Of a stretch of 64,000 nucleotides of DNA, positions 1 through 64,000 are shown one piece after another; position 1 is the first letter of the stretch, and the number at the start of each line of letters is the position of its first letter. The translations under genes were made by a program, and so were the position numbers. Origin of the DNA: Frigoribacterium faeni (GTDB lineage Bacteria > Actinomycetota > Actinomycetes > Actinomycetales > Microbacteriaceae); contig NZ_JAAOYW010000003.1 of assembly GCF_011761235.1 (NCBI RefSeq), positions 1-64,000 on the forward strand, read 5' to 3'. A model generated the notes under the pieces. That model saw nothing but the letters and a program-made list of their open reading frames with translations. It searched no databases and was not told the DNA's origin.

Positions 1-165
1 GGCCCCCCCGGCCCCCCCGCCCCGCCCCCCCCCCCCCCGGCCCCGCCCGCCGGGGGGGGGCCCCCCCCCCCCCCCCCGGTGGCCCCCCCCCCCCCCCCCC
101 GGGGGGCCCACCCCCCCCCCACTCCGGGGTGCATGGGGAGAGTGCCGCCCGCCCCGCGCCCCGCA
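1..165. other. G/C homopolymer-rich non-coding window edge
   Basis: The first ~120 bases consist almost entirely of long C and G runs with no A or T for most of the stretch. No codon-usage signal, promoter or hairpin with a sensible loop is visible. Positions 120-165 are ordinary high-GC sequence just downstream of the modC stop. The run looks like a contig end or a sequencing/assembly artefact rather than biology, but this cannot be decided from the sequence alone. Confidence 0.6.
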
Positions 166-1452
166 TCACGCGATCGTCGTCCGGGCGGGGTCGAGCACCA
201 GCCCGACCCGGGCTCCGGGGCGCAGGCGGGCCCGGTCGGCGGCGGCGAGCGGCAGCTCCGCGACGGCGGACAGCTCGCCCTGGTCGGTGACGACGGTCAC
301 GGCCAGCCGCGAGAGCCGTTGTTCGACTCCGACGACGCGCGCCGGGATCGGGGCGGACGCCGCGCCTCCTGCGTGCCCGGCACCTCCTGAGCGCCCGCGC
401 CCTGCACCATCTGGACGCCCGGCGTCGCCTGCGGGCCCGGCACCGCATGCGGGCCCGCCCCCGCCGACGCGCCCGGGAGGCCCGTCGAGCCCCACGAGCG
501 TCACCGCCTCGACCGGCACCGACACCCGCGGCGGGCCGTCCGCGGGGGGCCGCGCCGACGTGACGGCCAGCCCGCCGGGCAGCAGCGCGCGAGCACCGCC
601 CTCCGTCGCCGCCACCTCGAGCGGCCGCCACACGGTGGCCCCGGTGAGCGAGGCCACGTAGGGGGTGTGCGGGTCGGTGAGCACGGCGGTCGGCGTCCCG
701 CGCTGCACGACGACGCCGCCCTCGAGCACGACGACACGGTCGGCCAGCGCGACGGCGTCGACCGGGTCGTGCGTGACGAGCAGGGTCGCCACCGGCACGT
801 CGCGCAGCACGTCGGCGAGGGCGGCACGCAGGGCGGGACGCTGCTCCGCGTCGAGGGCCGCGAGCGGCTCGTCGAGCAGCAGGAGGCGCGGGTCGGCCGC
901 CAGCGCCCGCGCCACGGCCACGCGCTGCGACTGCCCGCCGGAGAGGGCTCCCGGCCGACGGTCGGCCAGGTCGGCGAGGCCCACGCGGCGCAGCTCGTCG
1001 AGCGCGCGTCCCCGGGCGGCCCGGGCGGGGACGCCTCGGCTGCGCGGGCCGAAGGCGACGTTCTCGAGCGCGGTGAGGTGGGGGAACAGCCGGTGGTCCT
1101 GGAACACCGTGCCGACGCGACGGTCGCGGGCGGGGACGGAGGGCCCGTCGAGCACCTGCCCCGGGAGTGCCCGCCCGTCGCGTGCCCGCCCGTCGAGTCC
1201 CCGCCCGTCGAGCACCCGCCCGTCGAGTCCCCGCCCGTCGAGAACCTGCCCGTCCAGCACCTCCCCGTCGACCACGACCCGGCCGCCCGTGAGGGGGAGC
1301 AGCCCGGCCAGGGCGGCGAGGGCGGTCGACTTGCCGGCGCCGTTGGGCCCGAGCAGGGCGACGACCTCGCCGGCCGCCACCTCGAGGTCGAGGTCGAGGG
1401 CGAACGAGCCGCGCTCGAGGCGCAGGCAGGCGGAGAGCCCGCCGCCGCTCAC
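166..1452 (-). CDS. modC: molybdate ABC transporter, ATP-binding protein
   Basis: ATPase subunit (428 aa) of the molybdate importer, acting at the inner face of the membrane with ModB. Visible motifs are Walker A GPNGAGKS (residues 35-42), Q-loop TVFQDH, signature LSGGQ, Walker B LLLLDEP and H-loop VTHD, followed by a C-terminal TOBE/MOP-like region. The GTG start at 1452 overlaps the modB stop as GTGA, so translation is probably coupled. Oddities: a seven-unit 15-bp repeat between Walker A and the Q-loop adds a run of LDGRG-type pentapeptides, and a Gly/Ala/Pro-rich insert of about 45 residues interrupts the TOBE region. The ATPase core looks intact, so it is probably functional. Assignment as molybdate rather than sulfate transporter rests on the modA/modB/mop neighbours. 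Confidence 0.9.
   Translation of the reverse strand: MSGGGLSACLRLERGSFALDLDLEVAAGEVVALLGPNGAGKSTALAALAGLLPLTGGRVVVDGEVLDGQVLDGRGLDGRVLDGRGLDGRARDGRALPGQVLDGPSVPARDRRVGTVFQDHRLFPHLTALENVAFGPRSRGVPARAARGRALDELRRVGLADLADRRPGALSGGQSQRVAVARALAADPRLLLLDEPLAALDAEQRPALRAALADVLRDVPVATLLVTHDPVDAVALADRVVVLEGGVVVQRGTPTAVLTDPHTPYVASLTGATVWRPLEVAATEGGARALLPGGLAVTSARPPADGPPRVSVPVEAVTLVGLDGPPGRVGGGGPACGAGPAGDAGRPDGAGRGRSGGAGHAGGAASAPIPARVVGVEQRLSRLAVTVVTDQGELSAVAELPLAAADRARLRPGARVGLVLDPARTTIA
1170..1274. repeat. 15-bp tandem repeat inside modC (about 7 units)
   Basis: Seven successive 15-bp units based on CCCGCCCGTCGAGTC (plus strand) start at 1170, 1185, 1200, 1215, 1230, 1245 and 1260, the last ones degenerate. 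On the coding strand they give LDGR-type pentapeptides. The period is a multiple of three, so changes in copy number would keep frame. Confidence 0.85.
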
Positions 1453-2330
1453 CGCACCCCCGTCGTCAGCCACCGGTCGCGCAGCAGCAGGAGCACGCCG
1501 ACCCCCACCGCGAGCAGCAGCAGCGAGAGGGCGACGGCGCTGTCCGGGTCGCTCTGCTGGGCCAGGTAGACGCTGGTCGGCAGGGTCTGGGTGCGGCCCG
1601 GGAACGTCCCGGCGAAGGTGATCGTGGCCCCGAACTCGCCGAGGGCCCGGGCGAAGCAGAGCACGGCCCCGGCGGCGACGCCCGGCGCGACGAGGGGCAG
1701 CGTGACGCGTCGGAACGCGTACCAGCGCGACGCCCCGAGCGAGGCGGCGGCCTCGTCGAGCCCGCGGTCGACGCCGCGCAGCGCGCCCTCGACGCTCAGC
1801 ACGAGGAAGGGCATGGCGACGAACGTCTGGGCGATCACGACGGCGGCGAGGGTGAACGGGATCGTCACGCCGAACACGGCGTCGAGGGGGCGGCCGAGCA
1901 GCCCGGTGCGCCCGAGCAGGTAGAGCAGGGCGATGCCCCCGACCACGGGCGGCAGCACGAGCGGCACCGTGACGACCGCGCGCAGCAGGCGGCGCCAGGC
2001 CCGGGGCCACGCGTCGCTCGCCGTCAGCAGCCAGGCGAGCGGCACGCCGAGCAACAGGCTGAGGGCGGTGGCGAGCACGGCGCTCGTGAGCGACACGCGC
2101 AGGGCGTCGAGCACGGCCTCGCTCGCGAGCCGGGACCCGAGCGTCGACCACGGCGCGCGCACGAGCAGCGCGACGGCGGGCAGCACGAGCAGGGCCAGCC
2201 CGACGAGCGCGGGCACCAGCACGAGCACGGGGAGGCGCCGGTCGCGCCCGGGGCGCCGGTCGCGTCCCGGGGTCCGGTCGCGTCCTGGGCGCCGGTCTGG
2301 TCTCAGGCGCCGGTCGGGGAGGGCAGCCAC
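1449..2330 (-). CDS. modB: molybdate ABC transporter, permease
   Basis: Membrane channel subunit (293 aa) of the molybdate importer. Several hydrophobic helices are evident, and the EAA-type loop that contacts ModC is seen at about DEAAASLGASRWYAFRRVTLP. The ATG at 2330 lies 7 bp after the modA stop, and the stop overlaps the modC start. The first ~30 residues are an Arg/Asp/Pro-rich repeat (PDRRPGRDR-type) encoded by an 18-bp tandem repeat that is not part of the usual ModB fold. The real start could be inside it, but no better start with a clear ribosome binding site was seen. It lies in the operon mop regulator-modA-modB-modC. Confidence 0.9.
   Translation of the reverse strand: MAALPDRRLRPDRRPGRDRTPGRDRRPGRDRRLPVLVLVPALVGLALLVLPAVALLVRAPWSTLGSRLASEAVLDALRVSLTSAVLATALSLLLGVPLAWLLTASDAWPRAWRRLLRAVVTVPLVLPPVVGGIALLYLLGRTGLLGRPLDAVFGVTIPFTLAAVVIAQTFVAMPFLVLSVEGALRGVDRGLDEAAASLGASRWYAFRRVTLPLVAPGVAAGAVLCFARALGEFGATITFAGTFPGRTQTLPTSVYLAQQSDPDSAVALSLLLLAVGVGVLLLLRDRWLTTGVR
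2234..2325. repeat. ~18-bp tandem repeat at the modB 5' end
   Basis: Four to five imperfect units of about 18 bp, each containing CGCCGGTCGCGTCC or close variants, cover the part of modB that encodes the Arg/Pro-rich N-terminus. Like the modC repeat it is a multiple of three. Confidence 0.7.
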
Positions 2331-2337
2331 GGCGGCG

Positions 2338-3195
2338 TCAGCCGACCGTGAAGCCGGCGTCGGCGAGCACGGAGCGGCCGTCGGCCGAGAGCACGGAGGC
2401 GACGAAGGCGTCGGCGAGGGCGGGGTCCGCAGAGTCGCGCAGGCGGGCGGCCTCGTAGGCGGTCGTGGGGGCGTCGTCGCCGCCGATCTCGACGCCCTGC
2501 ACGGCGTCGCCGGCGGCCACCACGTCGGTGCGGTAGACGAGGGCGGCGTCGACCTCGCCCAGCTCGACCTTCGTCAGCGCGCTCTTGACGTCGGGCTCCA
2601 GCGTCGCCGGCACGACCGAGACGCCCGCCGCCTCGAGCACCTGCACGGCGAGGGCGCCGCACGGCACCTCGGGGGCGCACAGGGCCACCGAGACGTCGGG
2701 CGACGCGAGGTCGGCGAGCGACCCGACGCCGCCGGGGTCGCCCGCGGGCACGGCGATCTGCAGCGAGTTCCGGGCGAAGGTCACGGGCTCGCCCTCGACG
2801 AGGTCGGCGTCGGCGACCGTCCGCATCGTGGCGGAGCTCGCGCTGAGGAACGCGTCCACCGGCGACCCGGCGACGACCTGCTGGGCGAGGGCGGAGCTGC
2901 CGCCGTAGCTCACGGTGACCTCGGCACCGGGGGTGCGGGCCTCGAAGGCGTCGACGATCTCGTCGAGGGGGCCGGTCAGCGAGGCGGCCGCGAGCACCGT
3001 GATGCTCCCCGTCGGAGCCGGGTCGCCGGTCGCACCGCCCGCGGCGCCGGGCGCGCCGTCGGCGGCGGAGCAGCCCGTGAGCAGCAGCCCCAGCGCGGCG
3101 AGCGTCGCGAGCGCACCTCCGCGTCGCGCGCCCGCCCGGCGACCCGACGACCCGGACGGAGCCGAGGAGGCGCGGGTGCGGGACGCGCCCGTCAT
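2338..3195 (-). CDS. modA: molybdate-binding lipoprotein
   Basis: Extracytoplasmic solute-binding protein (285 aa) that captures molybdate for ModBC. A basic N-terminus, a hydrophobic segment and the lipobox LLTGC (Cys near residue 42) mark it as a lipoprotein. The mature part has the ModA pattern: ITVLAAASLTGPLDEI, YGGSSALAQQV and, late, VDAALVYRTDV. The ATG at 3195 overlaps the stop of the upstream mop-type regulator by ATGA, which fixes the start. Length is normal for the family. It is the first transporter gene of the operon, so it probably shares the regulator's transcript. Confidence 0.92.
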   Translation of the reverse strand: MTGASRTRASSAPSGSSGRRAGARRGGALATLAALGLLLTGCSAADGAPGAAGGATGDPAPTGSITVLAAASLTGPLDEIVDAFEARTPGAEVTVSYGGSSALAQQVVAGSPVDAFLSASSATMRTVADADLVEGEPVTFARNSLQIAVPAGDPGGVGSLADLASPDVSVALCAPEVPCGALAVQVLEAAGVSVVPATLEPDVKSALTKVELGEVDAALVYRTDVVAAGDAVQGVEIGGDDAPTTAYEAARLRDSADPALADAFVASVLSADGRSVLADAGFTVG

Positions 3196-3644
3196 CGGTC
3201 GTCCTCCCCGGCCGTGGTCCGCTCGCCCTGGGGCCCGAGCGTGACGCTGACGTTCGTCGCCTTGGCGCTCGCGACGACGGGGCTGCCGACCTCGAGGCCC
3301 AGCTCGTCGGCGGCCTCGCGGCTGATGAGCGACACGACCCGGAACGGGCCGGCCTGCACGTCGACCTGGGCCATGACGGTGTCGCGGACGATCGCGGTGA
3401 CGATGCCCGAGAACCGGTTGCGCTCGCTGACCGACCCCGCGCCGGCCGACCCCGCGCCGGTCGACCCTGCCGCGCCCGCCTGTTCGCGCGCCACCCGGGC
3501 GAGCTCCGACCCGACGACGGCGAGGCGCCCGCCCGGCCCGGGCACGAGGCCCAGTCGCCCGGCGTCGGCCCAGCGGCGGACGGTGTCGTCGGAGACGCCG
3601 ACGAGGGCGGCGGCCTCGCTCACGCGGTAGAGGGTCTCGGTCAT
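3192..3644 (-). CDS. molybdate-sensing HTH/TOBE regulator (mop-like)
   Basis: A 150-aa protein with an N-terminal MerR/excisionase-type helix-turn-helix (YRVSEAAALVGVSDDTVRRWADAGRL, residues 6-31), a Gly/Ala/Ser linker and a C-terminal TOBE/Mop domain (NRFSGIVTAIVRDTVMAQVDVQ onward) of the kind that binds molybdate. This architecture is known from molybdenum-binding DNA regulators next to mod genes. It heads the mod operon and its stop overlaps the modA start. A TACGCT hexamer ends exactly 6 nt before the ATG, so the mRNA may be leaderless. Likely role: adjusting mod (and perhaps cofactor) expression to molybdate. The target operator was not identified. Confidence 0.85.
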   Translation of the reverse strand: MTETLYRVSEAAALVGVSDDTVRRWADAGRLGLVPGPGGRLAVVGSELARVAREQAGAAGSTGAGSAGAGSVSERNRFSGIVTAIVRDTVMAQVDVQAGPFRVVSLISREAADELGLEVGSPVVASAKATNVSVTLGPQGERTTAGEDDR

Positions 3645-3650
3645 GTCGCG

Positions 3651-3656
3651 AGCGTA
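3651..3656 (-). promoter_or_regulatory. -10 element of the mop-modABC operon
   Basis: Minus-strand TACGCT ends 6 nt upstream of the regulator ATG at 3644, so transcription would begin at or near the start codon (leaderless). No good -35 is visible. Confidence 0.55.
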
Positions 3657-3678
3657 CCGTCACTCCGCACCTGCGGCG

Positions 3679-5133
3679 TCAACCGCCGTCCGGCACCGCT
3701 CGTGCGGGTCGGCGCGCCACGATCTGCCGCAGCCTGCGGGCGTCGGCGACGACCGTCCCGGCCAGCCGGTCCGACCACCCCGGCCCGGCGCGCAGGATCG
3801 ACACGAGCAGGATCACCAGCACCGCGGCCGCCAACGACGACTTCTGCAGCGCCATGTACGGCTCGAGCTGTCGGACGAGCAACGCGAGGGGGATCGCGAG
3901 CCACTCCCACCGCCCGGTGAGGGCGACGAAGGGCACGAGCAGCAGCGCGTACCAGGGGTACCGAGGGCTGACGGCGACGAGCACGACGCCGATCATCACG
4001 AGCTGGCCGAGCCACGGGCTGTCCGGCGGGGTCTTCACCCAGACGAGCGCGGCCGTCACCGCGAGCAGCAGGGCGACGACGGGGGTCGTCCAGGCGTCGG
4101 GCAGGAACGCCGACATGAAGACGAACCGCGAGCCGTCCTCGTAGCCCTCCTCGGTCAGGTAGCCGGGCAGGTACCCGAGCACCTGCCACCCGGTGGTGGC
4201 GACGTACGGCACGTAGAGCAGCGCGAACGTGACGATCGACGCGACGACGACCTTGGCCGGCTGGCGGCGCAGCAGGGCAGGGGCGGCGATCGCCGGGATG
4301 AGCTTCGTCGCGACCGCGACGCCGAGCGCGACGCCGCCGCGCCAGCGCCGCCCGGTCGCGACGAGCAGCGTGGCGGCGACGACGAGCACGGCCCCGAGCA
4401 GGTCGACGTGCGAGTTGGTGATCCCCTCGCCGACGACGAGCGGGCACCAGCCCCAGAGGGCCGCCCAGCGCGGGTCGAGGCCGCGGCGGCGCAGGGTGAC
4501 GACGAGCGCGACGGTCGTGCCGAGCACGAGCAGCGCGCCCGCGAGCTGCAGCGGGAAGAACCCCACCTCGGGCCCGACGAGGGCGCGCACGCCCCAGAAG
4601 TACAGCTCGGCGGCCGGCGGGTAGATCGTCGGCACCTCGGGCCGGTTGATGGCCGTGCACACGACGTCGCCGGTCTCGGTGTCGTAGGCGCGGTGGATCT
4701 GCCGGTCGGGCTGGCTGCACCGCTCGCCGATCGTGCCGTCGTCCCGGGTGAAGGGGGCCGCCTCCGGGAAGATCCAGTCGGGACGCAGGTCGCGCAGCTC
4801 GCCCGAGTCGGGCGTGTAGGCGTAGGGCGACACGCCCTCGACCTGCACGATGCCGTCCCAGGCGTACCGCGCCGGGTCGGTGCTCGTGTTCGGGTCGCCG
4901 AGCAGGCCGGCCCCGCCCACCAGCGCCGTGCCCGCGAGCACCAGCGCCGTGGCCGCCCGGGCGGGCACGCGACGCAGCAGCAGGACGGCCACGACGAACA
5001 CCGCCCAGCACACCGCGGACCACACCACGTAGGAGGCGCGCAGCTCCTCCCGCAAGAACGGCAGCTCGAGCACGCCCCACGCCACGGACGCCGCCAATCC
5101 GGTGACGGCGACGGCCGCGAATAGAGTACGCAC
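3679..5133 (-). CDS. polytopic GT-C mannosyltransferase-like protein (GT87/DUF2029 type)
   Basis: Integral membrane protein of 484 aa with about ten hydrophobic segments and an early extracytoplasmic loop rich in Asp/Glu and aromatic residues (DPNTSTDPARYAWDGIVQVEG...). This pattern is typical of polyprenol-phosphate-mannose-dependent GT-C enzymes of actinobacterial envelopes; acidic residues in the first loop usually hold the metal/donor. KLIPAI and SPRYPWYALLLVPF are GT87-like signatures. The GTG at 5133 is chosen because a -10-like hexamer (CAGACT) ends 6 nt upstream, as for other genes here. An ATG at 5202 would overlap the divergent oxidoreductase start. The acceptor is unknown. Nearby GT2 and epimerase genes suggest a shared glycan pathway. 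Confidence 0.75.
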   Translation of the reverse strand: MRTLFAAVAVTGLAASVAWGVLELPFLREELRASYVVWSAVCWAVFVVAVLLLRRVPARAATALVLAGTALVGGAGLLGDPNTSTDPARYAWDGIVQVEGVSPYAYTPDSGELRDLRPDWIFPEAAPFTRDDGTIGERCSQPDRQIHRAYDTETGDVVCTAINRPEVPTIYPPAAELYFWGVRALVGPEVGFFPLQLAGALLVLGTTVALVVTLRRRGLDPRWAALWGWCPLVVGEGITNSHVDLLGAVLVVAATLLVATGRRWRGGVALGVAVATKLIPAIAAPALLRRQPAKVVVASIVTFALLYVPYVATTGWQVLGYLPGYLTEEGYEDGSRFVFMSAFLPDAWTTPVVALLLAVTAALVWVKTPPDSPWLGQLVMIGVVLVAVSPRYPWYALLLVPFVALTGRWEWLAIPLALLVRQLEPYMALQKSSLAAAVLVILLVSILRAGPGWSDRLAGTVVADARRLRQIVARRPARAVPDGG

Positions 5134-5139
5134 CTGTCC

Positions 5140-5145
5140 AGTCTG
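5140..5145 (-). promoter_or_regulatory. -10-like element of the GT-C gene
   Basis: Minus-strand CAGACT lies 6 nt before the GTG at 5133. The first base departs from TAnnnT, so support comes mainly from the fixed spacing shared with other genes of the window. Confidence 0.35.
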
Positions 5146-5200
5146 GTCGACGCCGGCCTGGGAGTCCGCGACCACGCACGGCCGACCGAGATGAAGTCCC

Positions 5201-6496
5201 ATGAGACGCCTGCTCCTCACCCTCCGCACCGCGGCGTCCTCGCCGGTGCGGAACGCGCGCTCGGCGACCGTGCTCGGGCGCCTGCTCGGGCTCGCGTTCC
5301 TGGTCTGCCTGCTCACCGGCCTGTACAGCCACGTGCTGCAGGAGCCCGCCTCGTGGATGCGGTTCCCCACCTCGCCGGTCTGGCTGTACCAGGTCACGCA
5401 GGGCGTGCACATCACGGCCGGCATCGCGGCGATCCCGCTGCTGCTCGGCAAGCTGCACGCCGTGTTCCCGCAGCTGTTCCAGACCCCTCCGGTCCGGCAC
5501 CCGGTGCAGGTGCTCGAGCGCGCCTCCATCGCCCTGTTCGTGGCGACCTCGGTGCTGCAGCTCGTGACCGGCCTGCTGAACACGTACCAGTGGTACCCGT
5601 GGCCGTTCCCGTTCAAGCAGGTGCACTTCGCCCTGTCGTTCGTCATCATCGGCTCGCTCGCGGTGCACATCGCGGTGAAGCTGCCCCTGATCCAGCGCTA
5701 CTGGCGGGCCCACGACAGCTACGACGCCGACGGCCGGTTCGTCGAGCCGTCCGGCGAGCTCGACCCGGCCCGGGCCGAGCACCAGGCCGTCCGCGAGCTC
5801 GCCCTGCTGCGCCGCGACGAGCCGCAGCCCCGCGGCCTGGTCGGCCGCGTCACGCGCTGGATCGACGACGCCCGCGAGCCCGAGCGCGAGCCGGCGCGGT
5901 CCCGCGTCACCCGGCGCGGCTTCTTCGGCGCGGTGGGCGTCTCGACCGTCGGCGTCGTGGCGCTCACCGCCGGCCAGTCGTTCACGCCGCTGCAGCCGCT
6001 CAACGCCTTCGGCCCGCGGCAGCGCGGCCTCGGCCCGAACGATCTGCCGATCAACCGCACCGCCGCCGCGGCCAAGGTGCTCGAGACCGCCATGGACCCC
6101 GACTGGACCCTGACGATCGCGCACGGCGAGCGCTCGATGGCACTGAGCGCCGACGACCTCGAGGCGATGACGCAGGGCGACGAGCGCCTCCCCATCTCGT
6201 GCGTCGAGGGCTGGAGCCAGACCGCGCACTGGCGGGGCGTCCGCCTCGTCGAGCTGATGGCGCTCGTGGGCGCGCCGGCCGACCGGTCGCTGCGCGTCAC
6301 CAGCCTCGAGGAGAAGGGCGGCTACCGCGTCATGCTGATGGGCCCCGAGTACGCCACCGACCCGGCCACCCTCGTCGCGCTCGAGGTGAACGGCAGCCGG
6401 CTCGACATCGAGCACGGGTACCCTGCCCGGATCATCGCCCCCGGGCGGCCCGGGGTGCTGCAGACCAAGTGGCTCAGCCTGATCGAGGTGATCTGA
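5201..6496 (+). CDS. cytochrome b-like / molybdopterin oxidoreductase fusion
   Basis: A 431-aa two-part redox protein. Residues 1-165 form four membrane helices with histidines placed as possible haem ligands (His44, His70, His86, His142, His156), resembling a cytochrome b561-type domain. A twin-arginine-like motif TRRGFF (about 237-242) precedes a fifth hydrophobic segment. Residues ~280-431 form an oxidoreductase molybdopterin-binding domain of the sulfite oxidase/MsrP superfamily, with the molybdenum-ligand cysteine at SCVEGW (Cys334). Electrons probably pass between the quinone pool and an extracytoplasmic molybdenum site; the substrate is unknown (sulfite, methionine sulfoxide or other). 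It overlaps the next membrane gene by one base and sits between modABC and moa genes. Confidence 0.82.
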   Translation: MRRLLLTLRTAASSPVRNARSATVLGRLLGLAFLVCLLTGLYSHVLQEPASWMRFPTSPVWLYQVTQGVHITAGIAAIPLLLGKLHAVFPQLFQTPPVRHPVQVLERASIALFVATSVLQLVTGLLNTYQWYPWPFPFKQVHFALSFVIIGSLAVHIAVKLPLIQRYWRAHDSYDADGRFVEPSGELDPARAEHQAVRELALLRRDEPQPRGLVGRVTRWIDDAREPEREPARSRVTRRGFFGAVGVSTVGVVALTAGQSFTPLQPLNAFGPRQRGLGPNDLPINRTAAAAKVLETAMDPDWTLTIAHGERSMALSADDLEAMTQGDERLPISCVEGWSQTAHWRGVRLVELMALVGAPADRSLRVTSLEEKGGYRVMLMGPEYATDPATLVALEVNGSRLDIEHGYPARIIAPGRPGVLQTKWLSLIEVI

Positions 6497-6996
6497 TGAC
6501 CCGCTCGTCGGCCGTCCCCGCCGTCCCCGCCGTCCCCGCCTCCACCGGCCGCGGCGTCCGCGCCGCTCGGGCCGTGCTGCTCGTCGTGGGCGTGGCCCTG
6601 ATCGGCGTCGGCGGCTGGGTGCTGACCGACACCGTGTCGCCCACCCGCTACGGCGGCCTCCTCGTGTGGCTGATCGGCGCCGTCCTCGCGCACGACGCGG
6701 TCATCGCCCCCGTCGTGGCCGGCGTGGCCCTGCTCGTCGGGCGCACCGGTCGTCGCGTGCGGCCCGCCGTGATCGCCATCGTGCAGGTCGGCGTCGTCGT
6801 CGGCGTGGTGCTGTCGCTGATCGTCGTGCCCGAGATCGTCGCGAAGGCGCGCGGGCCGAAGAACGACACCGTGCTGCCCTTCGACTACGGCGCACGCCTC
6901 GGCGTGGCCTGGCTCGTCGTGGCCGCGCTCACCGCGCTCGCCGTGGCCGGCTGGGTCGTGCTGGCCCGGCGCCGCGAGGCGCGCCGCTCGGCCTGA
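6496..6996 (+). CDS. four-helix membrane protein, partner of the molybdopterin oxidoreductase
   Basis: A 166-aa protein with an Ala/Pro N-terminus (a short PAV repeat) and four hydrophobic helices around residues 24-45, 55-80, 90-115 and 135-155. Its ATG lies in the TGATG junction with the preceding oxidoreductase stop, so the two are almost certainly co-translated. No cofactor motif or known family was recognised. It may anchor or assemble the oxidoreductase or provide a quinone-facing surface, but that is inference from position. It ends with a short Arg-rich cytoplasmic tail. Confidence 0.7.
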   Translation: MTRSSAVPAVPAVPASTGRGVRAARAVLLVVGVALIGVGGWVLTDTVSPTRYGGLLVWLIGAVLAHDAVIAPVVAGVALLVGRTGRRVRPAVIAIVQVGVVVGVVLSLIVVPEIVAKARGPKNDTVLPFDYGARLGVAWLVVAALTALAVAGWVVLARRREARRSA

Positions 6997-7053
6997 CACC
7001 GCGGGCCCGGCACGGGACGCCGCCGTCGCGACGTCCCCAGGCGGAGGCGCGGG

Positions 7054-7746
7054 TCAGGCCGCGCGGACGAGCCGGCAGAACGTGCGGCGCCCCACCGACC
7101 AGGTCTGCGAGACGCGCAGCCCGGCGGCCGCGGCGTGCCGGCCGAGCGCCTCGCGGCCGACCTCGGCCCACGGGAACGACGCGCTCGCGCGGCCCTGCTC
7201 GTCGACCACGTGGGCGTCGTAGGCGACGTCGACCGACGCGTCCGGAGCGGTCTCGACGACGACCGACCCGGACGGGGCGACCGCCGAGGAGGCGCGGGCC
7301 ACCAGGGCGGTCGGGTCGCCTCCGATGCCGATGTTGCCGTCGAGCAGCAGGGCGACGTCCCACGTGCCCTCGCCGGGCAGCGCGTCGAAGACCGAGCCGG
7401 CGACGACGGGCAGCCCCGCGTCGACGGCCATGGCGACGGCGGTGACGCTGACGTCGACGCCGAGGGCGTCCAGGCCGCGGTCGACCGCGGCGCGCACCAT
7501 GCGCGCGGGGCCGCAGCCGATGTCGAGCACCGACGAGGCGTCGAGGATGGTGCTGAGGTCGGCGGCGTCGGCGCCGCGGCTCCACCGGGCGACGTCGAAG
7601 GCGTCGTCGGCGAACGGCTCGGCGTCGGGCTGCGAGCGCCCGGGGGAGCGGACGAGCTGGAGGCGCCCCTCGCGGCGGAGGGCGCGGGCGTACGGCTCCG
7701 CGCCTCCTGCGCCGAAGGCGGGTCGGGGGTCGGCGGTGAGCGTCAT
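7054..7746 (-). CDS. class I SAM-dependent methyltransferase
   Basis: A 230-aa Rossmann methyltransferase. Motif I is VLDIGCGPARMV (about residues 72-83), followed by LGVDVSVTAV (motif II) and DVALLLDGNIGIGGDP (post-motif region), ending with the C-terminal strand CRLVRA. The ATG at 7746 overlaps the stop of the upstream DUF2064 gene (ATGA). It is last in a minus-strand run of GT2, DUF2064 and methyltransferase genes, which suggests methylation of a glycan or lipid-linked sugar; the substrate cannot be read from the sequence. Confidence 0.82.
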   Translation of the reverse strand: MTLTADPRPAFGAGGAEPYARALRREGRLQLVRSPGRSQPDAEPFADDAFDVARWSRGADAADLSTILDASSVLDIGCGPARMVRAAVDRGLDALGVDVSVTAVAMAVDAGLPVVAGSVFDALPGEGTWDVALLLDGNIGIGGDPTALVARASSAVAPSGSVVVETAPDASVDVAYDAHVVDEQGRASASFPWAEVGREALGRHAAAAGLRVSQTWSVGRRTFCRLVRAA

Positions 7747-8426
7747 GAGAGGGTCTCCTCGGTGGGGTGCCGGGAGGCGTCGGGCTCGCCTGCGAGGTCG
7801 TGGTCGTGGTCTGCGTCGAACCGGGCGAGGGCCCGGGCGAAGCGGCTGTGGGGGGCGGCCGCGGCGGCGAGGCGGGCGTCGTCGATGGTGTCGACGTCGA
7901 CCAGCTCGGGCAGGGTGCGCACGCGCAGCCCCGCCTCGGCGAGCCGACGGAGCTGGTGGGCGCCCGTGTCGTCGCGCGACATGGGCACGCCGCGCAGCAG
8001 GTCGCCGGTGGGACGCTCGAGCCCGAGGGCCCAGAAGCCGCCGTCGTTGGCGGGGCCGAACCACGCGTCGACGTCGTCGGCCGGGTCGTCGAACGCGGGG
8101 GCGAGGTCGGCGACGGTGAGCTGGGGGGTGTCCATGCCGACGAGCACGGTCCGGCCGTCGACCTCGTCGAAGAGGGCGCCGAGCCGTGCGTCGAGGCCGC
8201 CGCCGATCTGGTGGATCACATCGAAGTCTTCGGAGCCGGACGGCGTTCGGTTGCCGTCGAAGAGCAGGACGCGCCGGGTCGCGGGCAGCCGGCGCACCAC
8301 GTCGAGGGTGTCCTGGATCGCCGCCGCGGCGACGTCGGCGGCCTGCTCGAGGCTGAGGGGAGGGTGCAGGCGGGTCTTGACCTTGCCGGGCAGCGTCTCT
8401 TTGCAGATCACCACGACCGTCGTCAT
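7743..8426 (-). CDS. DUF2064 (TIGR04282-type) glycosyltransferase-like protein
   Basis: A 227-aa GT-A-like protein with the DUF2064 hallmarks: start VVVICKETLPGKVKTRLHPPLS (substrate loop resembling nucleotidyl/glycosyl transferases), VLVGMDTPQLT and FGPANDGGFWALGL. Family members generally accompany GT2 dolichol-phosphate-sugar synthase-like genes and may use sugar nucleotides, but none is well characterised to my knowledge. The start overlaps the GT2 stop and the stop overlaps the methyltransferase start, so all three are translationally linked. The C-terminal ~25 residues are an acidic/His-rich tail. Confidence 0.78.
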   Translation of the reverse strand: MTTVVVICKETLPGKVKTRLHPPLSLEQAADVAAAAIQDTLDVVRRLPATRRVLLFDGNRTPSGSEDFDVIHQIGGGLDARLGALFDEVDGRTVLVGMDTPQLTVADLAPAFDDPADDVDAWFGPANDGGFWALGLERPTGDLLRGVPMSRDDTGAHQLRRLAEAGLRVRTLPELVDVDTIDDARLAAAAAPHSRFARALARFDADHDHDLAGEPDASRHPTEETLS

Positions 8427-9091
8427 CGTCCGGCCTCCCGCAGCAGCCGGGACATGTCGCCGACGGCCCGCGCGGTGCCCCGGATCGTGCCGGTCACCTT
8501 GCTGCGGCCCACGCGCGGCGCGTACGGCACGTCGAGCTCGCGGATGCGCCAGCCCGCCTCGGAGGCGCGCAGCACCATCTCGAGCGGGTAGCCGCTGCGG
8601 CGGTCGGCGAGCCCCAGGCCGAGCAGGCCCTCGCGGCTGGCGACGCGCATGGGGCCCAGGTCGTGCAGGGCGACGCCGGAGGCGCGGCGCATGAGGTGGG
8701 CGAGCACCCGGTTCGCGACCCGGGCGTGGAAGGGCCAGGCGCCGCGCGTCGTCGGTCGGCGACGGCCGAGCACGAGCTCGGCCTCGCCCGCGAGCACGGG
8801 GGCGGCGAGCAGGGGCAGGTCGGCCGGGTCCATCGACGCGTCGGCGTCGCAGAACGCGACGAACGGGGCGGTGGCGGCCTCGAGACCGGCGTGGGCCGCC
8901 GCGCCGAAGCCGCGCCGCGCCTCCTCGACCACCAGGGCGCCGTGGTCGCGCGCCACCTGCGCGGAGTCGTCGGTGGAGCCGTTGTCGACGACGATCGCGC
9001 GCCACCCCTCGGGCAGGCGCCCGAGCACCCAGGGCAGCGCCCCCTCCTCGTCGAGGCAGGGCAGCACGACGTCGACGGTGGGGATGCTCAT
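8423..9091 (-). CDS. family 2 glycosyltransferase (polyprenyl-phosphate sugar synthase-like)
   Basis: A 222-aa GT2 enzyme. The N-terminal strand VDVVLPCLDEEGALPWVL and VVDNGSTDDSA bind nucleotide, and the DxD-type metal motif is CDADASMDPAD (about residues 81-91). A single domain without membrane helices resembles dolichyl/polyprenyl-phosphate mannose or glucose synthases. It heads the GT2-DUF2064-methyltransferase operon. Minus-strand TAGGGT ends 7 nt before the ATG, with GGGAGG in between, so it may be leaderless or use a minimal leader. It probably makes a lipid-linked sugar donor for a GT-C enzyme such as the one at 3679-5133. Confidence 0.82.
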   Translation of the reverse strand: MSIPTVDVVLPCLDEEGALPWVLGRLPEGWRAIVVDNGSTDDSAQVARDHGALVVEEARRGFGAAAHAGLEAATAPFVAFCDADASMDPADLPLLAAPVLAGEAELVLGRRRPTTRGAWPFHARVANRVLAHLMRRASGVALHDLGPMRVASREGLLGLGLADRRSGYPLEMVLRASEAGWRIRELDVPYAPRVGRSKVTGTIRGTARAVGDMSRLLREAGR

Positions 9092-9098
9092 CCTCCCG

Positions 9099-9104
9099 AC
9101 CCTA
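9099..9104 (-). promoter_or_regulatory. -10 element of the GT2 operon
   Basis: Minus-strand TAGGGT lies 7 nt from the ATG at 9091. The spacer CGGGAGG could also act as a very close ribosome binding site. Confidence 0.5.
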
Positions 9105-9184
9105 CGGACGCCGCCTAAGAGGGGGCCGAGCCGGCCCCGGACTGGGGGTCGTGCGGCGTCCGTGCAGCCGGTCCGGGCCGGTCC

Positions 9185-9240
9185 GGGCGGGTCCGTCGGG
9201 GACGGGCCGTGTCGACGGACCGTCGACGACGGACCCGCCC
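9185..9240 (-). terminator. long inverted repeat, probable terminator after the epimerase
   Basis: Perfect 14-bp arms at 9185-9198 and 9227-9240 (GGGCGGGTCCGTCG and its complement) enclose a 28-nt loop, just downstream of the minus-strand epimerase stop at 9258. No T-tract follows. Confidence 0.5.
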
Positions 9241-9257
9241 GTGCCGCCCGCGGGTCG

Positions 9258-10358
9258 CTAGCCGGCGACGGCCGCCCGCAGCGGCGCGGTGGCGAACTCG
9301 CGCATGCCCGCCTCGAACGACACCGCCGGGGCCCAGCCGAGCTCGTCGCGCAGCCGCGCCGACGACGCGGTGACGTGCCGCACGTCGCCCGCGCGGTACT
9401 GGCCGGTGACGACGGGCGCGGGCCCGCCGGCCTCGCGGGCCAGCGCCTCCGCCATCTCGCCGATGGTGTGCACGGTGCCGCTGCCGACGTTGAAGGCCCG
9501 GAACGCGTCGGGTTCCTGCCCGGCGGTCCAGTCGAGCGCCGCGAGGTTCGCCGAGGCGACGTCGCGCACGTGGACGAAGTCGCGCCGCTGGGCGCCGTCC
9601 TCGTAGACGCGGGGAGCCTCGCCGCGCTCGAGCGCCGAGCGGAACAGCGACGCGACCCCGGCGTACGGGGTGTTCTGCGGCATGCCCGGGCCGTAGACGT
9701 TGTGGTACCGCAGGGCGGCGGCGCGGCCGCCGGTGCTGCGGGCCCACGAGGTCGCGAGGTGCTCCTGCGTCAGCTTGGTGATCGCGTAGACGTTGCGGGG
9801 GTCGAGCGGGGCGTCCTCGGCGATGAGCTGCGGCTCGAGCAGCTCGCCGTGGGCGTCGCGCGGGTCGAAGACCCCGGCGTCGAGGTCGGCGATGCGCCGC
9901 GGGGCGGGGCGCTCGGTCTCGCCCCGGCTCGTGCGGTAGCTGCCCTCGCCGTAGACGACCATCGACGACGCCACGACGAGCCGGTCGACGCCGGCCCTGT
10001 CCATGGCGGCGAGCAGCACGGCGGTGCCGTGCTCGTTGCTGTCGACGTAGTCGGGGGCGTCCTGGAAGTCGACGCCGAGGCCGACCTTCGCCGCCTGGTG
10101 GCAGACCGCGTCGACGCCGACGAGCGCCGCGTCGACGACGGTCGCGTCGCGCACGTCGCCGTGCACGAAGTCGACCCGAGGGTCGAGCGTCGGCGGGCCC
10201 CCGTGCACGTCGGGGCGCAGCGAGTCGAGCACGCGCACCGACCAGCCCCGGTCGAGCGCCTGCTCGACGATCGCCGAGCCGATGAAGCCGGCCCCGCCGG
10301 TCACGAGCAGCAGGCCCGGGGACGAGGAGGCGCCGGTCGCGTCGCCCACGCCGGTCAC
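9258..10358 (-). CDS. NAD-dependent sugar-nucleotide epimerase/dehydratase
   Basis: A 366-aa extended short-chain dehydrogenase. The NAD-binding motif is TGGAGFIGS near the N-terminus; SSMVVYGEG and the catalytic YAITKLTQE (YxxxK) are present, with RYHNVYGP typical of UDP-sugar epimerases. It probably interconverts or dehydrates a nucleotide sugar used by the neighbouring glycosyltransferases. The GTG at 10358 overlaps the mtnP stop (GTGA), so mtnP and this gene form one transcription unit. The pairing MTA phosphorylase-epimerase next to GT2 and DUF2064 genes is, from memory, also found in mycobacteria (Rv0535-Rv0540 region). Confidence 0.85.
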   Translation of the reverse strand: MTGVGDATGASSSPGLLLVTGGAGFIGSAIVEQALDRGWSVRVLDSLRPDVHGGPPTLDPRVDFVHGDVRDATVVDAALVGVDAVCHQAAKVGLGVDFQDAPDYVDSNEHGTAVLLAAMDRAGVDRLVVASSMVVYGEGSYRTSRGETERPAPRRIADLDAGVFDPRDAHGELLEPQLIAEDAPLDPRNVYAITKLTQEHLATSWARSTGGRAAALRYHNVYGPGMPQNTPYAGVASLFRSALERGEAPRVYEDGAQRRDFVHVRDVASANLAALDWTAGQEPDAFRAFNVGSGTVHTIGEMAEALAREAGGPAPVVTGQYRAGDVRHVTASSARLRDELGWAPAVSFEAGMREFATAPLRAAVAG

Positions 10359-11233
10359 GCCGTCGCCGACCGCACGGGACGCGCGAGCACCGCCGCCGTC
10401 GCCGACGCGGGCACCAGCTCGCGGGGCGCGTAGTCGTCGGGCAGGCCCGCGACGATGGCCTCGATCGCGGCGACTATGCGGGGCTGGGCCGCCGCGAGGC
10501 GGTCCATGACGAGCTGGTGGCTGACCGCGTCGTCGTCGTCGCCCTCCTCGGGCGCGAGGCCGGCGTCGCTGTCGGTGACGAACGAGATGTTGACCGCGCC
10601 CATGCCGAGCTCGAGGGTGAGGGGCACCTCCGGGTACATCGTCATGTTGATCGTGTGCGCACCGGCGGCGCGGAACCACAGCGACTCGGCGCGGGTCGAG
10701 AAGCGCGGGCCCTGGATGACGACGCAGGTGCCGGTCGCGGCGAACGGCTCGCCCTGCGCCTCGAGGGCCGAGACGGCGGCGGCGCGCAGCACCGGGTCGA
10801 ACGGGTCGGCGGCGACGAGATGCTGCACCGAGCCCTCCTCGTCGAAGAAGGTGTCGGGCCGGCCCCACGTGCGGTCGATGAACTGGTCGGTGACGACCAT
10901 CGTGCCCGGCGGGTACTCGGGGCTGACGCCGCCGACGGCCGACGACGATACGACGGCCCTCGCGCCGAGCGACGCGAGCGCCCAGACGTTCGCCCGGAAG
11001 TCGATGCGGTGCGGCGGCACCGAGTGGCCCTTGCCGTGCCGGGTGAGGAACGCCACGGTCCTGCCGCCCATCTCGCCGACGGTCACCTCGCTCGAGGTCG
11101 GCCCGTAGGGCGTCTCGACGACGTGGCTCGTCGCCGTGCCGGGCGCGAAGAGCGAGTACAGGCCGGAGCCGCCGATGACGGCGACCTCGACGCGGGGGAG
11201 GCCGGGGGACGAGGAGGAGGTGGTGTCGGTCAC
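10355..11233 (-). CDS. mtnP: S-methyl-5'-thioadenosine phosphorylase / purine nucleoside phosphorylase
   Basis: A 292-aa family 2 nucleoside phosphorylase. IGGSGLY near the start, LTRHGKGHSVPPHRI (phosphate/substrate loop), SSSAVGGVSP, QGPRFSTRAES and TINMTMYPEVPL are family signatures. It cleaves 5'-methylthioadenosine (or a purine nucleoside) with phosphate, salvaging purine and methylthioribose-1-phosphate. The MTMYPE segment favours MTA over inosine, but specificity is not certain. The GTG start at 11233 has TAGCGT 7 nt upstream. It is first gene of a pair with the epimerase, divergent from moeA by only 38 bp. Confidence 0.87.
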   Translation of the reverse strand: MTDTTSSSSPGLPRVEVAVIGGSGLYSLFAPGTATSHVVETPYGPTSSEVTVGEMGGRTVAFLTRHGKGHSVPPHRIDFRANVWALASLGARAVVSSSAVGGVSPEYPPGTMVVTDQFIDRTWGRPDTFFDEEGSVQHLVAADPFDPVLRAAAVSALEAQGEPFAATGTCVVIQGPRFSTRAESLWFRAAGAHTINMTMYPEVPLTLELGMGAVNISFVTDSDAGLAPEEGDDDDAVSHQLVMDRLAAAQPRIVAAIEAIVAGLPDDYAPRELVPASATAAVLARPVRSATA

Positions 11234-11239
11234 GCTCGC

Positions 11240-11246
11240 TACGCTA
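11240..11246. promoter_or_regulatory. overlapping divergent -10 elements (mtnP / moeA)
   Basis: The plus strand reads TACGCT at 11240-11245 (toward moeA) and the minus strand reads TAGCGT at 11246-11241 (toward mtnP, 7 nt before its GTG). Both TAnnnT hexamers share five bases, so polymerase binding in one direction should exclude the other. This explains the 38-bp divergent gap. Confidence 0.55.
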
Positions 11247-11271
11247 GCGACGACCGCCGTGAGAGGAACCC

Positions 11272-12522
11272 GTGCGCACAGTCGAGCAGCACCAGAGCAC
11301 CGTCCGGGCCCTGGTGGAGGAGGCGCTCGCGAGGCGCCCTGTGGAGTCGCTGCCGGTCGACCCGGCCCGCATCGCGGCCGAGCCCGAGCGGCACCGCCGC
11401 CGCGTGCTCGCCGCCGACGTCGTCGCCCCGCTCGACCTGCCGCCCTTCGCCAACTCGCAGATGGACGGCTACGCGGTCACGGCCGCCGACGCCGCCCGCG
11501 ACGCCGACGTCGACCTGCTGGTCGTCGACCCCGTCCCCGCCGGGCGCGTCGGGCCCCCGCTCCGCCCCGGCACGGCCGCGCCGATCATGACGGGCGCCGC
11601 GGTGCCCGAGGGCGCCGTCGCGGTCGTGCCGATCGAGCAGGCCGACCCCGCGACGTTCCCCGCCGCGGGCAGCACCGCCCGGGTCGTGCTCCGGGGCCCC
11701 GTCGCCGAGGGCGCCTTCGTGCGGGCCGTCGGCAGCGACGTCGCCGCGGGCAGCGTCCTCCTCGCCGCCGGCACGGTGCTGACCCCGGCGCGCCTCGGCG
11801 TGCTGGCCGCCTCGGGGCTCGCGAGCGTCCCGGTCGTCCGCCGCCCGCGCCTCCTGCTGGTCTCGACGGGAGAAGAGCTGGCCGCGCCCGGCGAGCCGCT
11901 CGCGCCCGGCACGATCCACGACGCGAACGGCGCCGGCCTCGCCGCCGCGCTGGTCGACGTCGGCGTCGACGTCGTCGTCGAGCGCGTCCCGGACGACGCC
12001 GACGCCCTGCTCGCCGTCGTCGCCCGGCACGCCGACGGGGTCGACCTCGTGCTCACCACCGGCGGGGTCAGCGCCGGCGCCTACGAGGTGGTGCGCGACG
12101 CCTTCGAGGCCGCCGGCGTCGTCTTCGGGCACGTCGCCATGCAGCCCGGGGGGCCGCAGGGCTGGGGCACGCTCACCGTGCACGACCGGGCCCTGCCCGT
12201 CGTGTGCTTCCCCGGCAACCCGGTCAGCGCCCTGGTCTCGTTCGAGGCGTTCCTCCGCCCGGTGCTGCACGACGCCACGGGCGTCGGCGCCCCGCGGCGG
12301 CGGCGCACCGCCGTGATGGGCGAGGCGGCCGACTCGCCCGTCGGCAAGCACCAGCTGCGCCGCGGCCGGATCGACGTCGACGGCCGCGTCGTCCTCGTCG
12401 GCGGGCCGAGCTCGCACCTGCTCGCGGCGCACGCCGCCGCCACCGTCCTCGTGCACGTGCCGGTCGGCGTCGACCGGCTCGACGAGGGCGACGAGGTCGT
12501 AGTGTGGTCGCTCGATGAGTGA
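11272..12522 (+). CDS. moeA: molybdopterin molybdenumtransferase
   Basis: Inserts molybdenum into adenylylated molybdopterin, the last step of cofactor assembly in the cytoplasm. The 416-aa protein shows MoeA hallmarks: LPPFANSQMDGYAV, PIMTGAAVPEGA, the central MogA-like domain with STGEEL, IHDANG and TTGGVSAGAYE, and the late CFPGNPVSA segment followed by domain IV. A GTG start at 11272 is preceded by GAGAGGAAC. Its 3' end overlaps moaC by 8 bp, opening the moeA-moaC-moaB-moaE operon. No moaA, moaD or moeB lies in the window. Confidence 0.93.
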   Translation: MRTVEQHQSTVRALVEEALARRPVESLPVDPARIAAEPERHRRRVLAADVVAPLDLPPFANSQMDGYAVTAADAARDADVDLLVVDPVPAGRVGPPLRPGTAAPIMTGAAVPEGAVAVVPIEQADPATFPAAGSTARVVLRGPVAEGAFVRAVGSDVAAGSVLLAAGTVLTPARLGVLAASGLASVPVVRRPRLLLVSTGEELAAPGEPLAPGTIHDANGAGLAAALVDVGVDVVVERVPDDADALLAVVARHADGVDLVLTTGGVSAGAYEVVRDAFEAAGVVFGHVAMQPGGPQGWGTLTVHDRALPVVCFPGNPVSALVSFEAFLRPVLHDATGVGAPRRRRTAVMGEAADSPVGKHQLRRGRIDVDGRVVLVGGPSSHLLAAHAAATVLVHVPVGVDRLDEGDEVVVWSLDE

Positions 12523-13033
12523 CGACGTGCACCCCGCCCCGGCCGCGTCGACCGGGCAGCAGCCCGACGGCGGCCTCACCCACGTCCGCCCCGACGGCAG
12601 CGCCCACATGGTCGACGTCACGGGCAAGCCCGAGACCCGCCGCGAGGCCGCCGCCCAGGCCGTGCTCACGACCCGTGCCGACGTCGTCGCCCGGCTCGTC
12701 GACGGCACCCTGCCCAAGGGCGAGGCGCTCGGCACCGCGCGCGTCGCGGGCATCATGGCGGCCAAGCAGACGCCCGCCCTCATCCCGCTCTGCCACCCCC
12801 TCCCGCTCGGGGCGATCACGGTCGACTTCGAGGCCGACGAGTCGTCGGTCACCGTCGTCGCCCGCGTGCGCACCCGGGGCGTCACCGGCGTCGAGATGGA
12901 GGCGCTGACCGCCGCGACCGTCGCCGCCCTCACCCTCTTCGACATGGTCAAGGCCGTCGACCACCTCGCCGTCATCGGCGACGTCAAGGTGCTCGAGAAG
13001 AGCGGCGGCAAGTCCGGGGACTGGTCGCGGTGA
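12515..13033 (+). CDS. moaC: cyclic pyranopterin monophosphate synthase
   Basis: Catalyses, after MoaA, formation of cyclic pyranopterin monophosphate. The 172-aa protein has an N-terminal extension of ~20 residues, then MVDVTGKPETRREA, AKQTPALIPLCHPLPL with the catalytic-region CHPLP, GVEMEALTAATVAALT, DMVKAVD and the C-terminal KSGGKSG. All are diagnostic of MoaC. The ATG at 12515 overlaps the moeA end by 8 bp and the stop overlaps the next GTG. Confidence 0.94.
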   Translation: MSDDVHPAPAASTGQQPDGGLTHVRPDGSAHMVDVTGKPETRREAAAQAVLTTRADVVARLVDGTLPKGEALGTARVAGIMAAKQTPALIPLCHPLPLGAITVDFEADESSVTVVARVRTRGVTGVEMEALTAATVAALTLFDMVKAVDHLAVIGDVKVLEKSGGKSGDWSR

Positions 13034-13554
13034 CGACGCCGGCCGATCCCGCCGACCCGGCCCGCGCCTCCTCGGGGGCCGTCCGTCGCGGGGTCGTCGT
13101 CGTCGCGTCGACCCGGGCCGCGGCCGGCACCGCCCCCGACCTCACCGGCCCCGTCATCCGCGACTGGTTCGCCGCCCGCGGCTGGCAGGCCGACGAGCCC
13201 GTCGTCGTCGCCGACGGCGAGGCCGTGGGCGCGGCGCTCGCCGCGGCCCTCGAGCAGGGCGTCGACGCCGTCGTCACCACCGGCGGCACCGGCGTCTCGC
13301 CCACCGACCGCACCCCCGAGCAGACCGCGCCCCTGCTCGACCGCGAGATCCCGGGCATCGCCGAAGAGCTGAGGAGGCGCGGCACCGCCGCCACCCCCAC
13401 GGCCGTGCTCTCGAGGGGGCTGGCGGGCGTCGCCGGCCGCACCGTCGTCGTCAACCTGCCCGGGTCGCGCGGGGGAGTGCGCGACGGGCTCGCCGTGCTC
13501 GACCCGCTGCTCGACCACCTGCTCGACCAGCTCTCCGGAGGCGCCCATGACTGA
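13030..13554 (+). CDS. moaB: molybdopterin adenylyltransferase (MogA/MoaB family)
   Basis: A 174-aa single-domain MogA/MoaB protein that adenylylates molybdopterin to activate it for MoeA. The family signature TTGGTGVSPTDRTPEQT (about residues 78-94) and the late NLPGSRGGVRDGLAVL loop are clear. The GTG at 13030 overlaps the moaC stop (GTGA), and its own end overlaps moaE by 8 bp. The N-terminal ~18 residues are an Ala/Pro-rich extension. MoaB versus MogA naming is by convention only. Confidence 0.88.
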   Translation: MTTPADPADPARASSGAVRRGVVVVASTRAAAGTAPDLTGPVIRDWFAARGWQADEPVVVADGEAVGAALAAALEQGVDAVVTTGGTGVSPTDRTPEQTAPLLDREIPGIAEELRRRGTAATPTAVLSRGLAGVAGRTVVVNLPGSRGGVRDGLAVLDPLLDHLLDQLSGGAHD

Positions 13555-14011
13555 CCCCGACTCCGTCGCCCCCGCCGCGGGCCCCAGCGGACGCGTGCTG
13601 CTCGCCGAGGTGGTCGACGTGCCCCTCTCGACGGCGGAGTGCGGCGTGATCGTGTCGAGCCGGGCCTCCGGGGCCGTCGTGACGTTCGAGGGCGTCGTCC
13701 GCGACCACGACGAGGGGCGCGACGTGGCGGCGCTGCACTACGAGCGGCACCCGTCGGCCGGCGACGTGATGCGCGAGGTCGCCGAGCAGATCGCGGCCGA
13801 GCACCCGGCCGTCACCGTCGCGGTGCAGCACCGCGTCGGCGACCTCGAGATCGGCGACGTGGCCCTGGCCTGTGCCGTCGCGTCGGCCCACCGCGCCGAG
13901 GCGTTCGCCGCCTGCTCGGCCCTGGTCGACCTCGTCAAGGAGCGCCTGCCGATCTGGAAGCGCCAGGCGTTCGTCGACGGCACCGACGAGTGGACGGCGT
14001 CGCTCGGCTGA
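13547..14011 (+). CDS. moaE: molybdopterin synthase large subunit
   Basis: Catalytic subunit (154 aa) that converts cyclic pyranopterin monophosphate to molybdopterin using sulfur from MoaD thiocarboxylate. Visible motifs: GAVVTFEGVVRDHDEGRDV, LHYERHPSA, HRVGDLEIGDVAL, AHRAEAFAAC and, near the end, VKERLPIWKRQ containing the active-site lysines. It is last in the moeA-moaC-moaB-moaE run. Its partner MoaD is not in the window and must lie elsewhere. Confidence 0.94.
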   Translation: MTDPDSVAPAAGPSGRVLLAEVVDVPLSTAECGVIVSSRASGAVVTFEGVVRDHDEGRDVAALHYERHPSAGDVMREVAEQIAAEHPAVTVAVQHRVGDLEIGDVALACAVASAHRAEAFAACSALVDLVKERLPIWKRQAFVDGTDEWTASLG

Positions 14012-14041
14012 CGCCCGTCCGGCCGGTCAGGCGGCGTCGCC

Positions 14042-14047
14042 TACGCT
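14042..14047 (+). promoter_or_regulatory. -10 element of the ABC-F gene
   Basis: TACGCT ends 6 nt before the GTG at 14054, in a 42-bp gap after moaE; a leaderless arrangement. Confidence 0.55.
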
Positions 14048-14053
14048 CGTCAG

Positions 14054-15868
<1,815 letters not shown>

Positions 15869-15894
15869 CGCTCGTCCGGCGGGGCGCGCCCGCC

Positions 15895-15948
15895 GAGTGG
15901 TCGGGTCCGGTCGCCGGTGAGGCTCGGGTCGACCGGGACCGACCACTC
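15895..15948. terminator. bidirectional hairpin terminator
   Basis: Eighteen-base arms 15895-15912 and 15931-15948 are complementary with one mismatched pair, around an 18-nt loop. It lies between the convergent ABC-F and MarR genes. Confidence 0.65.
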
Positions 15949-15970
15949 GCCGTCGGCGCGGGCGGCGGGC

Positions 15971-16498
15971 TCAGTCGCCGAGCGTCAGGCTGAGCCGGCG
16001 CAGCAGGTCGGCGAGCCGCTGTTCGTCGCCCTCGCCCAGGTCGGCGAGGAGGCGGCGCTCGGCAGCGAGGAGGCGCTCGATCGCCGCGTCGACGGCCGCG
16101 CCCCCGGCCCGGGTCAGCCGCACGCGGACGCCGCGCCCGTCGAGGGGGTCGGTGCCCCGCTCGACGAGGCCGCGGGCCACGAGGCGGTCGATCCGGTTCG
16201 TCATGGCGCCGCTCGACACGAGCGTCTGCTGCAGCAGGGCCTTGGGGCTCAGCGCGTAGTCGCCGCCGGCCCGGCGCAGGGCCGAGAGCACGTCGAACTC
16301 CCACTGCTCGAGGTCGCTGGCGACGAAGGCGTCGCGTCGGGCGCGGTCGAGGTGCTTGGCGAGGCGGCCGACGCGCGAGAGCACGTGCAGCGGCGCGAAG
16401 TCGAGGTCGGGGCGCTCGTGCGACCAGGCCGCGACGATCCGGTCGACCTCGTCGCTGTGATCGGCGCGCCCTCTTCCAATCTGGGACTCATTGGGCAT
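15971..16498 (-). CDS. MarR family transcriptional regulator
   Basis: A 175-aa winged-helix regulator. LSRVGRLAKHLDRARR starts the dimerisation region; the HTH is seen at ALSPKALLQQTLVSSGAMTNRIDRLVARGLVER (about 85-117), followed by the wing DPLDGRGVRVRLTRAG. MarR proteins usually control efflux or detoxification genes next to them. Here the usual upstream partner is missing because the foreign island begins directly at the start codon (16498). The gene's native promoter may therefore have been replaced. Whether it is still expressed is unknown. Confidence 0.85.
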   Translation of the reverse strand: MPNESQIGRGRADHSDEVDRIVAAWSHERPDLDFAPLHVLSRVGRLAKHLDRARRDAFVASDLEQWEFDVLSALRRAGGDYALSPKALLQQTLVSSGAMTNRIDRLVARGLVERGTDPLDGRGVRVRLTRAGGAAVDAAIERLLAAERRLLADLGEGDEQRLADLLRRLSLTLGD

Positions 16499-16652
16499 GA
16501 CCGCACTCTTTCATACGATGACAGGCCGAGCCGAGACCGCACTTAATGGACTCCTCAATGGCAGTTTTCCGAGAGCCTTCGACAAGGGCGGCTGCAACGA
16601 CTCAGATACCCCGGCCATGATTGCTAGGGTCTTCCTAAAGAGAAGGAAAACG
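16499..16652. other. left junction and leader of the foreign operon
   Basis: AT-richer sequence begins abruptly at the MarR start codon. No integrase gene, insertion sequence or obvious direct repeat was found here. The only clear signals are the extended -10 (16622-16630) and a purine-rich ribosome binding site AAAGAGAAGG just before 16653. Confidence 0.5.
16622..16630 (+). promoter_or_regulatory. extended -10 promoter of the four-gene island
   Basis: TGCTAGGGT combines an extended TGn with a TAnnnT hexamer 22 nt upstream of the methyltransferase ATG, leaving room for the AAGAGAAGG ribosome binding site. No matching -35 was found, which is tolerated by extended -10 promoters. Confidence 0.4.
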
Positions 16653-17468
16653 ATGACGGGGTCTCCCTTACGTTGGGCGGGAAGCAAGAGGAGTCTCTTG
16701 CCGTACATCCGTGCCGCTATGCCCGAAAGTTTCAATTCGTATCTGGAACCATTCATGGGGTCGGCATGTGTATTCTTCGACGTGGCTCCTCAGCGCGCCA
16801 CCCTCTCAGACTTCAACCTCGAACTCGTGGATTTTTTCCGAGTTTTACGAGATAGCCCATCGCGGCTTTATAAATCATTCACCTCGTGGTCAATATCGGG
16901 TGACGACTACTATGATGTTCGCAGCCTTGACCCAGGGGATCTAGATACTGAAGAGCGCGCTGCGCGCTTCCTCTACTTGAATAGGTTCGCGTTTAACGGC
17001 GTTTACAGGACTAATCGTCAAGGTGTGTTCAACGTACCCAAGGGTGCGCGCACAGGCAGAATTCCCTCTCACGAAGAACTACTAGTAGCATCTCGACTCT
17101 TAGTGGGCAAGGAGATCAACCATGCTGACTATCTTGCTACTACGTCAGAAGCGGGGAAGGGTGACTTTGTATATCTGGATCCGCCTTACCGTAATGAGTC
17201 ACGACCGACCTATGGTGAGTATGGCTATGGCTCATTCGGCCTCGAAGAGGATGTGCAATCCCTAGCTGTCGAACTAGACCGCCTTGACCGCCTTGGTGCT
17301 TTCGTAATGCTGTCTTTTAATGACGACTCGGGGTTGGAACAAGTGCTGGATAACTGGTTTACCACGCGTGTCTCACGCCGGCGCAACGTGGCGGGGGTCG
17401 CAAAGGCGAGAACAGAATTGCGGGGAGAAATTCTCTCAACGAACTATGGTCGAGGTAGCAATGCTTAG
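16653..17468 (+). CDS. Dam-like (D12 class) DNA N6-adenine methyltransferase
   Basis: A 271-aa DNA adenine methyltransferase. The SAM-binding segment is PLRWAGSKRSLLPYI (5-19), then YLEPFMGSACVFF (30-42), SDFNLELVDFF (52-62), the D12-typical NGVYRTNRQGVFNVPKG (115-131) and the catalytic motif DPPY (176-179, in FVYLDPPYRN). ATG 16653 is chosen because the family's N-terminus starts there and AAGAGAAGG precedes it; 54 upstream in-frame codons look non-coding. Composition is AT-rich for this genome, and codon 6 is TTA. The stop overlaps the next gene by 8 bp. No restriction enzyme is adjacent. It may protect host DNA from the other island proteins; the target sequence is unknown. Confidence 0.9.
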   Translation: MTGSPLRWAGSKRSLLPYIRAAMPESFNSYLEPFMGSACVFFDVAPQRATLSDFNLELVDFFRVLRDSPSRLYKSFTSWSISGDDYYDVRSLDPGDLDTEERAARFLYLNRFAFNGVYRTNRQGVFNVPKGARTGRIPSHEELLVASRLLVGKEINHADYLATTSEAGKGDFVYLDPPYRNESRPTYGEYGYGSFGLEEDVQSLAVELDRLDRLGAFVMLSFNDDSGLEQVLDNWFTTRVSRRRNVAGVAKARTELRGEILSTNYGRGSNA

Positions 17469-18645
17469 GGTCGCCGTCCTTAGCGACGTCCATGCATTTT
17501 CAAAGGCTCAACTCGAGGAGGGCCAGTCACGCCCTTCGTTTGTAGAAATCTCGAATCCCGATAACCCGGCTAATAACCCGTTTACTGCGCTGCACGAACT
17601 GATTGCGCGGGAGGGGCTCAAGGCCGATGTTCTTGTGTCGGGTGGTGACTTGGGTGATAAAGCATCACCCCAAGCCTTGACCTACGCGTGGAATGAGATT
17701 CGTCGGGTTCGGGCAGCCCTTTCTGCAGATGTGATGCTCGCAGCAACAGGCAATCACGACATGGACTCGCGAGCCATAAACGGATTTGATGCGAGGGGTG
17801 CGCTCCAAGGTCTCGAAGGGTATCCGTTTGAGGATGAGAATTTGCGCGACGCGTATTGGGCCAATAATGCCCTAGTGCAGCACCACGGAGCTTTCCGCTC
17901 CATTCTGCTGAACAGTGCGGCCTACCATGGTTACTCCGATGAATGGCAGCGGGGGCGCGTCTCGGCAAGAACACGCGATTATTTGAGAAACAAGCTGTCA
18001 GCAACGACCGACCCCGGTTTAAACGTCTTGGTGACTCATCATCACCTCTACCCATTGGGCGTCTCGAACCTCGGCGACCACAGTGAGATGCAGGAGGCTC
18101 CTGCTCTCTTGGAGCTGCTGTCGAGCGGCGATTTCGGTTCTTGGCTTGTGATCCACGGCCACCGGCATTGGCCTAGTGTCAGCAGGGCAAGCGGTGGTCA
18201 AGGTGCGCCTATTGTTTTCTCGGCAGGGAGTTTCTCCGCTGTCCTCTATGACGAGATCCAAGACAAAGCGCGCAACCAGTTCTACATCCTCGACATCGAG
18301 GAGAATGATGTCGGCCACAGAGTGCGCGGGACATTTCGCGCCTGGGATTGGATTTCTGATCAAGGTTTTCAACCCGCGCAGGAACGCTCGGGTTTACCTC
18401 ACCTCGGTGGGTTCGGGGGTGCGAAAACCGGTGCTGAGTTAGCCGACGAAGTTGCGGCAATGTACACGGGTTCCGGTCTTCCGTTTATGCAATACAGCGC
18501 CCTTGTCGGCGCGATACCTGACCTGCGTTTTGCCATGCCTTCGGATTTTGAGGCATTCAAAAGCAGATTACGAGACCATCATTCGCTTCGTGTCTTATCA
18601 GATGAGGGCTTGCCGCAACAGGTAGGAAAGGGATCAGCTTCATGA
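17461..18645 (+). CDS. calcineurin-like metallophosphoesterase
   Basis: A 394-aa two-metal phosphoesterase with all five blocks visible: SDVH (8-11), GGDLGD (61-66), TGNHD (96-100), VTHHHL (191-196) and HGHRH (232-236). Members include Mre11/SbcD-type nucleases, cyclic-nucleotide phosphodiesterases and protein phosphatases; the sequence alone does not choose. The ~120-residue C-terminal region (HLGGFGGAKTG... onward) was not recognised and may be a partner-binding domain. The ATG at 17461 has GAGGT about 7 nt upstream and overlaps the methyltransferase stop; an ATG at 17446 is less likely. Its end overlaps the ATPase start (ATGA). A nuclease or nucleotide-cleaving effector role in a defence operon is plausible but inferred. 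Confidence 0.85.
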   Translation: MLRVAVLSDVHAFSKAQLEEGQSRPSFVEISNPDNPANNPFTALHELIAREGLKADVLVSGGDLGDKASPQALTYAWNEIRRVRAALSADVMLAATGNHDMDSRAINGFDARGALQGLEGYPFEDENLRDAYWANNALVQHHGAFRSILLNSAAYHGYSDEWQRGRVSARTRDYLRNKLSATTDPGLNVLVTHHHLYPLGVSNLGDHSEMQEAPALLELLSSGDFGSWLVIHGHRHWPSVSRASGGQGAPIVFSAGSFSAVLYDEIQDKARNQFYILDIEENDVGHRVRGTFRAWDWISDQGFQPAQERSGLPHLGGFGGAKTGAELADEVAAMYTGSGLPFMQYSALVGAIPDLRFAMPSDFEAFKSRLRDHHSLRVLSDEGLPQQVGKGSAS

Positions 18646-20474
18646 CTGCGTCCACCACGTCGGACTTCCTCGCGACTGCCAACGCGAGATTTCGGTCGCC
18701 GACCACGATAGCTCGAAGTTTTATTCCCCCGGAGCAATTTCGTCGTCTCGCCAAGCCATCTCACACGGTCATGGTCGGGCCGAGGGGGAGTGGAAAGACG
18801 ACGTTGCTTAAGATGCTAACTCCGGAGGCTCTGGCGGAGGCAGCTCACAGCAAGCGCTTTCGCCTTGAGTCTGGTTTGCAATTTACTGGAATATTCATTC
18901 CTTCAGATATAGCATGGAGTAAACAGCTTCAGACGTATTCGAAATGGAACTTACCGGCAGAACTGTCGAGTGAGATATTTGAGGCCTCTTTTACGACTTC
19001 CGTCTTGCGCAGCTTTGCTGCTGCGCTCCATGATCGATTCACTCGACCCGTGCCGGCCACTTGGCTGGGCATTCAGCGCGTCACACTCGATCCTGGTGCC
19101 GAGTCGCAGTTGGCTCAAGCCCTAGCTGATCTTTGGTCCCTCAATTTACGTATACCTAGCCTGCTAGGGCTTAAGGCGGCTACTGCTGAGAGAATCGTCG
19201 ACCTTGGTCGTATGGCCGCGCAACTTCATCGAACCGCGGCGACCGATGTAGTCGATGAGCGTCTCTTGTTGGGGCCCCTCGTTCCCCAACTGACTCTGGC
19301 GCTTGACACGCTCGAGGCACTCGTGCCGCAGGTGGCGGGGGAAAAGTGGGGGCTTCTATTTGACGAGCTTGAATTAGCTCCGCCGGAGACACGAAAGTCA
19401 CTCATTGCGTCCATGAGGAGCGTCGATGAGAGGTTGATATTTAAGTTGGCCATCGCCCCTTACGCCTCAGATCTGTCTGAACTCGTTTCGGCCGTCGCGG
19501 CAATGCCCGGCCATGATCACGAAGAGATCTGGCTTAGCTACGGACACAAAGCACAGGCCATGGAGTTCAGTTATGAACTCATGCGAGCCTTAGTGCGTGA
19601 CAGATATGGGCAAGCTGTTTCGTTGGAGTCCCTCCTTGGTAGTGCAGTATTCCCGCTAGATGATGAGGGGCTTGAATCGGCTGATGGGGTAAGTGGCACG
19701 CAGGAGGAGTTCGTTCGAGACTTGCATACGAGTGACAAGACTTTTCGAGCTTATGTTGCGCGGGTCGCAGGGGGAATCGAAGAACTTCTTTCGAGTACGG
19801 GACAAAAGCGGTCCCAGAACCTCCGGAAGGTCTTGCCACTTGTGATCGTTCGCGTGGCTTTTCGAACCCCAGATAATTCTGATGCCGCTCGCGGCTCTCG
19901 GCGCACGCGTACCCGCAAGAACCCTTATATCTACTCGGGTATGACTGCGCTCTCAACGTTACTGGAAGGAAATCCTCGATGGATTATCGGCGTGCTATCA
20001 ACGCTGTTTGCCGAGATGCCAAGTCGGGTTTCAAGTTCTGAACAAAATGCTGAGATAGCTCGAACTCGGAATGCCTTCCGGGCAATGCTCTCGACCATTC
20101 CCGTACCAAATTCAGTTGATACGCGGCGAGGTCTTCTCTCCCTGATTAATAGCGTGGGTGAAACCTTCAGAGAGTCAGTGATTATCGAACCCTTCAACCC
20201 AGACCCAGTGGGAAGTTTTATCGTTGACAACAATGCTTCTGCAGCCCTGATCGAAGCTCTGGGGAGCGCAGTTAATGCTGGGGCTATCGTTTATGTTCCT
20301 GATAGCGCGGGGGCGGGGCTCCTAAGCTCCATGAAAGGAAAGCGTTTTAGATTGAGTTACTTGCTGGCAACTCAGTATCAGCTTCCACTACGACTCGAAC
20401 GCAGCACATCACTGCGAACGATACTGACCCAATCAAACAAACAGACGCCTCTTGAGTTGTTTACTGATGAGTAG
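18642..20474 (+). CDS. large P-loop ATPase of the island (ORC/AAA- or STAND-like)
   Basis: A 610-aa protein with Walker A GPRGSGKT (46-53) inside a THTVMVGPRGSGKTTLLKML-like start and Walker B WGLLFDELE (236-244). The long spacing between these motifs and the N-terminal pattern resemble ORC/CDC6-like or KAP/STAND-type AAA ATPases found in defence loci, but I cannot name a family. The C-terminal half (about 290-610) has no recognised catalytic motif; it is rich in helices and has a basic patch RGSRRTRTRKN near 415. No membrane segments. The start overlaps the phosphoesterase stop and the stop overlaps the next gene by 8 bp. TTA leucine codons occur (e.g. residue 104). It could sense or translocate invading DNA for the phosphoesterase. 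Confidence 0.75.
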   Translation: MTASTTSDFLATANARFRSPTTIARSFIPPEQFRRLAKPSHTVMVGPRGSGKTTLLKMLTPEALAEAAHSKRFRLESGLQFTGIFIPSDIAWSKQLQTYSKWNLPAELSSEIFEASFTTSVLRSFAAALHDRFTRPVPATWLGIQRVTLDPGAESQLAQALADLWSLNLRIPSLLGLKAATAERIVDLGRMAAQLHRTAATDVVDERLLLGPLVPQLTLALDTLEALVPQVAGEKWGLLFDELELAPPETRKSLIASMRSVDERLIFKLAIAPYASDLSELVSAVAAMPGHDHEEIWLSYGHKAQAMEFSYELMRALVRDRYGQAVSLESLLGSAVFPLDDEGLESADGVSGTQEEFVRDLHTSDKTFRAYVARVAGGIEELLSSTGQKRSQNLRKVLPLVIVRVAFRTPDNSDAARGSRRTRTRKNPYIYSGMTALSTLLEGNPRWIIGVLSTLFAEMPSRVSSSEQNAEIARTRNAFRAMLSTIPVPNSVDTRRGLLSLINSVGETFRESVIIEPFNPDPVGSFIVDNNASAALIEALGSAVNAGAIVYVPDSAGAGLLSSMKGKRFRLSYLLATQYQLPLRLERSTSLRTILTQSNKQTPLELFTDE

Positions 20475-21378
20475 GCCAATGAGGGTCCGGAGTCTGCCGA
20501 TGGCTGAGCGATATGATCTCCTTATTACAAGTGTTGGTTACGAGGCGCGAAGCAGGTACATCGCTGAGATCGTCGGTACCGTTGCAGCACGCAAGGTGGC
20601 CTTTAACTTTGACAGTCCAGGCGTCTTGAGTTTCGACCAAAACCTGCGTGTAGTTCGTGCACTTGGCTTCGAGGTTAGGCCGATCGATGATCAGTTCGCG
20701 GGCGCCCTTCGGCGTCTCTTAGAAGACGCGACGGACCAAGGTGTCCGAGCGATTGGGATAGATATTTCCAGCCTTACTAAATTCCACATTGCGGAGGTTG
20801 TTGATGTGTTCCATGAATCTAATCTTGAGTTGAGTGTTGATTTTCTCTACGCCCCGGCAAGTAGTGCTTCGTGGGTTCCCGTCGATGCCCCAATACAATA
20901 TGCCGAACCAATCCATCCTGCGTTTGCCTCTTGGACGGATGACCCGCTCCTTCCACTCGTGGCCGTCATCGGGACGGGCGCGGAGGCTAATTTGGCCCTG
21001 GGCGTAGCTGAGCAACTTGACGTGTCGGGTGTTTATGCTTTTAGCCCCTCCGGCGCGGATGCCGAGTTTGACAGAATCAGTGCGGATGCCAATCACGATT
21101 TTTTCCTAGCAAACTATGTCGTGCGATCATCTACGTACGACCTCCTTGCTCCGTTTGAATTATTTTCACGTCTAGAGTCGCTTCTGTACGGGCTGACCGC
21201 TGAGACCCGCATAGCTCTCGTGCCTCTCGGGCCGAAAATATTCGCGCTGTGCTCTCTTCTGGCCTCTCTCGCTTCCGGGCGAGCGGCCACCGTCTGGAGA
21301 TTCTCATTTGGGGTGGCAGAAAGGCCCGCGGACGTACAAGCTGCCGGCGTGGTCGTGTCACTTCGAGTTACTTGGTAA
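20467..21378 (+). CDS. unrecognised two-lobed Rossmann-like protein of the island
   Basis: A protein of 303 aa that I do not recognise. It has two sets of alternating hydrophobic strands and helices: lobe 1 YDLLITSVGYEARSRYI (16-32), VRAIGIDISSLTKFHIAEV and LSVDFLYAP; lobe 2 LVAVIGTGAEANLAL, SGVYAFSPSG and IALVPLGPKIFALCSLLAS. The Ser/Gly-rich turns at strand ends (TSVGYEARS, DISSLTK, GTGAEAN) look like nucleotide- or small-ligand-binding loops, possibly CARF-like, but this is conjecture. The ATG at 20467 overlaps the ATPase stop (ATGAGTAG). Alternatives are ATG 20479 or 20501, the latter with GGAG upstream. TTA codons are used. It is always-coupled-looking with the ATPase. Confidence 0.6.
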   Translation: MSRPMRVRSLPMAERYDLLITSVGYEARSRYIAEIVGTVAARKVAFNFDSPGVLSFDQNLRVVRALGFEVRPIDDQFAGALRRLLEDATDQGVRAIGIDISSLTKFHIAEVVDVFHESNLELSVDFLYAPASSASWVPVDAPIQYAEPIHPAFASWTDDPLLPLVAVIGTGAEANLALGVAEQLDVSGVYAFSPSGADAEFDRISADANHDFFLANYVVRSSTYDLLAPFELFSRLESLLYGLTAETRIALVPLGPKIFALCSLLASLASGRAATVWRFSFGVAERPADVQAAGVVVSLRVTW

Positions 21379-21547
21379 ATTCGCGCCTTCTTGGCTTTCT
21401 GGCTGCACTGGTTGGTGCCGATGTCTCGCCCGCGAGGAGATGTAGCCTGCGTCTCAGCCAGATGGTCTCCCCGCAGTCCGCCCTGGTGCTTAGGCTCCCA
21501 GGTGCCCGGAGGTGTCTGCCACAATCATCATTGCGCGATTAGCGCGG
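21379..21547. other. right junction of the island, upstream of tRNA-Gln
   Basis: Composition returns to high GC within about 50 bp. No integrase, transposase or clear direct repeat of the tRNA is visible. A TAGCCT hexamer at about 21445 and CACAAT at 21520-21525 might be promoter -10 elements, the latter for tRNA-Gln, but neither has a convincing -35. Confidence 0.35.
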
Positions 21548-21619
21548 TCCGCCATGGTGTAACGGCAGCACGACAGCCTTTGGAGCTGTTAGGTCCAGGT
21601 TCGAATCCTGGTGGCGGAG
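21548..21619 (+). tRNA. tRNA-Gln (anticodon UUG)
   Basis: A 72-nt cloverleaf: acceptor arms TCCGCCA/TGGCGGA, anticodon stem ACAGC/GCTGT with loop CTTTGGA giving anticodon TTG (reads CAA), T-arm CCAGG-TTCGAAT-CCTGG, discriminator G. CCA is not encoded. It lies just before DUF4126 and glmU, a common actinobacterial arrangement, and marks the core side of the island's right edge. Confidence 0.95.
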
Positions 21620-21653
21620 CCGGCCGATCCGGCCCCCGGGCCGCCCGCGTCGA

Positions 21654-21659
21654 TAGCCT
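21654..21659 (+). promoter_or_regulatory. -10 element of the DUF4126 gene
   Basis: TAGCCT ends 6 nt before the ATG at 21666, another leaderless arrangement. Confidence 0.5.
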
Positions 21660-21665
21660 GCGGCC

Positions 21666-22160
21666 ATGCCCTCCACCGCTCTCTCCCCCCTCGCCCGCGC
21701 CGCCCTGCTCGGCGTCCTCAGCGGCGCCCGCTCGGCCACCCCGTTCGCCGGCCTGGCCCTCGCGCGCGACAGCCGCACCGTCATCGGCAGCTGGCAGGAG
21801 TGGGCGCTGTTCCGCTCGCCGATCGGCCGGGTCATCGCCGTGGCGGCCGGGGCCGGCGAGCTCGTGGGCGACAAGCTGCCCTCGACGCCGAGCCGCGTCG
21901 CCGGCGGCGCCCTGTTCGGCCGCATCGCGGCGGGCGCCGTCGTCGGCCTCGCCATGGGCACGACCCAGCTGCGGGCCGACCGCCGCCTGCAGGGCGCCCT
22001 GGTCGGAGCGGCGGGCGCCCTCGTGGGCAGCTTCGCGGGGTACCTCGGCCGCAAGGCCGTCGTCGAGCGCACGGGCCTGCCCGACCTCGCCGTCGCGCTG
22101 GTCGAGGACGCCCTCACGGTCGGCGGCACCGCGGCCGTGCTGCGCGCGCCTCGCCGCTGA
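21666..22160 (+). CDS. DUF4126-like small membrane protein
   Basis: A 164-aa protein with a family-typical start (ARAALLGVLSGARSATPFAGLAL) and the GELVGDKLPSTPSRV segment (about 71-85) seen in DUF4126 proteins. Several Gly/Ala-rich hydrophobic stretches suggest membrane insertion. Function is unknown for the family. The ATG follows a TAGCCT hexamer by 6 nt, with no Shine-Dalgarno sequence. It lies between tRNA-Gln and glmU. Confidence 0.72.
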   Translation: MPSTALSPLARAALLGVLSGARSATPFAGLALARDSRTVIGSWQEWALFRSPIGRVIAVAAGAGELVGDKLPSTPSRVAGGALFGRIAAGAVVGLAMGTTQLRADRRLQGALVGAAGALVGSFAGYLGRKAVVERTGLPDLAVALVEDALTVGGTAAVLRAPRR

Positions 22161-22321
22161 CGTCCTTCCTCCCCAGCGCGAGCCGGGCCGCCGAGGTCGC
22201 TCCTCCCCAGGGGCCGGCCGGCCCGACCGCCGCACCGGACACGTCCTGCCGACCCGCGCCTCCTCGTCCGCCCGTGGGAGGATCGCCGGTGATCGACGCA
22301 CGAACCCCACCTAGGAGACCC

Positions 22322-23755
22322 ATGCCCGAACGCAGCCTCGCCGTCGTCGTCCTCGCCGCAGGCCAGGGCACGCGCATGAAGTCCTCGACCCCGAAGGTGC
22401 TGCACCGGCTGGCCGGCCTGCCGCTGATCCAGCACGTGCTCGAGACCGCCGGCGCGCTGCAGCCCGAGCACCTCGTCGCCGTCGTGCGGCACGAGCGCGA
22501 CCTCGTCGTCACGAGCGTCGTCGAGACGAGCCCCGGCGCCCTCATCGTCGACCAGGACGACGTGCCCGGCACCGGCCGCGCCGTCGAGCAGGCCGTCGAG
22601 GCGCTCCCCGCCGACTTCGACGGCGACGTCGTCGTCGTCAGCGCCGACGTGCCGTTCCTCGACCACGCCACCCTCGGCGCCCTCCTCGACCAGCACCGCG
22701 AGGAGGCGGCGGCCGCGACGCTGCTGTCGGCCGTCCTCCCCGACGCCCACGGCTACGGCCGCGTGGTCCGTCGCTCGTCGGGAGACGTCGAGCGCATCGT
22801 CGAGCACAAGGACGCCACCGAGGAGGAGCGGCAGCTGCGGGAGATCAACTCCGGCACGTACGCCTTCACCGTCGCGGCCCTGCGCACCCACCTGCCCCGC
22901 GTCGGCTCGGCCAACGCGCAGAACGAGAAGTACGTCACCGACGTCGTCGGCCTGCTCACCGCGGCGGGCGAGCGCGTCTCGGCCCGCGCCGTCGACGAGA
23001 CCTGGCGGCTCGAGGGCATCAACGACCGCGTGCAGCTCGCCGCCGCGGCCCGGCGCCTCAACGACCGCATCGTCGAGCACTGGCAGCGCGAGGGCGTCAG
23101 CATCGTCGACCCGCAGACCACCTGGATCGACCGCGACGTCTCGCTCAGCCCCGACGTCGAGCTGCTGCCCGGCACGCAGCTCAAGGGCGCGACCTGGGTC
23201 GCGACCGGCGCGGTCGTCGGCCCCGACACGACCCTGGTCGACACCGAGGTGGGCGAGGGCGCGGTGGTGAAGCGCACCGACGCGACCCTCGCCGTCATCG
23301 GGGCCCGCGCCTCCGTGGGCCCCTTCGCCTTCCTGCGACCCGGCACCGTGCTCGGCGAGGGCGGCAAGATCGGCACGTTCGTCGAGACGAAGAACGCCGA
23401 CATCGGCGCCGGCTCGAAGGTGCCGCACCTCAGCTACATCGGCGACACCGAGGTCGGCACCGACAGCAACATCGGCGCCGGCACGATCACCGCGAACTAC
23501 GACGGCGTCGACAAGCACCGCACCGAGGTCGGGTCGAACGTGCGCACCGGGTCGCACAACGTGTTCGTCGCCCCCGTTAGGATTGGCGACGGAGCGTACT
23601 CAGGCGCAGGGACGGTCGTCCGCAAGGACGTGCCGGCCGGCGCGCTGGCCTTGAGCATCGCCCCACAGCGCAATGCGAGCGGATGGGTCGAGGCGAACCG
23701 CCCCGGCTCCGCGGCTGCCCAGGCCGCCGCCCGCGCCGAACGAACGACCGACTGA
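22322..23755 (+). CDS. glmU: bifunctional GlcN-1-P acetyltransferase / UDP-GlcNAc pyrophosphorylase
   Basis: Cytoplasmic enzyme (477 aa) making UDP-N-acetylglucosamine for peptidoglycan. The N-terminal uridylyltransferase domain shows VVLAAGQGTRMKSSTPKVLH; the C-terminal left-handed beta-helix shows hexapeptide repeats and the active-site region VKRTDATLAVIGARASVGPFAFLRPG and TITANYDGVDKHRT. A TAGGAG site at 22312 precedes the ATG. Oddity: codons from about 23575 to 23700 suddenly include AGG, ATT, TCA, TTG, CCA and AAT, unlike the rest of the gene, suggesting an embedded regulatory signal for prs 40 bp downstream. Confidence 0.95.
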   Translation: MPERSLAVVVLAAGQGTRMKSSTPKVLHRLAGLPLIQHVLETAGALQPEHLVAVVRHERDLVVTSVVETSPGALIVDQDDVPGTGRAVEQAVEALPADFDGDVVVVSADVPFLDHATLGALLDQHREEAAAATLLSAVLPDAHGYGRVVRRSSGDVERIVEHKDATEEERQLREINSGTYAFTVAALRTHLPRVGSANAQNEKYVTDVVGLLTAAGERVSARAVDETWRLEGINDRVQLAAAARRLNDRIVEHWQREGVSIVDPQTTWIDRDVSLSPDVELLPGTQLKGATWVATGAVVGPDTTLVDTEVGEGAVVKRTDATLAVIGARASVGPFAFLRPGTVLGEGGKIGTFVETKNADIGAGSKVPHLSYIGDTEVGTDSNIGAGTITANYDGVDKHRTEVGSNVRTGSHNVFVAPVRIGDGAYSGAGTVVRKDVPAGALALSIAPQRNASGWVEANRPGSAAAQAAARAERTTD

Positions 23756-23795
23756 CCCCGTCGGGTTGGCCCTGCGGGGCCGGAGAGCGAGTGAC

Positions 23796-24773
23796 GTGTC
23801 CGGAATCAAGATCACCGGCGAGAACCGACTCGTTCTGGTCTCGGGGCGTGCACACCCCGAGCTGGCGAACCAGATCGCGGCCGAGCTCGGCTCCGAGCTG
23901 ATCCCGACCGACGCGCGCACGTTCGCGAACGGCGAGCTCTACGCCCGCTTCGACGAGAGCGTCCGCGGCGCCGACGCGTTCGTGATCCAGTCGCACTCGG
24001 CCCCGATCAACGAGTGGCTCATGGAGCAGCTGATCATGGTCGACGCCCTCAAGCGCGCCTCGGCGAAGCGCATCACGGTCGTCGCGCCGTTCTACCCCTA
24101 CGCCCGGCAGGACAAGAAGGGCCGCGGCCGCGAGCCGATCTCGGCCCGCCTCGTCGCCGACCTCTTCAAGGCCGCCGGCGCCCACCGCATCATGAGCGTC
24201 GACCTGCACGCCCCGCAGATCCAGGGCTTCTTCGACGGCCCCGTCGACCACCTCTTCGCCATGCCGGTGCTGCTCGAGCACTTCCGCACCAAGCTCGACA
24301 ACAGCACCCTCACCGTCGTCTCGCCCGACATGGGCCGCGTGCGCGTCGCCGACATCTGGAGCGAGAAGCTCGACGCCCCCCTCGCGATCATCCACAAGCG
24401 CCGCGACCCGCTCGTGCCCAACCAGGTCACCGTGCACGAGATCGTCGGCGAGGTCGAGGGGCGGGTCTGCCTGCTCGTCGACGACCTGATCGACACCGGG
24501 CGCACCATCGTCAAGGCCGCCGAGGCCCTCAAGGCCGCCGGCGCGATCGGGGTCGTCGTCGCCGCCACGCACGCCGTGTTCAGCGACCCTGCCCCCGAGA
24601 TCCTCAGCAGCGCGGCCATCGACTCGGTCGTCGTCACCGACACCCTGCCGCTGACCGATCACCAGAAGTTCGACAAGCTCGAGGTCCTGCCGATCGCGCC
24701 CCTCATCGCCCGGGCGATCCACGAGGTGTTCGACAACGGGTCGGTCACCTCGATGTTCGACGGCGCGGCGTAG
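23796..24773 (+). CDS. prs: ribose-phosphate diphosphokinase
   Basis: Makes PRPP from ribose-5-phosphate and ATP for purine, pyrimidine, histidine and tryptophan synthesis (in actinobacteria PRPP also feeds arabinan precursors). The 325-aa protein has FANGELYARFDESVRG, PYARQDKKGRGREPISARLVA, DLHAPQIQGFF and the PRPP-binding signature VDDLIDTGRTI. The GTG at 23796 gives the usual N-terminus and follows glmU by 40 bp, the conserved glmU-prs order. Confidence 0.95.
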   Translation: MSGIKITGENRLVLVSGRAHPELANQIAAELGSELIPTDARTFANGELYARFDESVRGADAFVIQSHSAPINEWLMEQLIMVDALKRASAKRITVVAPFYPYARQDKKGRGREPISARLVADLFKAAGAHRIMSVDLHAPQIQGFFDGPVDHLFAMPVLLEHFRTKLDNSTLTVVSPDMGRVRVADIWSEKLDAPLAIIHKRRDPLVPNQVTVHEIVGEVEGRVCLLVDDLIDTGRTIVKAAEALKAAGAIGVVVAATHAVFSDPAPEILSSAAIDSVVVTDTLPLTDHQKFDKLEVLPIAPLIARAIHEVFDNGSVTSMFDGAA

Positions 24774-24783
24774 GCCGCAGCTC

Positions 24784-25287
24784 GTGCCCGTCGTCGAGTC
24801 GCGCTGCGTCGTGCCGGTGCCGGTCGACGTCGCCTTCGCGGTGTCGCAGACCACGGGCGAGGCGCGGCTCCGTTGGGACCCGTTCATCCGGCACCAGCGC
24901 TTCCTCGACGGCGCCACGCGGCCGGCCAAGGGCGTGCGCACCTGGACGGTGCAGCGCTTCGGCTTCCGGATGGAGAGCGAGTACGTCTCGTTCGCCCCGC
25001 CGACGAACGTGGGCTTCGCCATGACGAAGGGCTCGTGGTTCTTCGCCCGCATGGGCGGCGGCTGGCGCTTCAAGGGCGTCGAGGGCGACCCCGGCAGCAC
25101 GGTCGCGACCTGGCGCTACAACTTCAGCTGCCGGCCGAGGTGGCTCGCCCCGCTCGCCGAGCGCATCGGGGTCGTCGTGCTGCAGCGCGACATCGACCGG
25201 CGCATCCGCGGGTACGCGCGCGGCTGCTCCGACCCGGTCGTGCTCGCCGCCGCCCGCGAGGCCCTGCCCGGGCCGGCGACCGCCTGA
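24784..25287 (+). CDS. SRPBCC-family (polyketide cyclase-like) protein
   Basis: A 167-aa helix-grip protein. It starts with the usual VESRCVVPVPVDVAFAVSQ (first strand and helix), followed by LRWDPFIRHQRFLDG, RFGFRMESEYVSFAPPTNVGF and a final long helix. Such proteins bind lipids or hydrophobic ligands; no enzymatic residues were identified. The GTG at 24784 begins 10 bp after prs, so the two may be co-transcribed. It converges on gnd with a strong hairpin between. Confidence 0.7.
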   Translation: MPVVESRCVVPVPVDVAFAVSQTTGEARLRWDPFIRHQRFLDGATRPAKGVRTWTVQRFGFRMESEYVSFAPPTNVGFAMTKGSWFFARMGGGWRFKGVEGDPGSTVATWRYNFSCRPRWLAPLAERIGVVVLQRDIDRRIRGYARGCSDPVVLAAAREALPGPATA

Positions 25288-25298
25288 CACAGAGGGGC

Positions 25299-25334
25299 GG
25301 GACGAGGCAGGCGCGTCCGCGCCCGCCTCGTCCC
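25299..25334. terminator. hairpin terminator between SRPBCC gene and gnd
   Basis: Arms GGGACGAGGC (25299-25308) and its complement (25325-25334), continued inside by GGCGCG/CGCC, form a stable stem between convergent genes. No T-tract. Confidence 0.7.
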
Positions 25335-25348
25335 GTCCCGTCCGGGCG

Positions 25349-26821
25349 TCAGTGCGTCGACGGCTCCGTCTCGATCTCCGAGCGGTCGCCCGACCACAGG
25401 GTGTGGAACACGCCCTCCTCGCCGACCCGCTCGTAGGTGTGGGCGCCGAAGAAGTCACGCTGGCCCTGGATGAGGGCCGCGGGGAGGCGCTCCGACGCGA
25501 GCGAGTCGTAGTACGACAGGGCCGACGCGAACCCGGGCACGGGGATGCCCGACAGCGCCGCCTTCGCGACGATGCGCCGCCAGGCCTCCTCGCCGTCGCG
25601 GACCGCGGCGGCGAAGTAGTCGTCCTCGAGCAGCGTCGCGATGGTGGCGTCCTTCTCGTACGCCTCGACGATGCGGTTCAGGAACTGCGCGCGGATGATG
25701 CAGCCGCCGCGCCAGATCTTCGCCACGGCGCCCTTGTCGATGTCCCAGCCGTACTCGAGTGCACCCGCGATGATCGCGTCGAAGCCCTGGGCGTAGGCCA
25801 CGATCTTCGAGGCGTACAGCGCCTTCTGCACGTCGTCCTCGAAGCCGTCGCCCGCCTCCTGCACCTCGGGACGGCCCTGCAGGGTCGCCTGCACGGCGGC
25901 GCGCTGGTCGGGCTTCGACGACACGGCGCGGGCGAAGACGGCCTCGGCGATGCCGCCGACGGGCACGCCGAGCCCGACGCTGTTCTGCACGGTCCAGACG
26001 CCGGTGCCCTTCGAGCCGGCGGCGTCGACGATCGAGTCGACCAGCGGCCCGCCCGTCTTCGCGTCGACCTGGCGCAGCACCTCGGCGGTGATCTCGATGA
26101 GGTACGACTCGAGCTCGCCCTCGTTCCACGTCTCGAACACGGCGGCGATGTCGGCCGGCTCGTGCCCGCCGACGCGGCGCAGCAGGTCGTACGACTCGGC
26201 GATGAGCTGCATGTCGGCGTACTCGATGCCGTTGTGGATCATCTTGACGAAGTGGCCGGCGCCGTCCGAGCCGATGTGGGTGACGCAGGGCTCGCCCTCG
26301 GCGACCGCGGCGATCGACGCGAGGATCGGGCCCAGCGTCTCGTACGCCTCCTTCGACCCGCCCGGCATGATCGACGGGCCCTTGAGGGCGCCCTCCTCGC
26401 CGCCGGAGATGCCGGCGCCCACGAAGTTCAGGCCGCGTTCCTTGAGGGCTGCCTCGCGCCTCCTCGTGTCCTGGAAGTTCGCGTTGCCGCCGTCGACGAT
26501 GATGTCGCCCTCCTCGAAGAGGTCGGCGAGCTGGTCGATGACGGCGTCGGTGCCCTTGCCGGCCTGCACCATGATGATCGCCGTACGGGGCTTCTGCAGC
26601 GACGCCGCGAAGTCCTCGATCGAGGTCGAGGCCACGAAGCCGGCGTCGCCGTGCTCCTTCATCAGCGTCTCGGTGCGCTGGGGCGAGCGGTTGTACACCG
26701 CGACGGTGTTGCCCTCGCGGCTGGCCAGGTTGCGGGCCAGGTTCGATCCCATGACGGCCAGGCCGACGACTCCGATGTTCGCCTGGGCGGTGGGGCTGGA
26801 CTGTTCTCCGTGTTCGGTCAC
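25349..26821 (-). CDS. gnd: 6-phosphogluconate dehydrogenase (decarboxylating)
   Basis: Oxidises 6-phosphogluconate to ribulose-5-phosphate with release of CO2 and NAD(P)H. The 490-aa protein has IGVVGLAVMGSNLARN (nucleotide binding), VDGGNANFQDTRRRE, GISGGEEGALKGPSIMPGG and the active-site DGAGHFVKMIHNGIEYADMQ. The GTG at 26821 is preceded on its strand by GGAGGCACC. An upstream in-frame ATG (26854) would add 11 unlikely residues. It is divergent from gntK, pairing the two steps from gluconate to the pentose phosphate pathway. Confidence 0.95.
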   Translation of the reverse strand: MTEHGEQSSPTAQANIGVVGLAVMGSNLARNLASREGNTVAVYNRSPQRTETLMKEHGDAGFVASTSIEDFAASLQKPRTAIIMVQAGKGTDAVIDQLADLFEEGDIIVDGGNANFQDTRRREAALKERGLNFVGAGISGGEEGALKGPSIMPGGSKEAYETLGPILASIAAVAEGEPCVTHIGSDGAGHFVKMIHNGIEYADMQLIAESYDLLRRVGGHEPADIAAVFETWNEGELESYLIEITAEVLRQVDAKTGGPLVDSIVDAAGSKGTGVWTVQNSVGLGVPVGGIAEAVFARAVSSKPDQRAAVQATLQGRPEVQEAGDGFEDDVQKALYASKIVAYAQGFDAIIAGALEYGWDIDKGAVAKIWRGGCIIRAQFLNRIVEAYEKDATIATLLEDDYFAAAVRDGEEAWRRIVAKAALSGIPVPGFASALSYYDSLASERLPAALIQGQRDFFGAHTYERVGEEGVFHTLWSGDRSEIETEPSTH

Positions 26822-26850
26822 GGTGCCTCCTTGCGGTCGATGACGCTCGC

Positions 26851-26856
26851 ACACTA
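26851..26856 (-). promoter_or_regulatory. -10 element of gnd
   Basis: Minus-strand TAGTGT lies about 30 nt before the gnd GTG. A TGTCAG hexamer 18 nt further upstream is a weak -35 candidate. Confidence 0.45.
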
Positions 26857-26956
26857 TTCCTCCGTCCTGCGCCCCTGACAGGGACCGTCGGGTCCTGTCT
26901 CGCCGCAGGCCCCGGGTCGGTCGCGGCCTCGCCGGGACGAGCCGAGGAGGCGCGTC

Positions 26957-26962
26957 TACGCT
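26957..26962 (+). promoter_or_regulatory. -10 element of gntK
   Basis: TACGCT lies 38 nt before the gntK GTG; a leader with the purine-rich CCGAGAGGCC follows. Confidence 0.45.
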
Positions 26963-27000
26963 GGGCGGGACCGCGCCGTCCCCGACACCGAGAGGCCCCC

Positions 27001-27522
27001 GTGCCCGAGACCCCGCTGCCCGCCCCGATCCCCCCTGTCGTCGTCATGGGGGTGTCCGGCTCCGGCAAGTCGACGGTCGGCGAGCTGCTCGCGCGCACGG
27101 CCCGCGTCCCCTTCGTCGACGCCGACGACCTGCACCCGCAGGCCAACCGCGACAAGATGGCGGCCGGCCACGCGCTCGACGACGCCGACCGGGCGCCGTG
27201 GCTCGAGATCGTGGCCCGGCGCATCGGCGACGCGGGGGCGGACGGCGTCGTCGTCGCGTGCTCGGCGTTGAAGCGGTCGTACCGCGACGTGCTCCGGGGC
27301 GGCGACCCGCGCCTCCAGTTCGTGCACCTGACCGGCGTGCGCGAGCTCGTCGCCGAGCGCCAGCGGGCGCGCAAGGGCCACTTCATGCCGCCGGGCCTGA
27401 TGGAGTCGCAGTTCGCCACGCTCGAGCCGCTCGGCGACGACGAGCCCGGGTTCGACCTCGACGTGTCGGCCGGGCCGGACGAGATCGTCGAGGAGGCGAT
27501 GGGCAGGCTCGAGGGCCGCTGA
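27001..27522 (+). CDS. gntK: gluconokinase
   Basis: Phosphorylates gluconate to 6-phosphogluconate. The 173-aa P-loop kinase shows VMGVSGSGKSTVGELLA (Walker A), VDADDLHPQANRDKMAAGHALDDADRAPWL (substrate region), CSALKRSYRDVLRG and GHFMPPGLMESQFATLE. The GTG at 27001 is preceded by GAGAGGCC. It is divergent from gnd, whose substrate it produces. Confidence 0.94.
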   Translation: MPETPLPAPIPPVVVMGVSGSGKSTVGELLARTARVPFVDADDLHPQANRDKMAAGHALDDADRAPWLEIVARRIGDAGADGVVVACSALKRSYRDVLRGGDPRLQFVHLTGVRELVAERQRARKGHFMPPGLMESQFATLEPLGDDEPGFDLDVSAGPDEIVEEAMGRLEGR

Positions 27523-27579
27523 CCGGCCCCGACGCGCTCGGACGGGCCGCCGACGCACCGCCCTCGGGCCGCGGCCGGG

Positions 27580-27609
27580 TTGGCGACACGCCCGGGTGGC
27601 CTGTAGCCT
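27580..27609 (+). promoter_or_regulatory. promoter of the rplY operon
   Basis: TTGGCG (27580-27585), an 18-nt spacer and TAGCCT (27604-27609) form one of the few complete -35/-10 pairs in the window. Start is expected near 27616, giving a leader of roughly 165 nt. Confidence 0.6.
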
Positions 27610-27615
27610 GGGCGT

Positions 27616-27783
27616 CGACTTCGGCGAGGGGTGCTCCGGCACCCGTTATCGACGCGGTAGGCAGGCACTCGGTCTCGTGACATCGTCCCCACGGCTGCGA
27701 GGTCCCTCCTCACGCGATCTGCGTTCGAGTTGACATCGACCCACACATCCCGGGCCGCCAGGCCCGCAGAAACGGAGACATCC
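27616..27783 (+). promoter_or_regulatory. long structured leader of rplY
   Basis: The transcript leader contains a 6-bp hairpin GGGTGC-TCCG-GCACCC (27629-27644) and, close to the start codon, CGGGCC-GCCA-GGCCCG (27751-27766), followed by the ribosome binding site ACGGAGA. Ribosomal-protein leaders that bind their own product are a known regulatory class. I do not recognise this one, so an L25 autoregulatory element is only a hypothesis. Confidence 0.35.
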
Positions 27784-28419
27784 ATGGCTGACGACAACAC
27801 CCTGTCCGCTCTCGTCCGCACCAGCTTCGGCAAGGGCGCGGCCCGCAAGATCCGCGCGAACGACCAGATCCCCGCGGTCATCTACGGCCACGGCACCGAC
27901 CCCCAGCACGTCACGCTGCCCGGCCACGAGACGATGCTCATCACGCGTCGCTCGAACGCGCTCATCACCCTCGACATCGAGGGCGCCCAGCAGCTCGCCC
28001 TCGTCAAGGACATCCAGCGCGACCCGGTCAAGCAGGTCATCGAGCACATCGACCTCATCGTCGTCCGCCAGGGCGAGAAGGTCGAGGTGGACGTCCCCGT
28101 GCACATCGAGGGCGAGTCGGCTCCCGGCACCATCCACGTCGTCGAGCTCAACGCCATCACGCTCGAGGTGTCCGCCACCGCCATCCCGCAGTCGGTCGTC
28201 GTCTCGATCGAGGGCCTGGAGGACGGCGCGCAGGTGCACGCCTCCGACGTCACCCTGCCCGAGGGCGCCTCGCTCGTCACCGACGCCGAGGTGCTCATCA
28301 CGAGCGTCTCCGTCCCGCAGCTCGACCTCACCACCGACGCCGTCGACGACGAGTCGGGCGAGGCCGCCGAGGCCGAGGGCGACGTGCCCTCGATCGAGGA
28401 CGAAGAGCGCTCCGAGTAG
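27784..28419 (+). CDS. rplY: 50S ribosomal protein L25 (general stress protein Ctc)
   Basis: A 211-aa two-domain L25/TL5/Ctc protein that binds 5S rRNA. The N-terminal domain shows GKGAARKIRANDQIPAVIYGHG and ITLDIEGAQQLALVKDIQRDPVKQ(VIEH); the C-terminal beta domain is followed by an acidic tail rich in Glu/Asp/Ala. The ATG at 27784 follows ACGGAGACATCC. It is followed by pth, the usual order in actinobacteria. Confidence 0.94.
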   Translation: MADDNTLSALVRTSFGKGAARKIRANDQIPAVIYGHGTDPQHVTLPGHETMLITRRSNALITLDIEGAQQLALVKDIQRDPVKQVIEHIDLIVVRQGEKVEVDVPVHIEGESAPGTIHVVELNAITLEVSATAIPQSVVVSIEGLEDGAQVHASDVTLPEGASLVTDAEVLITSVSVPQLDLTTDAVDDESGEAAEAEGDVPSIEDEERSE

Positions 28420-28476
28420 CACCCGCCCCACCCGCCGACAGACAGCCCTGCCCCGTCTCCCCAGGAGGAACGCCCC

Positions 28477-29064
28477 GTGGACGACTCGCAGTGGCTCGTG
28501 GTCGGGCTCGGCAACCCCGGGCCCGACTACGCCGGCACCCGGCACAACGTCGGCCAGATGGTGCTCGCCGAGCTGGCGAACCGCCTGTCGGCGAGCTTCA
28601 AGAACCACCGCACCAACGCGAGCGTCGCGGAGGGCCGTCCTTTCCCGGGCGGCCCCCGCTTCGTCCTCGCCGCGCCCCGCAGCTTCATGAACCTCTCGGG
28701 CGGCCCCGTCGCGGCGCTGCTCAAGTACTACGACCTCGACGTGTCACGGCTGATCGTCGTCCACGACGAGCTCGACATCGACTTCGACTCGATCAAGCTG
28801 AAGCAGGGCGGCGGCCACGGCGGCCACAACGGCCTGCGCGACATCATCGCCGCGACCGGCTCGCCGGACTTCCTCCGCGTCCGCGTCGGCATCGGGCGCC
28901 CGCCGGGGCGCCAGCCCGCCGCCGACTTCGTGCTCAAGGCCTTCTCGTCGACCGAGCGCAGGGAGCTGCCGCTGCTGCTCGGCGACGCCGCCGACGCGGT
29001 CGAGATGATCGCCTCGGACGGCCTCACCGCCGCCCAGCTCAAGTTCCACACCGCGAAGGCCTGA
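28477..29064 (+). CDS. pth: peptidyl-tRNA hydrolase
   Basis: Recycles tRNA by hydrolysing peptidyl-tRNA released from stalled ribosomes. The 195-aa protein shows GLGNPGPDYAGTRHNVGQM with the catalytic His, FMNLSGGPVAALLKYY, VVHDELDIDF and GGGHGGHNGLRDI. The GTG at 28477 is preceded by AGGAGGAACGCC, a strong ribosome binding site. It lies between rplY and mfd. Confidence 0.95.
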   Translation: MDDSQWLVVGLGNPGPDYAGTRHNVGQMVLAELANRLSASFKNHRTNASVAEGRPFPGGPRFVLAAPRSFMNLSGGPVAALLKYYDLDVSRLIVVHDELDIDFDSIKLKQGGGHGGHNGLRDIIAATGSPDFLRVRVGIGRPPGRQPAADFVLKAFSSTERRELPLLLGDAADAVEMIASDGLTAAQLKFHTAKA

Positions 29065-29143
29065 GCCGGCCGGACGGCCTCGCTGCTCAGATCCCCGCCC
29101 TTCGCGGCGAGCGAACCGCAGGCGCGCTGTCGGCGGTGCCGAG

Positions 29144-29149
29144 TAGCCT
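29144..29149 (+). promoter_or_regulatory. -10 element of mfd
   Basis: TAGCCT ends 6 nt before the GTG at 29156, consistent with a leaderless transcript. Confidence 0.55.
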
Positions 29150-29155
29150 TGTCGG

Positions 29156-32100
29156 GTGATACTCGCGGGCTTGATCCAGGCGCTCTCGCGCGCCTCCACG
29201 TACTCCTCTGCCCTCGAGCGGGCCGAGCGCAGCACCGACTTCTCCGTGGTCGACGGCCTGCGCGTGCCGCTCCTCGCGGGGCTCCTCTCCCGGCGCGCCG
29301 GGCCCCAGGCCATGCTCGTGGTCACGGCCACCGGCCGCGAGTCCGAGGCCGTCCGCCTCTCGCTCGCGAGCTACGTGCCCGACGCCGAGATCATCGAGTT
29401 CCCCGCGTGGGAGACCCTGCCGCACGAGCGGCTCAGCCCGAGCGCCGAGACCGTCGGCAAGCGCATCCACGCCCTCCGCCGGCTCGCGGCCTGGTCCGCC
29501 GAGGCCGAGGCCGCCACCTCGGGCGGCGGCGCCCCCGTGCGTCCCCTCGTCGTCGTCGCCGGCGTGCGCGCCGCCCTGCAGCCCGTGTCGGACAACCTGG
29601 CCGACCTCGAGCCCGTCGTGCTCACGGCCGGCGATCGCGGGCACGACCTCTCGGCCATCGCGACGCACCTCGTCGACCTCGCCTACGCCCGCGTCGACAT
29701 GGTCACGCGCCGCGGCGAGTTCGCCGTGCGCGGCGGCATCCTCGACGTGTTCCCGCCCACCGCCGAGCACCCCGTGCGCGTCGACTTCTTCGGCGACGAG
29801 GTCGACCAGCTGCGGCGCTTCTCGGTGGCCGACCAGCGCAGCCTCGACGGCGAGGTCACGACGGTCGAGCTCGCTCCGAGCCGCGAGATGCTGCTGACCG
29901 AGCCGGTGCGCCAGCGGGCCCGCGAGATGCAGCACGAGTTCCCGGGCCTCGCCCAGATGCTCGCCAAGATCGCCGAGGGCATCCCGGTCGAGGGCATGGA
30001 GTCGCTGGCCCCCGCCCTGGTCGACCGCCTCGTCCCGCTCACGCACTACCTGCCGGCGGGCGCCTCCGTGGCCGTGCTCTCGCCCGAGCGCGTCCAGTCG
30101 CGCGCGCAGAGCCTGGCCGAGACGAACCGGGAGTTCCTGTCCGCCGCGTGGAACGCGGCGACGGCCGGCGCCGCGGCGCCCATCGACCTCGACGCGGGCG
30201 ACTTCCTCGCCCTGCGCGACCTCCGCGCCGCCGCCGGCGACCGCGCCTGGTTCACGTTCAGCGGCTTCGACTCGGGCGAGGTGCTCACCGACGACGAGGC
30301 GGCCCAGGCCGCCGGCGACTACGTCCGCGTCGACGCCGCCCCCGTGCCGAGCTTCAGCGGCCACGCCGAGGGCGCGCTCGACCACGTCGTGGGTCGCGTG
30401 CAGGACGGCTGGAGCGTCGTCGTCACCGCCCGCGGCACGGGCCTCGTCGAGCGGGCCCGCGACGTGCTGTCCGAGCAGGGCGTCGCCGCCCGCCTGTCCG
30501 AGGCGCTGCCCGACGAGCTCGAGCAGGGCGTCGTGCACCTCGTCACCGGCGGCGTCGAGGCCGGCTTCGAGATGCCCTCGGCCAAGATCGCGGTGCTGGG
30601 CGAGAGCGACTTCTACGGCCGCTCGGCCAACTACGACTCGCGCCAGGTCAAGAAGCTCGCGAGCCGGCGCAAGAACGTCGTCGACCCGCTGCAGCTCAAG
30701 CCCGGCGACGTCGTCGTGCACCAGACGCACGGCATCGGCAAGTTCCTCGAGCTCACCAGCCGCGAGGTGTCGAGCGGCGGCCGCAACGCCGTGAAGAACA
30801 GCCGTGAGTACCTCGTGCTCGAGTACGCCCCCTCGAAGCGCGGCTACCCGGGCGACAAGCTCTACGTGCCCACCGACCAGCTCGACCTGCTCAGCCGCTA
30901 CGTCGGCGGCGAGGCCCCGTCGCTGAGCAAGATGGGCGGCAGCGACTGGGCGTCGGCCAAGAGCAAGGCGCGGCGGGCGGTCCGCGACATCGCGGTCGAG
31001 CTCGTCAAGCTCTACTCGGCGCGGATGGCCTCGAAGGGCCACGCGTTCCCGCCCGACACCCCGTGGCAGCGTGAGCTCGAAGAGGCGTTCCCCTTCGCCG
31101 AGACGCCCGACCAGCTGACGACGATCGACGAGATCAAGGCCGACATGGAACGCCCGATCCCGATGGACCGCCTGCTCTCGGGCGACGTCGGCTACGGCAA
31201 GACCGAGGTCGCGGTGCGAGCCGCCTTCAAGGCGATCCAGGACGGCAAGCAGGTCGTGATGCTCGTGCCGACCACTCTGCTCGTCAAGCAGCACTTCGAC
31301 ACCTTCGCCGAGCGCTTCGCGGGGTTCCCCGTGCACCTGCGCAGCCTCAGCCGGTTCCAGAGCGCGAAGGAGAGCCGCGAGACGATCAAGGGCCTCGGCG
31401 ACGGCACGGTCGACATGGTGATCGGCACGCACCGCCTGCTCAGCGAGAGCATCGTCTACAAGGACGTCGGGCTCGTCATCATCGACGAAGAGCAGCGCTT
31501 CGGCGTCGAGCACAAGGACGCCCTGAAGAAGCTCAAGACGAACGTCGACATCCTCGCGATGTCCGCGACGCCGATCCCGCGGTCGCTCGAGATGGCCGTC
31601 ACCGGCATCCGCGAGATGTCCACGCTCGCGACGCCGCCCGAGGACCGCCACCCCATCCTCACCTTCGTCGGGCCCGAGAGCGACCGGCAGAAGGCCGCCG
31701 CCATCCGCCGCGAGCTGCTGCGCGAGGGGCAGGTCTTCTACGTGCACAACCGCGTGTCGAGCATCAACCGGGTGGCCGCCCAGATCGCCGAGCTCGTGCC
31801 GGAGGCGCGGGTCGCGGTCGCGCACGGCCAGATGGCCGAGTCCACCCTCGAGCAGGTCATGGTCGACTTCTGGGAGCGCAAGTTCGACGTGCTCGTCTCG
31901 ACGACGATCATCGAGACCGGCCTCGACATCGCGAACGCGAACACGCTGATCATCGACCGGGCCGACAAGTACGGCCTGAGCCAGCTGCACCAGCTGCGCG
32001 GTCGTGTCGGCCGCGGGCGCGAGCGCGGCTACGCGTACTTCCTCTACGACGCCGACAAGCCCCTCAGCGAGACCGCCCAGGACCGCCTCGAGACGATCGC

Positions 32101-32782
32101 CGCGAACAACGAGCTCGGCGCCGGCATGCAGGTCGCCCTGAAGGACCTCGAGATCCGCGGCGCCGGCAACCTGCTCGGCGGCGAGCAGTCCGGCCACATC
32201 GCGGGCGTGGGGTTCGACCTCTATCTGCGCATGATCGGCGAGGCCGTCGGCGCGTTCCGCGGCGACGTGGCCGAGGGCCAGACCGAGCTCAGGCTCGAGC
32301 TGCCCGTCGACGCCCACATCCCCGACGAGTACGTCGAGAGCGAGCGGCTGCGCCTCGAGGCCTACCAGAAGCTGTCGACCGCGAGCTCGCCGACCTCGAG
32401 CGACGAGCAGATCGACTCGGTGCTCGACGAGCTCACCGACCGCTACGGCACGCCGCCCGCCTCGGTGCTCGCGCTCATCGAGGTCTCGCGCCTCCGTCGT
32501 GCGGCGCAGAAGGCCGGTCTCAGCGAGGTCGTCGTCATGGGCAGCAACCTGCGCGTGGCCGGCGCCGACCTCGCCGACAGCATGCAGGTGCGCCTGCAGC
32601 GCATGTACCCGGGGGCCCGCTGGTTCGGCCAGACCAACTCGGTGAGCGTGCCGCTGCCGAGCCGGCACGGCGAGAGCCTCGGCGACGACGAGCTGATCCT
32701 CTGGGTCGAGCAGCTGATGACGGCCATCTACGGCGCCGACGTGCCCCGGCCCGCGGTCGACGGGGTCTCCCCGACGGCCTGA
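29156..32782 (+). CDS. mfd: transcription-repair coupling factor
   Basis: Removes stalled RNA polymerase and recruits UvrA to lesions. The 1208-aa protein has the UvrB-homology N-terminus (FPAWETLPHERLSPSAETVGKRI), the polymerase-interacting domain (KPGDVVVHQTHGIGKFL and YLVLEYAP), then the RecG-like translocase: GDVGYGKTEVAVRAAF (Walker A), VIIDEEQRFGVEH (DEEQ box), SATPIPRSLEMA, VLVSTTIIETGLDIANANT and QLRGRVGRG, ending with the TRCF C-terminal domain. Length is normal. The GTG start has no Shine-Dalgarno sequence but TAGCCT 6 nt upstream. Confidence 0.96.
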   Translation: MILAGLIQALSRASTYSSALERAERSTDFSVVDGLRVPLLAGLLSRRAGPQAMLVVTATGRESEAVRLSLASYVPDAEIIEFPAWETLPHERLSPSAETVGKRIHALRRLAAWSAEAEAATSGGGAPVRPLVVVAGVRAALQPVSDNLADLEPVVLTAGDRGHDLSAIATHLVDLAYARVDMVTRRGEFAVRGGILDVFPPTAEHPVRVDFFGDEVDQLRRFSVADQRSLDGEVTTVELAPSREMLLTEPVRQRAREMQHEFPGLAQMLAKIAEGIPVEGMESLAPALVDRLVPLTHYLPAGASVAVLSPERVQSRAQSLAETNREFLSAAWNAATAGAAAPIDLDAGDFLALRDLRAAAGDRAWFTFSGFDSGEVLTDDEAAQAAGDYVRVDAAPVPSFSGHAEGALDHVVGRVQDGWSVVVTARGTGLVERARDVLSEQGVAARLSEALPDELEQGVVHLVTGGVEAGFEMPSAKIAVLGESDFYGRSANYDSRQVKKLASRRKNVVDPLQLKPGDVVVHQTHGIGKFLELTSREVSSGGRNAVKNSREYLVLEYAPSKRGYPGDKLYVPTDQLDLLSRYVGGEAPSLSKMGGSDWASAKSKARRAVRDIAVELVKLYSARMASKGHAFPPDTPWQRELEEAFPFAETPDQLTTIDEIKADMERPIPMDRLLSGDVGYGKTEVAVRAAFKAIQDGKQVVMLVPTTLLVKQHFDTFAERFAGFPVHLRSLSRFQSAKESRETIKGLGDGTVDMVIGTHRLLSESIVYKDVGLVIIDEEQRFGVEHKDALKKLKTNVDILAMSATPIPRSLEMAVTGIREMSTLATPPEDRHPILTFVGPESDRQKAAAIRRELLREGQVFYVHNRVSSINRVAAQIAELVPEARVAVAHGQMAESTLEQVMVDFWERKFDVLVSTTIIETGLDIANANTLIIDRADKYGLSQLHQLRGRVGRGRERGYAYFLYDADKPLSETAQDRLETIAANNELGAGMQVALKDLEIRGAGNLLGGEQSGHIAGVGFDLYLRMIGEAVGAFRGDVAEGQTELRLELPVDAHIPDEYVESERLRLEAYQKLSTASSPTSSDEQIDSVLDELTDRYGTPPASVLALIEVSRLRRAAQKAGLSEVVVMGSNLRVAGADLADSMQVRLQRMYPGARWFGQTNSVSVPLPSRHGESLGDDELILWVEQLMTAIYGADVPRPAVDGVSPTA

Positions 32783-32790
32783 CCCGGCGG

Positions 32791-32807
32791 GGCGGCGCAG
32801 CGCCGCC
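32791..32807 (+). terminator. short hairpin after mfd
   Basis: GGCGGCG-CAG-CGCCGCC directly after the mfd stop. It may attenuate rather than end transcription, since mazG follows 68 bp after mfd with its own AGGAGGAGCG ribosome binding site. Confidence 0.35.
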
Positions 32808-32849
32808 TCGCCGACCACGACGACCCCGGTCGTCAGACGAGGAGGAGCG

Positions 32850-33584
32850 GTGCCCGAGCCCGAACGGCTGGAGTCCGAGGTCCGAGAGCTGTCCGACGTG
32901 GTCGAGGCCCTGCTCGCCGACGAGGGCGGCTGCGAGTGGAACCGCGCGCAGACGCACGAGTCGCTCGTCACCTACCTCGTCGAGGAGACCGCCGAGCTGG
33001 TCGAGGCCGTCGAGGACGGCACGTCCGCCGACCGGCGGGAAGAGCTGGGCGACGTCCTCTACCAGGTGGTGCTGCACGCGGCGCTCGCGGCCCGCGCCCC
33101 CGAGGGCCGCTTCGACCTGGCCGACGTCGTCCACGACGTGCGGCAGAAGACGGTCAGGCGGCACCCCCACGTCTTCGGGGGCGAGGAGGCGGCCGACGTC
33201 GACGACGTCGTGCGGCTCTGGACCGCGGCCAAGGCCGTCGAGAAGGCGGGCCGCCGCAGCGCCTGGGACGGCGTCCCGCTCGGCCTGCCCGCCCTGGCGC
33301 GGGCCCAGAAGATCGAGGCCCGGCGGCTGGCGGCCGGGGGAGGGGCCGCAGTCGACGAGCCCGCGACCGATGAGCCCGCGCCCGATGAGCCCGCGCCCGA
33401 TGAGCCCGCGCCCGATGAGCCCGGTGACGGCGAGCTGGCCTGGGGGCGGCGCCTGTTGGCCGCGGTCGACCGTGCAGGTCGTGACGGCATCGACGCCGAG
33501 CGAGCGCTGCGCCGGGCCGTCCGCGAGCGCGAGGCCGAGCTGCGCTCGGACGAGGCCCAGCGTCGGGCGACACCGCAGCCCTGA
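32850..33584 (+). CDS. mazG: MazG family nucleoside triphosphate pyrophosphohydrolase
   Basis: Hydrolyses NTPs or dNTPs to monophosphate and pyrophosphate. The 244-aa protein shows the N-terminal MazG domain: CEWNRAQTHESLVTYLVEETAELVEAV and REELGDVLYQVVLHAALA (EExxE...ExxD metal sites), then KTVRRHPHVFGGE and LPALARAQKIEARR. The second domain is reduced, and between the two lies a repeat of the pentapeptide DEPAP encoded by a 15-bp tandem repeat. The GTG at 32850 follows GAGGAGGAGCG. The mfd-mazG order is common in actinobacteria. Confidence 0.9.
   Translation: MPEPERLESEVRELSDVVEALLADEGGCEWNRAQTHESLVTYLVEETAELVEAVEDGTSADRREELGDVLYQVVLHAALAARAPEGRFDLADVVHDVRQKTVRRHPHVFGGEEAADVDDVVRLWTAAKAVEKAGRRSAWDGVPLGLPALARAQKIEARRLAAGGGAAVDEPATDEPAPDEPAPDEPAPDEPGDGELAWGRRLLAAVDRAGRDGIDAERALRRAVREREAELRSDEAQRRATPQP
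33354..33425. repeat. 15-bp tandem repeat inside mazG
   Basis: The unit GATGAGCCCGCGCCC occurs three times exactly at 33369, 33384 and 33399, flanked by degenerate units at 33354 and 33414. It encodes DEPAP repeats and keeps frame. Confidence 0.9.
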
Positions 33585-33597
33585 GGCACGGGGGAGG

Positions 33598-33630
33598 GGG
33601 CGCCTCCCTGACCCGAACAGGGAGGCGCCC
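33598..33630 (+). terminator. mazG terminator hairpin
   Basis: Perfect 13-bp arms GGGCGCCTCCCTG (33598-33610) and CAGGGAGGCGCCC (33618-33630) with a 7-nt loop, 14 nt after the mazG stop. No T-tract. Confidence 0.75.
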
Positions 33631-33783
33631 GGATGTGGGGCCGTCGTGACGCATCGTGCCGCGGTCGACACGGATGTCTCGCTGCAGCTCGGCTACGGAC
33701 CACACCATCGCGCGGCTCGTGTGCTCGAGGGATCAGGCCCGAGCGAGCCGCTGGCGATGGGTCAACGGTAATAGCCCGGCGGG

Positions 33784-33793
33784 TGACATGTCA
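33784..33793. promoter_or_regulatory. palindromic candidate operator upstream of tetR
   Basis: TGACATGTCA is a perfect 10-bp palindrome about 135 bp upstream of the TetR start. A related TGAAATGTCG (8 of 10 positions) sits in the hisS upstream gap near 34657. Both could be sites for the TetR protein between them, but TetR operators are usually longer. Confidence 0.25.
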
Positions 33794-33926
33794 AGTGTGG
33801 AGGGGTGGATATCGGGTGAGTCTCGCTGCCGTCCCGCAATGGCGCGCAGCCGCTCTGTTATCGTCCGATCGACCGCTCGGCCCCCGCAGGACGGCGACGA
33901 ACCGAGCAGCCGAAGGAGCACGTCCG

Positions 33927-34505
33927 ATGCCTCGCAGACCGGACCCGACGCGCAAGCCCGAGCTCCTCGGCCAGATCGTCGAGCACCTCCGTGGTCGCTC
34001 CCTGGCCACCATGTCGTTCCGCACCCTCGCGGACGCCCTCGGGGTCAGCACCTACGTGTTCGTGTACCACTTCGGCAGCCGGGCCGAGCTCGTCGCCGAG
34101 ATCGTGAGGGCCGTCGTCGCCCGCCACGACGAGGCGCTCGCCGTCGACGTCGCGGCCCTCGACGAGGCGGCCTTCGAGTCGCACATGGCGGCGGTCTGGG
34201 AGCAGTCCGTCAGCGACCGGGGCCGCGACCTCCGTCGCCTCGAGACCGAGGCGGCCCTGCTCGAGGTCGTCGCCGGCGACGAGGCGGGCACGGCGCGGCG
34301 TGCGCCTGAGCGCTGGGCCCGGCACCTGGCGACCTGGCTCGCGGGTCGCGGGGTGGGCGGCGACGAGGCGGCGCGGGAGGCCCGCCAGTACGCGGCGGCG
34401 CTCTGGGGGGCCCAGCTCGACGCCGTCGTGTCGGGGGACCTCGACCGCGCCGGGGTCGTCGCCTCGACGGCTCGTGCTCGGTTCGTCGCCGTCGCGCACC
34501 GGTGA
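33927..34505 (+). CDS. TetR family transcriptional regulator
   Basis: A 192-aa regulator. The HTH is RSLATMSFRTLADALGVSTYVFVYHFGSRAELVAEIV (about 21-57), typical of TetR with the YxxFxSKxxL-like turn. The C-terminal ligand domain is not recognisable beyond family level. The ATG at 33927 follows GAAGGAG. It is flanked by terminators on both sides, so it is monocistronic. No adjacent efflux gene is present, so its target is unclear. It interrupts the mazG-eno neighbourhood together with hisS. Confidence 0.83.
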   Translation: MPRRPDPTRKPELLGQIVEHLRGRSLATMSFRTLADALGVSTYVFVYHFGSRAELVAEIVRAVVARHDEALAVDVAALDEAAFESHMAAVWEQSVSDRGRDLRRLETEAALLEVVAGDEAGTARRAPERWARHLATWLAGRGVGGDEAAREARQYAAALWGAQLDAVVSGDLDRAGVVASTARARFVAVAHR

Positions 34506-34540
34506 GCGCGGCCGTCGTGCTCGCCCGGGCCGACATGAGG

Positions 34541-34569
34541 ACGGACCGGGCACGAGGTGCCCGGTCCGT
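34541..34569 (+). terminator. tetR terminator hairpin
   Basis: Perfect 13-bp arms ACGGACCGGGCAC (34541-34553) and GTGCCCGGTCCGT (34557-34569) with a 3-nt loop, 36 nt after the tetR stop. Confidence 0.75.
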
Positions 34570-34711
34570 CGTGACGCTCCCCGCAGGGAAGGCGAGCGTC
34601 GGTGTCGGCGGTGCGCAACCCGATTCGCACCGCGACAGGGCCACAGTACATCGAATGTGAAATGTCGGCAAGTGCCGGCGATGACCCCGTCTCCGATCCG
34701 CTCTGGGATGA

Positions 34712-37330
<2,619 letters not shown>

Positions 37331-37368
37331 CGACCGCCCGGCTGCGGCCGACCGCGCCGCAGCCGCAC

Positions 37369-37402
37369 AGAGGCCCGTTCCCCTCCGGGGGAGCGGGCCT
37401 CT
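37369..37402 (+). terminator. eno terminator hairpin
   Basis: AGAGGCCCG...CGGGCCTCT outer stem continued by TCCCC/GGGGA around a TCC-type loop, about 40 nt after the eno stop. Confidence 0.75.
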
Positions 37403-37437
37403 CGGCGTTCCGTGACCCTGCCGCCCGGCACGTCGTC

Positions 37438-37443
37438 TACCCT
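37438..37443 (+). promoter_or_regulatory. -10 element of the ftsB-like gene
   Basis: TACCCT ends 7 nt before the ATG at 37451; leaderless or nearly so. Confidence 0.5.
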
Positions 37444-37450
37444 CGGGGTC

Positions 37451-37987
37451 ATGCCCCGTGAGACCCCGAGCAGACGCGTGCCCGCCGCCTTCGCGCCGCG
37501 CGAGACCGCCGCGGGCGGCTGGCTGCGCAGCATCCGCTTCTCGGGCTTCAGCCTGTTGATGCTCGTCATCCTCGTGCTCTTCGTCGTCGTGCTCGCGCCG
37601 TCGCTGCGGACGCTCGTCCAGCAGCAGCAGCAGATCTCGTCCCTGCAGCAGGAGGTCCGCGACCAGCGCGACGACGTCGACGACCTCCAGGGCGACGTCG
37701 CCCGGTGGAGCGACCCCGCCTACATCGAGGCCCAGGCGCGCGACCGGCTGCTCTACGTCTACCCGGGCGAGTACAGCTACCTCGTGATGGGCACCGACGG
37801 CGACGCGACGACGCCCTCGCAGGCGCCGATCAGCGACACGCTGCAGACCCCCGAGGTCGACTGGGTCGCGGCGATGATGTCCTCGGTCATCGACGCCGGC
37901 CTCAGCGACGAACCCGCGACCGAGCTGGTCGCGCCCGACATCGGCGGCGCCCCCCTGCCGTCCTCCTCGACAGGCGGCACCCCGTGA
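37451..37987 (+). CDS. septum formation initiator (FtsB/DivIC-like)
   Basis: A 178-aa single-pass membrane protein: a basic cytoplasmic N-terminus (~35 residues), one transmembrane helix FSLLMLVILVLFVVVLAPSL, then an extracellular coiled coil LVQQQQQISSLQQEVRDQRDDVDDLQGDVARW and the DivIC-typical SDPAYIEAQARDRLLYVYPGEY. Such proteins bridge divisome components. ATG 37451 is preferred over GTG 37412 because TACCCT ends 7 nt before it. The stop overlaps the DUF501 start. eno-ftsB-DUF501 is a standard actinobacterial order. Confidence 0.88.
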   Translation: MPRETPSRRVPAAFAPRETAAGGWLRSIRFSGFSLLMLVILVLFVVVLAPSLRTLVQQQQQISSLQQEVRDQRDDVDDLQGDVARWSDPAYIEAQARDRLLYVYPGEYSYLVMGTDGDATTPSQAPISDTLQTPEVDWVAAMMSSVIDAGLSDEPATELVAPDIGGAPLPSSSTGGTP

Positions 37988-38562
37988 CGACCCCTCCCTT
38001 CGACCCCGTCAGCGAGCGCGACGTGCAGATCGTCACCGCGCAGCTGGGGCGCCCCGCCCGCGACGTCATCGGCATCCCCGCCCGCTGCGTCTGCGGCGCC
38101 CCCACGGTCGTCGCGACGAAGCCGCGCCTCGGCGACGGCACGCCGTTCCCGACGCTCTACTACCTGTGCCACCCGGGGGCGACCGCGGCGATCTCGACGC
38201 TCGAGGCGACGGGCGTCATGGCCGAGTACACCGAGCTGCTCGCGACGGACGACGACCTCAGGAGGCGGTACCACGGCGCGCACGAGGCCTACCTCGCCGA
38301 CCGCGAGGGCATCGAGCACGTGCCCGAGATCGCGCACGTGACGGCCGGCGGCATGCCCGAGCGGGTCAAGTGCCTGCACGCCCTCGCAGGGCACGCCCTG
38401 GCGGCGGGCCCCGGCGTCAACCCCCTCGGCGACCTCGCCGTCGCGCGCTCGGGCTGGAGCCCGGACGTCTGCCGCTGCCCGGACTACCTGGGCGAGCAGG
38501 CGGCCGCCGCCGACGACGCCGACGCGCCCGCCGCCTCCTCCGCTCCGTCCGAGGCGGGCTGA
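37984..38562 (+). CDS. DUF501 family protein
   Basis: A 192-aa protein of the DUF501 family, function unknown. The conserved region runs from DVQIVTAQLGRPARDVIGIPARCVCGAPTVV through TLYYLCHPGATAAISTLEATGVM to VKCLHALAGHALAAGPGVNPLGD. Several cysteines (RCVCG, LCHP, KCLH, DVCRCP) could bind a metal. The GTG at 37984 overlaps the ftsB stop (GTGA). The C-terminal 20 residues are an Ala/Asp tail. Confidence 0.88.
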   Translation: MTTPPFDPVSERDVQIVTAQLGRPARDVIGIPARCVCGAPTVVATKPRLGDGTPFPTLYYLCHPGATAAISTLEATGVMAEYTELLATDDDLRRRYHGAHEAYLADREGIEHVPEIAHVTAGGMPERVKCLHALAGHALAAGPGVNPLGDLAVARSGWSPDVCRCPDYLGEQAAAADDADAPAASSAPSEAG

Positions 38563-38567
38563 CGACC

Positions 38568-39824
38568 GTGCGCCGCCCCGGGGGGCTCGTGGCGGGCCTG
38601 GTCGTCGTCGCGACGACCGCGGGGCTCGTGCTGGGCACCGCGGGGGCGGCGTCGGCCGACACGGTGCGCGACGCCGAGTACTGGCTGACCGACTACGGGG
38701 TCCGGCAGGCGTGGCAGACGACGCGCGGGGCCGGGGTCACCGTCGCCGTCATCGACACGGGCGTCGACGGCTCGGTCCGCGAGCTGCAGGGCGCCGTCGT
38801 CGGGGGCGTCGACGTGTCCGGGCAGGGCTCGGCCGACGGGCAGAGCCCGGTGGGCGCCGACGACCCCGCGCACGGCACCCTCGTCGGCTCCCTGCTCGCC
38901 GGGCGCGGCACCGGGGCCGACGGCGGCGTGATCGGCGTCGCGCCCGAGGCCGAGCTGCTGTCGATCTCCGTCGGCTTCGGGGCCGGGGCCGTCGACTCCG
39001 ACCAGCAGATCGCCGACGCCGTCACCTGGGCGGTCGACCACGGCGCCGACGTCATCAACATGTCGCTGACGCGCAACACCCTCGACTGGCCCACGAGCTG
39101 GGACGAGGCGTTCCTCCACGCCCAGGAGAACGACGTCGTCGTCGTCGCGGCCGCGGGCAACCGCGGCAGCGGCACGACCGAGGTGGGCGCGCCCGCCACC
39201 ATGCCGGGCGTGCTCACCGTCGCGGGCGTCGACCGTTCCGGGGCGGCCAGCTTCGACGCGTCGAGCCAGGGCATCACGATCGGCGTCTCGGCCCCGAGCG
39301 AGAAGCTCGTGGGCGTCGGGCCCGGCGACGTTCACTACAGCTGGAGCGGCACCAGCGGGGCGACGCCCCTCGTTGCCGGCGTCGTCGCCCTGGTGCGGAG
39401 CGCCCACCCCGAGCTCGGCGCGGCGGACGTCGTCAACCGCGTTGTCTCGACGGCCGAGCCGCGCGGCGCCTCGCAGCCCGACCCCCTCTACGGCTACGGG
39501 CTCGTCGACGCTGCGGCGGCCGTGCAGCGCAGCGTCGCGCCCGTCTCGGCGAACCCGATGGGCGACCTCGCCGAGTGGATCCGGGTGCACCGGCGCGCCG
39601 ACGCACCGGCCCCGACGGACGACGCCGTCGCGCCCGTCGAGCCCGCCCCGGTGCCGAGCCCGCAGAGCGGAGGCGACCACCCCCTCCGTGCGCTGCTGCC
39701 GACCGTCGAGTCGATGCGCTCGACGGGCCTGCCGCTGATCGTCTTCGCCGTCTTCGGGTCGGCCATGGCCGCCGTGGCCGTGGGCGCGGCCCGCCAGTTC
39801 AGGCGGCGACACGAGCAGGAGTAA
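38568..39824 (+). CDS. secreted, membrane-anchored subtilisin-like protease (S8)
   Basis: A 418-aa subtilase exported by an N-terminal signal peptide (VAGLVVVATTAGLVLGTAGAASA). Catalytic residues are visible: Asp in VAVIDTGVDG, His in HGTLVGSLLAG and Ser in SGTSGATPLVAG (the usual GTSMAxP is varied). An oxyanion-type Asn lies in AAAGNRG. A Pro-rich linker and a C-terminal transmembrane helix (LPLIVFAVFGSAMAAVAVGAA) followed by RRRH anchor it, so the layout is mycosin-like, but no ESX genes are nearby. The GTG at 38568 lies 5 bp after the DUF501 stop. Confidence 0.86.
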   Translation: MRRPGGLVAGLVVVATTAGLVLGTAGAASADTVRDAEYWLTDYGVRQAWQTTRGAGVTVAVIDTGVDGSVRELQGAVVGGVDVSGQGSADGQSPVGADDPAHGTLVGSLLAGRGTGADGGVIGVAPEAELLSISVGFGAGAVDSDQQIADAVTWAVDHGADVINMSLTRNTLDWPTSWDEAFLHAQENDVVVVAAAGNRGSGTTEVGAPATMPGVLTVAGVDRSGAASFDASSQGITIGVSAPSEKLVGVGPGDVHYSWSGTSGATPLVAGVVALVRSAHPELGAADVVNRVVSTAEPRGASQPDPLYGYGLVDAAAAVQRSVAPVSANPMGDLAEWIRVHRRADAPAPTDDAVAPVEPAPVPSPQSGGDHPLRALLPTVESMRSTGLPLIVFAVFGSAMAAVAVGAARQFRRRHEQE

Positions 39825-39863
39825 AGTCGTCGTGCCACCCCACCACCTCGAGGAGTCCTCCCT

Positions 39864-41402
39864 GTGCCCAAGATCCTGATCGTCGGCGGCGGCTACGCCG
39901 GTTTCTACACCGCCTGGAAGCTCGAGAAGTGGCTGCGCGCCGGTGAAGCCGAGGTCACGATCGTCGACCCGCTGCCGTACATGACCTACCAGCCGTTCCT
40001 CCCCGAGGTCGCCGCCGGCTCGATCGAGCCGCGCCACGCGGTGGTCGCGCTGCGCCGCCACCTCAAGAAGACGACCGTGGTCACGGCGAAGGTCACCGGG
40101 GTCGACCACGCCTCGAAGACCGCCACCATCACCCCCGAGGTGGGCGACGCCTGGACGATGGAGTACGACCAGGTCGTCATGACGGCCGGCGCCGTCTCGC
40201 GCACGTTCCCGATCCCGGGCGTGGCCGACGAGGCCATCGGCCTCAAGACCATCGAGGAGGCGGCGGCGATCCGCGACAAACTCCTCACGAACTTCGCCGC
40301 GGCCGCGAACCTGCCGGCCGGCCCGGCCCGCGACCGCCTGCTCACCGTCACGGTCGTCGGCGGCGGCTTCGCCGGCATCGAGGTCTTCGCCGAGCTGCGC
40401 AGCTTCGCGAGCGACCTGCTGAAGAAGTACCCGCAGCTCACGGTCGACGACACGCACTTCCACCTCGTCGAGGCCATGGGCCGCATCATGCCCGAGGTCT
40501 CGCTCGAGACCAGCCACTGGGTGCTGAAGAACCTGGCCGAGCGCGCCGCGACCGTGCACCTCGACACCCAGCTCAAGTCGGCCGTGGGCGGCGTCATCGA
40601 GCTGTCGACGGGCGAGTCGTTCGAGTCCGACCTGATCGTCTGGACGGCCGGCGTCATGGCCAACCCCATGGTCCGCAGCACCGACTTCCCCCTCGAGGAG
40701 CGCGGCCGCATCACCGTCGGGGCCGACCTGCGGGTCGTCGACGGCGACGCTGTCGTGCCCGACGCGTGGGCCTGTGGCGACGTCGCGGCCACCCCCGACG
40801 TGACCGGCAAGGGCGTCGGCGGCTTCTGCGTGCCGAACGCCCAGCACGCCGTCCGCATGGGCAAGCACCTGGCGAAGAACATCACCGCGTCGCTGCGCGG
40901 CGAGGGCGTCGCCGAGTACCGTCACGACAACCTCGGCGCCGTGGCCGGCCTCGGCGTCGGCGTCGGCGTGTTCCAGAGCGGCAAGTTCGTGCTCAAGGGC
41001 CTTCCGGCCTGGGCTGCGCACCGCGGCTACCACGGCCTCGCGATGCCGTCGTTCGAGCGCAAGTTCCGCGTGGCGACCGGTTGGTGGAACAACATGTGGC
41101 TCGGACGCGACATCGTCTCGCTCGACAACCGCGAGCGTCCCCGTGCCGCCTTCGAGGAGTTCGCCTCGCGTCCCAAGGCGTCCGCCGCCGCACCGGCCGC
41201 ACCCGCGACGCCCGAGCTCGGCAAGGCCGCCGGCGAGCCCGGCCCCGCCTACGCCAACCCCGTCGACGAGAAGGGCGAGTCGAAGGACTCGTCGGCCGAG
41301 AAGCCGGCCCGCAAGACGCCGGCGCGCAAGCCCGCCGCCAAGAAGGCCGCGGCGACGACGGACGCCGACGCGGGCCGCGGCTCGCTGTCGACCTCCGACT
41401 GA
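39864..41402 (+). CDS. ndh: type II NADH dehydrogenase (NDH-2)
   Basis: A 512-aa single-subunit NADH:quinone oxidoreductase, peripheral to the membrane and not proton-pumping. FAD motif ILIVGGGYAGFYTAWKLE at the N-terminus, second dinucleotide motif VTVVGGGFAGIEVFAEL (about 165-181), VWTAGVMANP and the FAD-binding AWACGDVAA are visible, with a C-terminal amphipathic region (about 370-420). The last ~90 residues are a low-complexity tail ending in Lys/Ala/Pro repeats resembling histone-like tails. The GTG at 39864 follows GAGGAGTCC. Confidence 0.88.
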   Translation: MPKILIVGGGYAGFYTAWKLEKWLRAGEAEVTIVDPLPYMTYQPFLPEVAAGSIEPRHAVVALRRHLKKTTVVTAKVTGVDHASKTATITPEVGDAWTMEYDQVVMTAGAVSRTFPIPGVADEAIGLKTIEEAAAIRDKLLTNFAAAANLPAGPARDRLLTVTVVGGGFAGIEVFAELRSFASDLLKKYPQLTVDDTHFHLVEAMGRIMPEVSLETSHWVLKNLAERAATVHLDTQLKSAVGGVIELSTGESFESDLIVWTAGVMANPMVRSTDFPLEERGRITVGADLRVVDGDAVVPDAWACGDVAATPDVTGKGVGGFCVPNAQHAVRMGKHLAKNITASLRGEGVAEYRHDNLGAVAGLGVGVGVFQSGKFVLKGLPAWAAHRGYHGLAMPSFERKFRVATGWWNNMWLGRDIVSLDNRERPRAAFEEFASRPKASAAAPAAPATPELGKAAGEPGPAYANPVDEKGESKDSSAEKPARKTPARKPAAKKAAATTDADAGRGSLSTSD

Positions 41403-41414
41403 GCCGACCCCGCC

Positions 41415-41453
41415 ACGACGCCCGCCCGCTGACCTCAGCGCGGCGGGCGTCGT
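41415..41453 (+). terminator. ndh terminator hairpin
   Basis: Two stacked stems: ACGACGCCCGCC/GGCGGGCGTCGT outside and CGCTGA/TCAGCG inside with a 2-nt loop and one bulge, right after the ndh stop. Confidence 0.75.
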
Positions 41454-41471
41454 CGTCCCGCCCCCGGATCG

Positions 41472-41477
41472 TAGGCT
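41472..41477 (+). promoter_or_regulatory. -10 element of the UAA tRNA gene
   Basis: TAGGCT lies 8 nt before the mature 5' end of the tRNA at 41486. Confidence 0.45.
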
Positions 41478-41485
41478 GGGGGCGC

Positions 41486-41559
41486 GCCCTCGTAGCCCAA
41501 CGGTCAGAGGCAGGCGACTTAAAATCGCTTCAGTCAGGGTTCGAATCCCTGCGGGGGCA
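41486..41559 (+). tRNA. tRNA with UAA anticodon (Leu codon UUA), unusual short variable loop
   Basis: A 74-nt cloverleaf: acceptor arms GCCCTCG/CGGGGGC (one G-T pair), D stem GCC/GGC, anticodon stem GGCGA/TCGCT with loop CTTAAAA giving anticodon TAA, variable loop of only 5 nt (TCAGT), T-arm CAGGG-TTCGAAT-CCCTG, discriminator A. The anticodon reads UUA (Leu), but bacterial tRNA-Leu normally has a long variable arm, which is absent. A73 fits leucine. Its aminoacylation identity is therefore uncertain. CCA is not encoded. Confidence 0.8.
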
Positions 41560-41560
41560 C

Positions 41561-41810
41561 CTCCGCTCCGCTTCGGCGCCCCCTGCGGGATCCGAACCCT
41601 GACGCGGCCCGACGACGCTGCGCGTCGTCCCCGTGCGGGGGCACTCGCAGAGCTCGTGTCCCCGCAGGGATCCGAACCCTGACGCGGCCCGACGACGCTG
41701 GCGCGTCGTCCCCGTGCGGGGGCACCTCCGCTCCGCTTCGGCGCCCCCTCCGGGATCCGAACCCTGACGCGGCCCGACGACGCTGGCGCGTCGTCCCCGT
41801 GCGGGGGCAC
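41561..41810. repeat. three tandem units with inverted copies of the tRNA 3' end
   Basis: Units of about 81-85 bp at 41561-41644, 41645-41725 and 41726-41810. Each contains, on the minus strand, a copy of the preceding tRNA's T-arm (CAGGGTTCGGATCCC, one change from the tRNA), an internal hairpin GACGACGC/GCGTCGTC, and ends with GTGCGGGGGCAC, matching the tRNA acceptor end. Units 1 and 3 also share the lead CTCCGCTCCGCTTCGGCGCC. Confidence 0.85.
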
Positions 41811-41839
41811 CACAGTTCCGAGCCGCGCCGAGGGCCGGG

Positions 41840-44095
41840 CTACAGGCTGCGGCGTGCGGGCTCGACGATCGTGACCCACAGCCAGGCGGCCACCGCGAGC
41901 AGTGCCGCGACGAGGCTCGTCACGACGACCGCCGTGAGGGGGAACGTCGAGGAGGGGGCGCCGACGAACACGACACCGGCCACCGAGACGCCGACGACGG
42001 CGAGCAGGGCGTAGGCGCTGCGCGACCAGGCCCACACCTGCCGCCCCGGCAGCGACCCCAGGGGCAGCAGCTGCACGACGAGCGACCCGAGGCCGGCGAG
42101 GCACACGGTGGCGAGCGCCTCCCGGCCCAGCTGAGGCCAGGCGCCCGGAGCGTCGACGAGCCCGTGCAGCACCCAGGCCACGGCCGGCACGACGATCGTC
42201 GCGGCCAGCTGGGCGGTCGCGGCGATGCCGACGTCGCGGTCGGCGGGCTGCCGCCCCTCGCCGACGGCGTGGGATCCGTGGTGCTGCACGGCGCCGAGGG
42301 TGCCGACGAGCAGCACGCCGAGGACGAGGGCAGGGTCGAGCGAGAGAAGGCGCGTGGCGCCGCAGGCGACCGCCGCGGCGAGCAGGAGCCCCGGCGACAT
42401 GCGCACCCGCACCCCGAGCCCCAGGCGGCGTGCGACGAGCGCGGCGGGGAGGACGACGACGAGGGCGTTCAGGGCCTTGAGCCCCAGCACGATCCCCGCC
42501 AGCAGCCGCAGGTACTGCACCTGTCCGTCGACGCCCGCGGCGAGGGCGATGGCGGCGGCGCCTCCGAGCAGGGCCAGGCCCGACGCGACGCGGGGGTCGA
42601 CGCCGCCGCGGTTGAACGAGGTGGGCAGCTCGGCGGAGCGGTTGCGTCCGGCGATCCGGACCGCGCGCGGGCGCAGTCGGCCCCGGGTCGCCCCGGCCAC
42701 GAGCCGCGCGGGGCCGGCCACGAGCACGAGGAACAGCAGCGCCACTGCCGCGCCCAGCGGCCAGGTGGGCCCGGAGAGGGTCTGCCCGAGGGTGGGGAGG
42801 TGGGCGCCGAACGTCGTCGCGGTCGCCCAGGTGCCCGTCTGCGGAGCCGTCGGCGCCTCGGGGACGCCGCCTGCGCCTCCTTCGTCGCCGGGACCTGCCG
42901 AGGGACCGGGCGCGACCGAGCCGTCGTCCTGCTGCTGCGGGGGTGCCGGCGAGGGCGGCACGGCGCCCGGGGCGGGCGTGGCGCCCGGCCGCGGCGTCGC
43001 CGAGGCGCCGGGCGACGGGGGCGCCACGACCGCGGCGCCCATGGTGATGCGCACCGATTCGCTGGGCGGGCCGAAGTTGCCGGCCGGGTCGACGAGCGCG
43101 GCCTGCAGCACGCGGTCGCCGTCGGCGAGCTCGGAGCCGCTCGCGCTGCACGACCAGCCACCGGCGCCCGAGACCGTCGCCTGGCAGACGGGCGTGCTGT
43201 CGACGTAGACGGTGGCGAGCGCCCCGGCCTCGCCCGTCCCCGAGACGACGACCGGCACGGCGTCGACGCGCTGGCCCGAGGAGGGGCTGGTGACGACGGG
43301 CGCGGCGGGCGCGTCGCGGTCGACGGTGACGCTCGACGACGTCGACGCCGCCGAGACGGGCACGGCCGGCACCCGGGACGACGACTGCACGGCGCTGACG
43401 TCGTGGCGGCCGGACGGGAAGCCCGCGGCCGGGAGCACGGCGACCCAGCTGCCGTCCGCCGAGGCGGAGGCGACGGCCGTGCCGCCCGAGCCCGAGGTGA
43501 CGGTGACGGACGCGCCGGGGAACGCCGTGCCGCTCAGCTTCGCGCCGACGAGCAGCCCGGAGCCGACCGTGGGCGCGGTGAGCACCGAGAAGGCCGCCGA
43601 GGTCGCCGGCTCGAGCTCGTCGTGGTCGAGGTCGGTGGCGACGGCCGTCCAGCCCGCACCGCTCGGGACGGTGGCCGAGCAGGCCCAGGTGCCGGACGGC
43701 GACGTCGTGACGGCGGGGCAGAGGTCGCGGTAGGCGCCGTTGCCCGTGAGGGCGACCTTGACCCTGGCCCCGGGCGCGGACCCGCCGCGCACGACGACCG
43801 ATCCCGTCGCGCTGTCGTCCACCGGCTGGATCGTCGGGCCGGCGGGCGGCGCCGGCGGCGTGGGGTCGGGGGTCGGGCTGGGCGTGCCGACCTGGGGCGC
43901 GGGCGTCGAGGTCGGCGTGCCCGCCGCCTCCGCGGTGCCGGCGGGACCGCCCGCGACCGCGATCGCGGCGAGGAGGGCGCCCAGCCCGAGGGCCGTGGCG
44001 AGCCGGGCCCGGAGGCGGCGTCCGGGCTCGCCTGCGACGCGTCCGGCGACGGCGGGACGCGGGGAGAGCTGTGTCGAGGAGAAGGGCACCGTCAC
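41840..44095 (-). CDS. exported Ig-like repeat membrane protein
   Basis: A 751-aa surface protein. A signal peptide (LATALGLGALLAAIAVAGGPAGTAEAA) is followed by a Pro/Thr-rich stretch and two to three Ig-like modules with GxAxPGAxVxVx-type strands (around 95-185, 190-270 and 270-355; for example SGTGEAGALATVYVDS). A Pro-rich linker with QQQ leads to a C-terminal half with about eight transmembrane helices (from ~450). Function is unknown; the architecture suggests a cell-envelope anchor or adhesin-like protein with a membrane-embedded domain. A GTG start at 44095 is assumed. It is monocistronic, next to the tRNA repeats. Confidence 0.7.
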   Translation of the reverse strand: MTVPFSSTQLSPRPAVAGRVAGEPGRRLRARLATALGLGALLAAIAVAGGPAGTAEAAGTPTSTPAPQVGTPSPTPDPTPPAPPAGPTIQPVDDSATGSVVVRGGSAPGARVKVALTGNGAYRDLCPAVTTSPSGTWACSATVPSGAGWTAVATDLDHDELEPATSAAFSVLTAPTVGSGLLVGAKLSGTAFPGASVTVTSGSGGTAVASASADGSWVAVLPAAGFPSGRHDVSAVQSSSRVPAVPVSAASTSSSVTVDRDAPAAPVVTSPSSGQRVDAVPVVVSGTGEAGALATVYVDSTPVCQATVSGAGGWSCSASGSELADGDRVLQAALVDPAGNFGPPSESVRITMGAAVVAPPSPGASATPRPGATPAPGAVPPSPAPPQQQDDGSVAPGPSAGPGDEGGAGGVPEAPTAPQTGTWATATTFGAHLPTLGQTLSGPTWPLGAAVALLFLVLVAGPARLVAGATRGRLRPRAVRIAGRNRSAELPTSFNRGGVDPRVASGLALLGGAAAIALAAGVDGQVQYLRLLAGIVLGLKALNALVVVLPAALVARRLGLGVRVRMSPGLLLAAAVACGATRLLSLDPALVLGVLLVGTLGAVQHHGSHAVGEGRQPADRDVGIAATAQLAATIVVPAVAWVLHGLVDAPGAWPQLGREALATVCLAGLGSLVVQLLPLGSLPGRQVWAWSRSAYALLAVVGVSVAGVVFVGAPSSTFPLTAVVVTSLVAALLAVAAWLWVTIVEPARRSL

Positions 44096-44373
44096 CCATT
44101 CAGCACGTCTCGGGGGGAGGTGTCAATCGGTCGCGCGGACCAACTCGCGGCGACCCGCCGGGCCGCGGCCTGCCCGCGCCGGGCCGGTGAGCGCTCACCC
44201 GCCGCGACGCGCGACACCTGATGTCGGGAGTTCCCCCAGAAGACGCCCGGTCCACACGAGGCCCCCATCCGGCGCATTTATAGTGTCCCTCGCATCGACG
44301 TGGCCCTCCCACGGCACCCTGAGGGCGACGACGGCGTGCCCACCCGAGCCGCATCCCCAAGGAGTCACCACCC
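44096..44373. other. divergent intergenic region before lemA
   Basis: 278 bp between the Ig-like gene and lemA. It holds short GC palindromes (e.g. GTGAGCGCTCAC near 44187-44198, a 12-bp perfect palindrome that could be an operator), the lemA -10 element and an AAGGAG ribosome binding site. No gene seen. Confidence 0.5.
44279..44284 (+). promoter_or_regulatory. -10 element of lemA-htpX
   Basis: TATAGT in a locally AT-rich patch (GCATTTATAGTG) 90 nt upstream of lemA; no clear -35. Confidence 0.45.
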
Positions 44374-44955
44374 ATGCAACCGGCCCTCATCGGCATCCTC
44401 GTCGCCGTCGGAGTCATCGTCCTGCTGGCGGTGATCGCCGGCATCTACCTCTGGGCGACGTACAACTCGCTGGTCACGCTCAAGGTCCGCGTCGACGAGG
44501 CGTGGAGCGACATCACCGTCCAGCTCAAGCGCCGCGCCGACCTGATCCCGAACATCATCGAGTCGGTCAAGGGCTACGCCGCGCACGAGGCGAAGGTGTT
44601 CCAGAACGTCACGGAGGCGCGGGCCGAGACCCTGGGAGCCCAGACGCCCGCCGAGGCGTCCGCCGCCGAGGGCCACATGCAGAAGGCCCTGCGCGGCGTG
44701 TTCGCCGTGGCCGAGGCCTACCCTCAGCTGCAGGCGAGCCAGAACTTCCTGCAGCTGCAGTCGGAGCTCGTCGACACCGAGGACAAGATCCAGGCCGCCC
44801 GCCGCTTCTACAACGGCGGGGTGCGCGAGTTCAACACCAAGACGCGGACGTTCCCGAACACGCTCTTCGTGAAGCGCCTCGGCTTCACCGAGCGCGACTT
44901 CTTCGAGGTCGCCGAGCCCTCGGCCATCGCCGAGCCGCCGCGCGTCCAGTTCTAG
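44374..44955 (+). CDS. lemA: LemA family protein
   Basis: A 193-aa protein with one N-terminal transmembrane helix (IGILVAVGVIVLLAVIAGIYLWATYNSLV) and the conserved LemA helical domain: VRVDEAWSDITVQLKRRADLIPNIIESVKGYAAHE, LQLQSELVDTEDKIQAARRFYNGGVREFNTKTRTFPN. It precedes the HtpX-like protease by 30 bp; this pairing is common and suggests membrane-stress function. The ATG follows CCAAGGAGTCACC. Confidence 0.92.
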   Translation: MQPALIGILVAVGVIVLLAVIAGIYLWATYNSLVTLKVRVDEAWSDITVQLKRRADLIPNIIESVKGYAAHEAKVFQNVTEARAETLGAQTPAEASAAEGHMQKALRGVFAVAEAYPQLQASQNFLQLQSELVDTEDKIQAARRFYNGGVREFNTKTRTFPNTLFVKRLGFTERDFFEVAEPSAIAEPPRVQF

Positions 44956-44985
44956 CCCGCCGCCCGCACCGCACCGGCCCCTGCC

Positions 44986-45891
44986 ATGTACTCGGCGATC
45001 GCGCGCAACAAGCGCAACACGGTCTTCATCGTCCTCGTGTTCCTGCTCATCGTGGGCGCGCTCGGCTTCGCCGCGTCCGCGCTCTGGAACAGCCCCTCCA
45101 TCGGCTTCGTCGTGCTCGTGGCGGCGGCGGGCTACGCCCTGATCCAGTACTTCGCGGCCGGCCGTCAGGCGCTGTCGATGAGCGGGGCGCAAGAGGTCGA
45201 CGCGACGACGGCGCCCCGCCTCTGGCGCACCGTCGAGAACCTGTCGATCACGATGGGCATGCCGATGCCCAAGGTGTACGTCGTCGTCGACCCGGCGCCG
45301 AACGCGTTCGCGACGGGTCGTGACCCGGAGCACGCCGTCGTCGCGGCGACGACCGGGCTGCTCGCCCTGATGGACGACGCCGAGCTGCAGGGCGTCATGG
45401 CGCACGAGATGGGCCACGTCAAGAACTACGACATCCGCGTCTCGACGATGGTCTTCGGGCTGGTCGTCGCCGTGGGGTTCCTCGCCGACGTGCTCATGCG
45501 CATGTCGTTCCTCAGCGCCCTGACCGGCGGGCGGAACACGAACAGCAACAACAACGGCGGCGGCTCGAACCCGGTGTTCCTCGTGCTCGGGCTCGTCGCG
45601 ATGATCATCGCGCCCCTGGCGGCGGCGGGCGTCCAGGCGGCGGTGTCGCGCCAGCGCGAGTACCTGGCCGACGCCACCGGGGCCCTGACCACCCGGCACC
45701 CGGAGGGCCTCGCCAGCGCGCTCGAGAAGCTGGGCGCCTACGGGCGTCCGATGCAGCAGCAGAGCACGTCGATGTCGCACCTCTGGATCAGCGACCCGAT
45801 GAAGCCGGGCGTCATGGACCGGCTGTTCAGCACGCACCCGCCGCTCGCCGACCGCGTCGCGCGGCTGCGCGAGAACGCCTCGCGCTTCTAG
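44986..45891 (+). CDS. htpX: M48 family membrane metalloprotease (HtpX-like)
   Basis: A 301-aa membrane protease that degrades misfolded membrane proteins. Two N-terminal helices are followed by VYVVVDPAPNAFATGRDPEHAVVAATTGLL, the zinc motif HEMGH (in GVMAHEMGHVKNYD), two more helices and the third ligand Glu in QREYLADATGA, then SHLWISDP and STHPPLADRV. The stop TAG overlaps the stop of the convergent ycaQ-like gene in the palindrome CTAG. It is co-directional with lemA. Confidence 0.92.
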   Translation: MYSAIARNKRNTVFIVLVFLLIVGALGFAASALWNSPSIGFVVLVAAAGYALIQYFAAGRQALSMSGAQEVDATTAPRLWRTVENLSITMGMPMPKVYVVVDPAPNAFATGRDPEHAVVAATTGLLALMDDAELQGVMAHEMGHVKNYDIRVSTMVFGLVVAVGFLADVLMRMSFLSALTGGRNTNSNNNGGGSNPVFLVLGLVAMIIAPLAAAGVQAAVSRQREYLADATGALTTRHPEGLASALEKLGAYGRPMQQQSTSMSHLWISDPMKPGVMDRLFSTHPPLADRVARLRENASRF

Positions 45892-47171
45892 TCGAGGCTG
45901 CCAGGCCCGGCGCCGGCACCGGCGTCGGAGCCAGTGCCAGGGCCGGAGCCCGCGACGGCCACGGCCGCGGCCAGGTCGGCCGCGAGATCGCCGCGGGCCA
46001 CGACCTCGACCCCGTCGAGCCCCTGCCACGCGGCGGCCCGGCCGAGCAGCGCGGCCAGCCGGTCGACGTCGACGACGAGGTCGCGCTCGCGCCACGACGC
46101 CTGCACCCGGAGCACGCCGGCCTGCCGGTCGCTCTTGAGGTCGACGCGGCCGACGAGCTGGTCGTCCTGCAGCACCGGCAGCACGTAGTAGCCGTGCACC
46201 CGCTGCGCCTGCGGCGTGTATATCTCGATGCGGTAGCGGAACCCGAAGAGGCGCTCGGCGCGCGGCCGGTGCCAGACGACCGGGTCGAAGGGTGACAGCA
46301 GCGCGTCGGCCTCGAGGCGCCGCGGCAGCCGCGCCTCGGCGTGCAGCCAGGCGGGCGCGGCCCAGCCGTCGACCGTCACGGGCTGAACGACGCCCGCGTC
46401 GTGCAGGTCGCGCAGCGCGGGCGGGACGTCGGCGGCCTTGAGACGCCAGTAGTCGGCGAGGTCGGCGGCGGTGGCGACGCCGGAGGCTCGGGCGGCTCGC
46501 TCGACGAGCTGCCGGTGCGCCTCGGCACGGTCGACCTCGACCCCGAGCACGGCCGGGGGCAGGACCTGCTCGGGCAGCGCGTAGACGCGCTCGAAGCGGC
46601 GACGGCCGGCGCTGACGAGCGCACCCGTGCGGAACAGCGCCTCGAGGCCGCGCTTGACGTCGCCCCAGCCCCACCAGGGCCCCGTGCGCGTCGGGGTCGG
46701 GAACAGCTCGGCGTCGTGCTGCACCAGGCTGGCGGGCAGCGGGCCCTGGTCGCGGATCTCGTCGAGCAGCCAGCGCGCCATCTGCGGCTTCGACGCCAAC
46801 CACGAGCCCTCGTCGGCCCGCCACTTGGCGTCGTAGTCGTGCATGCGCCAGCGCAAGAGGGGCCAGGTCGACACCGGCACGATGGCCGCCTCGTGCGCCC
46901 AGTACTCGACGAAGCGACCCCGCGGCGCGAAAACGAGGCGGTCGAGGGCGGCGCGGTCGTAGTGGCCCAGCCGGGCGAAGACGGGGAGGTGGTGGCTGCG
47001 CTCGAAGACGTTCACCGAGTCGATCTGCAGCAGCCCCAGACGGTCGACGAGCCCGGTGAGCTGGCGGGTGCCCACGGTCGTCGCGCCGGGCGCCGCCGTC
47101 GGACGACCGAGCCCCTGCGCCGCCAGGGCGACGCGGCGGGCGAGGGCGGGGGAGAGGCGGTCGCGGGGCAC
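45888..47171 (-). CDS. YcaQ/AlkZ-family DNA glycosylase-like protein
   Basis: A 427-aa winged-helix protein of the HTH_42 family. The LGLLQIDSVNVFERSHHLPVFARLGHY block (about 46-72) carries the QxD catalytic motif known from interstrand crosslink glycosylases. EYWAHEAAIVP and FDPVVWHRPRAERLFGFRYRIEIYTP are further conserved blocks. It probably unhooks crosslinks or alkylated bases; family members also protect toxin producers, but no biosynthetic cluster is nearby. The last 25 residues are a Gly/Ala/Ser repeat. A GTG start at 47171 is assumed. It converges on htpX with overlapping stops. Confidence 0.85.
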   Translation of the reverse strand: MPRDRLSPALARRVALAAQGLGRPTAAPGATTVGTRQLTGLVDRLGLLQIDSVNVFERSHHLPVFARLGHYDRAALDRLVFAPRGRFVEYWAHEAAIVPVSTWPLLRWRMHDYDAKWRADEGSWLASKPQMARWLLDEIRDQGPLPASLVQHDAELFPTPTRTGPWWGWGDVKRGLEALFRTGALVSAGRRRFERVYALPEQVLPPAVLGVEVDRAEAHRQLVERAARASGVATAADLADYWRLKAADVPPALRDLHDAGVVQPVTVDGWAAPAWLHAEARLPRRLEADALLSPFDPVVWHRPRAERLFGFRYRIEIYTPQAQRVHGYYVLPVLQDDQLVGRVDLKSDRQAGVLRVQASWRERDLVVDVDRLAALLGRAAAWQGLDGVEVVARGDLAADLAAAVAVAGSGPGTGSDAGAGAGPGSLD

Positions 47172-47275
47172 GGTGCGAGGCTAGCGGCCGCCTCCGACGC
47201 CGGCCCGGCCCGCGCCTCCTCGACGCATGCCCGAGGGGGCATGCAGGGCGGGGCGGAACAACCCCTAGGCCGCCC

Positions 47276-47281
47276 TACACT
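47276..47281 (+). promoter_or_regulatory. -10 element of the AI-2E gene
   Basis: TACACT ends 6 nt before the ATG at 47288, a leaderless arrangement. Confidence 0.55.
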
Positions 47282-47287
47282 GAGCGG

Positions 47288-48466
47288 ATGATGCGCCGCA
47301 CCAGGCCCCCGCGCGGACCGGCCGAGCCCGGGGACGACCCGGGCGTCCCGACCTCGTGGGCACCCGATCCGTCGGTGCCGCGGGGCATGGTCATCGCCGG
47401 GGCGTGGTCGTGGCGCATCCTGCTCGTGGTCGGCGTTTTGGGCGTCTTCATCTGGCTCGTCGTGCAGCTGCGCATCATCGTCATCCCGTTCCTCATCGCC
47501 CTGCTCGTCTCGGCCCTGCTCGTGCCCTTCTCGGGCTGGCTGCAGAAGCACCGGTGGCCGAAGTGGCTGGCGGTCGTCGTGAGCCTCGTCGGGTTCCTCG
47601 TGGTGGTGGCGGGCCTGTTCTTCCTGGTGGTGCTGCAGATCGTCGACGGCTGGCCGGCCCTGCGCGACCGGACCGTCGCCTCCTACGGCGAGCTCAAGGA
47701 GTTCCTGCTCGCGTCGCCGCTGCACCTCACCGAGGCCCAGCTGAACGGCTACCTGAGCGACGCCGTGGCCGCCCTGCAGCAGGACAGCCAGCCGCTGCTG
47801 CGCGGCGCCCTCTCGATCGGCTCGACCGCCGGGCACGTGGGCGCGGGCCTCGTGCTGCTGCTCTTCACGACGATATTCCTGCTCGTCGGCGGCGCCGACA
47901 TCTGGCGCTGGGTCGTCGGGCTGTTCCCGCGGAGGGCCCGCGACGCCGTCGACGGCGCCGGCCGGGCGGGCTGGCTGACCCTCACGAACTTCGTCAAGGT
48001 GCAGATCTTCGTGGCGTTCGTCGACGCCGTCGGCATCGGGCTGGGCGCGCTGCTGCTCGGGCTGCCCCTCGCGGCCCCGATCGCCATCGCCGTGTTCCTC
48101 GGCTCGTTCGTGCCCGTGGTCGGCGCGGTGGCCACCGGCGCGGTCGCCGTGCTCATCGCGCTCGTCTACAACGGCTGGGTCGTGGCGCTGCTGATGCTCG
48201 CGGTCGTGATCGTCGTGCAGCAGATCGAGGGGCACCTGCTGCAGCCGTTCGTCATGGGCAGCGCCGTCAAGGTGCACCCGCTGGCGGTCGTGTTCGGCGT
48301 CGCGGCGGGCGCGCTGCTCGCCGGCATCCCCGGCGCCCTCTTCGCCGTGCCCGTCGTGGCGGTCGTCAACGTCATGGTCGGCTACGTCGCGAGGGGCTCG
48401 TGGCGCACGACCCCCCGCCCGACGTCGGCCGACGTCACCTCGCCCGGAAAGGCCACCGATGTCTGA
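47288..48466 (+). CDS. AI-2E family transporter
   Basis: A 392-aa membrane protein with about seven to eight helices. The family pattern is visible: VVQLRIIVIPFLIALLVSALLVPFSGWLQ early, FTTIFLLVGG in the middle, and LPLAAPIAIAVFLGSFVPVVGAVATGAVAVLIAL and VVIVVQQIEGHLLQPFVMG late. Members export small molecules or exchange Na+/H+; the substrate is not evident. The ATG at 47288 is 6 nt after TACACT, although ATG 47291 is possible. Its 3' end overlaps ilvA by 8 bp, so the two are coupled. Confidence 0.88.
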   Translation: MMRRTRPPRGPAEPGDDPGVPTSWAPDPSVPRGMVIAGAWSWRILLVVGVLGVFIWLVVQLRIIVIPFLIALLVSALLVPFSGWLQKHRWPKWLAVVVSLVGFLVVVAGLFFLVVLQIVDGWPALRDRTVASYGELKEFLLASPLHLTEAQLNGYLSDAVAALQQDSQPLLRGALSIGSTAGHVGAGLVLLLFTTIFLLVGGADIWRWVVGLFPRRARDAVDGAGRAGWLTLTNFVKVQIFVAFVDAVGIGLGALLLGLPLAAPIAIAVFLGSFVPVVGAVATGAVAVLIALVYNGWVVALLMLAVVIVVQQIEGHLLQPFVMGSAVKVHPLAVVFGVAAGALLAGIPGALFAVPVVAVVNVMVGYVARGSWRTTPRPTSADVTSPGKATDV

Positions 48467-49697
48467 GACCACCATCTCCGGTCCCACGCTGCTCGAGATC
48501 GAGCAGGCCCGCGAGCGCGTGGCCCGTGTCGCGCGGGTCACCCCGATGGAGAGCTCGCGGTTCCTCGCCGAGCTGCTCGGCTCGCCCGTGCACCTCAAGT
48601 GCGAGAACCTGCAGCGCACGGGCTCGTACAAGATCCGCGGGGCGTACAACCGCCTCACGCAGCTGAGCGACGACGAGAAGGCACGCGGCGTCGTGGCGGC
48701 CTCCGCCGGCAACCACGCCCAGGGCGTCGCCTTCGCTGCGCGCGAGCTCGGCATCGCGGCGACCATCTTCATGCCCGTGGGCGTCGCGCTGCCGAAGCTG
48801 CAGGCCACGCGCGAGTACGGCGCCGACGTCGTGCTCAGCGGGCACGACGTCGAGCAGGCGCTCCGGGCCGCCGCCGAGTTCGCCGCCAGCACCGGCGCTG
48901 CGTTCATCCCGCCCTTCGACCACCACGACGTCGTCGCGGGCCAGGGCACCCTCGGCCTCGAGATCCTCGAGCAGGTGCCCGACGTCGACACGATCGTCGT
49001 GCCGATCGGCGGCGGCGGCCTCATCGCGGGCGTGGCCAGCGCCGTGGCGCAGCAGACGGCCCGCACGGGGCGCCGGGTGCGGGTCATCGGCGTGCAGGCC
49101 GCCAACGCCGCGCCGTACGCGGTCTCGATGCAGAGCGGCGTCCGCACCGACATCGTGGCCACCCCGACCATCGCGGACGGCATCGCCGTCGCCCGCCCGG
49201 GCGTGCTGAACTTCGAGATCGTCCGCCAGACCGTCGACCAGGTCGTGACCGTCGGCGACGACGACACGGCCCGCGCGATGCTCGTCCTGCTCGAGCGCGC
49301 CAAGCTCGTCGTCGAGGCCGCCGGCGCCGTGGGCGTCGCGGCGGTCATGACCGAGCAGGTGCGCGACCTGGGCACGACCGTCATCGTGCTGAGCGGGGGC
49401 AACATCGACCCGCTCATGATGGAGCGCGTGATCAGCCGGGGCCTCGCCGCCGCCGAGCGCTACCTCAAGCTCCGCGTGGGCCTGCCCGACCGGCCCGGCC
49501 AGCTCACCCGCGTCTCGCAGATCCTCTCGGACGCGAACGCCAACGTGGTCGAGGTGCTGCACACCCGCCACGGGCGGGGCCTGCAGATCAGCGAGGTCGA
49601 GCTCGAGCTCAGCGTCGAGACCCGCGGGCCGGACCACGTCGAGGACGTCCTGCGGCGTCTGCGCGAGGCCGGCTTCGAGCCCGACATCGACTTCTAG
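48459..49697 (+). CDS. ilvA: threonine ammonia-lyase
   Basis: A 412-aa PLP enzyme deaminating threonine to 2-oxobutyrate (isoleucine route or threonine catabolism). The PLP lysine is in RTGSYKIRGAYN; SAGNHAQGVAFAA, the phosphate loop GGGGLIAGVA and LSGGNID are clear. A C-terminal ACT-like domain (about 335-412: RVGLPDRPGQLTRVSQIL) suggests allosteric control but is the short TdcB-like type. The ATG overlaps the AI-2E gene end. A 21-bp perfect hairpin follows. Confidence 0.92.
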   Translation: MSETTISGPTLLEIEQARERVARVARVTPMESSRFLAELLGSPVHLKCENLQRTGSYKIRGAYNRLTQLSDDEKARGVVAASAGNHAQGVAFAARELGIAATIFMPVGVALPKLQATREYGADVVLSGHDVEQALRAAAEFAASTGAAFIPPFDHHDVVAGQGTLGLEILEQVPDVDTIVVPIGGGGLIAGVASAVAQQTARTGRRVRVIGVQAANAAPYAVSMQSGVRTDIVATPTIADGIAVARPGVLNFEIVRQTVDQVVTVGDDDTARAMLVLLERAKLVVEAAGAVGVAAVMTEQVRDLGTTVIVLSGGNIDPLMMERVISRGLAAAERYLKLRVGLPDRPGQLTRVSQILSDANANVVEVLHTRHGRGLQISEVELELSVETRGPDHVEDVLRRLREAGFEPDIDF

Positions 49698-49706
49698 GCC
49701 CGGCGC

Positions 49707-49752
49707 GCACGACGGAGGCCCCGGCTCAAGCGAGCCGGGGCCTCCGTCGTGC
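49707..49752. terminator. 21-bp perfect hairpin terminator (ilvA / greA)
   Basis: Arms 49707-49727 and 49732-49752 are fully complementary with a 4-nt loop, between the convergent ilvA and greA genes; likely bidirectional. Confidence 0.85.
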
Positions 49753-49783
49753 ACGCCTCAAGGGCGTGCGGCGGTGCCGTCGA

Positions 49784-50278
49784 TCAGGGCACGTACGTCT
49801 CGACGGCGGTCACCGCGACGGTGATCTCCTTGCCGTTCGGCGCCGTGTAGCTCGTCGTCGTGCCGACCTTGAGCCCGTTGATGGCCTGGCCGAGGGGGCT
49901 CGTCTCGCTGTAGACCGAGAGGTCGCTGCCGGGCGCGATGATCTCGCGGTTGCCGAGCAGGAACGTGCTGGGGTCGCCGGCGATGGTCGCGGTGACTACG
50001 GTGCCCGGGCCGACGATGCCGTCGGCCGCGGTGGACTCGCCGACGGTCGCGTGCTTGAGCAGGTTGGTGAGGGTGCGGATGCGCGCCTCGAGCTTGCCCT
50101 GCTCGTCCTTCGCGGCGTGGTAGCCGCCGTTCTCCTTGAGGTCGCCCTCTTCGCGGGCGGCCTCGATGCGGCCCACGATCTCGGCTCGGCCCTCGCCGCT
50201 CAGCGTCTCGAGCTCGGCCTGGAGGCGGTCGCGGGCGTCGGTCGTCAGCCAGGTGGTGGCGTCGTTGTCGTTGCTCAT
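49784..50278 (-). CDS. greA: transcription elongation factor GreA
   Basis: A 164-aa protein with an N-terminal coiled coil (DARDRLQAELETLSGEGRAEIVGRIEAAREEGDLKENGGYHAAKDEQGKLEARI) whose tip acidic residues (EEGDLKENG) stimulate RNA cleavage in backtracked polymerase, and a C-terminal FKBP-like domain (VGPGTVVTAT...SPLGQAINGLKVG). The arrangement mca-DUF4307-greA-ilvA is usual in actinobacteria. A start at ATG 50278 is taken. Confidence 0.94.
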   Translation of the reverse strand: MSNDNDATTWLTTDARDRLQAELETLSGEGRAEIVGRIEAAREEGDLKENGGYHAAKDEQGKLEARIRTLTNLLKHATVGESTAADGIVGPGTVVTATIAGDPSTFLLGNREIIAPGSDLSVYSETSPLGQAINGLKVGTTTSYTAPNGKEITVAVTAVETYVP

Positions 50279-50365
50279 GGTGTCTCCGTCCGTGCGGCGG
50301 CCTGCGGGTGCGACGGCCCTGTCCGCGGGAGCGGGAGCCGCGCGCCCGGTCGGGGCACGCCCACC

Positions 50366-50397
50366 GAAAAAAGGAGACCGGCCGAGTGGCCGGTCTC
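50366..50397 (-). terminator. Rho-independent terminator of the DUF4307 gene
   Basis: On the minus strand GAGACCGGCC-ACTC-GGCCGGTCTC is followed by CCTTTTTTCG. It is the only terminator in the window with a clear T-tract. It lies between the DUF4307 stop and greA. Confidence 0.88.
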
Positions 50398-50414
50398 GTG
50401 GGTGTCCGCGCAGT

Positions 50415-50882
50415 CTACGGAAGCCAGCACTCGTAGATCAACCCTGTGACCGCGCGTTCGCTGGTCGCGAGCGAGGTCGTGTAGGTCGTCGAGTGCGTGC
50501 TCGAGGCCGGCAGGTGCACGACCTTCCAGCCCACGATGCTGAACTTCTGGTTCTGGGCCTGCACCGCGCAGTCGACCGCGGTGCCCGGCGCGACGCTGAC
50601 CGTGTACTGCACGTCGACGGCCCGGTCGTCGAGCACCGTGTAGCCGACGTCGGTGCCCTCGACCTTCGAGCCGTCGCCGTCGAACGCGGCGAACACCACC
50701 CACGCGGCGAAGACGAGCACGAAGGAGGCGGCGACCGCGATCGCGATCCACCTGCCCCGCCGTCGGGTCGCGCTGCTGCGGCCGTAGCGCGCGTCGAGCC
50801 GCGCCGACGCGGCGTCGGCCGACGGGTCGAGCCGCTGATCGGGCTCGGCGGCCGGTGATGGTGCGGGGGGCATGGACGCCAC
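50415..50882 (-). CDS. DUF4307 membrane protein
   Basis: A 155-aa protein with a disordered Pro/Ala N-terminus, the family start RLDARYGRSSATRRRGRWIAIAVAASFVLVFAAWVVF (one transmembrane helix, about 43-65) and an extracytoplasmic beta domain with two cysteines (DCAVQAQNQ, YECWLP) that could form a disulfide. The GTG at 50882 has GGAG 6 nt upstream on its strand; ATG 50873 is the alternative. It is divergent from mca, a neighbour it keeps in many actinobacteria. Function unknown. Confidence 0.82.
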   Translation of the reverse strand: MASMPPAPSPAAEPDQRLDPSADAASARLDARYGRSSATRRRGRWIAIAVAASFVLVFAAWVVFAAFDGDGSKVEGTDVGYTVLDDRAVDVQYTVSVAPGTAVDCAVQAQNQKFSIVGWKVVHLPASSTHSTTYTTSLATSERAVTGLIYECWLP

Positions 50883-50897
50883 GGGGGACTCCGTCCG

Positions 50898-50905
50898 ATT
50901 ATCCT
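50898..50905. promoter_or_regulatory. overlapping divergent -10 elements (DUF4307 / mca)
   Basis: The minus strand reads GATAAT (50903-50898) toward DUF4307, and the plus strand reads TATCCT (50900-50905) toward mca. As at mtnP/moeA, the two hexamers overlap. Confidence 0.5.
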
Positions 50906-50952
50906 GGTGTCGAGGGTAGCAACGTCTGCCCTGCACGAATTGCGAGGAACCC

Positions 50953-51846
50953 GTGACCCTGCGCCTCTTGGCCGTCCACGCCCACCCCGACGACGAGTCC
51001 AGCAAGGGCTCGGCGACCTACGCCTACTACCGCAGCCGAGGCGTCGAGGTGCTCGTCGTCAGCTGCACGGGCGGCGAGCAGGGCTCCATCCTCAACGAGC
51101 AGCTCGAGGCCCGGTCGCACGCCGAGCGCGACATCGCCGGCCTGCGGGTGCACGAGATGCGCGCCGCGCAGCAGGCGATGGGCATCGACCACCTCTGGCT
51201 CGGCTACGCCGACTCGGGCCTGCCGGCCGAGGGCGAGCCGGTCGCGGTCAACGGCTTCGCGACCATCCCGCTCGAGACGAGCGCCGAGCCGCTCGTCGCG
51301 GTCGTCCGTCGCTTCAAGCCGCAGGTGCTCGTCACCTACGACGAGATCGGCGGGTACCCGCACCCCGACCACATCCGCACGCACGAGATCTCGATGGAGG
51401 CGTTCCGCGCCGCCGCGGACCCGGCGCGTTACCCCGCGGCCGGCGAGCCCTGGCAGATCGACAAGGTCTACTACGACCGCATGTTCAGCGCCGGCCGGGT
51501 CGGCGCGATGATCACCCACCTGAAGGCGGAGGATCCTGAGTCGCCCCTCATCGAGCGCCTCACCGAGATGCTCGAGCGCTTCGCCGACCGGCCGGACCTC
51601 GCCACGACGCACGTGCCGGTGAGCGAGTACTTCCCGGTGCGCGACGCCGCCCTGCGGGCGCACGCCAGCCAGGTGCCGCTCGACAGCGCCTTCTTCTTCT
51701 GGCCACACGACCTGCAGGTCGCCGCCTGGCCCACCGAGGACTTCCAGCTCGTCGAGTCGCGCGTCGAGTCGCCGCTGCCCGAGACCGACCTCTTCGCCGG
51801 CGTCGTCGACCCCGACACCGGCCGCGTGGGGGTGCAGGCCCTGTGA
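50953..51846 (+). CDS. mca: mycothiol S-conjugate amidase
   Basis: A 297-aa zinc amidase of the LmbE/PIG-L fold that cleaves mycothiol conjugates to mercapturates for export in detoxification. The zinc motif is VHAHPDDESSKG (8-19) with the third ligand in GGYPHPDHIRTHE; the Mca-type CTGGEQGSILNE and VYYDRMFS are present, favouring Mca over MshB. The GTG at 50953 follows GCGAGGAACCC. It overlaps the next small gene (GTGA). It is the clearest actinobacterial marker in the window. Confidence 0.92.
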   Translation: MTLRLLAVHAHPDDESSKGSATYAYYRSRGVEVLVVSCTGGEQGSILNEQLEARSHAERDIAGLRVHEMRAAQQAMGIDHLWLGYADSGLPAEGEPVAVNGFATIPLETSAEPLVAVVRRFKPQVLVTYDEIGGYPHPDHIRTHEISMEAFRAAADPARYPAAGEPWQIDKVYYDRMFSAGRVGAMITHLKAEDPESPLIERLTEMLERFADRPDLATTHVPVSEYFPVRDAALRAHASQVPLDSAFFFWPHDLQVAAWPTEDFQLVESRVESPLPETDLFAGVVDPDTGRVGVQAL

Positions 51847-52193
51847 GCGCGGCAGGCGACCTCGTGCTGTCCACGGCCGTGCGCCTCCTCGCGCAGCCGT
51901 CCACCCCCGACGCGACGCTGCCGCCGTCGACCGTGCCCGACGTCGACGTCACGCCCGGCGTCTGGGGGTTCGTGGCCATCGCGTTCGTCGCGATCGCGAC
52001 GGTGCTGATCATCGTCGACATGACGCGGCGCGTGCGGCGCACCCGGTACCGCGGCGAGGTCCGCGACCGCATCGAGGCGGAGCGCGCCGAGGCGGGCGCC
52101 GCGGCCGCGGGGCTCGACGACGAGCCGCGACCCGTGCTCGACGACGACGGCCGCGACGGCGACGTGCGCCGCGACGGGCCCGACCGGCCGTAG
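51843..52193 (+). CDS. small single-pass membrane protein
   Basis: A 116-aa protein of unrecognised family: an extracytoplasmic Pro/Thr/Asp-rich N-terminal part, one transmembrane helix (GVWGFVAIAFVAIATVLIIVDMTRRVRR, about 39-66) and an acidic/basic cytoplasmic tail. The GTG overlaps the mca stop, so it is co-translated with mca; a similar small protein often follows mca in related genomes (from memory). No function can be assigned. Confidence 0.7.
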   Translation: MSAAGDLVLSTAVRLLAQPSTPDATLPPSTVPDVDVTPGVWGFVAIAFVAIATVLIIVDMTRRVRRTRYRGEVRDRIEAERAEAGAAAAGLDDEPRPVLDDDGRDGDVRRDGPDRP

Positions 52194-52232
52194 CGGCGGG
52201 GCGAGGGAGCCCGTGGGGCAGGCCCGCGCCTC

Positions 52233-52970
52233 CTAGGCGAAGCTCGGGGCGTTCAGCGCCAGGACGAGGATGCCCGTCCAGTGGCACAGGTACGCCGCCA
52301 CCGTGCAGGCGTGGAACAGCTCGTGGAACCCGAAATGCCCCGGCGACGGGTTCGGGCGCTTCAGCGCGTAGAACGTGGCGCCGACGATGTAGAGCAGGCC
52401 GCCGACGAGCACGAGCACCGTCATCGGCACGCTCGCCGCGAAGAGGTCGGGCAGGAACCCCAGCGCCCCCACGCCCATCAGCACGTAGAGCGGCACGTAG
52501 AGCCAGCGCGGCGCGTGGATGAAGAAGACCCGGAACGCGATGCCGAAGGCCGCGGCCGTCCAGACCAGCACGAGCAGCAGCGTCGACTTGCCGGGCGGGA
52601 GCGCGATCGCCGCGATGGGCGTGTAGGTGCCCGCGATGAGCAGGAAGATGTTCGAGTGGTCGAGCCGCTTCAGGAACATCTTGGCCCGCGGGCTCCACGG
52701 GAACCGGTGGTACGTCGCCGAGATGCCGAACAGCAGCAGCGAGGTCGTCATGAACACCGCGCAGGCCCAGGTCGCGGCGGCGCCGTCGGCGAGCGCGACC
52801 AGCACGACGCCCGTCGCGATCGCCACCGGGAACGTGGCCGCGTGGATCCAGCCGCGCCACGACGGCTTACGCTCGATCGACGGGTAGCTCAGCGCGTCGT
52901 CGAGCAGGGGGAGCCGGGGCAGCTCGGCCCCGCCGTCGTCGGCGACCGGAGAGGAGGAGGGCGTGCTCAT
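52233..52970 (-). CDS. PAQR / hemolysin III family membrane protein
   Basis: A 245-aa seven-helix protein. The family residues are visible: SWRGWIHAATFPVA at the first helix, SATYHRFPWSPRAKMFLKRLDHSNIFLLIAGTYTPIA (Ser/His/Asp zinc-site pattern) and GHFGFHELFHACTVAAYLCHW with the late histidines. These hydrolase-like membrane proteins are often annotated as hemolysin III, but haemolysis is not implied. The ATG at 52970 has TACGCT 6 nt upstream. It is divergent from uppS. Confidence 0.88.
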   Translation of the reverse strand: MSTPSSSPVADDGGAELPRLPLLDDALSYPSIERKPSWRGWIHAATFPVAIATGVVLVALADGAAATWACAVFMTTSLLLFGISATYHRFPWSPRAKMFLKRLDHSNIFLLIAGTYTPIAAIALPPGKSTLLLVLVWTAAAFGIAFRVFFIHAPRWLYVPLYVLMGVGALGFLPDLFAASVPMTVLVLVGGLLYIVGATFYALKRPNPSPGHFGFHELFHACTVAAYLCHWTGILVLALNAPSFA

Positions 52971-52976
52971 GGGGCG

Positions 52977-52982
52977 AGCGTA
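52977..52982 (-). promoter_or_regulatory. -10 element of the PAQR gene
   Basis: Minus-strand TACGCT ends 6 nt before the ATG at 52970; leaderless arrangement. Confidence 0.55.
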
Positions 52983-53074
52983 GGGGAGGCGGCCCCCGGG
53001 TCGCTGGGACCGGTCTCGGCGCCGACGCGGCGGGTCGACGGGCGACACCCGGAGTTCGTCGACCGAGGGTGCGT

Positions 53075-53080
53075 TAACGT
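53075..53080 (+). promoter_or_regulatory. -10 element of uppS
   Basis: TAACGT ends 6 nt before the GTG at 53087; leaderless arrangement. Confidence 0.5.
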
Positions 53081-53086
53081 AGGCAC

Positions 53087-53875
53087 GTGAAGAGTCCTCG
53101 ACGGCCCCCCGTGGCCGGCGGCCTGCTCTACGGCCTCTACCAGCGCCGCCTGCGCCGCGAGCTCGACGGGGCGGAGCTGCCGCACCACGTCGCGATGATC
53201 GTCGACGGCAACCGCCGGTGGGCCAAGGCCCGCATGCTCGAGACGGCTGCGCACGGGCACCGCGCCGGGGCCGCCAAGATCAGCGAGTTCCTGACCTGGT
53301 GCGACGACCTCGGCATCCGCGTCGTCACCCTCTACCTGCTCTCGGCCGACAACCTGGGCAACCGCGCCTCCGACGAGCTGACCGAGCTGTTCGGCATCAT
53401 CGGCGACGTCGCCGACGAGCTGTCGCACCAGCGCGACTGGCGGGTGCAGCACGTCGGCGCGACCGACGACCTGCCGGCCGAGCTCTGCTCCGCGCTCTCC
53501 GCGGCCGAGCACCGCACCCGCGACCACGGCGGCCTGCACGTCAACCTCGCGGTGGGCTACGGCGGCCGGCGCGAGATCGCCGACGCCATGCGCAGCATCG
53601 TCCGCGCCCACGACGCCGCGGGCGGCACCCTCGACGCGCTCGCCGAGGTGCTGACGCCCGAGCTCATCGCCGACCACCTCTACACGGGCGGCCAGCCCGA
53701 CCCCGACCTCGTCATCCGCACGTCGGGCGAGCAGCGGCTCAGCGACTTCATGCTGTGGCAGAGCGCGCACAGCGAGTTCTACTTCGTCGAGGCCTTCTAC
53801 CCCGACCTGCGCGAGGTCGACTTCCTCCGGGCCGTGCGCGACTTCGCGCTGCGGCACCGGCGCTACGGCAGCTGA
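53087..53875 (+). CDS. uppS: cis-isoprenyl diphosphate synthase (polyprenyl)
   Basis: Makes the C50/C55 polyprenyl diphosphate that becomes the carrier lipid for peptidoglycan and other glycans. The 262-aa protein shows HVAMIVDGNRRWAKAR with the catalytic Asp, HRAGAAKISEFLTWC, LYLLSADNLGNR, the VNLAVGYGGRREI segment, and PDLVIRTSGEQRLSDFMLWQSAHSEFYFVEAFYPDLREVDFLRA. The GTG lies 6 nt after TAACGT. It could supply the lipid for the GT2/GT-C cluster at 3.7-10 kb. Confidence 0.94.
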   Translation: MKSPRRPPVAGGLLYGLYQRRLRRELDGAELPHHVAMIVDGNRRWAKARMLETAAHGHRAGAAKISEFLTWCDDLGIRVVTLYLLSADNLGNRASDELTELFGIIGDVADELSHQRDWRVQHVGATDDLPAELCSALSAAEHRTRDHGGLHVNLAVGYGGRREIADAMRSIVRAHDAAGGTLDALAEVLTPELIADHLYTGGQPDPDLVIRTSGEQRLSDFMLWQSAHSEFYFVEAFYPDLREVDFLRAVRDFALRHRRYGS

Positions 53876-53965
53876 GCGCGACGGGGCGGCCGGCGGCGCC
53901 GTCGTCGGGGCCGAGCCGCCCGGGGGCCGGGTAGGTTGGAGCACCCCGATCCGAGGAGCACCACC

Positions 53966-55093
53966 GTGAGGACCATCGACGACTTCGCCGCAGGCTTCGC
54001 CGACGAGGCAGGCTGGTTCGACTTCGCGTCGTACGGCCCGATGGGCACGGGCGTCGTGCAGGAGGCGCGGGCGCTGACCGAGCTGCAGTCGCGGTCCCGG
54101 CACGGCTCGGCCGTCGCCCTCGACGAGCAGTCCGGGCGCGCGCGGCGGGCCGTCGCCGCCCTCACCGGCTTCCCGACCGACCACGTCGTGTTCCAGCCCA
54201 GCACCAGCCAGGGCATGATGCACACGCTCTTCGGCCTGACGGGCGGCCTCGCCCTGTCTCCGCGGGAGTACCCGACCACTCCTCTGACGGCGACCCGCGC
54301 CTCCTCGGCCCTGCGCGTGCTCGACACGGTGTGGCTCGACGTGCCCGACGACGCCGTGACGCCGGCCGTGCTGCGCGAGCACCTGACCCCGTCGGTGACG
54401 GCCGTCGCCGTCAGCGTCGTCGACTACCGCACCGGGTACCTCGCCGACCTCGAGGGCATCCGCCAGGTCATCGGCGACCGGCTGCTGATCGTCGACGGCA
54501 TCCAGGGCTTCGGCGTCGTGGACGCGCCCTGGGCCGTCGCCGACGTGCTGGTGACCGGCGGCCAGAAGTGGCTGCGGGCGGGCTGGGGCACGGGCTTCAT
54601 GGCGCTCAGCGACCGGGCCCTCGCCGAGCTCACCCCCGTGTTCAGCGGGGTGCACGGCTCGGAGATCGCCCTGGGCGGGTCGTACGAGCGGGGAGCCGAG
54701 CCGGCGCCGGGCGCCGCCGCGTTCCAGCTGTCGCGCCCCGACCCGATCGCGGAGGCGCGGCTCGCGACCTCCCTGGAGGAGATCGCGGCCGTCGGCATCC
54801 GTCCCGTCGCGGCGGCGGTCGCCGAGCGCGTGACCCGGCTGATCGACCTCGCCGACGAGTTCGCGGTGCCCGTGGTCTCGTCGCGCGTCGAGTCGGAGCG
54901 GGCCGGCATCGTCGTCATCGAGCCGGATCCGGCCCACCTGACGACGCTCGCCGCGTCGCTGCTCAACCACGGCGTCAGCGCGACGATGCGGAGCACGGGG
55001 GTGCGCCTCAGCACGCACGTGTCGAACGGCGAGGACTCGTTCGAGCTGCTGCGCGAGGCGTTCACGTCGTACGGCAGCGCCGTCTCGTACTGA
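53966..55093 (+). CDS. class V aminotransferase family PLP enzyme
   Basis: A 375-aa fold-type I PLP protein. DFASYGPMG near the start and PTSQGMMHTLFGL resemble kynureninase/isopenicillin N epimerase relatives. DYRTGYLADLEGIRQVIGDRLLIVDGIQGFGVVD carries the cofactor Asp, and the PLP lysine is in VTGGQKWLRAGWGTGFM. Substrate unknown. The GTG at 53966 follows GAGGAGCACC; a TTG at 53936 is less likely. TAGGTT at 53932-53937 is a likely -10. It stands alone between uppS and the phoH leader. Confidence 0.82.
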   Translation: MRTIDDFAAGFADEAGWFDFASYGPMGTGVVQEARALTELQSRSRHGSAVALDEQSGRARRAVAALTGFPTDHVVFQPSTSQGMMHTLFGLTGGLALSPREYPTTPLTATRASSALRVLDTVWLDVPDDAVTPAVLREHLTPSVTAVAVSVVDYRTGYLADLEGIRQVIGDRLLIVDGIQGFGVVDAPWAVADVLVTGGQKWLRAGWGTGFMALSDRALAELTPVFSGVHGSEIALGGSYERGAEPAPGAAAFQLSRPDPIAEARLATSLEEIAAVGIRPVAAAVAERVTRLIDLADEFAVPVVSSRVESERAGIVVIEPDPAHLTTLAASLLNHGVSATMRSTGVRLSTHVSNGEDSFELLREAFTSYGSAVSY

Positions 55094-55114
55094 GGGGCTC
55101 GCGGGCGCTCGCGC

Positions 55115-55206
55115 GGCACCTCGGCCGGCACCTCGGCTGGCACCCCGTCCAGCCCGTCGGCCAGCACCTCGTCCGGCCCTCGACAAGACCCTCGACCAGC
55201 ACCTGA
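55115..55206. repeat. 12-bp degenerate tandem repeat after the aminotransferase
   Basis: Units such as GGCACCTCGGCC, GGCACCTCGGCT, GGCACCCCGTCC and AGCACCTCGTCC follow each other for about 90 bp in the otherwise gene-free stretch 55094-55392. Confidence 0.6.
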
Positions 55207-55271
55207 GGGTCGTTCACCTGATCGTCACACGACACGGCGCGGCGCGCCGGACCGGTGTCGGCGGCACGACG

Positions 55272-55392
55272 TAGGTTCGGCTCATCGGGCAGATGGCCCG
55301 GTCGAGACGGCCACGAAAGTTCGCCTCGCGACTGCTCCGCGGCCGTCCTGCCGAAGGTACCGAGCGCCTCGTCGCTCGGAGATGGAGTCGTC
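55272..55392 (+). promoter_or_regulatory. promoter and structured leader of the PhoH-like gene
   Basis: TAGGTT (55272-55277) is the likely -10. The following ~110-nt leader can form GACGGCC (55306-55312) with GGCCGTC (55341-55347), and a perfect hairpin CCGAGCG-loop-CGCTCGG (55360-55379) directly before the ribosome binding site GGAG. The arrangement could switch access to the start, as in riboswitches or protein-binding leaders. I do not recognise the element. Confidence 0.4.
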
Positions 55393-56757
55393 GTGACCGT
55401 CAACACCCGGGCCGCGCAGCAGGGCACCTCAGCAGACCGTCGGGCCGGTGCCGCCCGAACGCCCGTCGACCAGCGGACCTACGTGCTCGACACGTCGGTG
55501 CTGCTGAGCGACCCGCAGGCGATCTTCCGCTTCGCCGAGCACGACGTGGTGCTGCCCGTCGTCGTCGTCAGCGAGCTCGAGGCCAAGCGCCACGACCCCG
55601 AGCTGGGCTACTTCGCGCGGCAGGCCCTGCGCCTGCTCGACGGGCTGCGCGTCGCGCACGACCGGCTCGACTTCCCCGTCGAGGTGGGGGCCGGCGGCTC
55701 GTTCCGCGTCGAGCTGAACCACTCGAACATGTCCGTGCTGCCGTCGGGGCTCCAGCTCGGCGACAACGACTCGCGCATCCTCGCGGTCGCGTCGAACCTC
55801 GCGAACGACGGCCTGGCGGTCACCGTGGTCTCGAAGGACCTGCCCCTGCGGGTCAAGGCCGCGTCGATCGGACTCGCCGCCGAGGAGTACCGCGCCGAGC
55901 AGGTCGTCGACAGCGGCTACACCGGCCTGACCGAGCTCGAGGTGTCGAGCGACCAGATGGCCTCGTTCTGGGACAAGGAGTCGCTGAGCTCGCGCGAGCT
56001 CGCCGACGTGCCCGTCAACACGGGTCTCGTCGTGCACTCCGACCGGGGCTCGGCGCTCGGCCGGGTGACGGGGCGCGGCACGGCGCGGCTGGTGCGCGGC
56101 GACCGCGACGTCTTCGGGCTGCACGGCCGCTCGGCCGAGCAACGGCTCGCGATCGACCTGCTGCTCGACCCGGAGGTCGGCATCGTCTCGCTCGGCGGCA
56201 GCGCGGGCACCGGCAAGTCGGCCCTCGCCCTCTGCGCCGGGCTCGAGGCGGTGCTCGAGAAGCAGCAGCACAAGAAGATCATGGTGTTCCGTCCGCTCTA
56301 CGCGGTCGGCGGGCAGGACCTGGGGTTCCTGCCGGGCGACGCCGGCGAGAAGATGAACCCGTGGGGCCAGGCGGTCTTCGACACGCTCGGCGCGATCGTG
56401 TCGCAGAACGTGCTCGACGAGGTCGTCGAACGCGGGCTGCTCGAGGTGCTGCCGCTGACGCACATCCGCGGCCGGTCGCTGCACGACGCGTTCGTGATCG
56501 TCGACGAGGCCCAGTCGCTCGAGCGCAACGTGCTGCTGACGGTGCTCAGCCGCATCGGCCAGAACAGCCGCGTCGTGCTCACCCACGACGTGGCCCAGCG
56601 CGACAACCTCCGGGTCGGACGGCACGACGGGGTCGCGTCGGTCATCGAGACGCTCAAGGGGCACCCGCTCTTCGGGCACGTGACGCTGACCCGCTCGGAG
56701 CGCTCCGCGATCGCCGCCCTCGTGACGGAGCTGCTCGAGTCGAACGAGCTCGCGTAG
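55393..56757 (+). CDS. PIN-domain / PhoH-like ATPase
   Basis: A 454-aa two-domain protein. The N-terminal PIN ribonuclease domain starts with [20 protein letters not shown] and has further acidic residues at SELEAKRHD and [12 protein letters not shown]. The C-terminal PhoH ATPase shows [13 protein letters not shown] (Walker A) and [11 protein letters not shown] (Walker B), then LTHDVAQRD. PhoH-PIN fusions act as RNA helicase/nucleases in actinobacteria. The GTG at 55393 has GGAG 5 nt upstream and a structured leader. The fumC-phoH neighbourhood is common. Confidence 0.9.
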
Positions 56758-56816
56758 CGAGGGCCCTCCGCCCCGCGTGGTCGAGCCCGGCGCAGGTGCT
56801 CGCCGGGCGCCGACGA

Positions 56817-56875
56817 ACGAGTTGCCCCGAAAGGTCCCCTCGAACGCGTCGAGGCGGCCATCCGGGGCAACTCGT
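56817..56875. repeat. extragenic palindrome A (after phoH)
   Basis: Perfect 13-bp arms ACGAGTTGCCCCG (56817-56829) and CGGGGCAACTCGT (56863-56875) enclose a second hairpin CCTCGA/TCGAGG (56838-56854). The 5' arm is followed by AAAGG, giving GCCCCGAAAGG, which recurs in palindrome B. It could double as a terminator. Confidence 0.7.
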
Positions 56876-57024
56876 GACCCTCGCGGGCCGTTCGCGGGGC
56901 TGACGGCCATGGTGACGGCGACCGACGTCGGGTCCCTCCTCCCCGGGTGCAGCCTGGCCGAGATCGTCCACAGGGGCGGGCCGCCCCGAGGATGCAGTGT
57001 GGGCGAGGGCGTCACAGTCGACGC

Positions 57025-57825
57025 ATGACGACGACGGAACACGAGCGCGGCCGAGACGAGTCGGGCTTGGACGGGCGCGGCCTGGACGAGCGCGGGTGGG
57101 TCGAGCCCGGCCTGGACGATCGCGGGCAGGTCGATCGCGGGCCGATCGAGCCCGGACCGGACGGGCGCGGCCCGGACGGACGCGGCCGAGAGGGAGACCA
57201 GGACGGCCGGCCAGGGGTCTCCGGCGGCCGTGACGGCGACGGCGCAGAACAGCACGCCCGGCGCTCGTCTCTGCCCCGTCGGCTGGCATGGGTCGATGTC
57301 GCGGCGGGCCTCGCGCTGGCGGGCCTCGTGGCAGTGCTGGACCTGTCACCGCCCGGGACGATCGCGGCGTCGGCGCTCGCCGTCGTGACCGGCGCCCTCG
57401 TCCGCATCGACATCGCGGAGCGGCGGCTCCCGAACGTGCTGGTCCTGGTGGTGCTGGTCGGCACGGCTGCGGGCGTGGTGCTCGCGGTGTGCAGCGGTGA
57501 CGGGGTCCCGGCGGCGTGGGCGTGCATGCTCGGCCTGGTCGTCCTCGTCGCGTGCGTCCCGCTCGTCTACAGCGGGGGGCTCGGCGCCGGCGACGCCAAG
57601 CTCGCGAGCACCGGCGTCGTGGCGGCGTCGCTGGCGTCGCCGTCGGCCCCGCTCGCGTGGCTCTCGGCGGTGGCGCTGCTCGGGGGAGTGCACGGCCTCG
57701 CGGCCGTCGCCTTCCGACGACGGGGCACCTCACCGGGCAGGGTGGCCATCTCGTTCGGGCCGGTGTTGCTCGTCGGCTGGTGGCTCGCGGTCTTCGTGGC
57801 ATCGACGTTCCTCGACGCGGTGTAG
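57025..57825 (+). CDS. prepilin peptidase-domain protein (A24)
   Basis: A 266-aa protein whose C-terminal ~170 residues are a prepilin-peptidase domain with about six helices and both catalytic aspartates: DIAERRLPN (with the preceding RID) and GAGDAKLA. The methyltransferase half of classical PilD is absent, as in short actinobacterial versions. Residues ~12-60 are a pentapeptide repeat (variants of LDxRG / VExG) encoded by a 15-bp repeat. No pilin or tad genes are in the window. The ATG at 57025 lacks a convincing ribosome binding site, so the start is uncertain. Confidence 0.78.
   Translation: MTTTEHERGRDESGLDGRGLDERGWVEPGLDDRGQVDRGPIEPGPDGRGPDGRGREGDQDGRPGVSGGRDGDGAEQHARRSSLPRRLAWVDVAAGLALAGLVAVLDLSPPGTIAASALAVVTGALVRIDIAERRLPNVLVLVVLVGTAAGVVLAVCSGDGVPAAWACMLGLVVLVACVPLVYSGGLGAGDAKLASTGVVAASLASPSAPLAWLSAVALLGGVHGLAAVAFRRRGTSPGRVAISFGPVLLVGWWLAVFVASTFLDAV
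57061..57193. repeat. 15-bp degenerate repeat in the prepilin peptidase gene
   Basis: About eight 15-bp units of the form CTGGACGAGCGCGGG encode the acidic/arginine pentapeptides near the protein's N-terminus. Same period as the repeats in modC and mazG. Confidence 0.75.
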
Positions 57826-57869
57826 CCCGCGCGACGCGTCGCTGCGGCCCGCGTCCGCCCGTCCTGCCC

Positions 57870-57918
57870 CGAAAGGGACGAAGTACCGCCGGGCCCGGCG
57901 GTAGTTCGTCCCATTTCG
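57870..57918. repeat. extragenic palindrome B (after the prepilin peptidase gene)
   Basis: A perfect 20-nt palindrome at 57884-57903 sits inside GGGACGAA/TTCGTCCC (57875-57882 / 57905-57912) and CGAAA/TTTCG. Upstream GCCCCGAAAGG matches palindrome A at 56824-56834. The two flank the prepilin peptidase gene. B may also act as its terminator. Confidence 0.75.
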
Positions 57919-57984
57919 CGCAAGTCCCGAGGTGGCCCCCCGGCCCCGGCCGTCCGGGCGAGCGGCCGGGGGCCGGGGCAAGGC

Positions 57985-58128
57985 AGGCTCAGCCGGCGCG
58001 CGGCGGGCTCAGCCGGCGCGCGGGAGGCTCAGCCGGGCGCGGCGGGCCCAGCCGGGCCCGGGCGCGGCGGGCTCAGCCGGGCCGGGGCGCGGCCGGCTCA
58101 GCCGGGGCGCGGCGGGGCAGGCTCAGCC
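57985..58128. repeat. GGCTCAGCC tandem repeat running into the fumC stop
   Basis: Seven units with the core GCTCAGCC (once GCCCAGCC) start at about 57987, 58007, 58027, 58046, 58071, 58096 and 58121, with 19-25-bp spacing and G/C-rich filler. The last unit contains the fumC stop codon (TCA on the plus strand). The array looks like a reiteration of the end of the gene. Confidence 0.8.
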
Positions 58129-59517
58129 CGGGCGGGTCATGCTCAGCACGTCGAGGGCCGTGTCGAGCTGCTCGTCGGTGACCTCGCCGCGCTCGACGAA
58201 GCCGAGGTCGACGACGGCCTCGCGCACCGTCATCTTCTGGGCGACGGCGTGCTTGGCGACCTTGGCGGCGGCTTCGTACCCGATGACCCGGTTGAGCGGG
58301 GTGACGATCGACGGCGACGACTCGGCCATCGCACGGGCGCGCTCGACGTCGGCCTCGAGGCCGTCGACGGTCTTGTCGGCGAGCACGCGCGTCGCGTTCG
58401 ACAGCAGCCGGATCGACTCGAGCAGGGCGGTGCCCATCACGGGGATGGCGACATTGAGCTCGAACGACCCGGAGGCGCCGGCCCAGGCGATCGTGGCGTC
58501 GTTGCCGATCACCCGCGCCGAGACCATGAGCACGGCCTCGGGCACGACCGGGTTGACCTTGCCGGGCATGATCGACGACCCGGGCTGCAGGTCGGGCACG
58601 TGCAGCTCGCCCAGGCCGGTGTTCGGGCCCGAGCCCATCCAGCGGATGTCGTTGTTGATCTTGGTGAGGCTCACGGCGAGGACGCGCAGCGCGCCCGACG
58701 CCTCGACCAGGCCGTCGCGGGCGCCCTGCGCCTCGAAGTGGTCGAGCGCCTCGGTGACGGGCAGGCCGCTGTCGTCGGCGAGCACCGAGATGACCTCCTG
58801 CGGGAACCCGACCGGGGTGTTGATGCCCGTGCCGGTGGCCGTGCCGCCCAGGGGCACCTCGGCGACGCGGGGCAGCGTGGCCTGCACGCGCTCGATGCCG
58901 AGCCGGATCTGGCGCGCGTAGCCGCCGAACTCCTGTCCGAGCGTCACGGGCGTGGCGTCCATGAGGTGCGTACGGCCCGCCTTGACGATGCCCGCCCACT
59001 CGTGGGCCTTGCGCTCGAGCGACTCGGCGAGGTGCTCGAGGGCCGGCACGAGGTCGTGCAGCAGCGCACCGGTCACGGCGACGTGGACCGACGTCGGGAA
59101 CACGTCGTTCGACGACTGCGACGCGTTCACGTGGTCGTTGGGGTGCACGTCGACGCCGTCGACGGTGCCGGCGAGGGTGGCGAGGACCTCGTTCATGTTC
59201 ATGTTCGACGACGTGCCGCTGCCGGTCTGGTAGACGTCGACCGGGAACTGGTCGTGGTGCTCGCCCCCGATGACGGTGTCGGCGGCGGCCACGATCGCGT
59301 CGGCGACGCCGGCGGGCACGATGCCGCGTCGGCCGTTCACGACGGCGGCGGCGCGCTTGATCCGCGCGAGCGCGACGATCTGGGCTGCCTCGAGACCGGC
59401 GCCCGAGATCGGGAAGTTCTCGACGGCCCGCTGGGTCTGTGCCCGCCACAGGGCGGTGGCGGGGACCCGCACCTCGCCCATGGTGTCGTGCTCGATGCGG
59501 TACTCGGTTGTGGTCAC
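58123..59517 (-). CDS. fumC: class II fumarate hydratase
   Basis: Hydrates fumarate to malate in the TCA cycle. The 464-aa protein has [62 protein letters not shown] and the superfamily signature [15 protein letters not shown]. The GTG at 59517 is preceded on its strand by GGAAGGACACG. It follows the carbonic anhydrase gene by 64 bp at the end of the xseA-xseB-DUF4245-carbonic anhydrase-fumC run. Confidence 0.95.
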
Positions 59518-59581
59518 GACGTCGTGTCCTTCCTTCGGCCCTCGTGGGGCATGGTCACGGGGGCCGGTCGCCCCCGCGGCG

Positions 59582-60277
59582 TCAGAGTCGTCCGATGATG
59601 ATCGACGGGTCGACCCGGCCGTCGGCGAGCGCGTAGTTCGCCCCGACCACGGTCAACCTACCCTCGGCGACGGCCGCCGAGATGAGCGCGCTGCGCCCCA
59701 CCAGGGCCTCGACCGAGGCCTGGATGTGCAGGGCGCCGACCGCGCGCGGGTCGAGCACCGCGCCCGGCTCGAGGGCGATCGTCGCCCGGCGCACGCTCGG
59801 CACGATCATGTCGACGAGGTCGCCGAGGAACCGCGAGCCGGGGGGCGCGTCGGTCGTCAGCGAGTCGATGGCGGTGGCGACGGCGCCGCAGCTGTCGTGG
59901 CCGAGCACGACGATGAGCGGCACGCCGAGCACCGAGACGGCGTACTCGAGCGAGGCGATGACGGTGTCGCCGACCACCTGGCCCGCGTTGCGCACGACGA
60001 AGAGGTCGCCGAGGCCGACGTCGAAGATGATCTCGGCCGCGAGGCGCGAGTCGGCGCAGCCGAATAGCGCGGCGACGGGCTCCTGCCCGCCGGCGAGCAG
60101 GGCCCGCCGGTCGCTGTCCTGGTGGGGGTGCTGCGGCGCGCCGGTCACGAAGCGCTCGTTGCCGGCCTTCATCCGCTCCCAGGCGCGCCCGGGGGTCAGC
60201 GGCTCGGCGGGCGTCGCGGGGGCGGCCCCCGAGGCGGCGTCGACGGAGGCGGCGGCCTCGGTGCTGGGGTCGGTCAC
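59582..60277 (-). CDS. beta-class carbonic anhydrase
   Basis: Interconverts CO2 and bicarbonate with zinc. The 231-aa protein has the ligands in FGCADSR (Cys and the Asp-Arg dyad) and GHDSCGAV (His and Cys), with VRNAGQVV between. An Ala/Thr-rich N-terminal extension of ~28 residues precedes the core. The GTG at 60277 overlaps the DUF4245 stop (GTGA). Confidence 0.92.
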
Positions 60278-60987
60278 GACTGGTCTCCCGTCTGGTCGGA
60301 GAGCTGCTCGGCCAGGGCGGTCGCGAGCTGCTCGAACTCGACGTCGTCGGCCGTGCCGTGCAGCACGTACGAGCTGCGGTCGACCGTCGTCGTCATCGAG
60401 TAGGCGTAGTTGCCGGGGCTGTCGCCGTCGCGGCGGTCGTAGACCTGCCAGTCGAGCCCGGCGATCGTGGTCGCCCCGGTGGCCGGCCGTGCCTGCACCG
60501 CGTTGGCGACCCAGGTGGCGTTGGCGTCGACGCCCTGCTCGAGGGCGATGAACTGCTCGGTGGGCGTGATGAAGCCGACGTACCAGGTCGACACCCCGTC
60601 GGCGCCGCCGGTCGAGACGTCGGCGCGGTTCGACGTCCAGCCGTCGGGCAGCGTGGGGGCGGCGAGGGGCACGTCGACGCTGGCCTCGGCGTTCTGCGCC
60701 ACCGACCGGTAGTCGATCTCTTGGCGGTTCACCGTGCCGCCGGGCCGCACGACGACGAGCACGAGGAACAGCACGACGGCCAGCGAGGCCACGATCGAGA
60801 GCGTGAGGTTGACGGCCGTCTGGTTCGCGTAGTGCTTGCGCGTGTTCTCGGCCTTGCGACGGGCGGTCTCGTCGGGCGTCTCGGGCCGGCCGAGCTCGGC
60901 GACGATGCGCGGCTCGCGGGTGCGTCGCGACCGGCCGCCGGGCGCGCCGCCCTGCCCGCCGCCGTCGGGGCCGCCGGGGTCGGTCAT
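60274..60987 (-). CDS. DUF4245 family membrane protein
   Basis: A 237-aa protein: a Gly-rich/basic cytoplasmic N-terminus, the family block [43 protein letters not shown] with one transmembrane helix (about 60-82), and an extracytoplasmic domain ([22 protein letters not shown]...). Function unknown. The ATG at 60987 overlaps the xseB stop, and the stop overlaps the carbonic anhydrase start. It is commonly found next to xseB/fum in actinobacteria. Confidence 0.87.
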
Positions 60988-61238
60988 TCCGCGGGCGCCT
61001 GTCGCCGGGCGGCCTCGAGGCGCTCGCGGGCGCCGAGCAGCCATTCCTCGCAGCGGCGGGCGAGGGCCTCGCCGCGTTCCCACAGGGCGAGCGAGCGCTC
61101 GAGGGTCGACGCGCCCTGCTCGAGCTCGGACACGACGGTCACGAGCTCGTCGCGGGCCTGTTCGTAGCTGAGCGACGCGACGTCGGGCACGTCGGCCGGG
61201 GCGGACGAGGACGGTGCGGGGGAGGAGGACTGTGCCAC
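60984..61238 (-). CDS. xseB: exodeoxyribonuclease VII small subunit
   Basis: An 84-aa helical subunit of exonuclease [56 protein letters not shown] matches the family throughout. A Ser/Pro-rich leader of ~20 residues precedes it. The GTG at 61238 lies 9 bp after the xseA stop; the stop overlaps the DUF4245 start. Confidence 0.92.
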
Positions 61239-61247
61239 GGGACGATC

Positions 61248-62537
61248 CTAACGAGCGGGGCTGGCAGAGGAGGCGGCGTCGTCGGCGACGGGGGAGGACG
61301 CGTCGCGGGCGGGGCCTGGGGAGGAGGCGCCGGTGCTGACGGCCTGCAGCGCGCCTCCTTCGAGGGTGAGGACGAGCCGGGTGGACTCGGGCGCGTCGGC
61401 CGGCTCGCGGAGCACCGCGCCGTCGGGCAGCTGCACGATCGAGTAGCCGCGCCGCAGGGTGCCCTGGGGCGAGAGCGCCCGCAGCTGCGCGGTCAGCTCG
61501 GACACCCGGGTGTGCGCCCGCTCGACGGCACGGGCGAGCAGCTCTTCGCCGCGGGCGACGGCGCGGACGACCTCGTCGGCGCGCACGTCGACGAGGGTCT
61601 GCGGCGAGGCGAGCACGGGCCGGCTGCGCACCTGCTCGAGCCGGTCGATCTCGGTCGAGACGATCTGGTTGAGCCGGACGCCGATGCGCGAACGGGCCTG
61701 CTGCACGCGCGAGAGCTCTTCGCTGACGTCGGGCACGACGCGCTTGGCGGCGTCGGTCGGGGTCGACGCGCGCAGGTCGGCCACGTCGTCGAGCAGGGGC
61801 CGGTCGGCCTCGTGCCCGATCGCGCTCACCACGGGCGTCGTGCACGCGGCCACCGCCCGCACGAGCGACTCGTCGCTGAAGCCGAGGAGGTTCTGGAAGT
61901 CGCCGCCGCCCCGCGCCACGATGATGACGTCGACCTCGGGGTCGGCGTCGAGCTGCTGCACCGCGGCCGTGACCTCGCCCACCGAGCGGTCGCCCTGCAC
62001 CGCGGCGTGCACGACGCGGAACGACACGGACGGCCAGCGCAGCTGGGCGTTGCGGAGCACGTCTTTCTCGGCGTCGCTGTCGCGGCCGGTGACGAGCCCG
62101 ATGCACTGCGGCAGGAACGGCAGGCGCTTCTTGCGCTCGGGCGAGAACAGCCCCTCGGCCGTGAGCTGGGCCCGGAGCCGCTCGAGGCGCTCGAGCAGGT
62201 CGCCGAGCCCGACGTGGCGCATGTCGAAGACCTGCATGGTCAGGGAGCCGCCCTTGACCCAGTAGTTGGGCTTGACCGCGGCGACGACCCGGTCGCCCTG
62301 CTTGAGGTCGGCGGGGACCTTCGAGCGCACGCTCGACCAGATCGAGAACGACACGGTCACGTCTTGCTCGAGGTCGCGCAGCTTGCCGTAGACGTTGCCG
62401 CCCGAGACGTTCCACTGCGTGATCTGGCCCTCGACCCACGCCGTGCCGAGCCGGTCGATCCAGTCGCGCACCTTGCCCGCGAGCAGGCCGACCGGCCACG
62501 GGGCGTCGGCGGTGGGCGGCGGGGTGACGATCGTCAT
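61248..62537 (-). CDS. xseA: exodeoxyribonuclease VII large subunit
   Basis: The catalytic subunit (429 aa) degrading single-stranded DNA. The N-terminal OB domain has WVEGQITQWNVSGGNVYGKLRD; the catalytic core shows IGLVTGRDSDAEKDV, VDVIIVARGGGDFQNLLGFSDE and SAIGHEADRPLLDDVADLRASTPTDAA, then a coiled coil and RGYSIV. The last ~50 residues are a low-complexity Ala/Ser/Pro tail. The ATG at 62537 follows GAGGACACC. It is divergent from ispH. Confidence 0.94.
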   Translation of the reverse strand: MTIVTPPPTADAPWPVGLLAGKVRDWIDRLGTAWVEGQITQWNVSGGNVYGKLRDLEQDVTVSFSIWSSVRSKVPADLKQGDRVVAAVKPNYWVKGGSLTMQVFDMRHVGLGDLLERLERLRAQLTAEGLFSPERKKRLPFLPQCIGLVTGRDSDAEKDVLRNAQLRWPSVSFRVVHAAVQGDRSVGEVTAAVQQLDADPEVDVIIVARGGGDFQNLLGFSDESLVRAVAACTTPVVSAIGHEADRPLLDDVADLRASTPTDAAKRVVPDVSEELSRVQQARSRIGVRLNQIVSTEIDRLEQVRSRPVLASPQTLVDVRADEVVRAVARGEELLARAVERAHTRVSELTAQLRALSPQGTLRRGYSIVQLPDGAVLREPADAPESTRLVLTLEGGALQAVSTGASSPGPARDASSPVADDAASSASPAR

Positions 62538-62618
62538 GCAGGTGTCCTCAGTTCGGAGAGCAGACCGGGGCAGGGCGCGGGGTGCGGTGCCTCCCAGAGC
62601 GCGACCAGTCGTCGCACC

Positions 62619-62624
62619 TAGAAT
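62619..62624 (+). promoter_or_regulatory. -10 element of ispH
   Basis: TAGAAT ends 6 nt before the GTG at 62631; leaderless arrangement. Confidence 0.6.
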
Positions 62625-62630
62625 CGACGG

Positions 62631-63707
62631 GTGGCACACATCACGAACGGCGCTCTCGCCGTCGACCTCCCGACACCGCGCGTCCCTGCGCTCCGCAACA
62701 GGCTACGGGACACCCCCGTCAACGGGGCGAAGCGGGTGCTGCTCGCTGCCCCCCGCGGCTACTGCGCGGGCGTCGACCGGGCCGTGATCGCGGTCGAGAA
62801 GGCGCTCGAGCACTACGGCTCGCCCGTCTACGTCCGCAAGCAGATCGTCCACAACGTGCACGTCGTCTCGACGCTCGAGCGCCAGGGCGCGATCTTCGTC
62901 GACGAGGTCGACGAGGTCCCCGAGGGGTCGCACATCGTCTTCAGCGCCCACGGCGTCTCGCCGGCCGTCGTGAAGGGCGCCGCCGACCGCGACCTGCAGG
63001 CCATCGACGCGACCTGCCCGCTGGTCACGAAGGTGCACCGCGAGGCCGTCCGCTTCGGGTCGCAGGGCCGCCACATCATCCTCATCGGCCACGCCGGCCA
63101 CGAAGAGGTCGAGGGCACGATGGGCCACGCCGCCGACCGCACCACCCTCGTGCAGAACCCCGGCGAGGTCGACGACCTCGTCGTCGACGACCCCGAGAAC
63201 CTCGTCTGGCTCTCGCAGACGACCCTCAGCGTCGACGAGACGATGGAGACCGTGCGCCGCCTGCGCGAGCGGTTCCCCACCATCCAGAACCCCCCGAGCG
63301 ACGACATCTGCTACGCCACGCAGAACCGCCAGGTCGCCATCAAGAAGGTCGCGGTCGAGTCGGACCTCGTCATCGTCGTGGGCTCCGCCAACAGCTCGAA
63401 CAGCGTCCGCCTGGTCGAGGTCGCCCTCGAGCACGGCGCCAAGGCCGCCTACCGCGTCGACTACTCGAGCGAGATCAAGCAGGAGTGGCTCGACGGCGTC
63501 GAGACGGTCGGCGTCACCTCCGGCGCGTCCGTGCCCGAGGTCCTCGTGAAAGAGGTGCTCGACGACCTCGCCGACGCCGGCTACGGCGACGTGTCCGAGG
63601 TCGTCACCGCCGAGGAGGACCTCATGTTCTCCCTCCCGAAGGAGCTCCGCAAGGACGCCCAGGGCCAGACCGACACCCGCGCGCTCGGCGGACGCACCAC
63701 CCGATGA
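62631..63707 (+). CDS. ispH: 4-hydroxy-3-methylbut-2-enyl diphosphate reductase
   Basis: Last enzyme of the MEP isoprenoid pathway (358 aa), an iron-sulfur protein yielding IPP and DMAPP. The three cluster cysteines are in [27 protein letters not shown] and [33 protein letters not shown] and [17 protein letters not shown] are further family blocks. An N-terminal extension of ~30 residues precedes the core. The GTG is 6 nt after TAGAAT. It overlaps the next gene by ATGA. Confidence 0.95.
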
Positions 63708-64000
63708 CCGACGAGCGCGAGGGCGACGCGTCGCCGGCTCGCGACCCGCGGCCCCGGCCCCGCTACGGCGAGTACGCGCCCGAGGGCTGGGTCAGTCCCG
63801 TCCCGCCCGCCGACGTCGCGCCTCCTGCGTCCCAGGGCGACCTGTCGCCGGCGGGTCGACAGCCCTCCGCTCCGCAGCAGGAGCAGAGCCGAGGAGGCGC
63901 CCAGCCGTACCCGGGACCGCCCGCCGCCGCCCCCGTGCTCAGCTCCGGCCGCCGCGTCGACCGTGTCGCGACCTTCGTGCTGCTCGGCCTCGCCGGCTAC
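63704..64000 (+). CDS. membrane protein, partial at window edge (DUF6264-like)
   Basis: The first 99 codons of a gene that continues beyond the window. It has a Pro/Gly/Gln-rich cytoplasmic N-terminus ([17 protein letters not shown]...) and then the start of a transmembrane helix ([13 protein letters not shown]). The ATG overlaps the ispH stop (ATGA), so the two are coupled. A small DUF6264 membrane protein after ispH is, from memory, usual in Microbacteriaceae; with the C-terminus missing the family is not certain. Confidence 0.65.

Follow-up and report, generated by a model that had tools for sequence, protein, structure and literature searches.

The locus described here raises the question of which function is served by four overlapping genes of atypical composition that lie between a MarR-type regulator gene and tRNA-Gln in Frigoribacterium faeni. 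The window analyzed, i.e. the whole stretch of DNA, comprised 64,000 nucleotides (contig NZ_JAAOYW010000003.1). Four intact plus-strand frames, encoding a methylase, a phosphoesterase, an ATPase, and a CARF protein, overlap in series. The methylase stop codon (17466–17468) overlaps the phosphoesterase gene starting with ATG at 17461, the phosphoesterase stop codon (18643–18645) the ATPase ATG at 18642, and the ATPase stop codon (20472–20474) the CARF ATG at 20467. The overlaps 17461/17468, 18642/18645, and 20467/20474, from which an earlier note had derived a single four-gene unit, were thus confirmed. Promoter and terminator scans yielded matches at chance level only. Our main reading, to which we assign a probability of about 0.58, is that of a methylation-guarded immune operon in which an ATPase–CARF core would sense unmarked DNA and trigger the phosphoesterase.

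The GC content of the four genes was 0.52–0.55 compared to 0.70–0.79 in six neighboring genes, and GC3 was 0.53–0.58 compared to 0.95–0.98. TTA codons occurred 3, 5, 5, and 2 times in the four genes (in gene order) and not at all in the six neighbors, so that the unit is indeed AT-richer than its surroundings, with TTA codons in every gene. A composition profile gave a GC content of 0.52–0.56 inside the operon and of 0.70–0.79 outside, with mixed windows at both edges. The left neighbor, which served as an anchor for comparison, is the MarR-type regulator gene (15971–16498, minus strand; named as in the earlier note), and the right neighbor is tRNA-Gln(TTG) (21548–21621, plus strand). Similarity to relatives of the genus stopped at 16453–16472 on the MarR side and resumed at 21508–21542 on the tRNA side, which delimits an inserted stretch at 16473–21507. 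In all 18 relatives scanned (15 of the same genus and 3 of the same family) tRNA-Gln lies beside MarR and the operon is absent. The operon, which had been noted to separate the two, is a recent insertion at this site.

The first gene (16617–17468, plus strand) encodes a Dam-type (D12, N6-adenine) DNA methyltransferase. Its frame is open from 16491; a start near 16499, overlapping MarR, had been proposed previously and is probably too early because the alignment of homologues begins at approximately 16617 or 16653. The protein matched PF02086 (4.9e-39) and TIGR00571 dam (2.4e-51), the latter with 175 bits at a cut-off of 114.85, which places it in the Dam family, and the DPPY motif, part of the Dam/DpnM-type signature, was invariant in 48 methylase sequences. 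The best solved relatives of the family profile were DpnM (1.4e-81) and E. coli Dam (about 1e-65), both of which we take to be GATC enzymes. Because of these relatives and of the replacement by host Dam described below, the cassette methylase most likely marks GATC. It is the sole Dam in its genome. GATC occurred 315 times in the window while 158 occurrences were expected from base content, thus giving no sign of long-standing selection against GATC.

The second gene (17461–18645, plus strand) encodes a calcineurin-like metallophosphoesterase (PF00149, 6.7e-9) with a C-terminal winged helix (PF24408, 1.5e-9; approximately 18409–18573), the predicted effector. D9, H11, G62-D63, G97-N98-H99-D100, H193, G233-H234, and H236 were invariant in 68 phosphoesterase sequences. 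The third gene (18642–20474, plus strand) encodes an ORC/Cdc6-like AAA+ ATPase with Walker A at approximately 18777–18800 and Walker B at approximately 19362–19373, the residues of which were invariant in 67 ATPase sequences. The protein matched PF24389 (8.2e-98) over profile positions 3–571 of 571, i.e. over the full length of the family, and with its predicted structure (pLDDT 90.3) as query, the top Foldseek matches were ORC4 and other ORC subunits. The P-loop ATPase of the earlier note is therefore retained, now as an ORC/Cdc6-like protein, while no sign was found of the movement along DNA that had been considered for it.

The fourth protein (20467–21378, plus strand), previously an unknown Rossmann-like protein, was identified as a two-lobed CARF protein, predicted to act as sensor or regulator. 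It matched CARF6 of PADLOC (8.7e-45), and its predicted structure (pLDDT 95.7) matched Csm6, Cam1, Csa3, and SAVED proteins in Foldseek. The listed matches at a probability of 1.00 were all Csm6, Cam1, or Csa3, with E-values of only 2e-4 to about 1e-2. Since the alignment of the two halves against each other by hhalign was weak (probability 14%), the statement of two lobes is based on the model and the SAVED-like matches. The CARF residues R28, D99, S/T101, Y128, and K257 are common to systems with other effectors and nearly constant across variants. No nucleotide cyclase was found among the four genes by Pfam scan, which counts against the main reading as far as it relies on a CARF ligand, and the four proteins include neither a CD-NTase nor Cas10, the signal makers of CBASS and type III CRISPR.

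To collect related loci, the ATPase alone was used as query. Among the 76 loci obtained, 68 carry phosphoesterase, ATPase, and CARF genes in this order on one strand, and in 48 of the 68 a Dam-type (D12) methylase is located directly upstream. The loci lacking the ordered trio match in the P-loop only (L108–L110) or are cut off or incomplete (L078, L087, L102, L105, and L106). This arrangement of the last three genes, seen in 68 of 76 loci with the ATPase as the only query, goes beyond chance, and the co-occurrence of ATPase and last protein with the phosphoesterase, mostly also with the methylase, holds across phyla (L037 was counted as Actinomycetota). A survey of the class yielded 70 genomes with a match, among them 3 full-length relatives and 1 fragment at a contig end; the remainder scored 17–34 bits in the P-loop region only. 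The prevalence samples contain their own centers (G000, G440, G405, and G420) and thus do not represent rates. No relatives were found in the viral contigs or phage records scanned, nor in E. coli genomes when queried with the DNA of one Vibrio cassette. The view of a foreign unit with a defense-type gene set is supported.

In some loci with an ATPase–CARF pair the phosphoesterase is replaced by PRTase-CE or HD-CE, and in another variant a kinase is fused to the ATPase. In L160, ATPase and CARF are fused in one frame. L163 has PRTase-CE and no ATPase, the ATPase match of L162 is partial and comes with neither methylase nor CARF, and L192 ends at a contig boundary. The phosphoesterase therefore stands as the likely effector, amended to one among several interchangeable ones. 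The cassette methylase is likewise replaced by other classes in some loci, including C5-cytosine enzymes at L196 and L202, the CARF proteins of which keep R28, D99, S/T101, Y128, and K257. Proteins used to build some of the methylase profiles were later scored as matches themselves (L111, L114, and L116–L118; L112, L119, and L120; L038, L040, and L041); Pfam independently supports the methylases at L040, L111, L112, L161, L193, L195, L196, L197, L201, and L202, and the record annotation is methylase for L114 and L119.

Loss of the cassette methylase coincided with the presence of Dam in the host. Another Dam was present in 13 of 14 hosts of phosphoesterase-type cassettes without methylase compared to 5 of 50 hosts of methylase-bearing cassettes. 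In the initial set the numbers were 10 of 11 and 5 of 50 (Fisher's test, 3.3e-7, ignoring kinship), and all three hosts of methylase-less cassettes found later had Dam. The ATPase tree indicated four independent losses, and all four paired comparisons pointed in the same direction (sign test, p = 0.125). SeqA was found in 7 of 11 methylase-less hosts and in none of the 11 methylase-bearing hosts that were tested. One of the five second Dams above cut-off in methylase-bearing hosts was strong (L101), and the methylase-less L068, from a 1.3-Mb bin, forms an exception in showing no Dam. No methylase of five profiled classes was detected in the fetched stretches of methylase-less loci; the upstream DNA of only 495 (L066) and 382 bases (L068) would have been enough to reveal a partial methylase, had one been present. 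The 50 hosts include L105 and L106, which retain the methylase (broken in L106). Left out were L044, L078, L087, and L102 (upstream region cut off) as well as the plasmid-only L034. Kept apart were L080, L090, L096, L100, and L104, with a Dam-type methylase elsewhere in the locus (the hosts of L080 and L100 carry a further Dam above cut-off), and L038, L040, and L041, with a different D12 enzyme and no Dam-family match in the genome.

In the Dam-bearing order of G405, none of six phosphoesterase-type cassettes had a methylase, while a non-Dam methylase was kept in all four evaluable PRTase-type cassettes; strong Dams were found in all eight new hosts. This difference within one order points to GATC, and the phosphoesterase version is apparently tied to this motif because relatives residing in bacteria that already mark GATC dropped their own marking enzyme. 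Comparison thus supports the earlier idea that Dam-like methylation marks self, with the amendment that other methylase classes or a Dam elsewhere in the genome can stand in.

Judged from sequence comparison, marking by the methylase is well supported, as are a conserved unit with intact active sites, swappable effectors and methylases, and methylase absence beside host Dam. In the mechanism that we propose, the DNA of the cell itself is marked by the Dam-type enzyme, GATC being the most likely site, and a core of ORC/Cdc6-like ATPase and two-lobed CARF protein surveys DNA. The ATPase would assemble on invading DNA without the mark and switch on the metallophosphoesterase, with the CARF protein serving as a sensor or a gate. 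Hydrolysis of a nucleotide or nucleotide signal may then stop phage growth and probably that of the cell too. Protection of self by the mark, the choice of reader protein, binding by the CARF pocket, the phosphoesterase substrate, and an abortive outcome are inferred. A phage assay of any family member was not found, which counts against this explanation. A wider version is tentative: one ATPase–CARF core may read the absence of a methyl mark of various kinds (Dam, other N6-adenine, N4/N6, or C5-cytosine) and fire swappable effectors (phosphoesterase, phosphoribosyltransferase, HD hydrolase, or kinase), the phosphoesterase branch being wired to GATC and using host Dam where present.

The metallophosphoesterase might itself be an Mre11/SbcD-like nuclease, loaded by the ATPase, that cuts unmethylated DNA as in restriction-modification, the methylase pattern of which is the same. 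The phosphoesterase profile weakly matched Mre11/SbcD chains (3e-4 to 4e-3), and its winged helix could bind DNA. However, Lmo2642, Rv0805, the 2zo9 phosphohydrolase, and SMPDL3A, presumably cyclic-nucleotide or nucleotide enzymes, matched better, and related ATPase–CARF cores carry PRTase, HD, and kinase effectors, for which DNA cutting is not expected; we therefore consider a nuclease unlikely. Still less probable is an epigenetic or addiction module without immune role, in which the unit maintains itself and its three remaining genes are held in check by methylation. The host-Dam pattern would fit such a module since loss of methylation would be harmful there too, and cassettes also occur on plasmids (the plasmid matches H12, H14, H17, and H3 were left out of the examined loci) while the window operon is a recent insertion. 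On the other hand, the effectors belong to types for which a role in immunity has been predicted or shown, and several plasmid loci adjoin TIR, SIR2, Schlafen, CHAT, and nuclease genes, an observation of presence only. Least probable is an alarm in which phage breakdown of the tagged chromosome frees methylated nucleotides that are sensed by the CARF pocket and fire the effector: it agrees with the five nearly constant CARF residues and also predicts host Dam replacing the cassette enzyme, but a single methyl-base ligand is unlikely because the C5-cytosine methylases of L196 and L202 are paired with the same five residues.

With regard to known systems, predicted nucleotide-targeting conflict systems comprising ORC-CDC6-like (PF24389), PRTase-CE (PF24390), HD-CE (PF24391), and wHTH-Calcineurin_assc (PF24408) reportedly go back to Nicastro et al. 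2023. The ATPase and effector families are shared with the present loci; the CARF structure, the methylase swapping, and the host-Dam link come from the present analysis. With respect to DpnM/DpnII-like type II restriction-modification (GATC), DpnM is the solved structure closest to the methylase family, whereas the present unit has an ATPase, a CARF protein, and a phosphoesterase and no recognized restriction endonuclease. Pfam, PADLOC, and NCBIfam gave no significant nuclease family in the four proteins, with one weak match to Cas6b (0.087). The CARF fold is held in common with CARF/SAVED effectors of type III CRISPR and CBASS, but the CARF protein is here either separate or part of an ATPase fusion, without Cas10 or a cyclase among the four genes. 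PADLOC did not find the mad gene set of MADS (methylation-associated defense system); the ATPase matched mad8 (1.3e-5) and mad3 (0.021) in the P-loop only, over 32 residues each. BREX combines self-marking by methylation with BrxC, an ATPase of the ORC/Cdc6 clade, according to the part of PMC12839542 consulted. The present operon likewise has methylation self-marking and an ORC/Cdc6-type ATPase, but differs from BREX by the CARF protein and by its small methylase, a Dam-type enzyme that may also be provided by the host, and a Pfam scan found no PglZ domain in the four proteins. In DS-8 and DS-9, the metallophosphatase catalytic residues are essential for defense, and the metallophosphoesterase domain, fused in DS-8 to a NACHT P-loop NTPase, is homologous to the present one; methylase or CARF are not mentioned for them in the portion consulted (PMC13092281). 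NCBIfam DS9_1 scored 38.5 bits with the window phosphoesterase and 78.8 bits (3.9e-22) with that of a relative (L072), both far below the equivalog cut-off of 420, and DS8 scores were likewise far below the family cut-off. The four-gene unit is not described in the parts consulted of PMC4012209, PMC8195603, and PMC7159879. As anticipated in the earlier note, no named system was matched in PADLOC-DB 2.0.0 or NCBIfam 20. The match to a named system that the note would have taken as refutation was not obtained, and its second objection, a lack of co-occurrence in other genomes, is answered by the conserved gene sets across phyla. Modification-guided immunity is usually coupled to a nuclease or to BREX. 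The present operon appears to couple methylation status, through an ORC/Cdc6-like ATPase together with a sensor of the CARF type, to effectors that do not necessarily cut DNA. That cassettes in Dam-bearing hosts lack the methylase yields a candidate motif, GATC, and a testable trigger, and the system could thereby reveal a role of CARF proteins outside CRISPR and CBASS.

The four genes of the operon lie on the plus strand, overlap, and encode a Dam-type methylase (16617–17468), a calcineurin-like phosphoesterase with a winged helix (17461–18645), an ORC/Cdc6-like ATPase (18642–20474) and a protein without a Pfam match (20467–21378). With a GC content of 0.52–0.55 compared to 0.70–0.79 in the surrounding region, they form the AT-richer unit described in the earlier note and, as also stated there, separate a MarR-type gene (15971–16498, minus strand) on the left from tRNA-Gln (21548–21621) on the right. 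MarR matches were obtained in 36 of 40 genomes, counting that of the window, and a tRNA scan placed tRNA-Gln close to MarR in all 18 relatives' loci (15 of the genus, three of the family). Alignment to relatives bounded the insertion at approximately 16473 to 21507; in the nearest relatives (L122, L123 and L124) the corresponding interval is about 220–290 bases long. The operon is thus an acquisition. No integrase occurs among its four genes. Across positions 1–64000, 315 GATC sites were found versus 158 expected from base content; thus, GATC is not avoided in this stretch.

The ATPase matched PF24389 (8.2e-98). Its predicted structure (pLDDT 90.3) was most similar to ORC4 (5.5e-4), followed by other ORC subunits and Cdc6/Orc1, with RdrA and BrxC ranking lower and global TM-scores being low. 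The Walker residues are invariant across 67 relatives. The P-loop ATPase proposed earlier is refined to an ORC/Cdc6-like enzyme. The fourth protein, formerly an unknown Rossmann-like protein, no longer qualifies as unknown: the PADLOC model CARF6 covered residues 18–307 of the 308-residue frame (8.7e-45). An AlphaFold model built from 69 relatives had a mean pLDDT of 95.7, and among the best 50 Foldseek matches all those with a probability of 1.00 were CARF proteins (Csm6, Cam1, Csa3). In the same set, E-values were modest (2e-4 to about 1e-2), the best query TM-scores were 0.40 (SAVED-CHAT and Cap5), and rank 2 was an unrelated D-cysteine desulfhydrase (probability 0.91). Judged from the model and the SAVED-like matches, a two-lobed CARF protein is the most fitting description. 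D99, S/T101, Y128 and K257 are conserved in 74/74 and R28 in 70/74 CARF proteins of phosphoesterase-type cassettes; all five residues are present in 12/12 CARF proteins with PRTase or kinase effectors and in 12/12 further ones, including both C5-cytosine-methylase loci.

A scan of genome contigs using five ATPases as queries yielded 76 loci. In 68 of these, phosphoesterase, ATPase and CARF genes are consecutive on one strand, and a D12 methylase is located directly upstream in 48 of the 68; the co-occurrence on which the earlier reading depended therefore recurs elsewhere. Intergenic distances lie close to zero (medians 1.5, −4 and −4). The 68 loci belong to Pseudomonadota (37), Bacteroidota (17), Actinomycetota (6, counting L037), Acidobacteriota (4) and, with one each, Planctomycetota, Verrucomicrobiota, Gemmatimonadota and SAR324. 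Genomes with a full-length ATPase relative are rare: 3/394 in the class sample, 3/296 in the phylum of genome G440, and 11/375 and 7/371 in two orders, each sample including its own center genome. On plasmids, ATPase and CARF matches were obtained in 5 of 72,556 records; of four examined, three had all four genes and a Pseudoalteromonas plasmid lacked the methylase. At one locus, a second phosphoesterase gene directly follows the CARF gene (L073:11783–12655; 5e-35 to the family). A near-copy of an Alteromonadaceae cassette is present on a contig binned as Nitrosomonadales (L066 and L068), which suggests a binning error.

For eleven phosphoesterase-type cassettes (L042, L046, L053, L065, L066, L068, L069, L072, L081, L082, L088), profile searches for five methylase classes found no methylase in the fetched stretches of the loci. 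Ten of the eleven hosts encode a Dam elsewhere in the genome (277–314 bits); for L068, whose contig resembles L066, none was found in a 1.3-Mb bin. Among 50 hosts of cassettes with an upstream methylase of their own, a second Dam exceeded the cut-off in five (L076, L101, L105, L106 and, barely, L052) and reached at least 240 bits in one (L101). The difference was significant by Fisher's exact test (p 3.3e-7; strong Dams, p 1.3e-9), both values ignoring kinship. Four changes on the ATPase tree are needed to explain the methylase-less state. In four independent pairs, host Dam pointed in the same direction in nearly every random pairing, and in all at the 240-bit level, with a paired p of 0.125, since significance is out of reach with four pairs. 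SeqA, a companion of housekeeping Dam, occurred in 7/11 methylase-less hosts versus 0/11 methylase-bearing hosts tested, 0/5 with a methylase elsewhere in the locus and 0/3 longer-D12 hosts tested. The genes surrounding the Dam of the Vibrio host were assigned by eye to aroB, damX and rpe. The L106 cassette methylase has an in-frame TAG (L106:6935–7783), and the genome has another Dam. A DUF6996-DUF6997-DUF7226 protein adjoins the strong Dam of the L042 and L100 hosts (L165:4047–5429, L168:1525–2811) and is possibly an uncharacterized restriction partner of a GATC methylase.

For the order of Vibrio owensii (G405, the genome of L072), we predicted beforehand that phosphoesterase-type cassettes would lack a methylase and other types would have one. 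The ATPase was detected at 1e-25 in 11/375 genomes. A methylase was present in 0/6 phosphoesterase-type cassettes (known L072, L081, L088; new L190, L191, L194) and in 4/4 evaluable PRTase-type cassettes (L188, L189, L193, L195; L192 is cut off), while all eight new hosts had a Dam of 282–319 bits. Host Dam thus appears to substitute specifically for the Dam-type enzyme. The sole new phosphoesterase-type cassette from the order of G420, L200, has a methylase that is its host's only Dam, as is the cassette Dam in the window's genome. The solved structures closest to the cassette methylases are the GATC enzymes DpnM and E. coli Dam. Replaceability by host Dam points to GATC as the mark of phosphoesterase-type cassettes.

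Effectors and methylases vary around the ATPase-CARF core. PRTase-CE takes the place of the phosphoesterase beside ATPase relatives, HD-CE occurs in L196, and a protein kinase is fused to the ATPase in L161 and, scoring under Pfam's cut-off, in L160, where kinase, ATPase and CARF form a single 1236-residue frame. In both fusions the kinase domain is N-terminal and an N4/N6-type methylase lies upstream (L160:7560–11270, L161:7943–10504). Cassette methylases comprise Dam-type, longer D12 (L038, L040, L041), N4/N6-type with TSPPY, N6-type with NPPF/NPPY, and C5-cytosine enzymes. All 19 evaluable PRTase-ATPase-CARF loci have an adjacent methylase (L111, L112, L114–L120, L159, L188, L189, L193, L195, L197–L199, L201, L202); the ATPase gene is broken in two, being split across two frames in L115 (6939–8949) and containing a TAA in L199 (6094–8103). 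On rhizobial plasmids, thyX (flavin-dependent thymidylate synthase) adjoins PRTase-type cassettes (annotated at L114:3680–4591 and L117:10261–11214; by eye at L115:3688–4603), which may be connected with nucleotide depletion by the effector. Two frames follow the L159 cassette on its 3' side (11480–13163), one ParB-like by eye and the other a C5-methylase (6.2e-48, C5 profile).

That methylases of different classes are interchangeable suggests that the system does not depend on the chemistry of the mark but probably on its absence from foreign DNA, which would serve as the trigger. As methylase-less cassettes persist, the part that reads the mark is probably not the cassette methylase but one of the other components (ATPase, CARF protein or effector). 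Since the effector slot holds predicted nucleotide-acting enzymes and a kinase, a role as nucleotide-directed effector is more likely for the phosphoesterase than one as nuclease, and nucleotides would be its substrate. According to the report on DS-8 and DS-9, metallophosphatase domains of this sort can be essential for anti-phage defense (PMC13092281). In the literature searched, we recognized no description of the four-gene unit or of its link to host Dam; among the matches listed, the name CARF6 was absent and the CE effector names returned just unrelated 'HD-CE' strings. Nicastro et al. 2023 reportedly described Calcineurin-CE, HD-CE and PRTase-CE as effectors predicted to degrade nucleotides and may already list ATPase-effector pairs of this kind.
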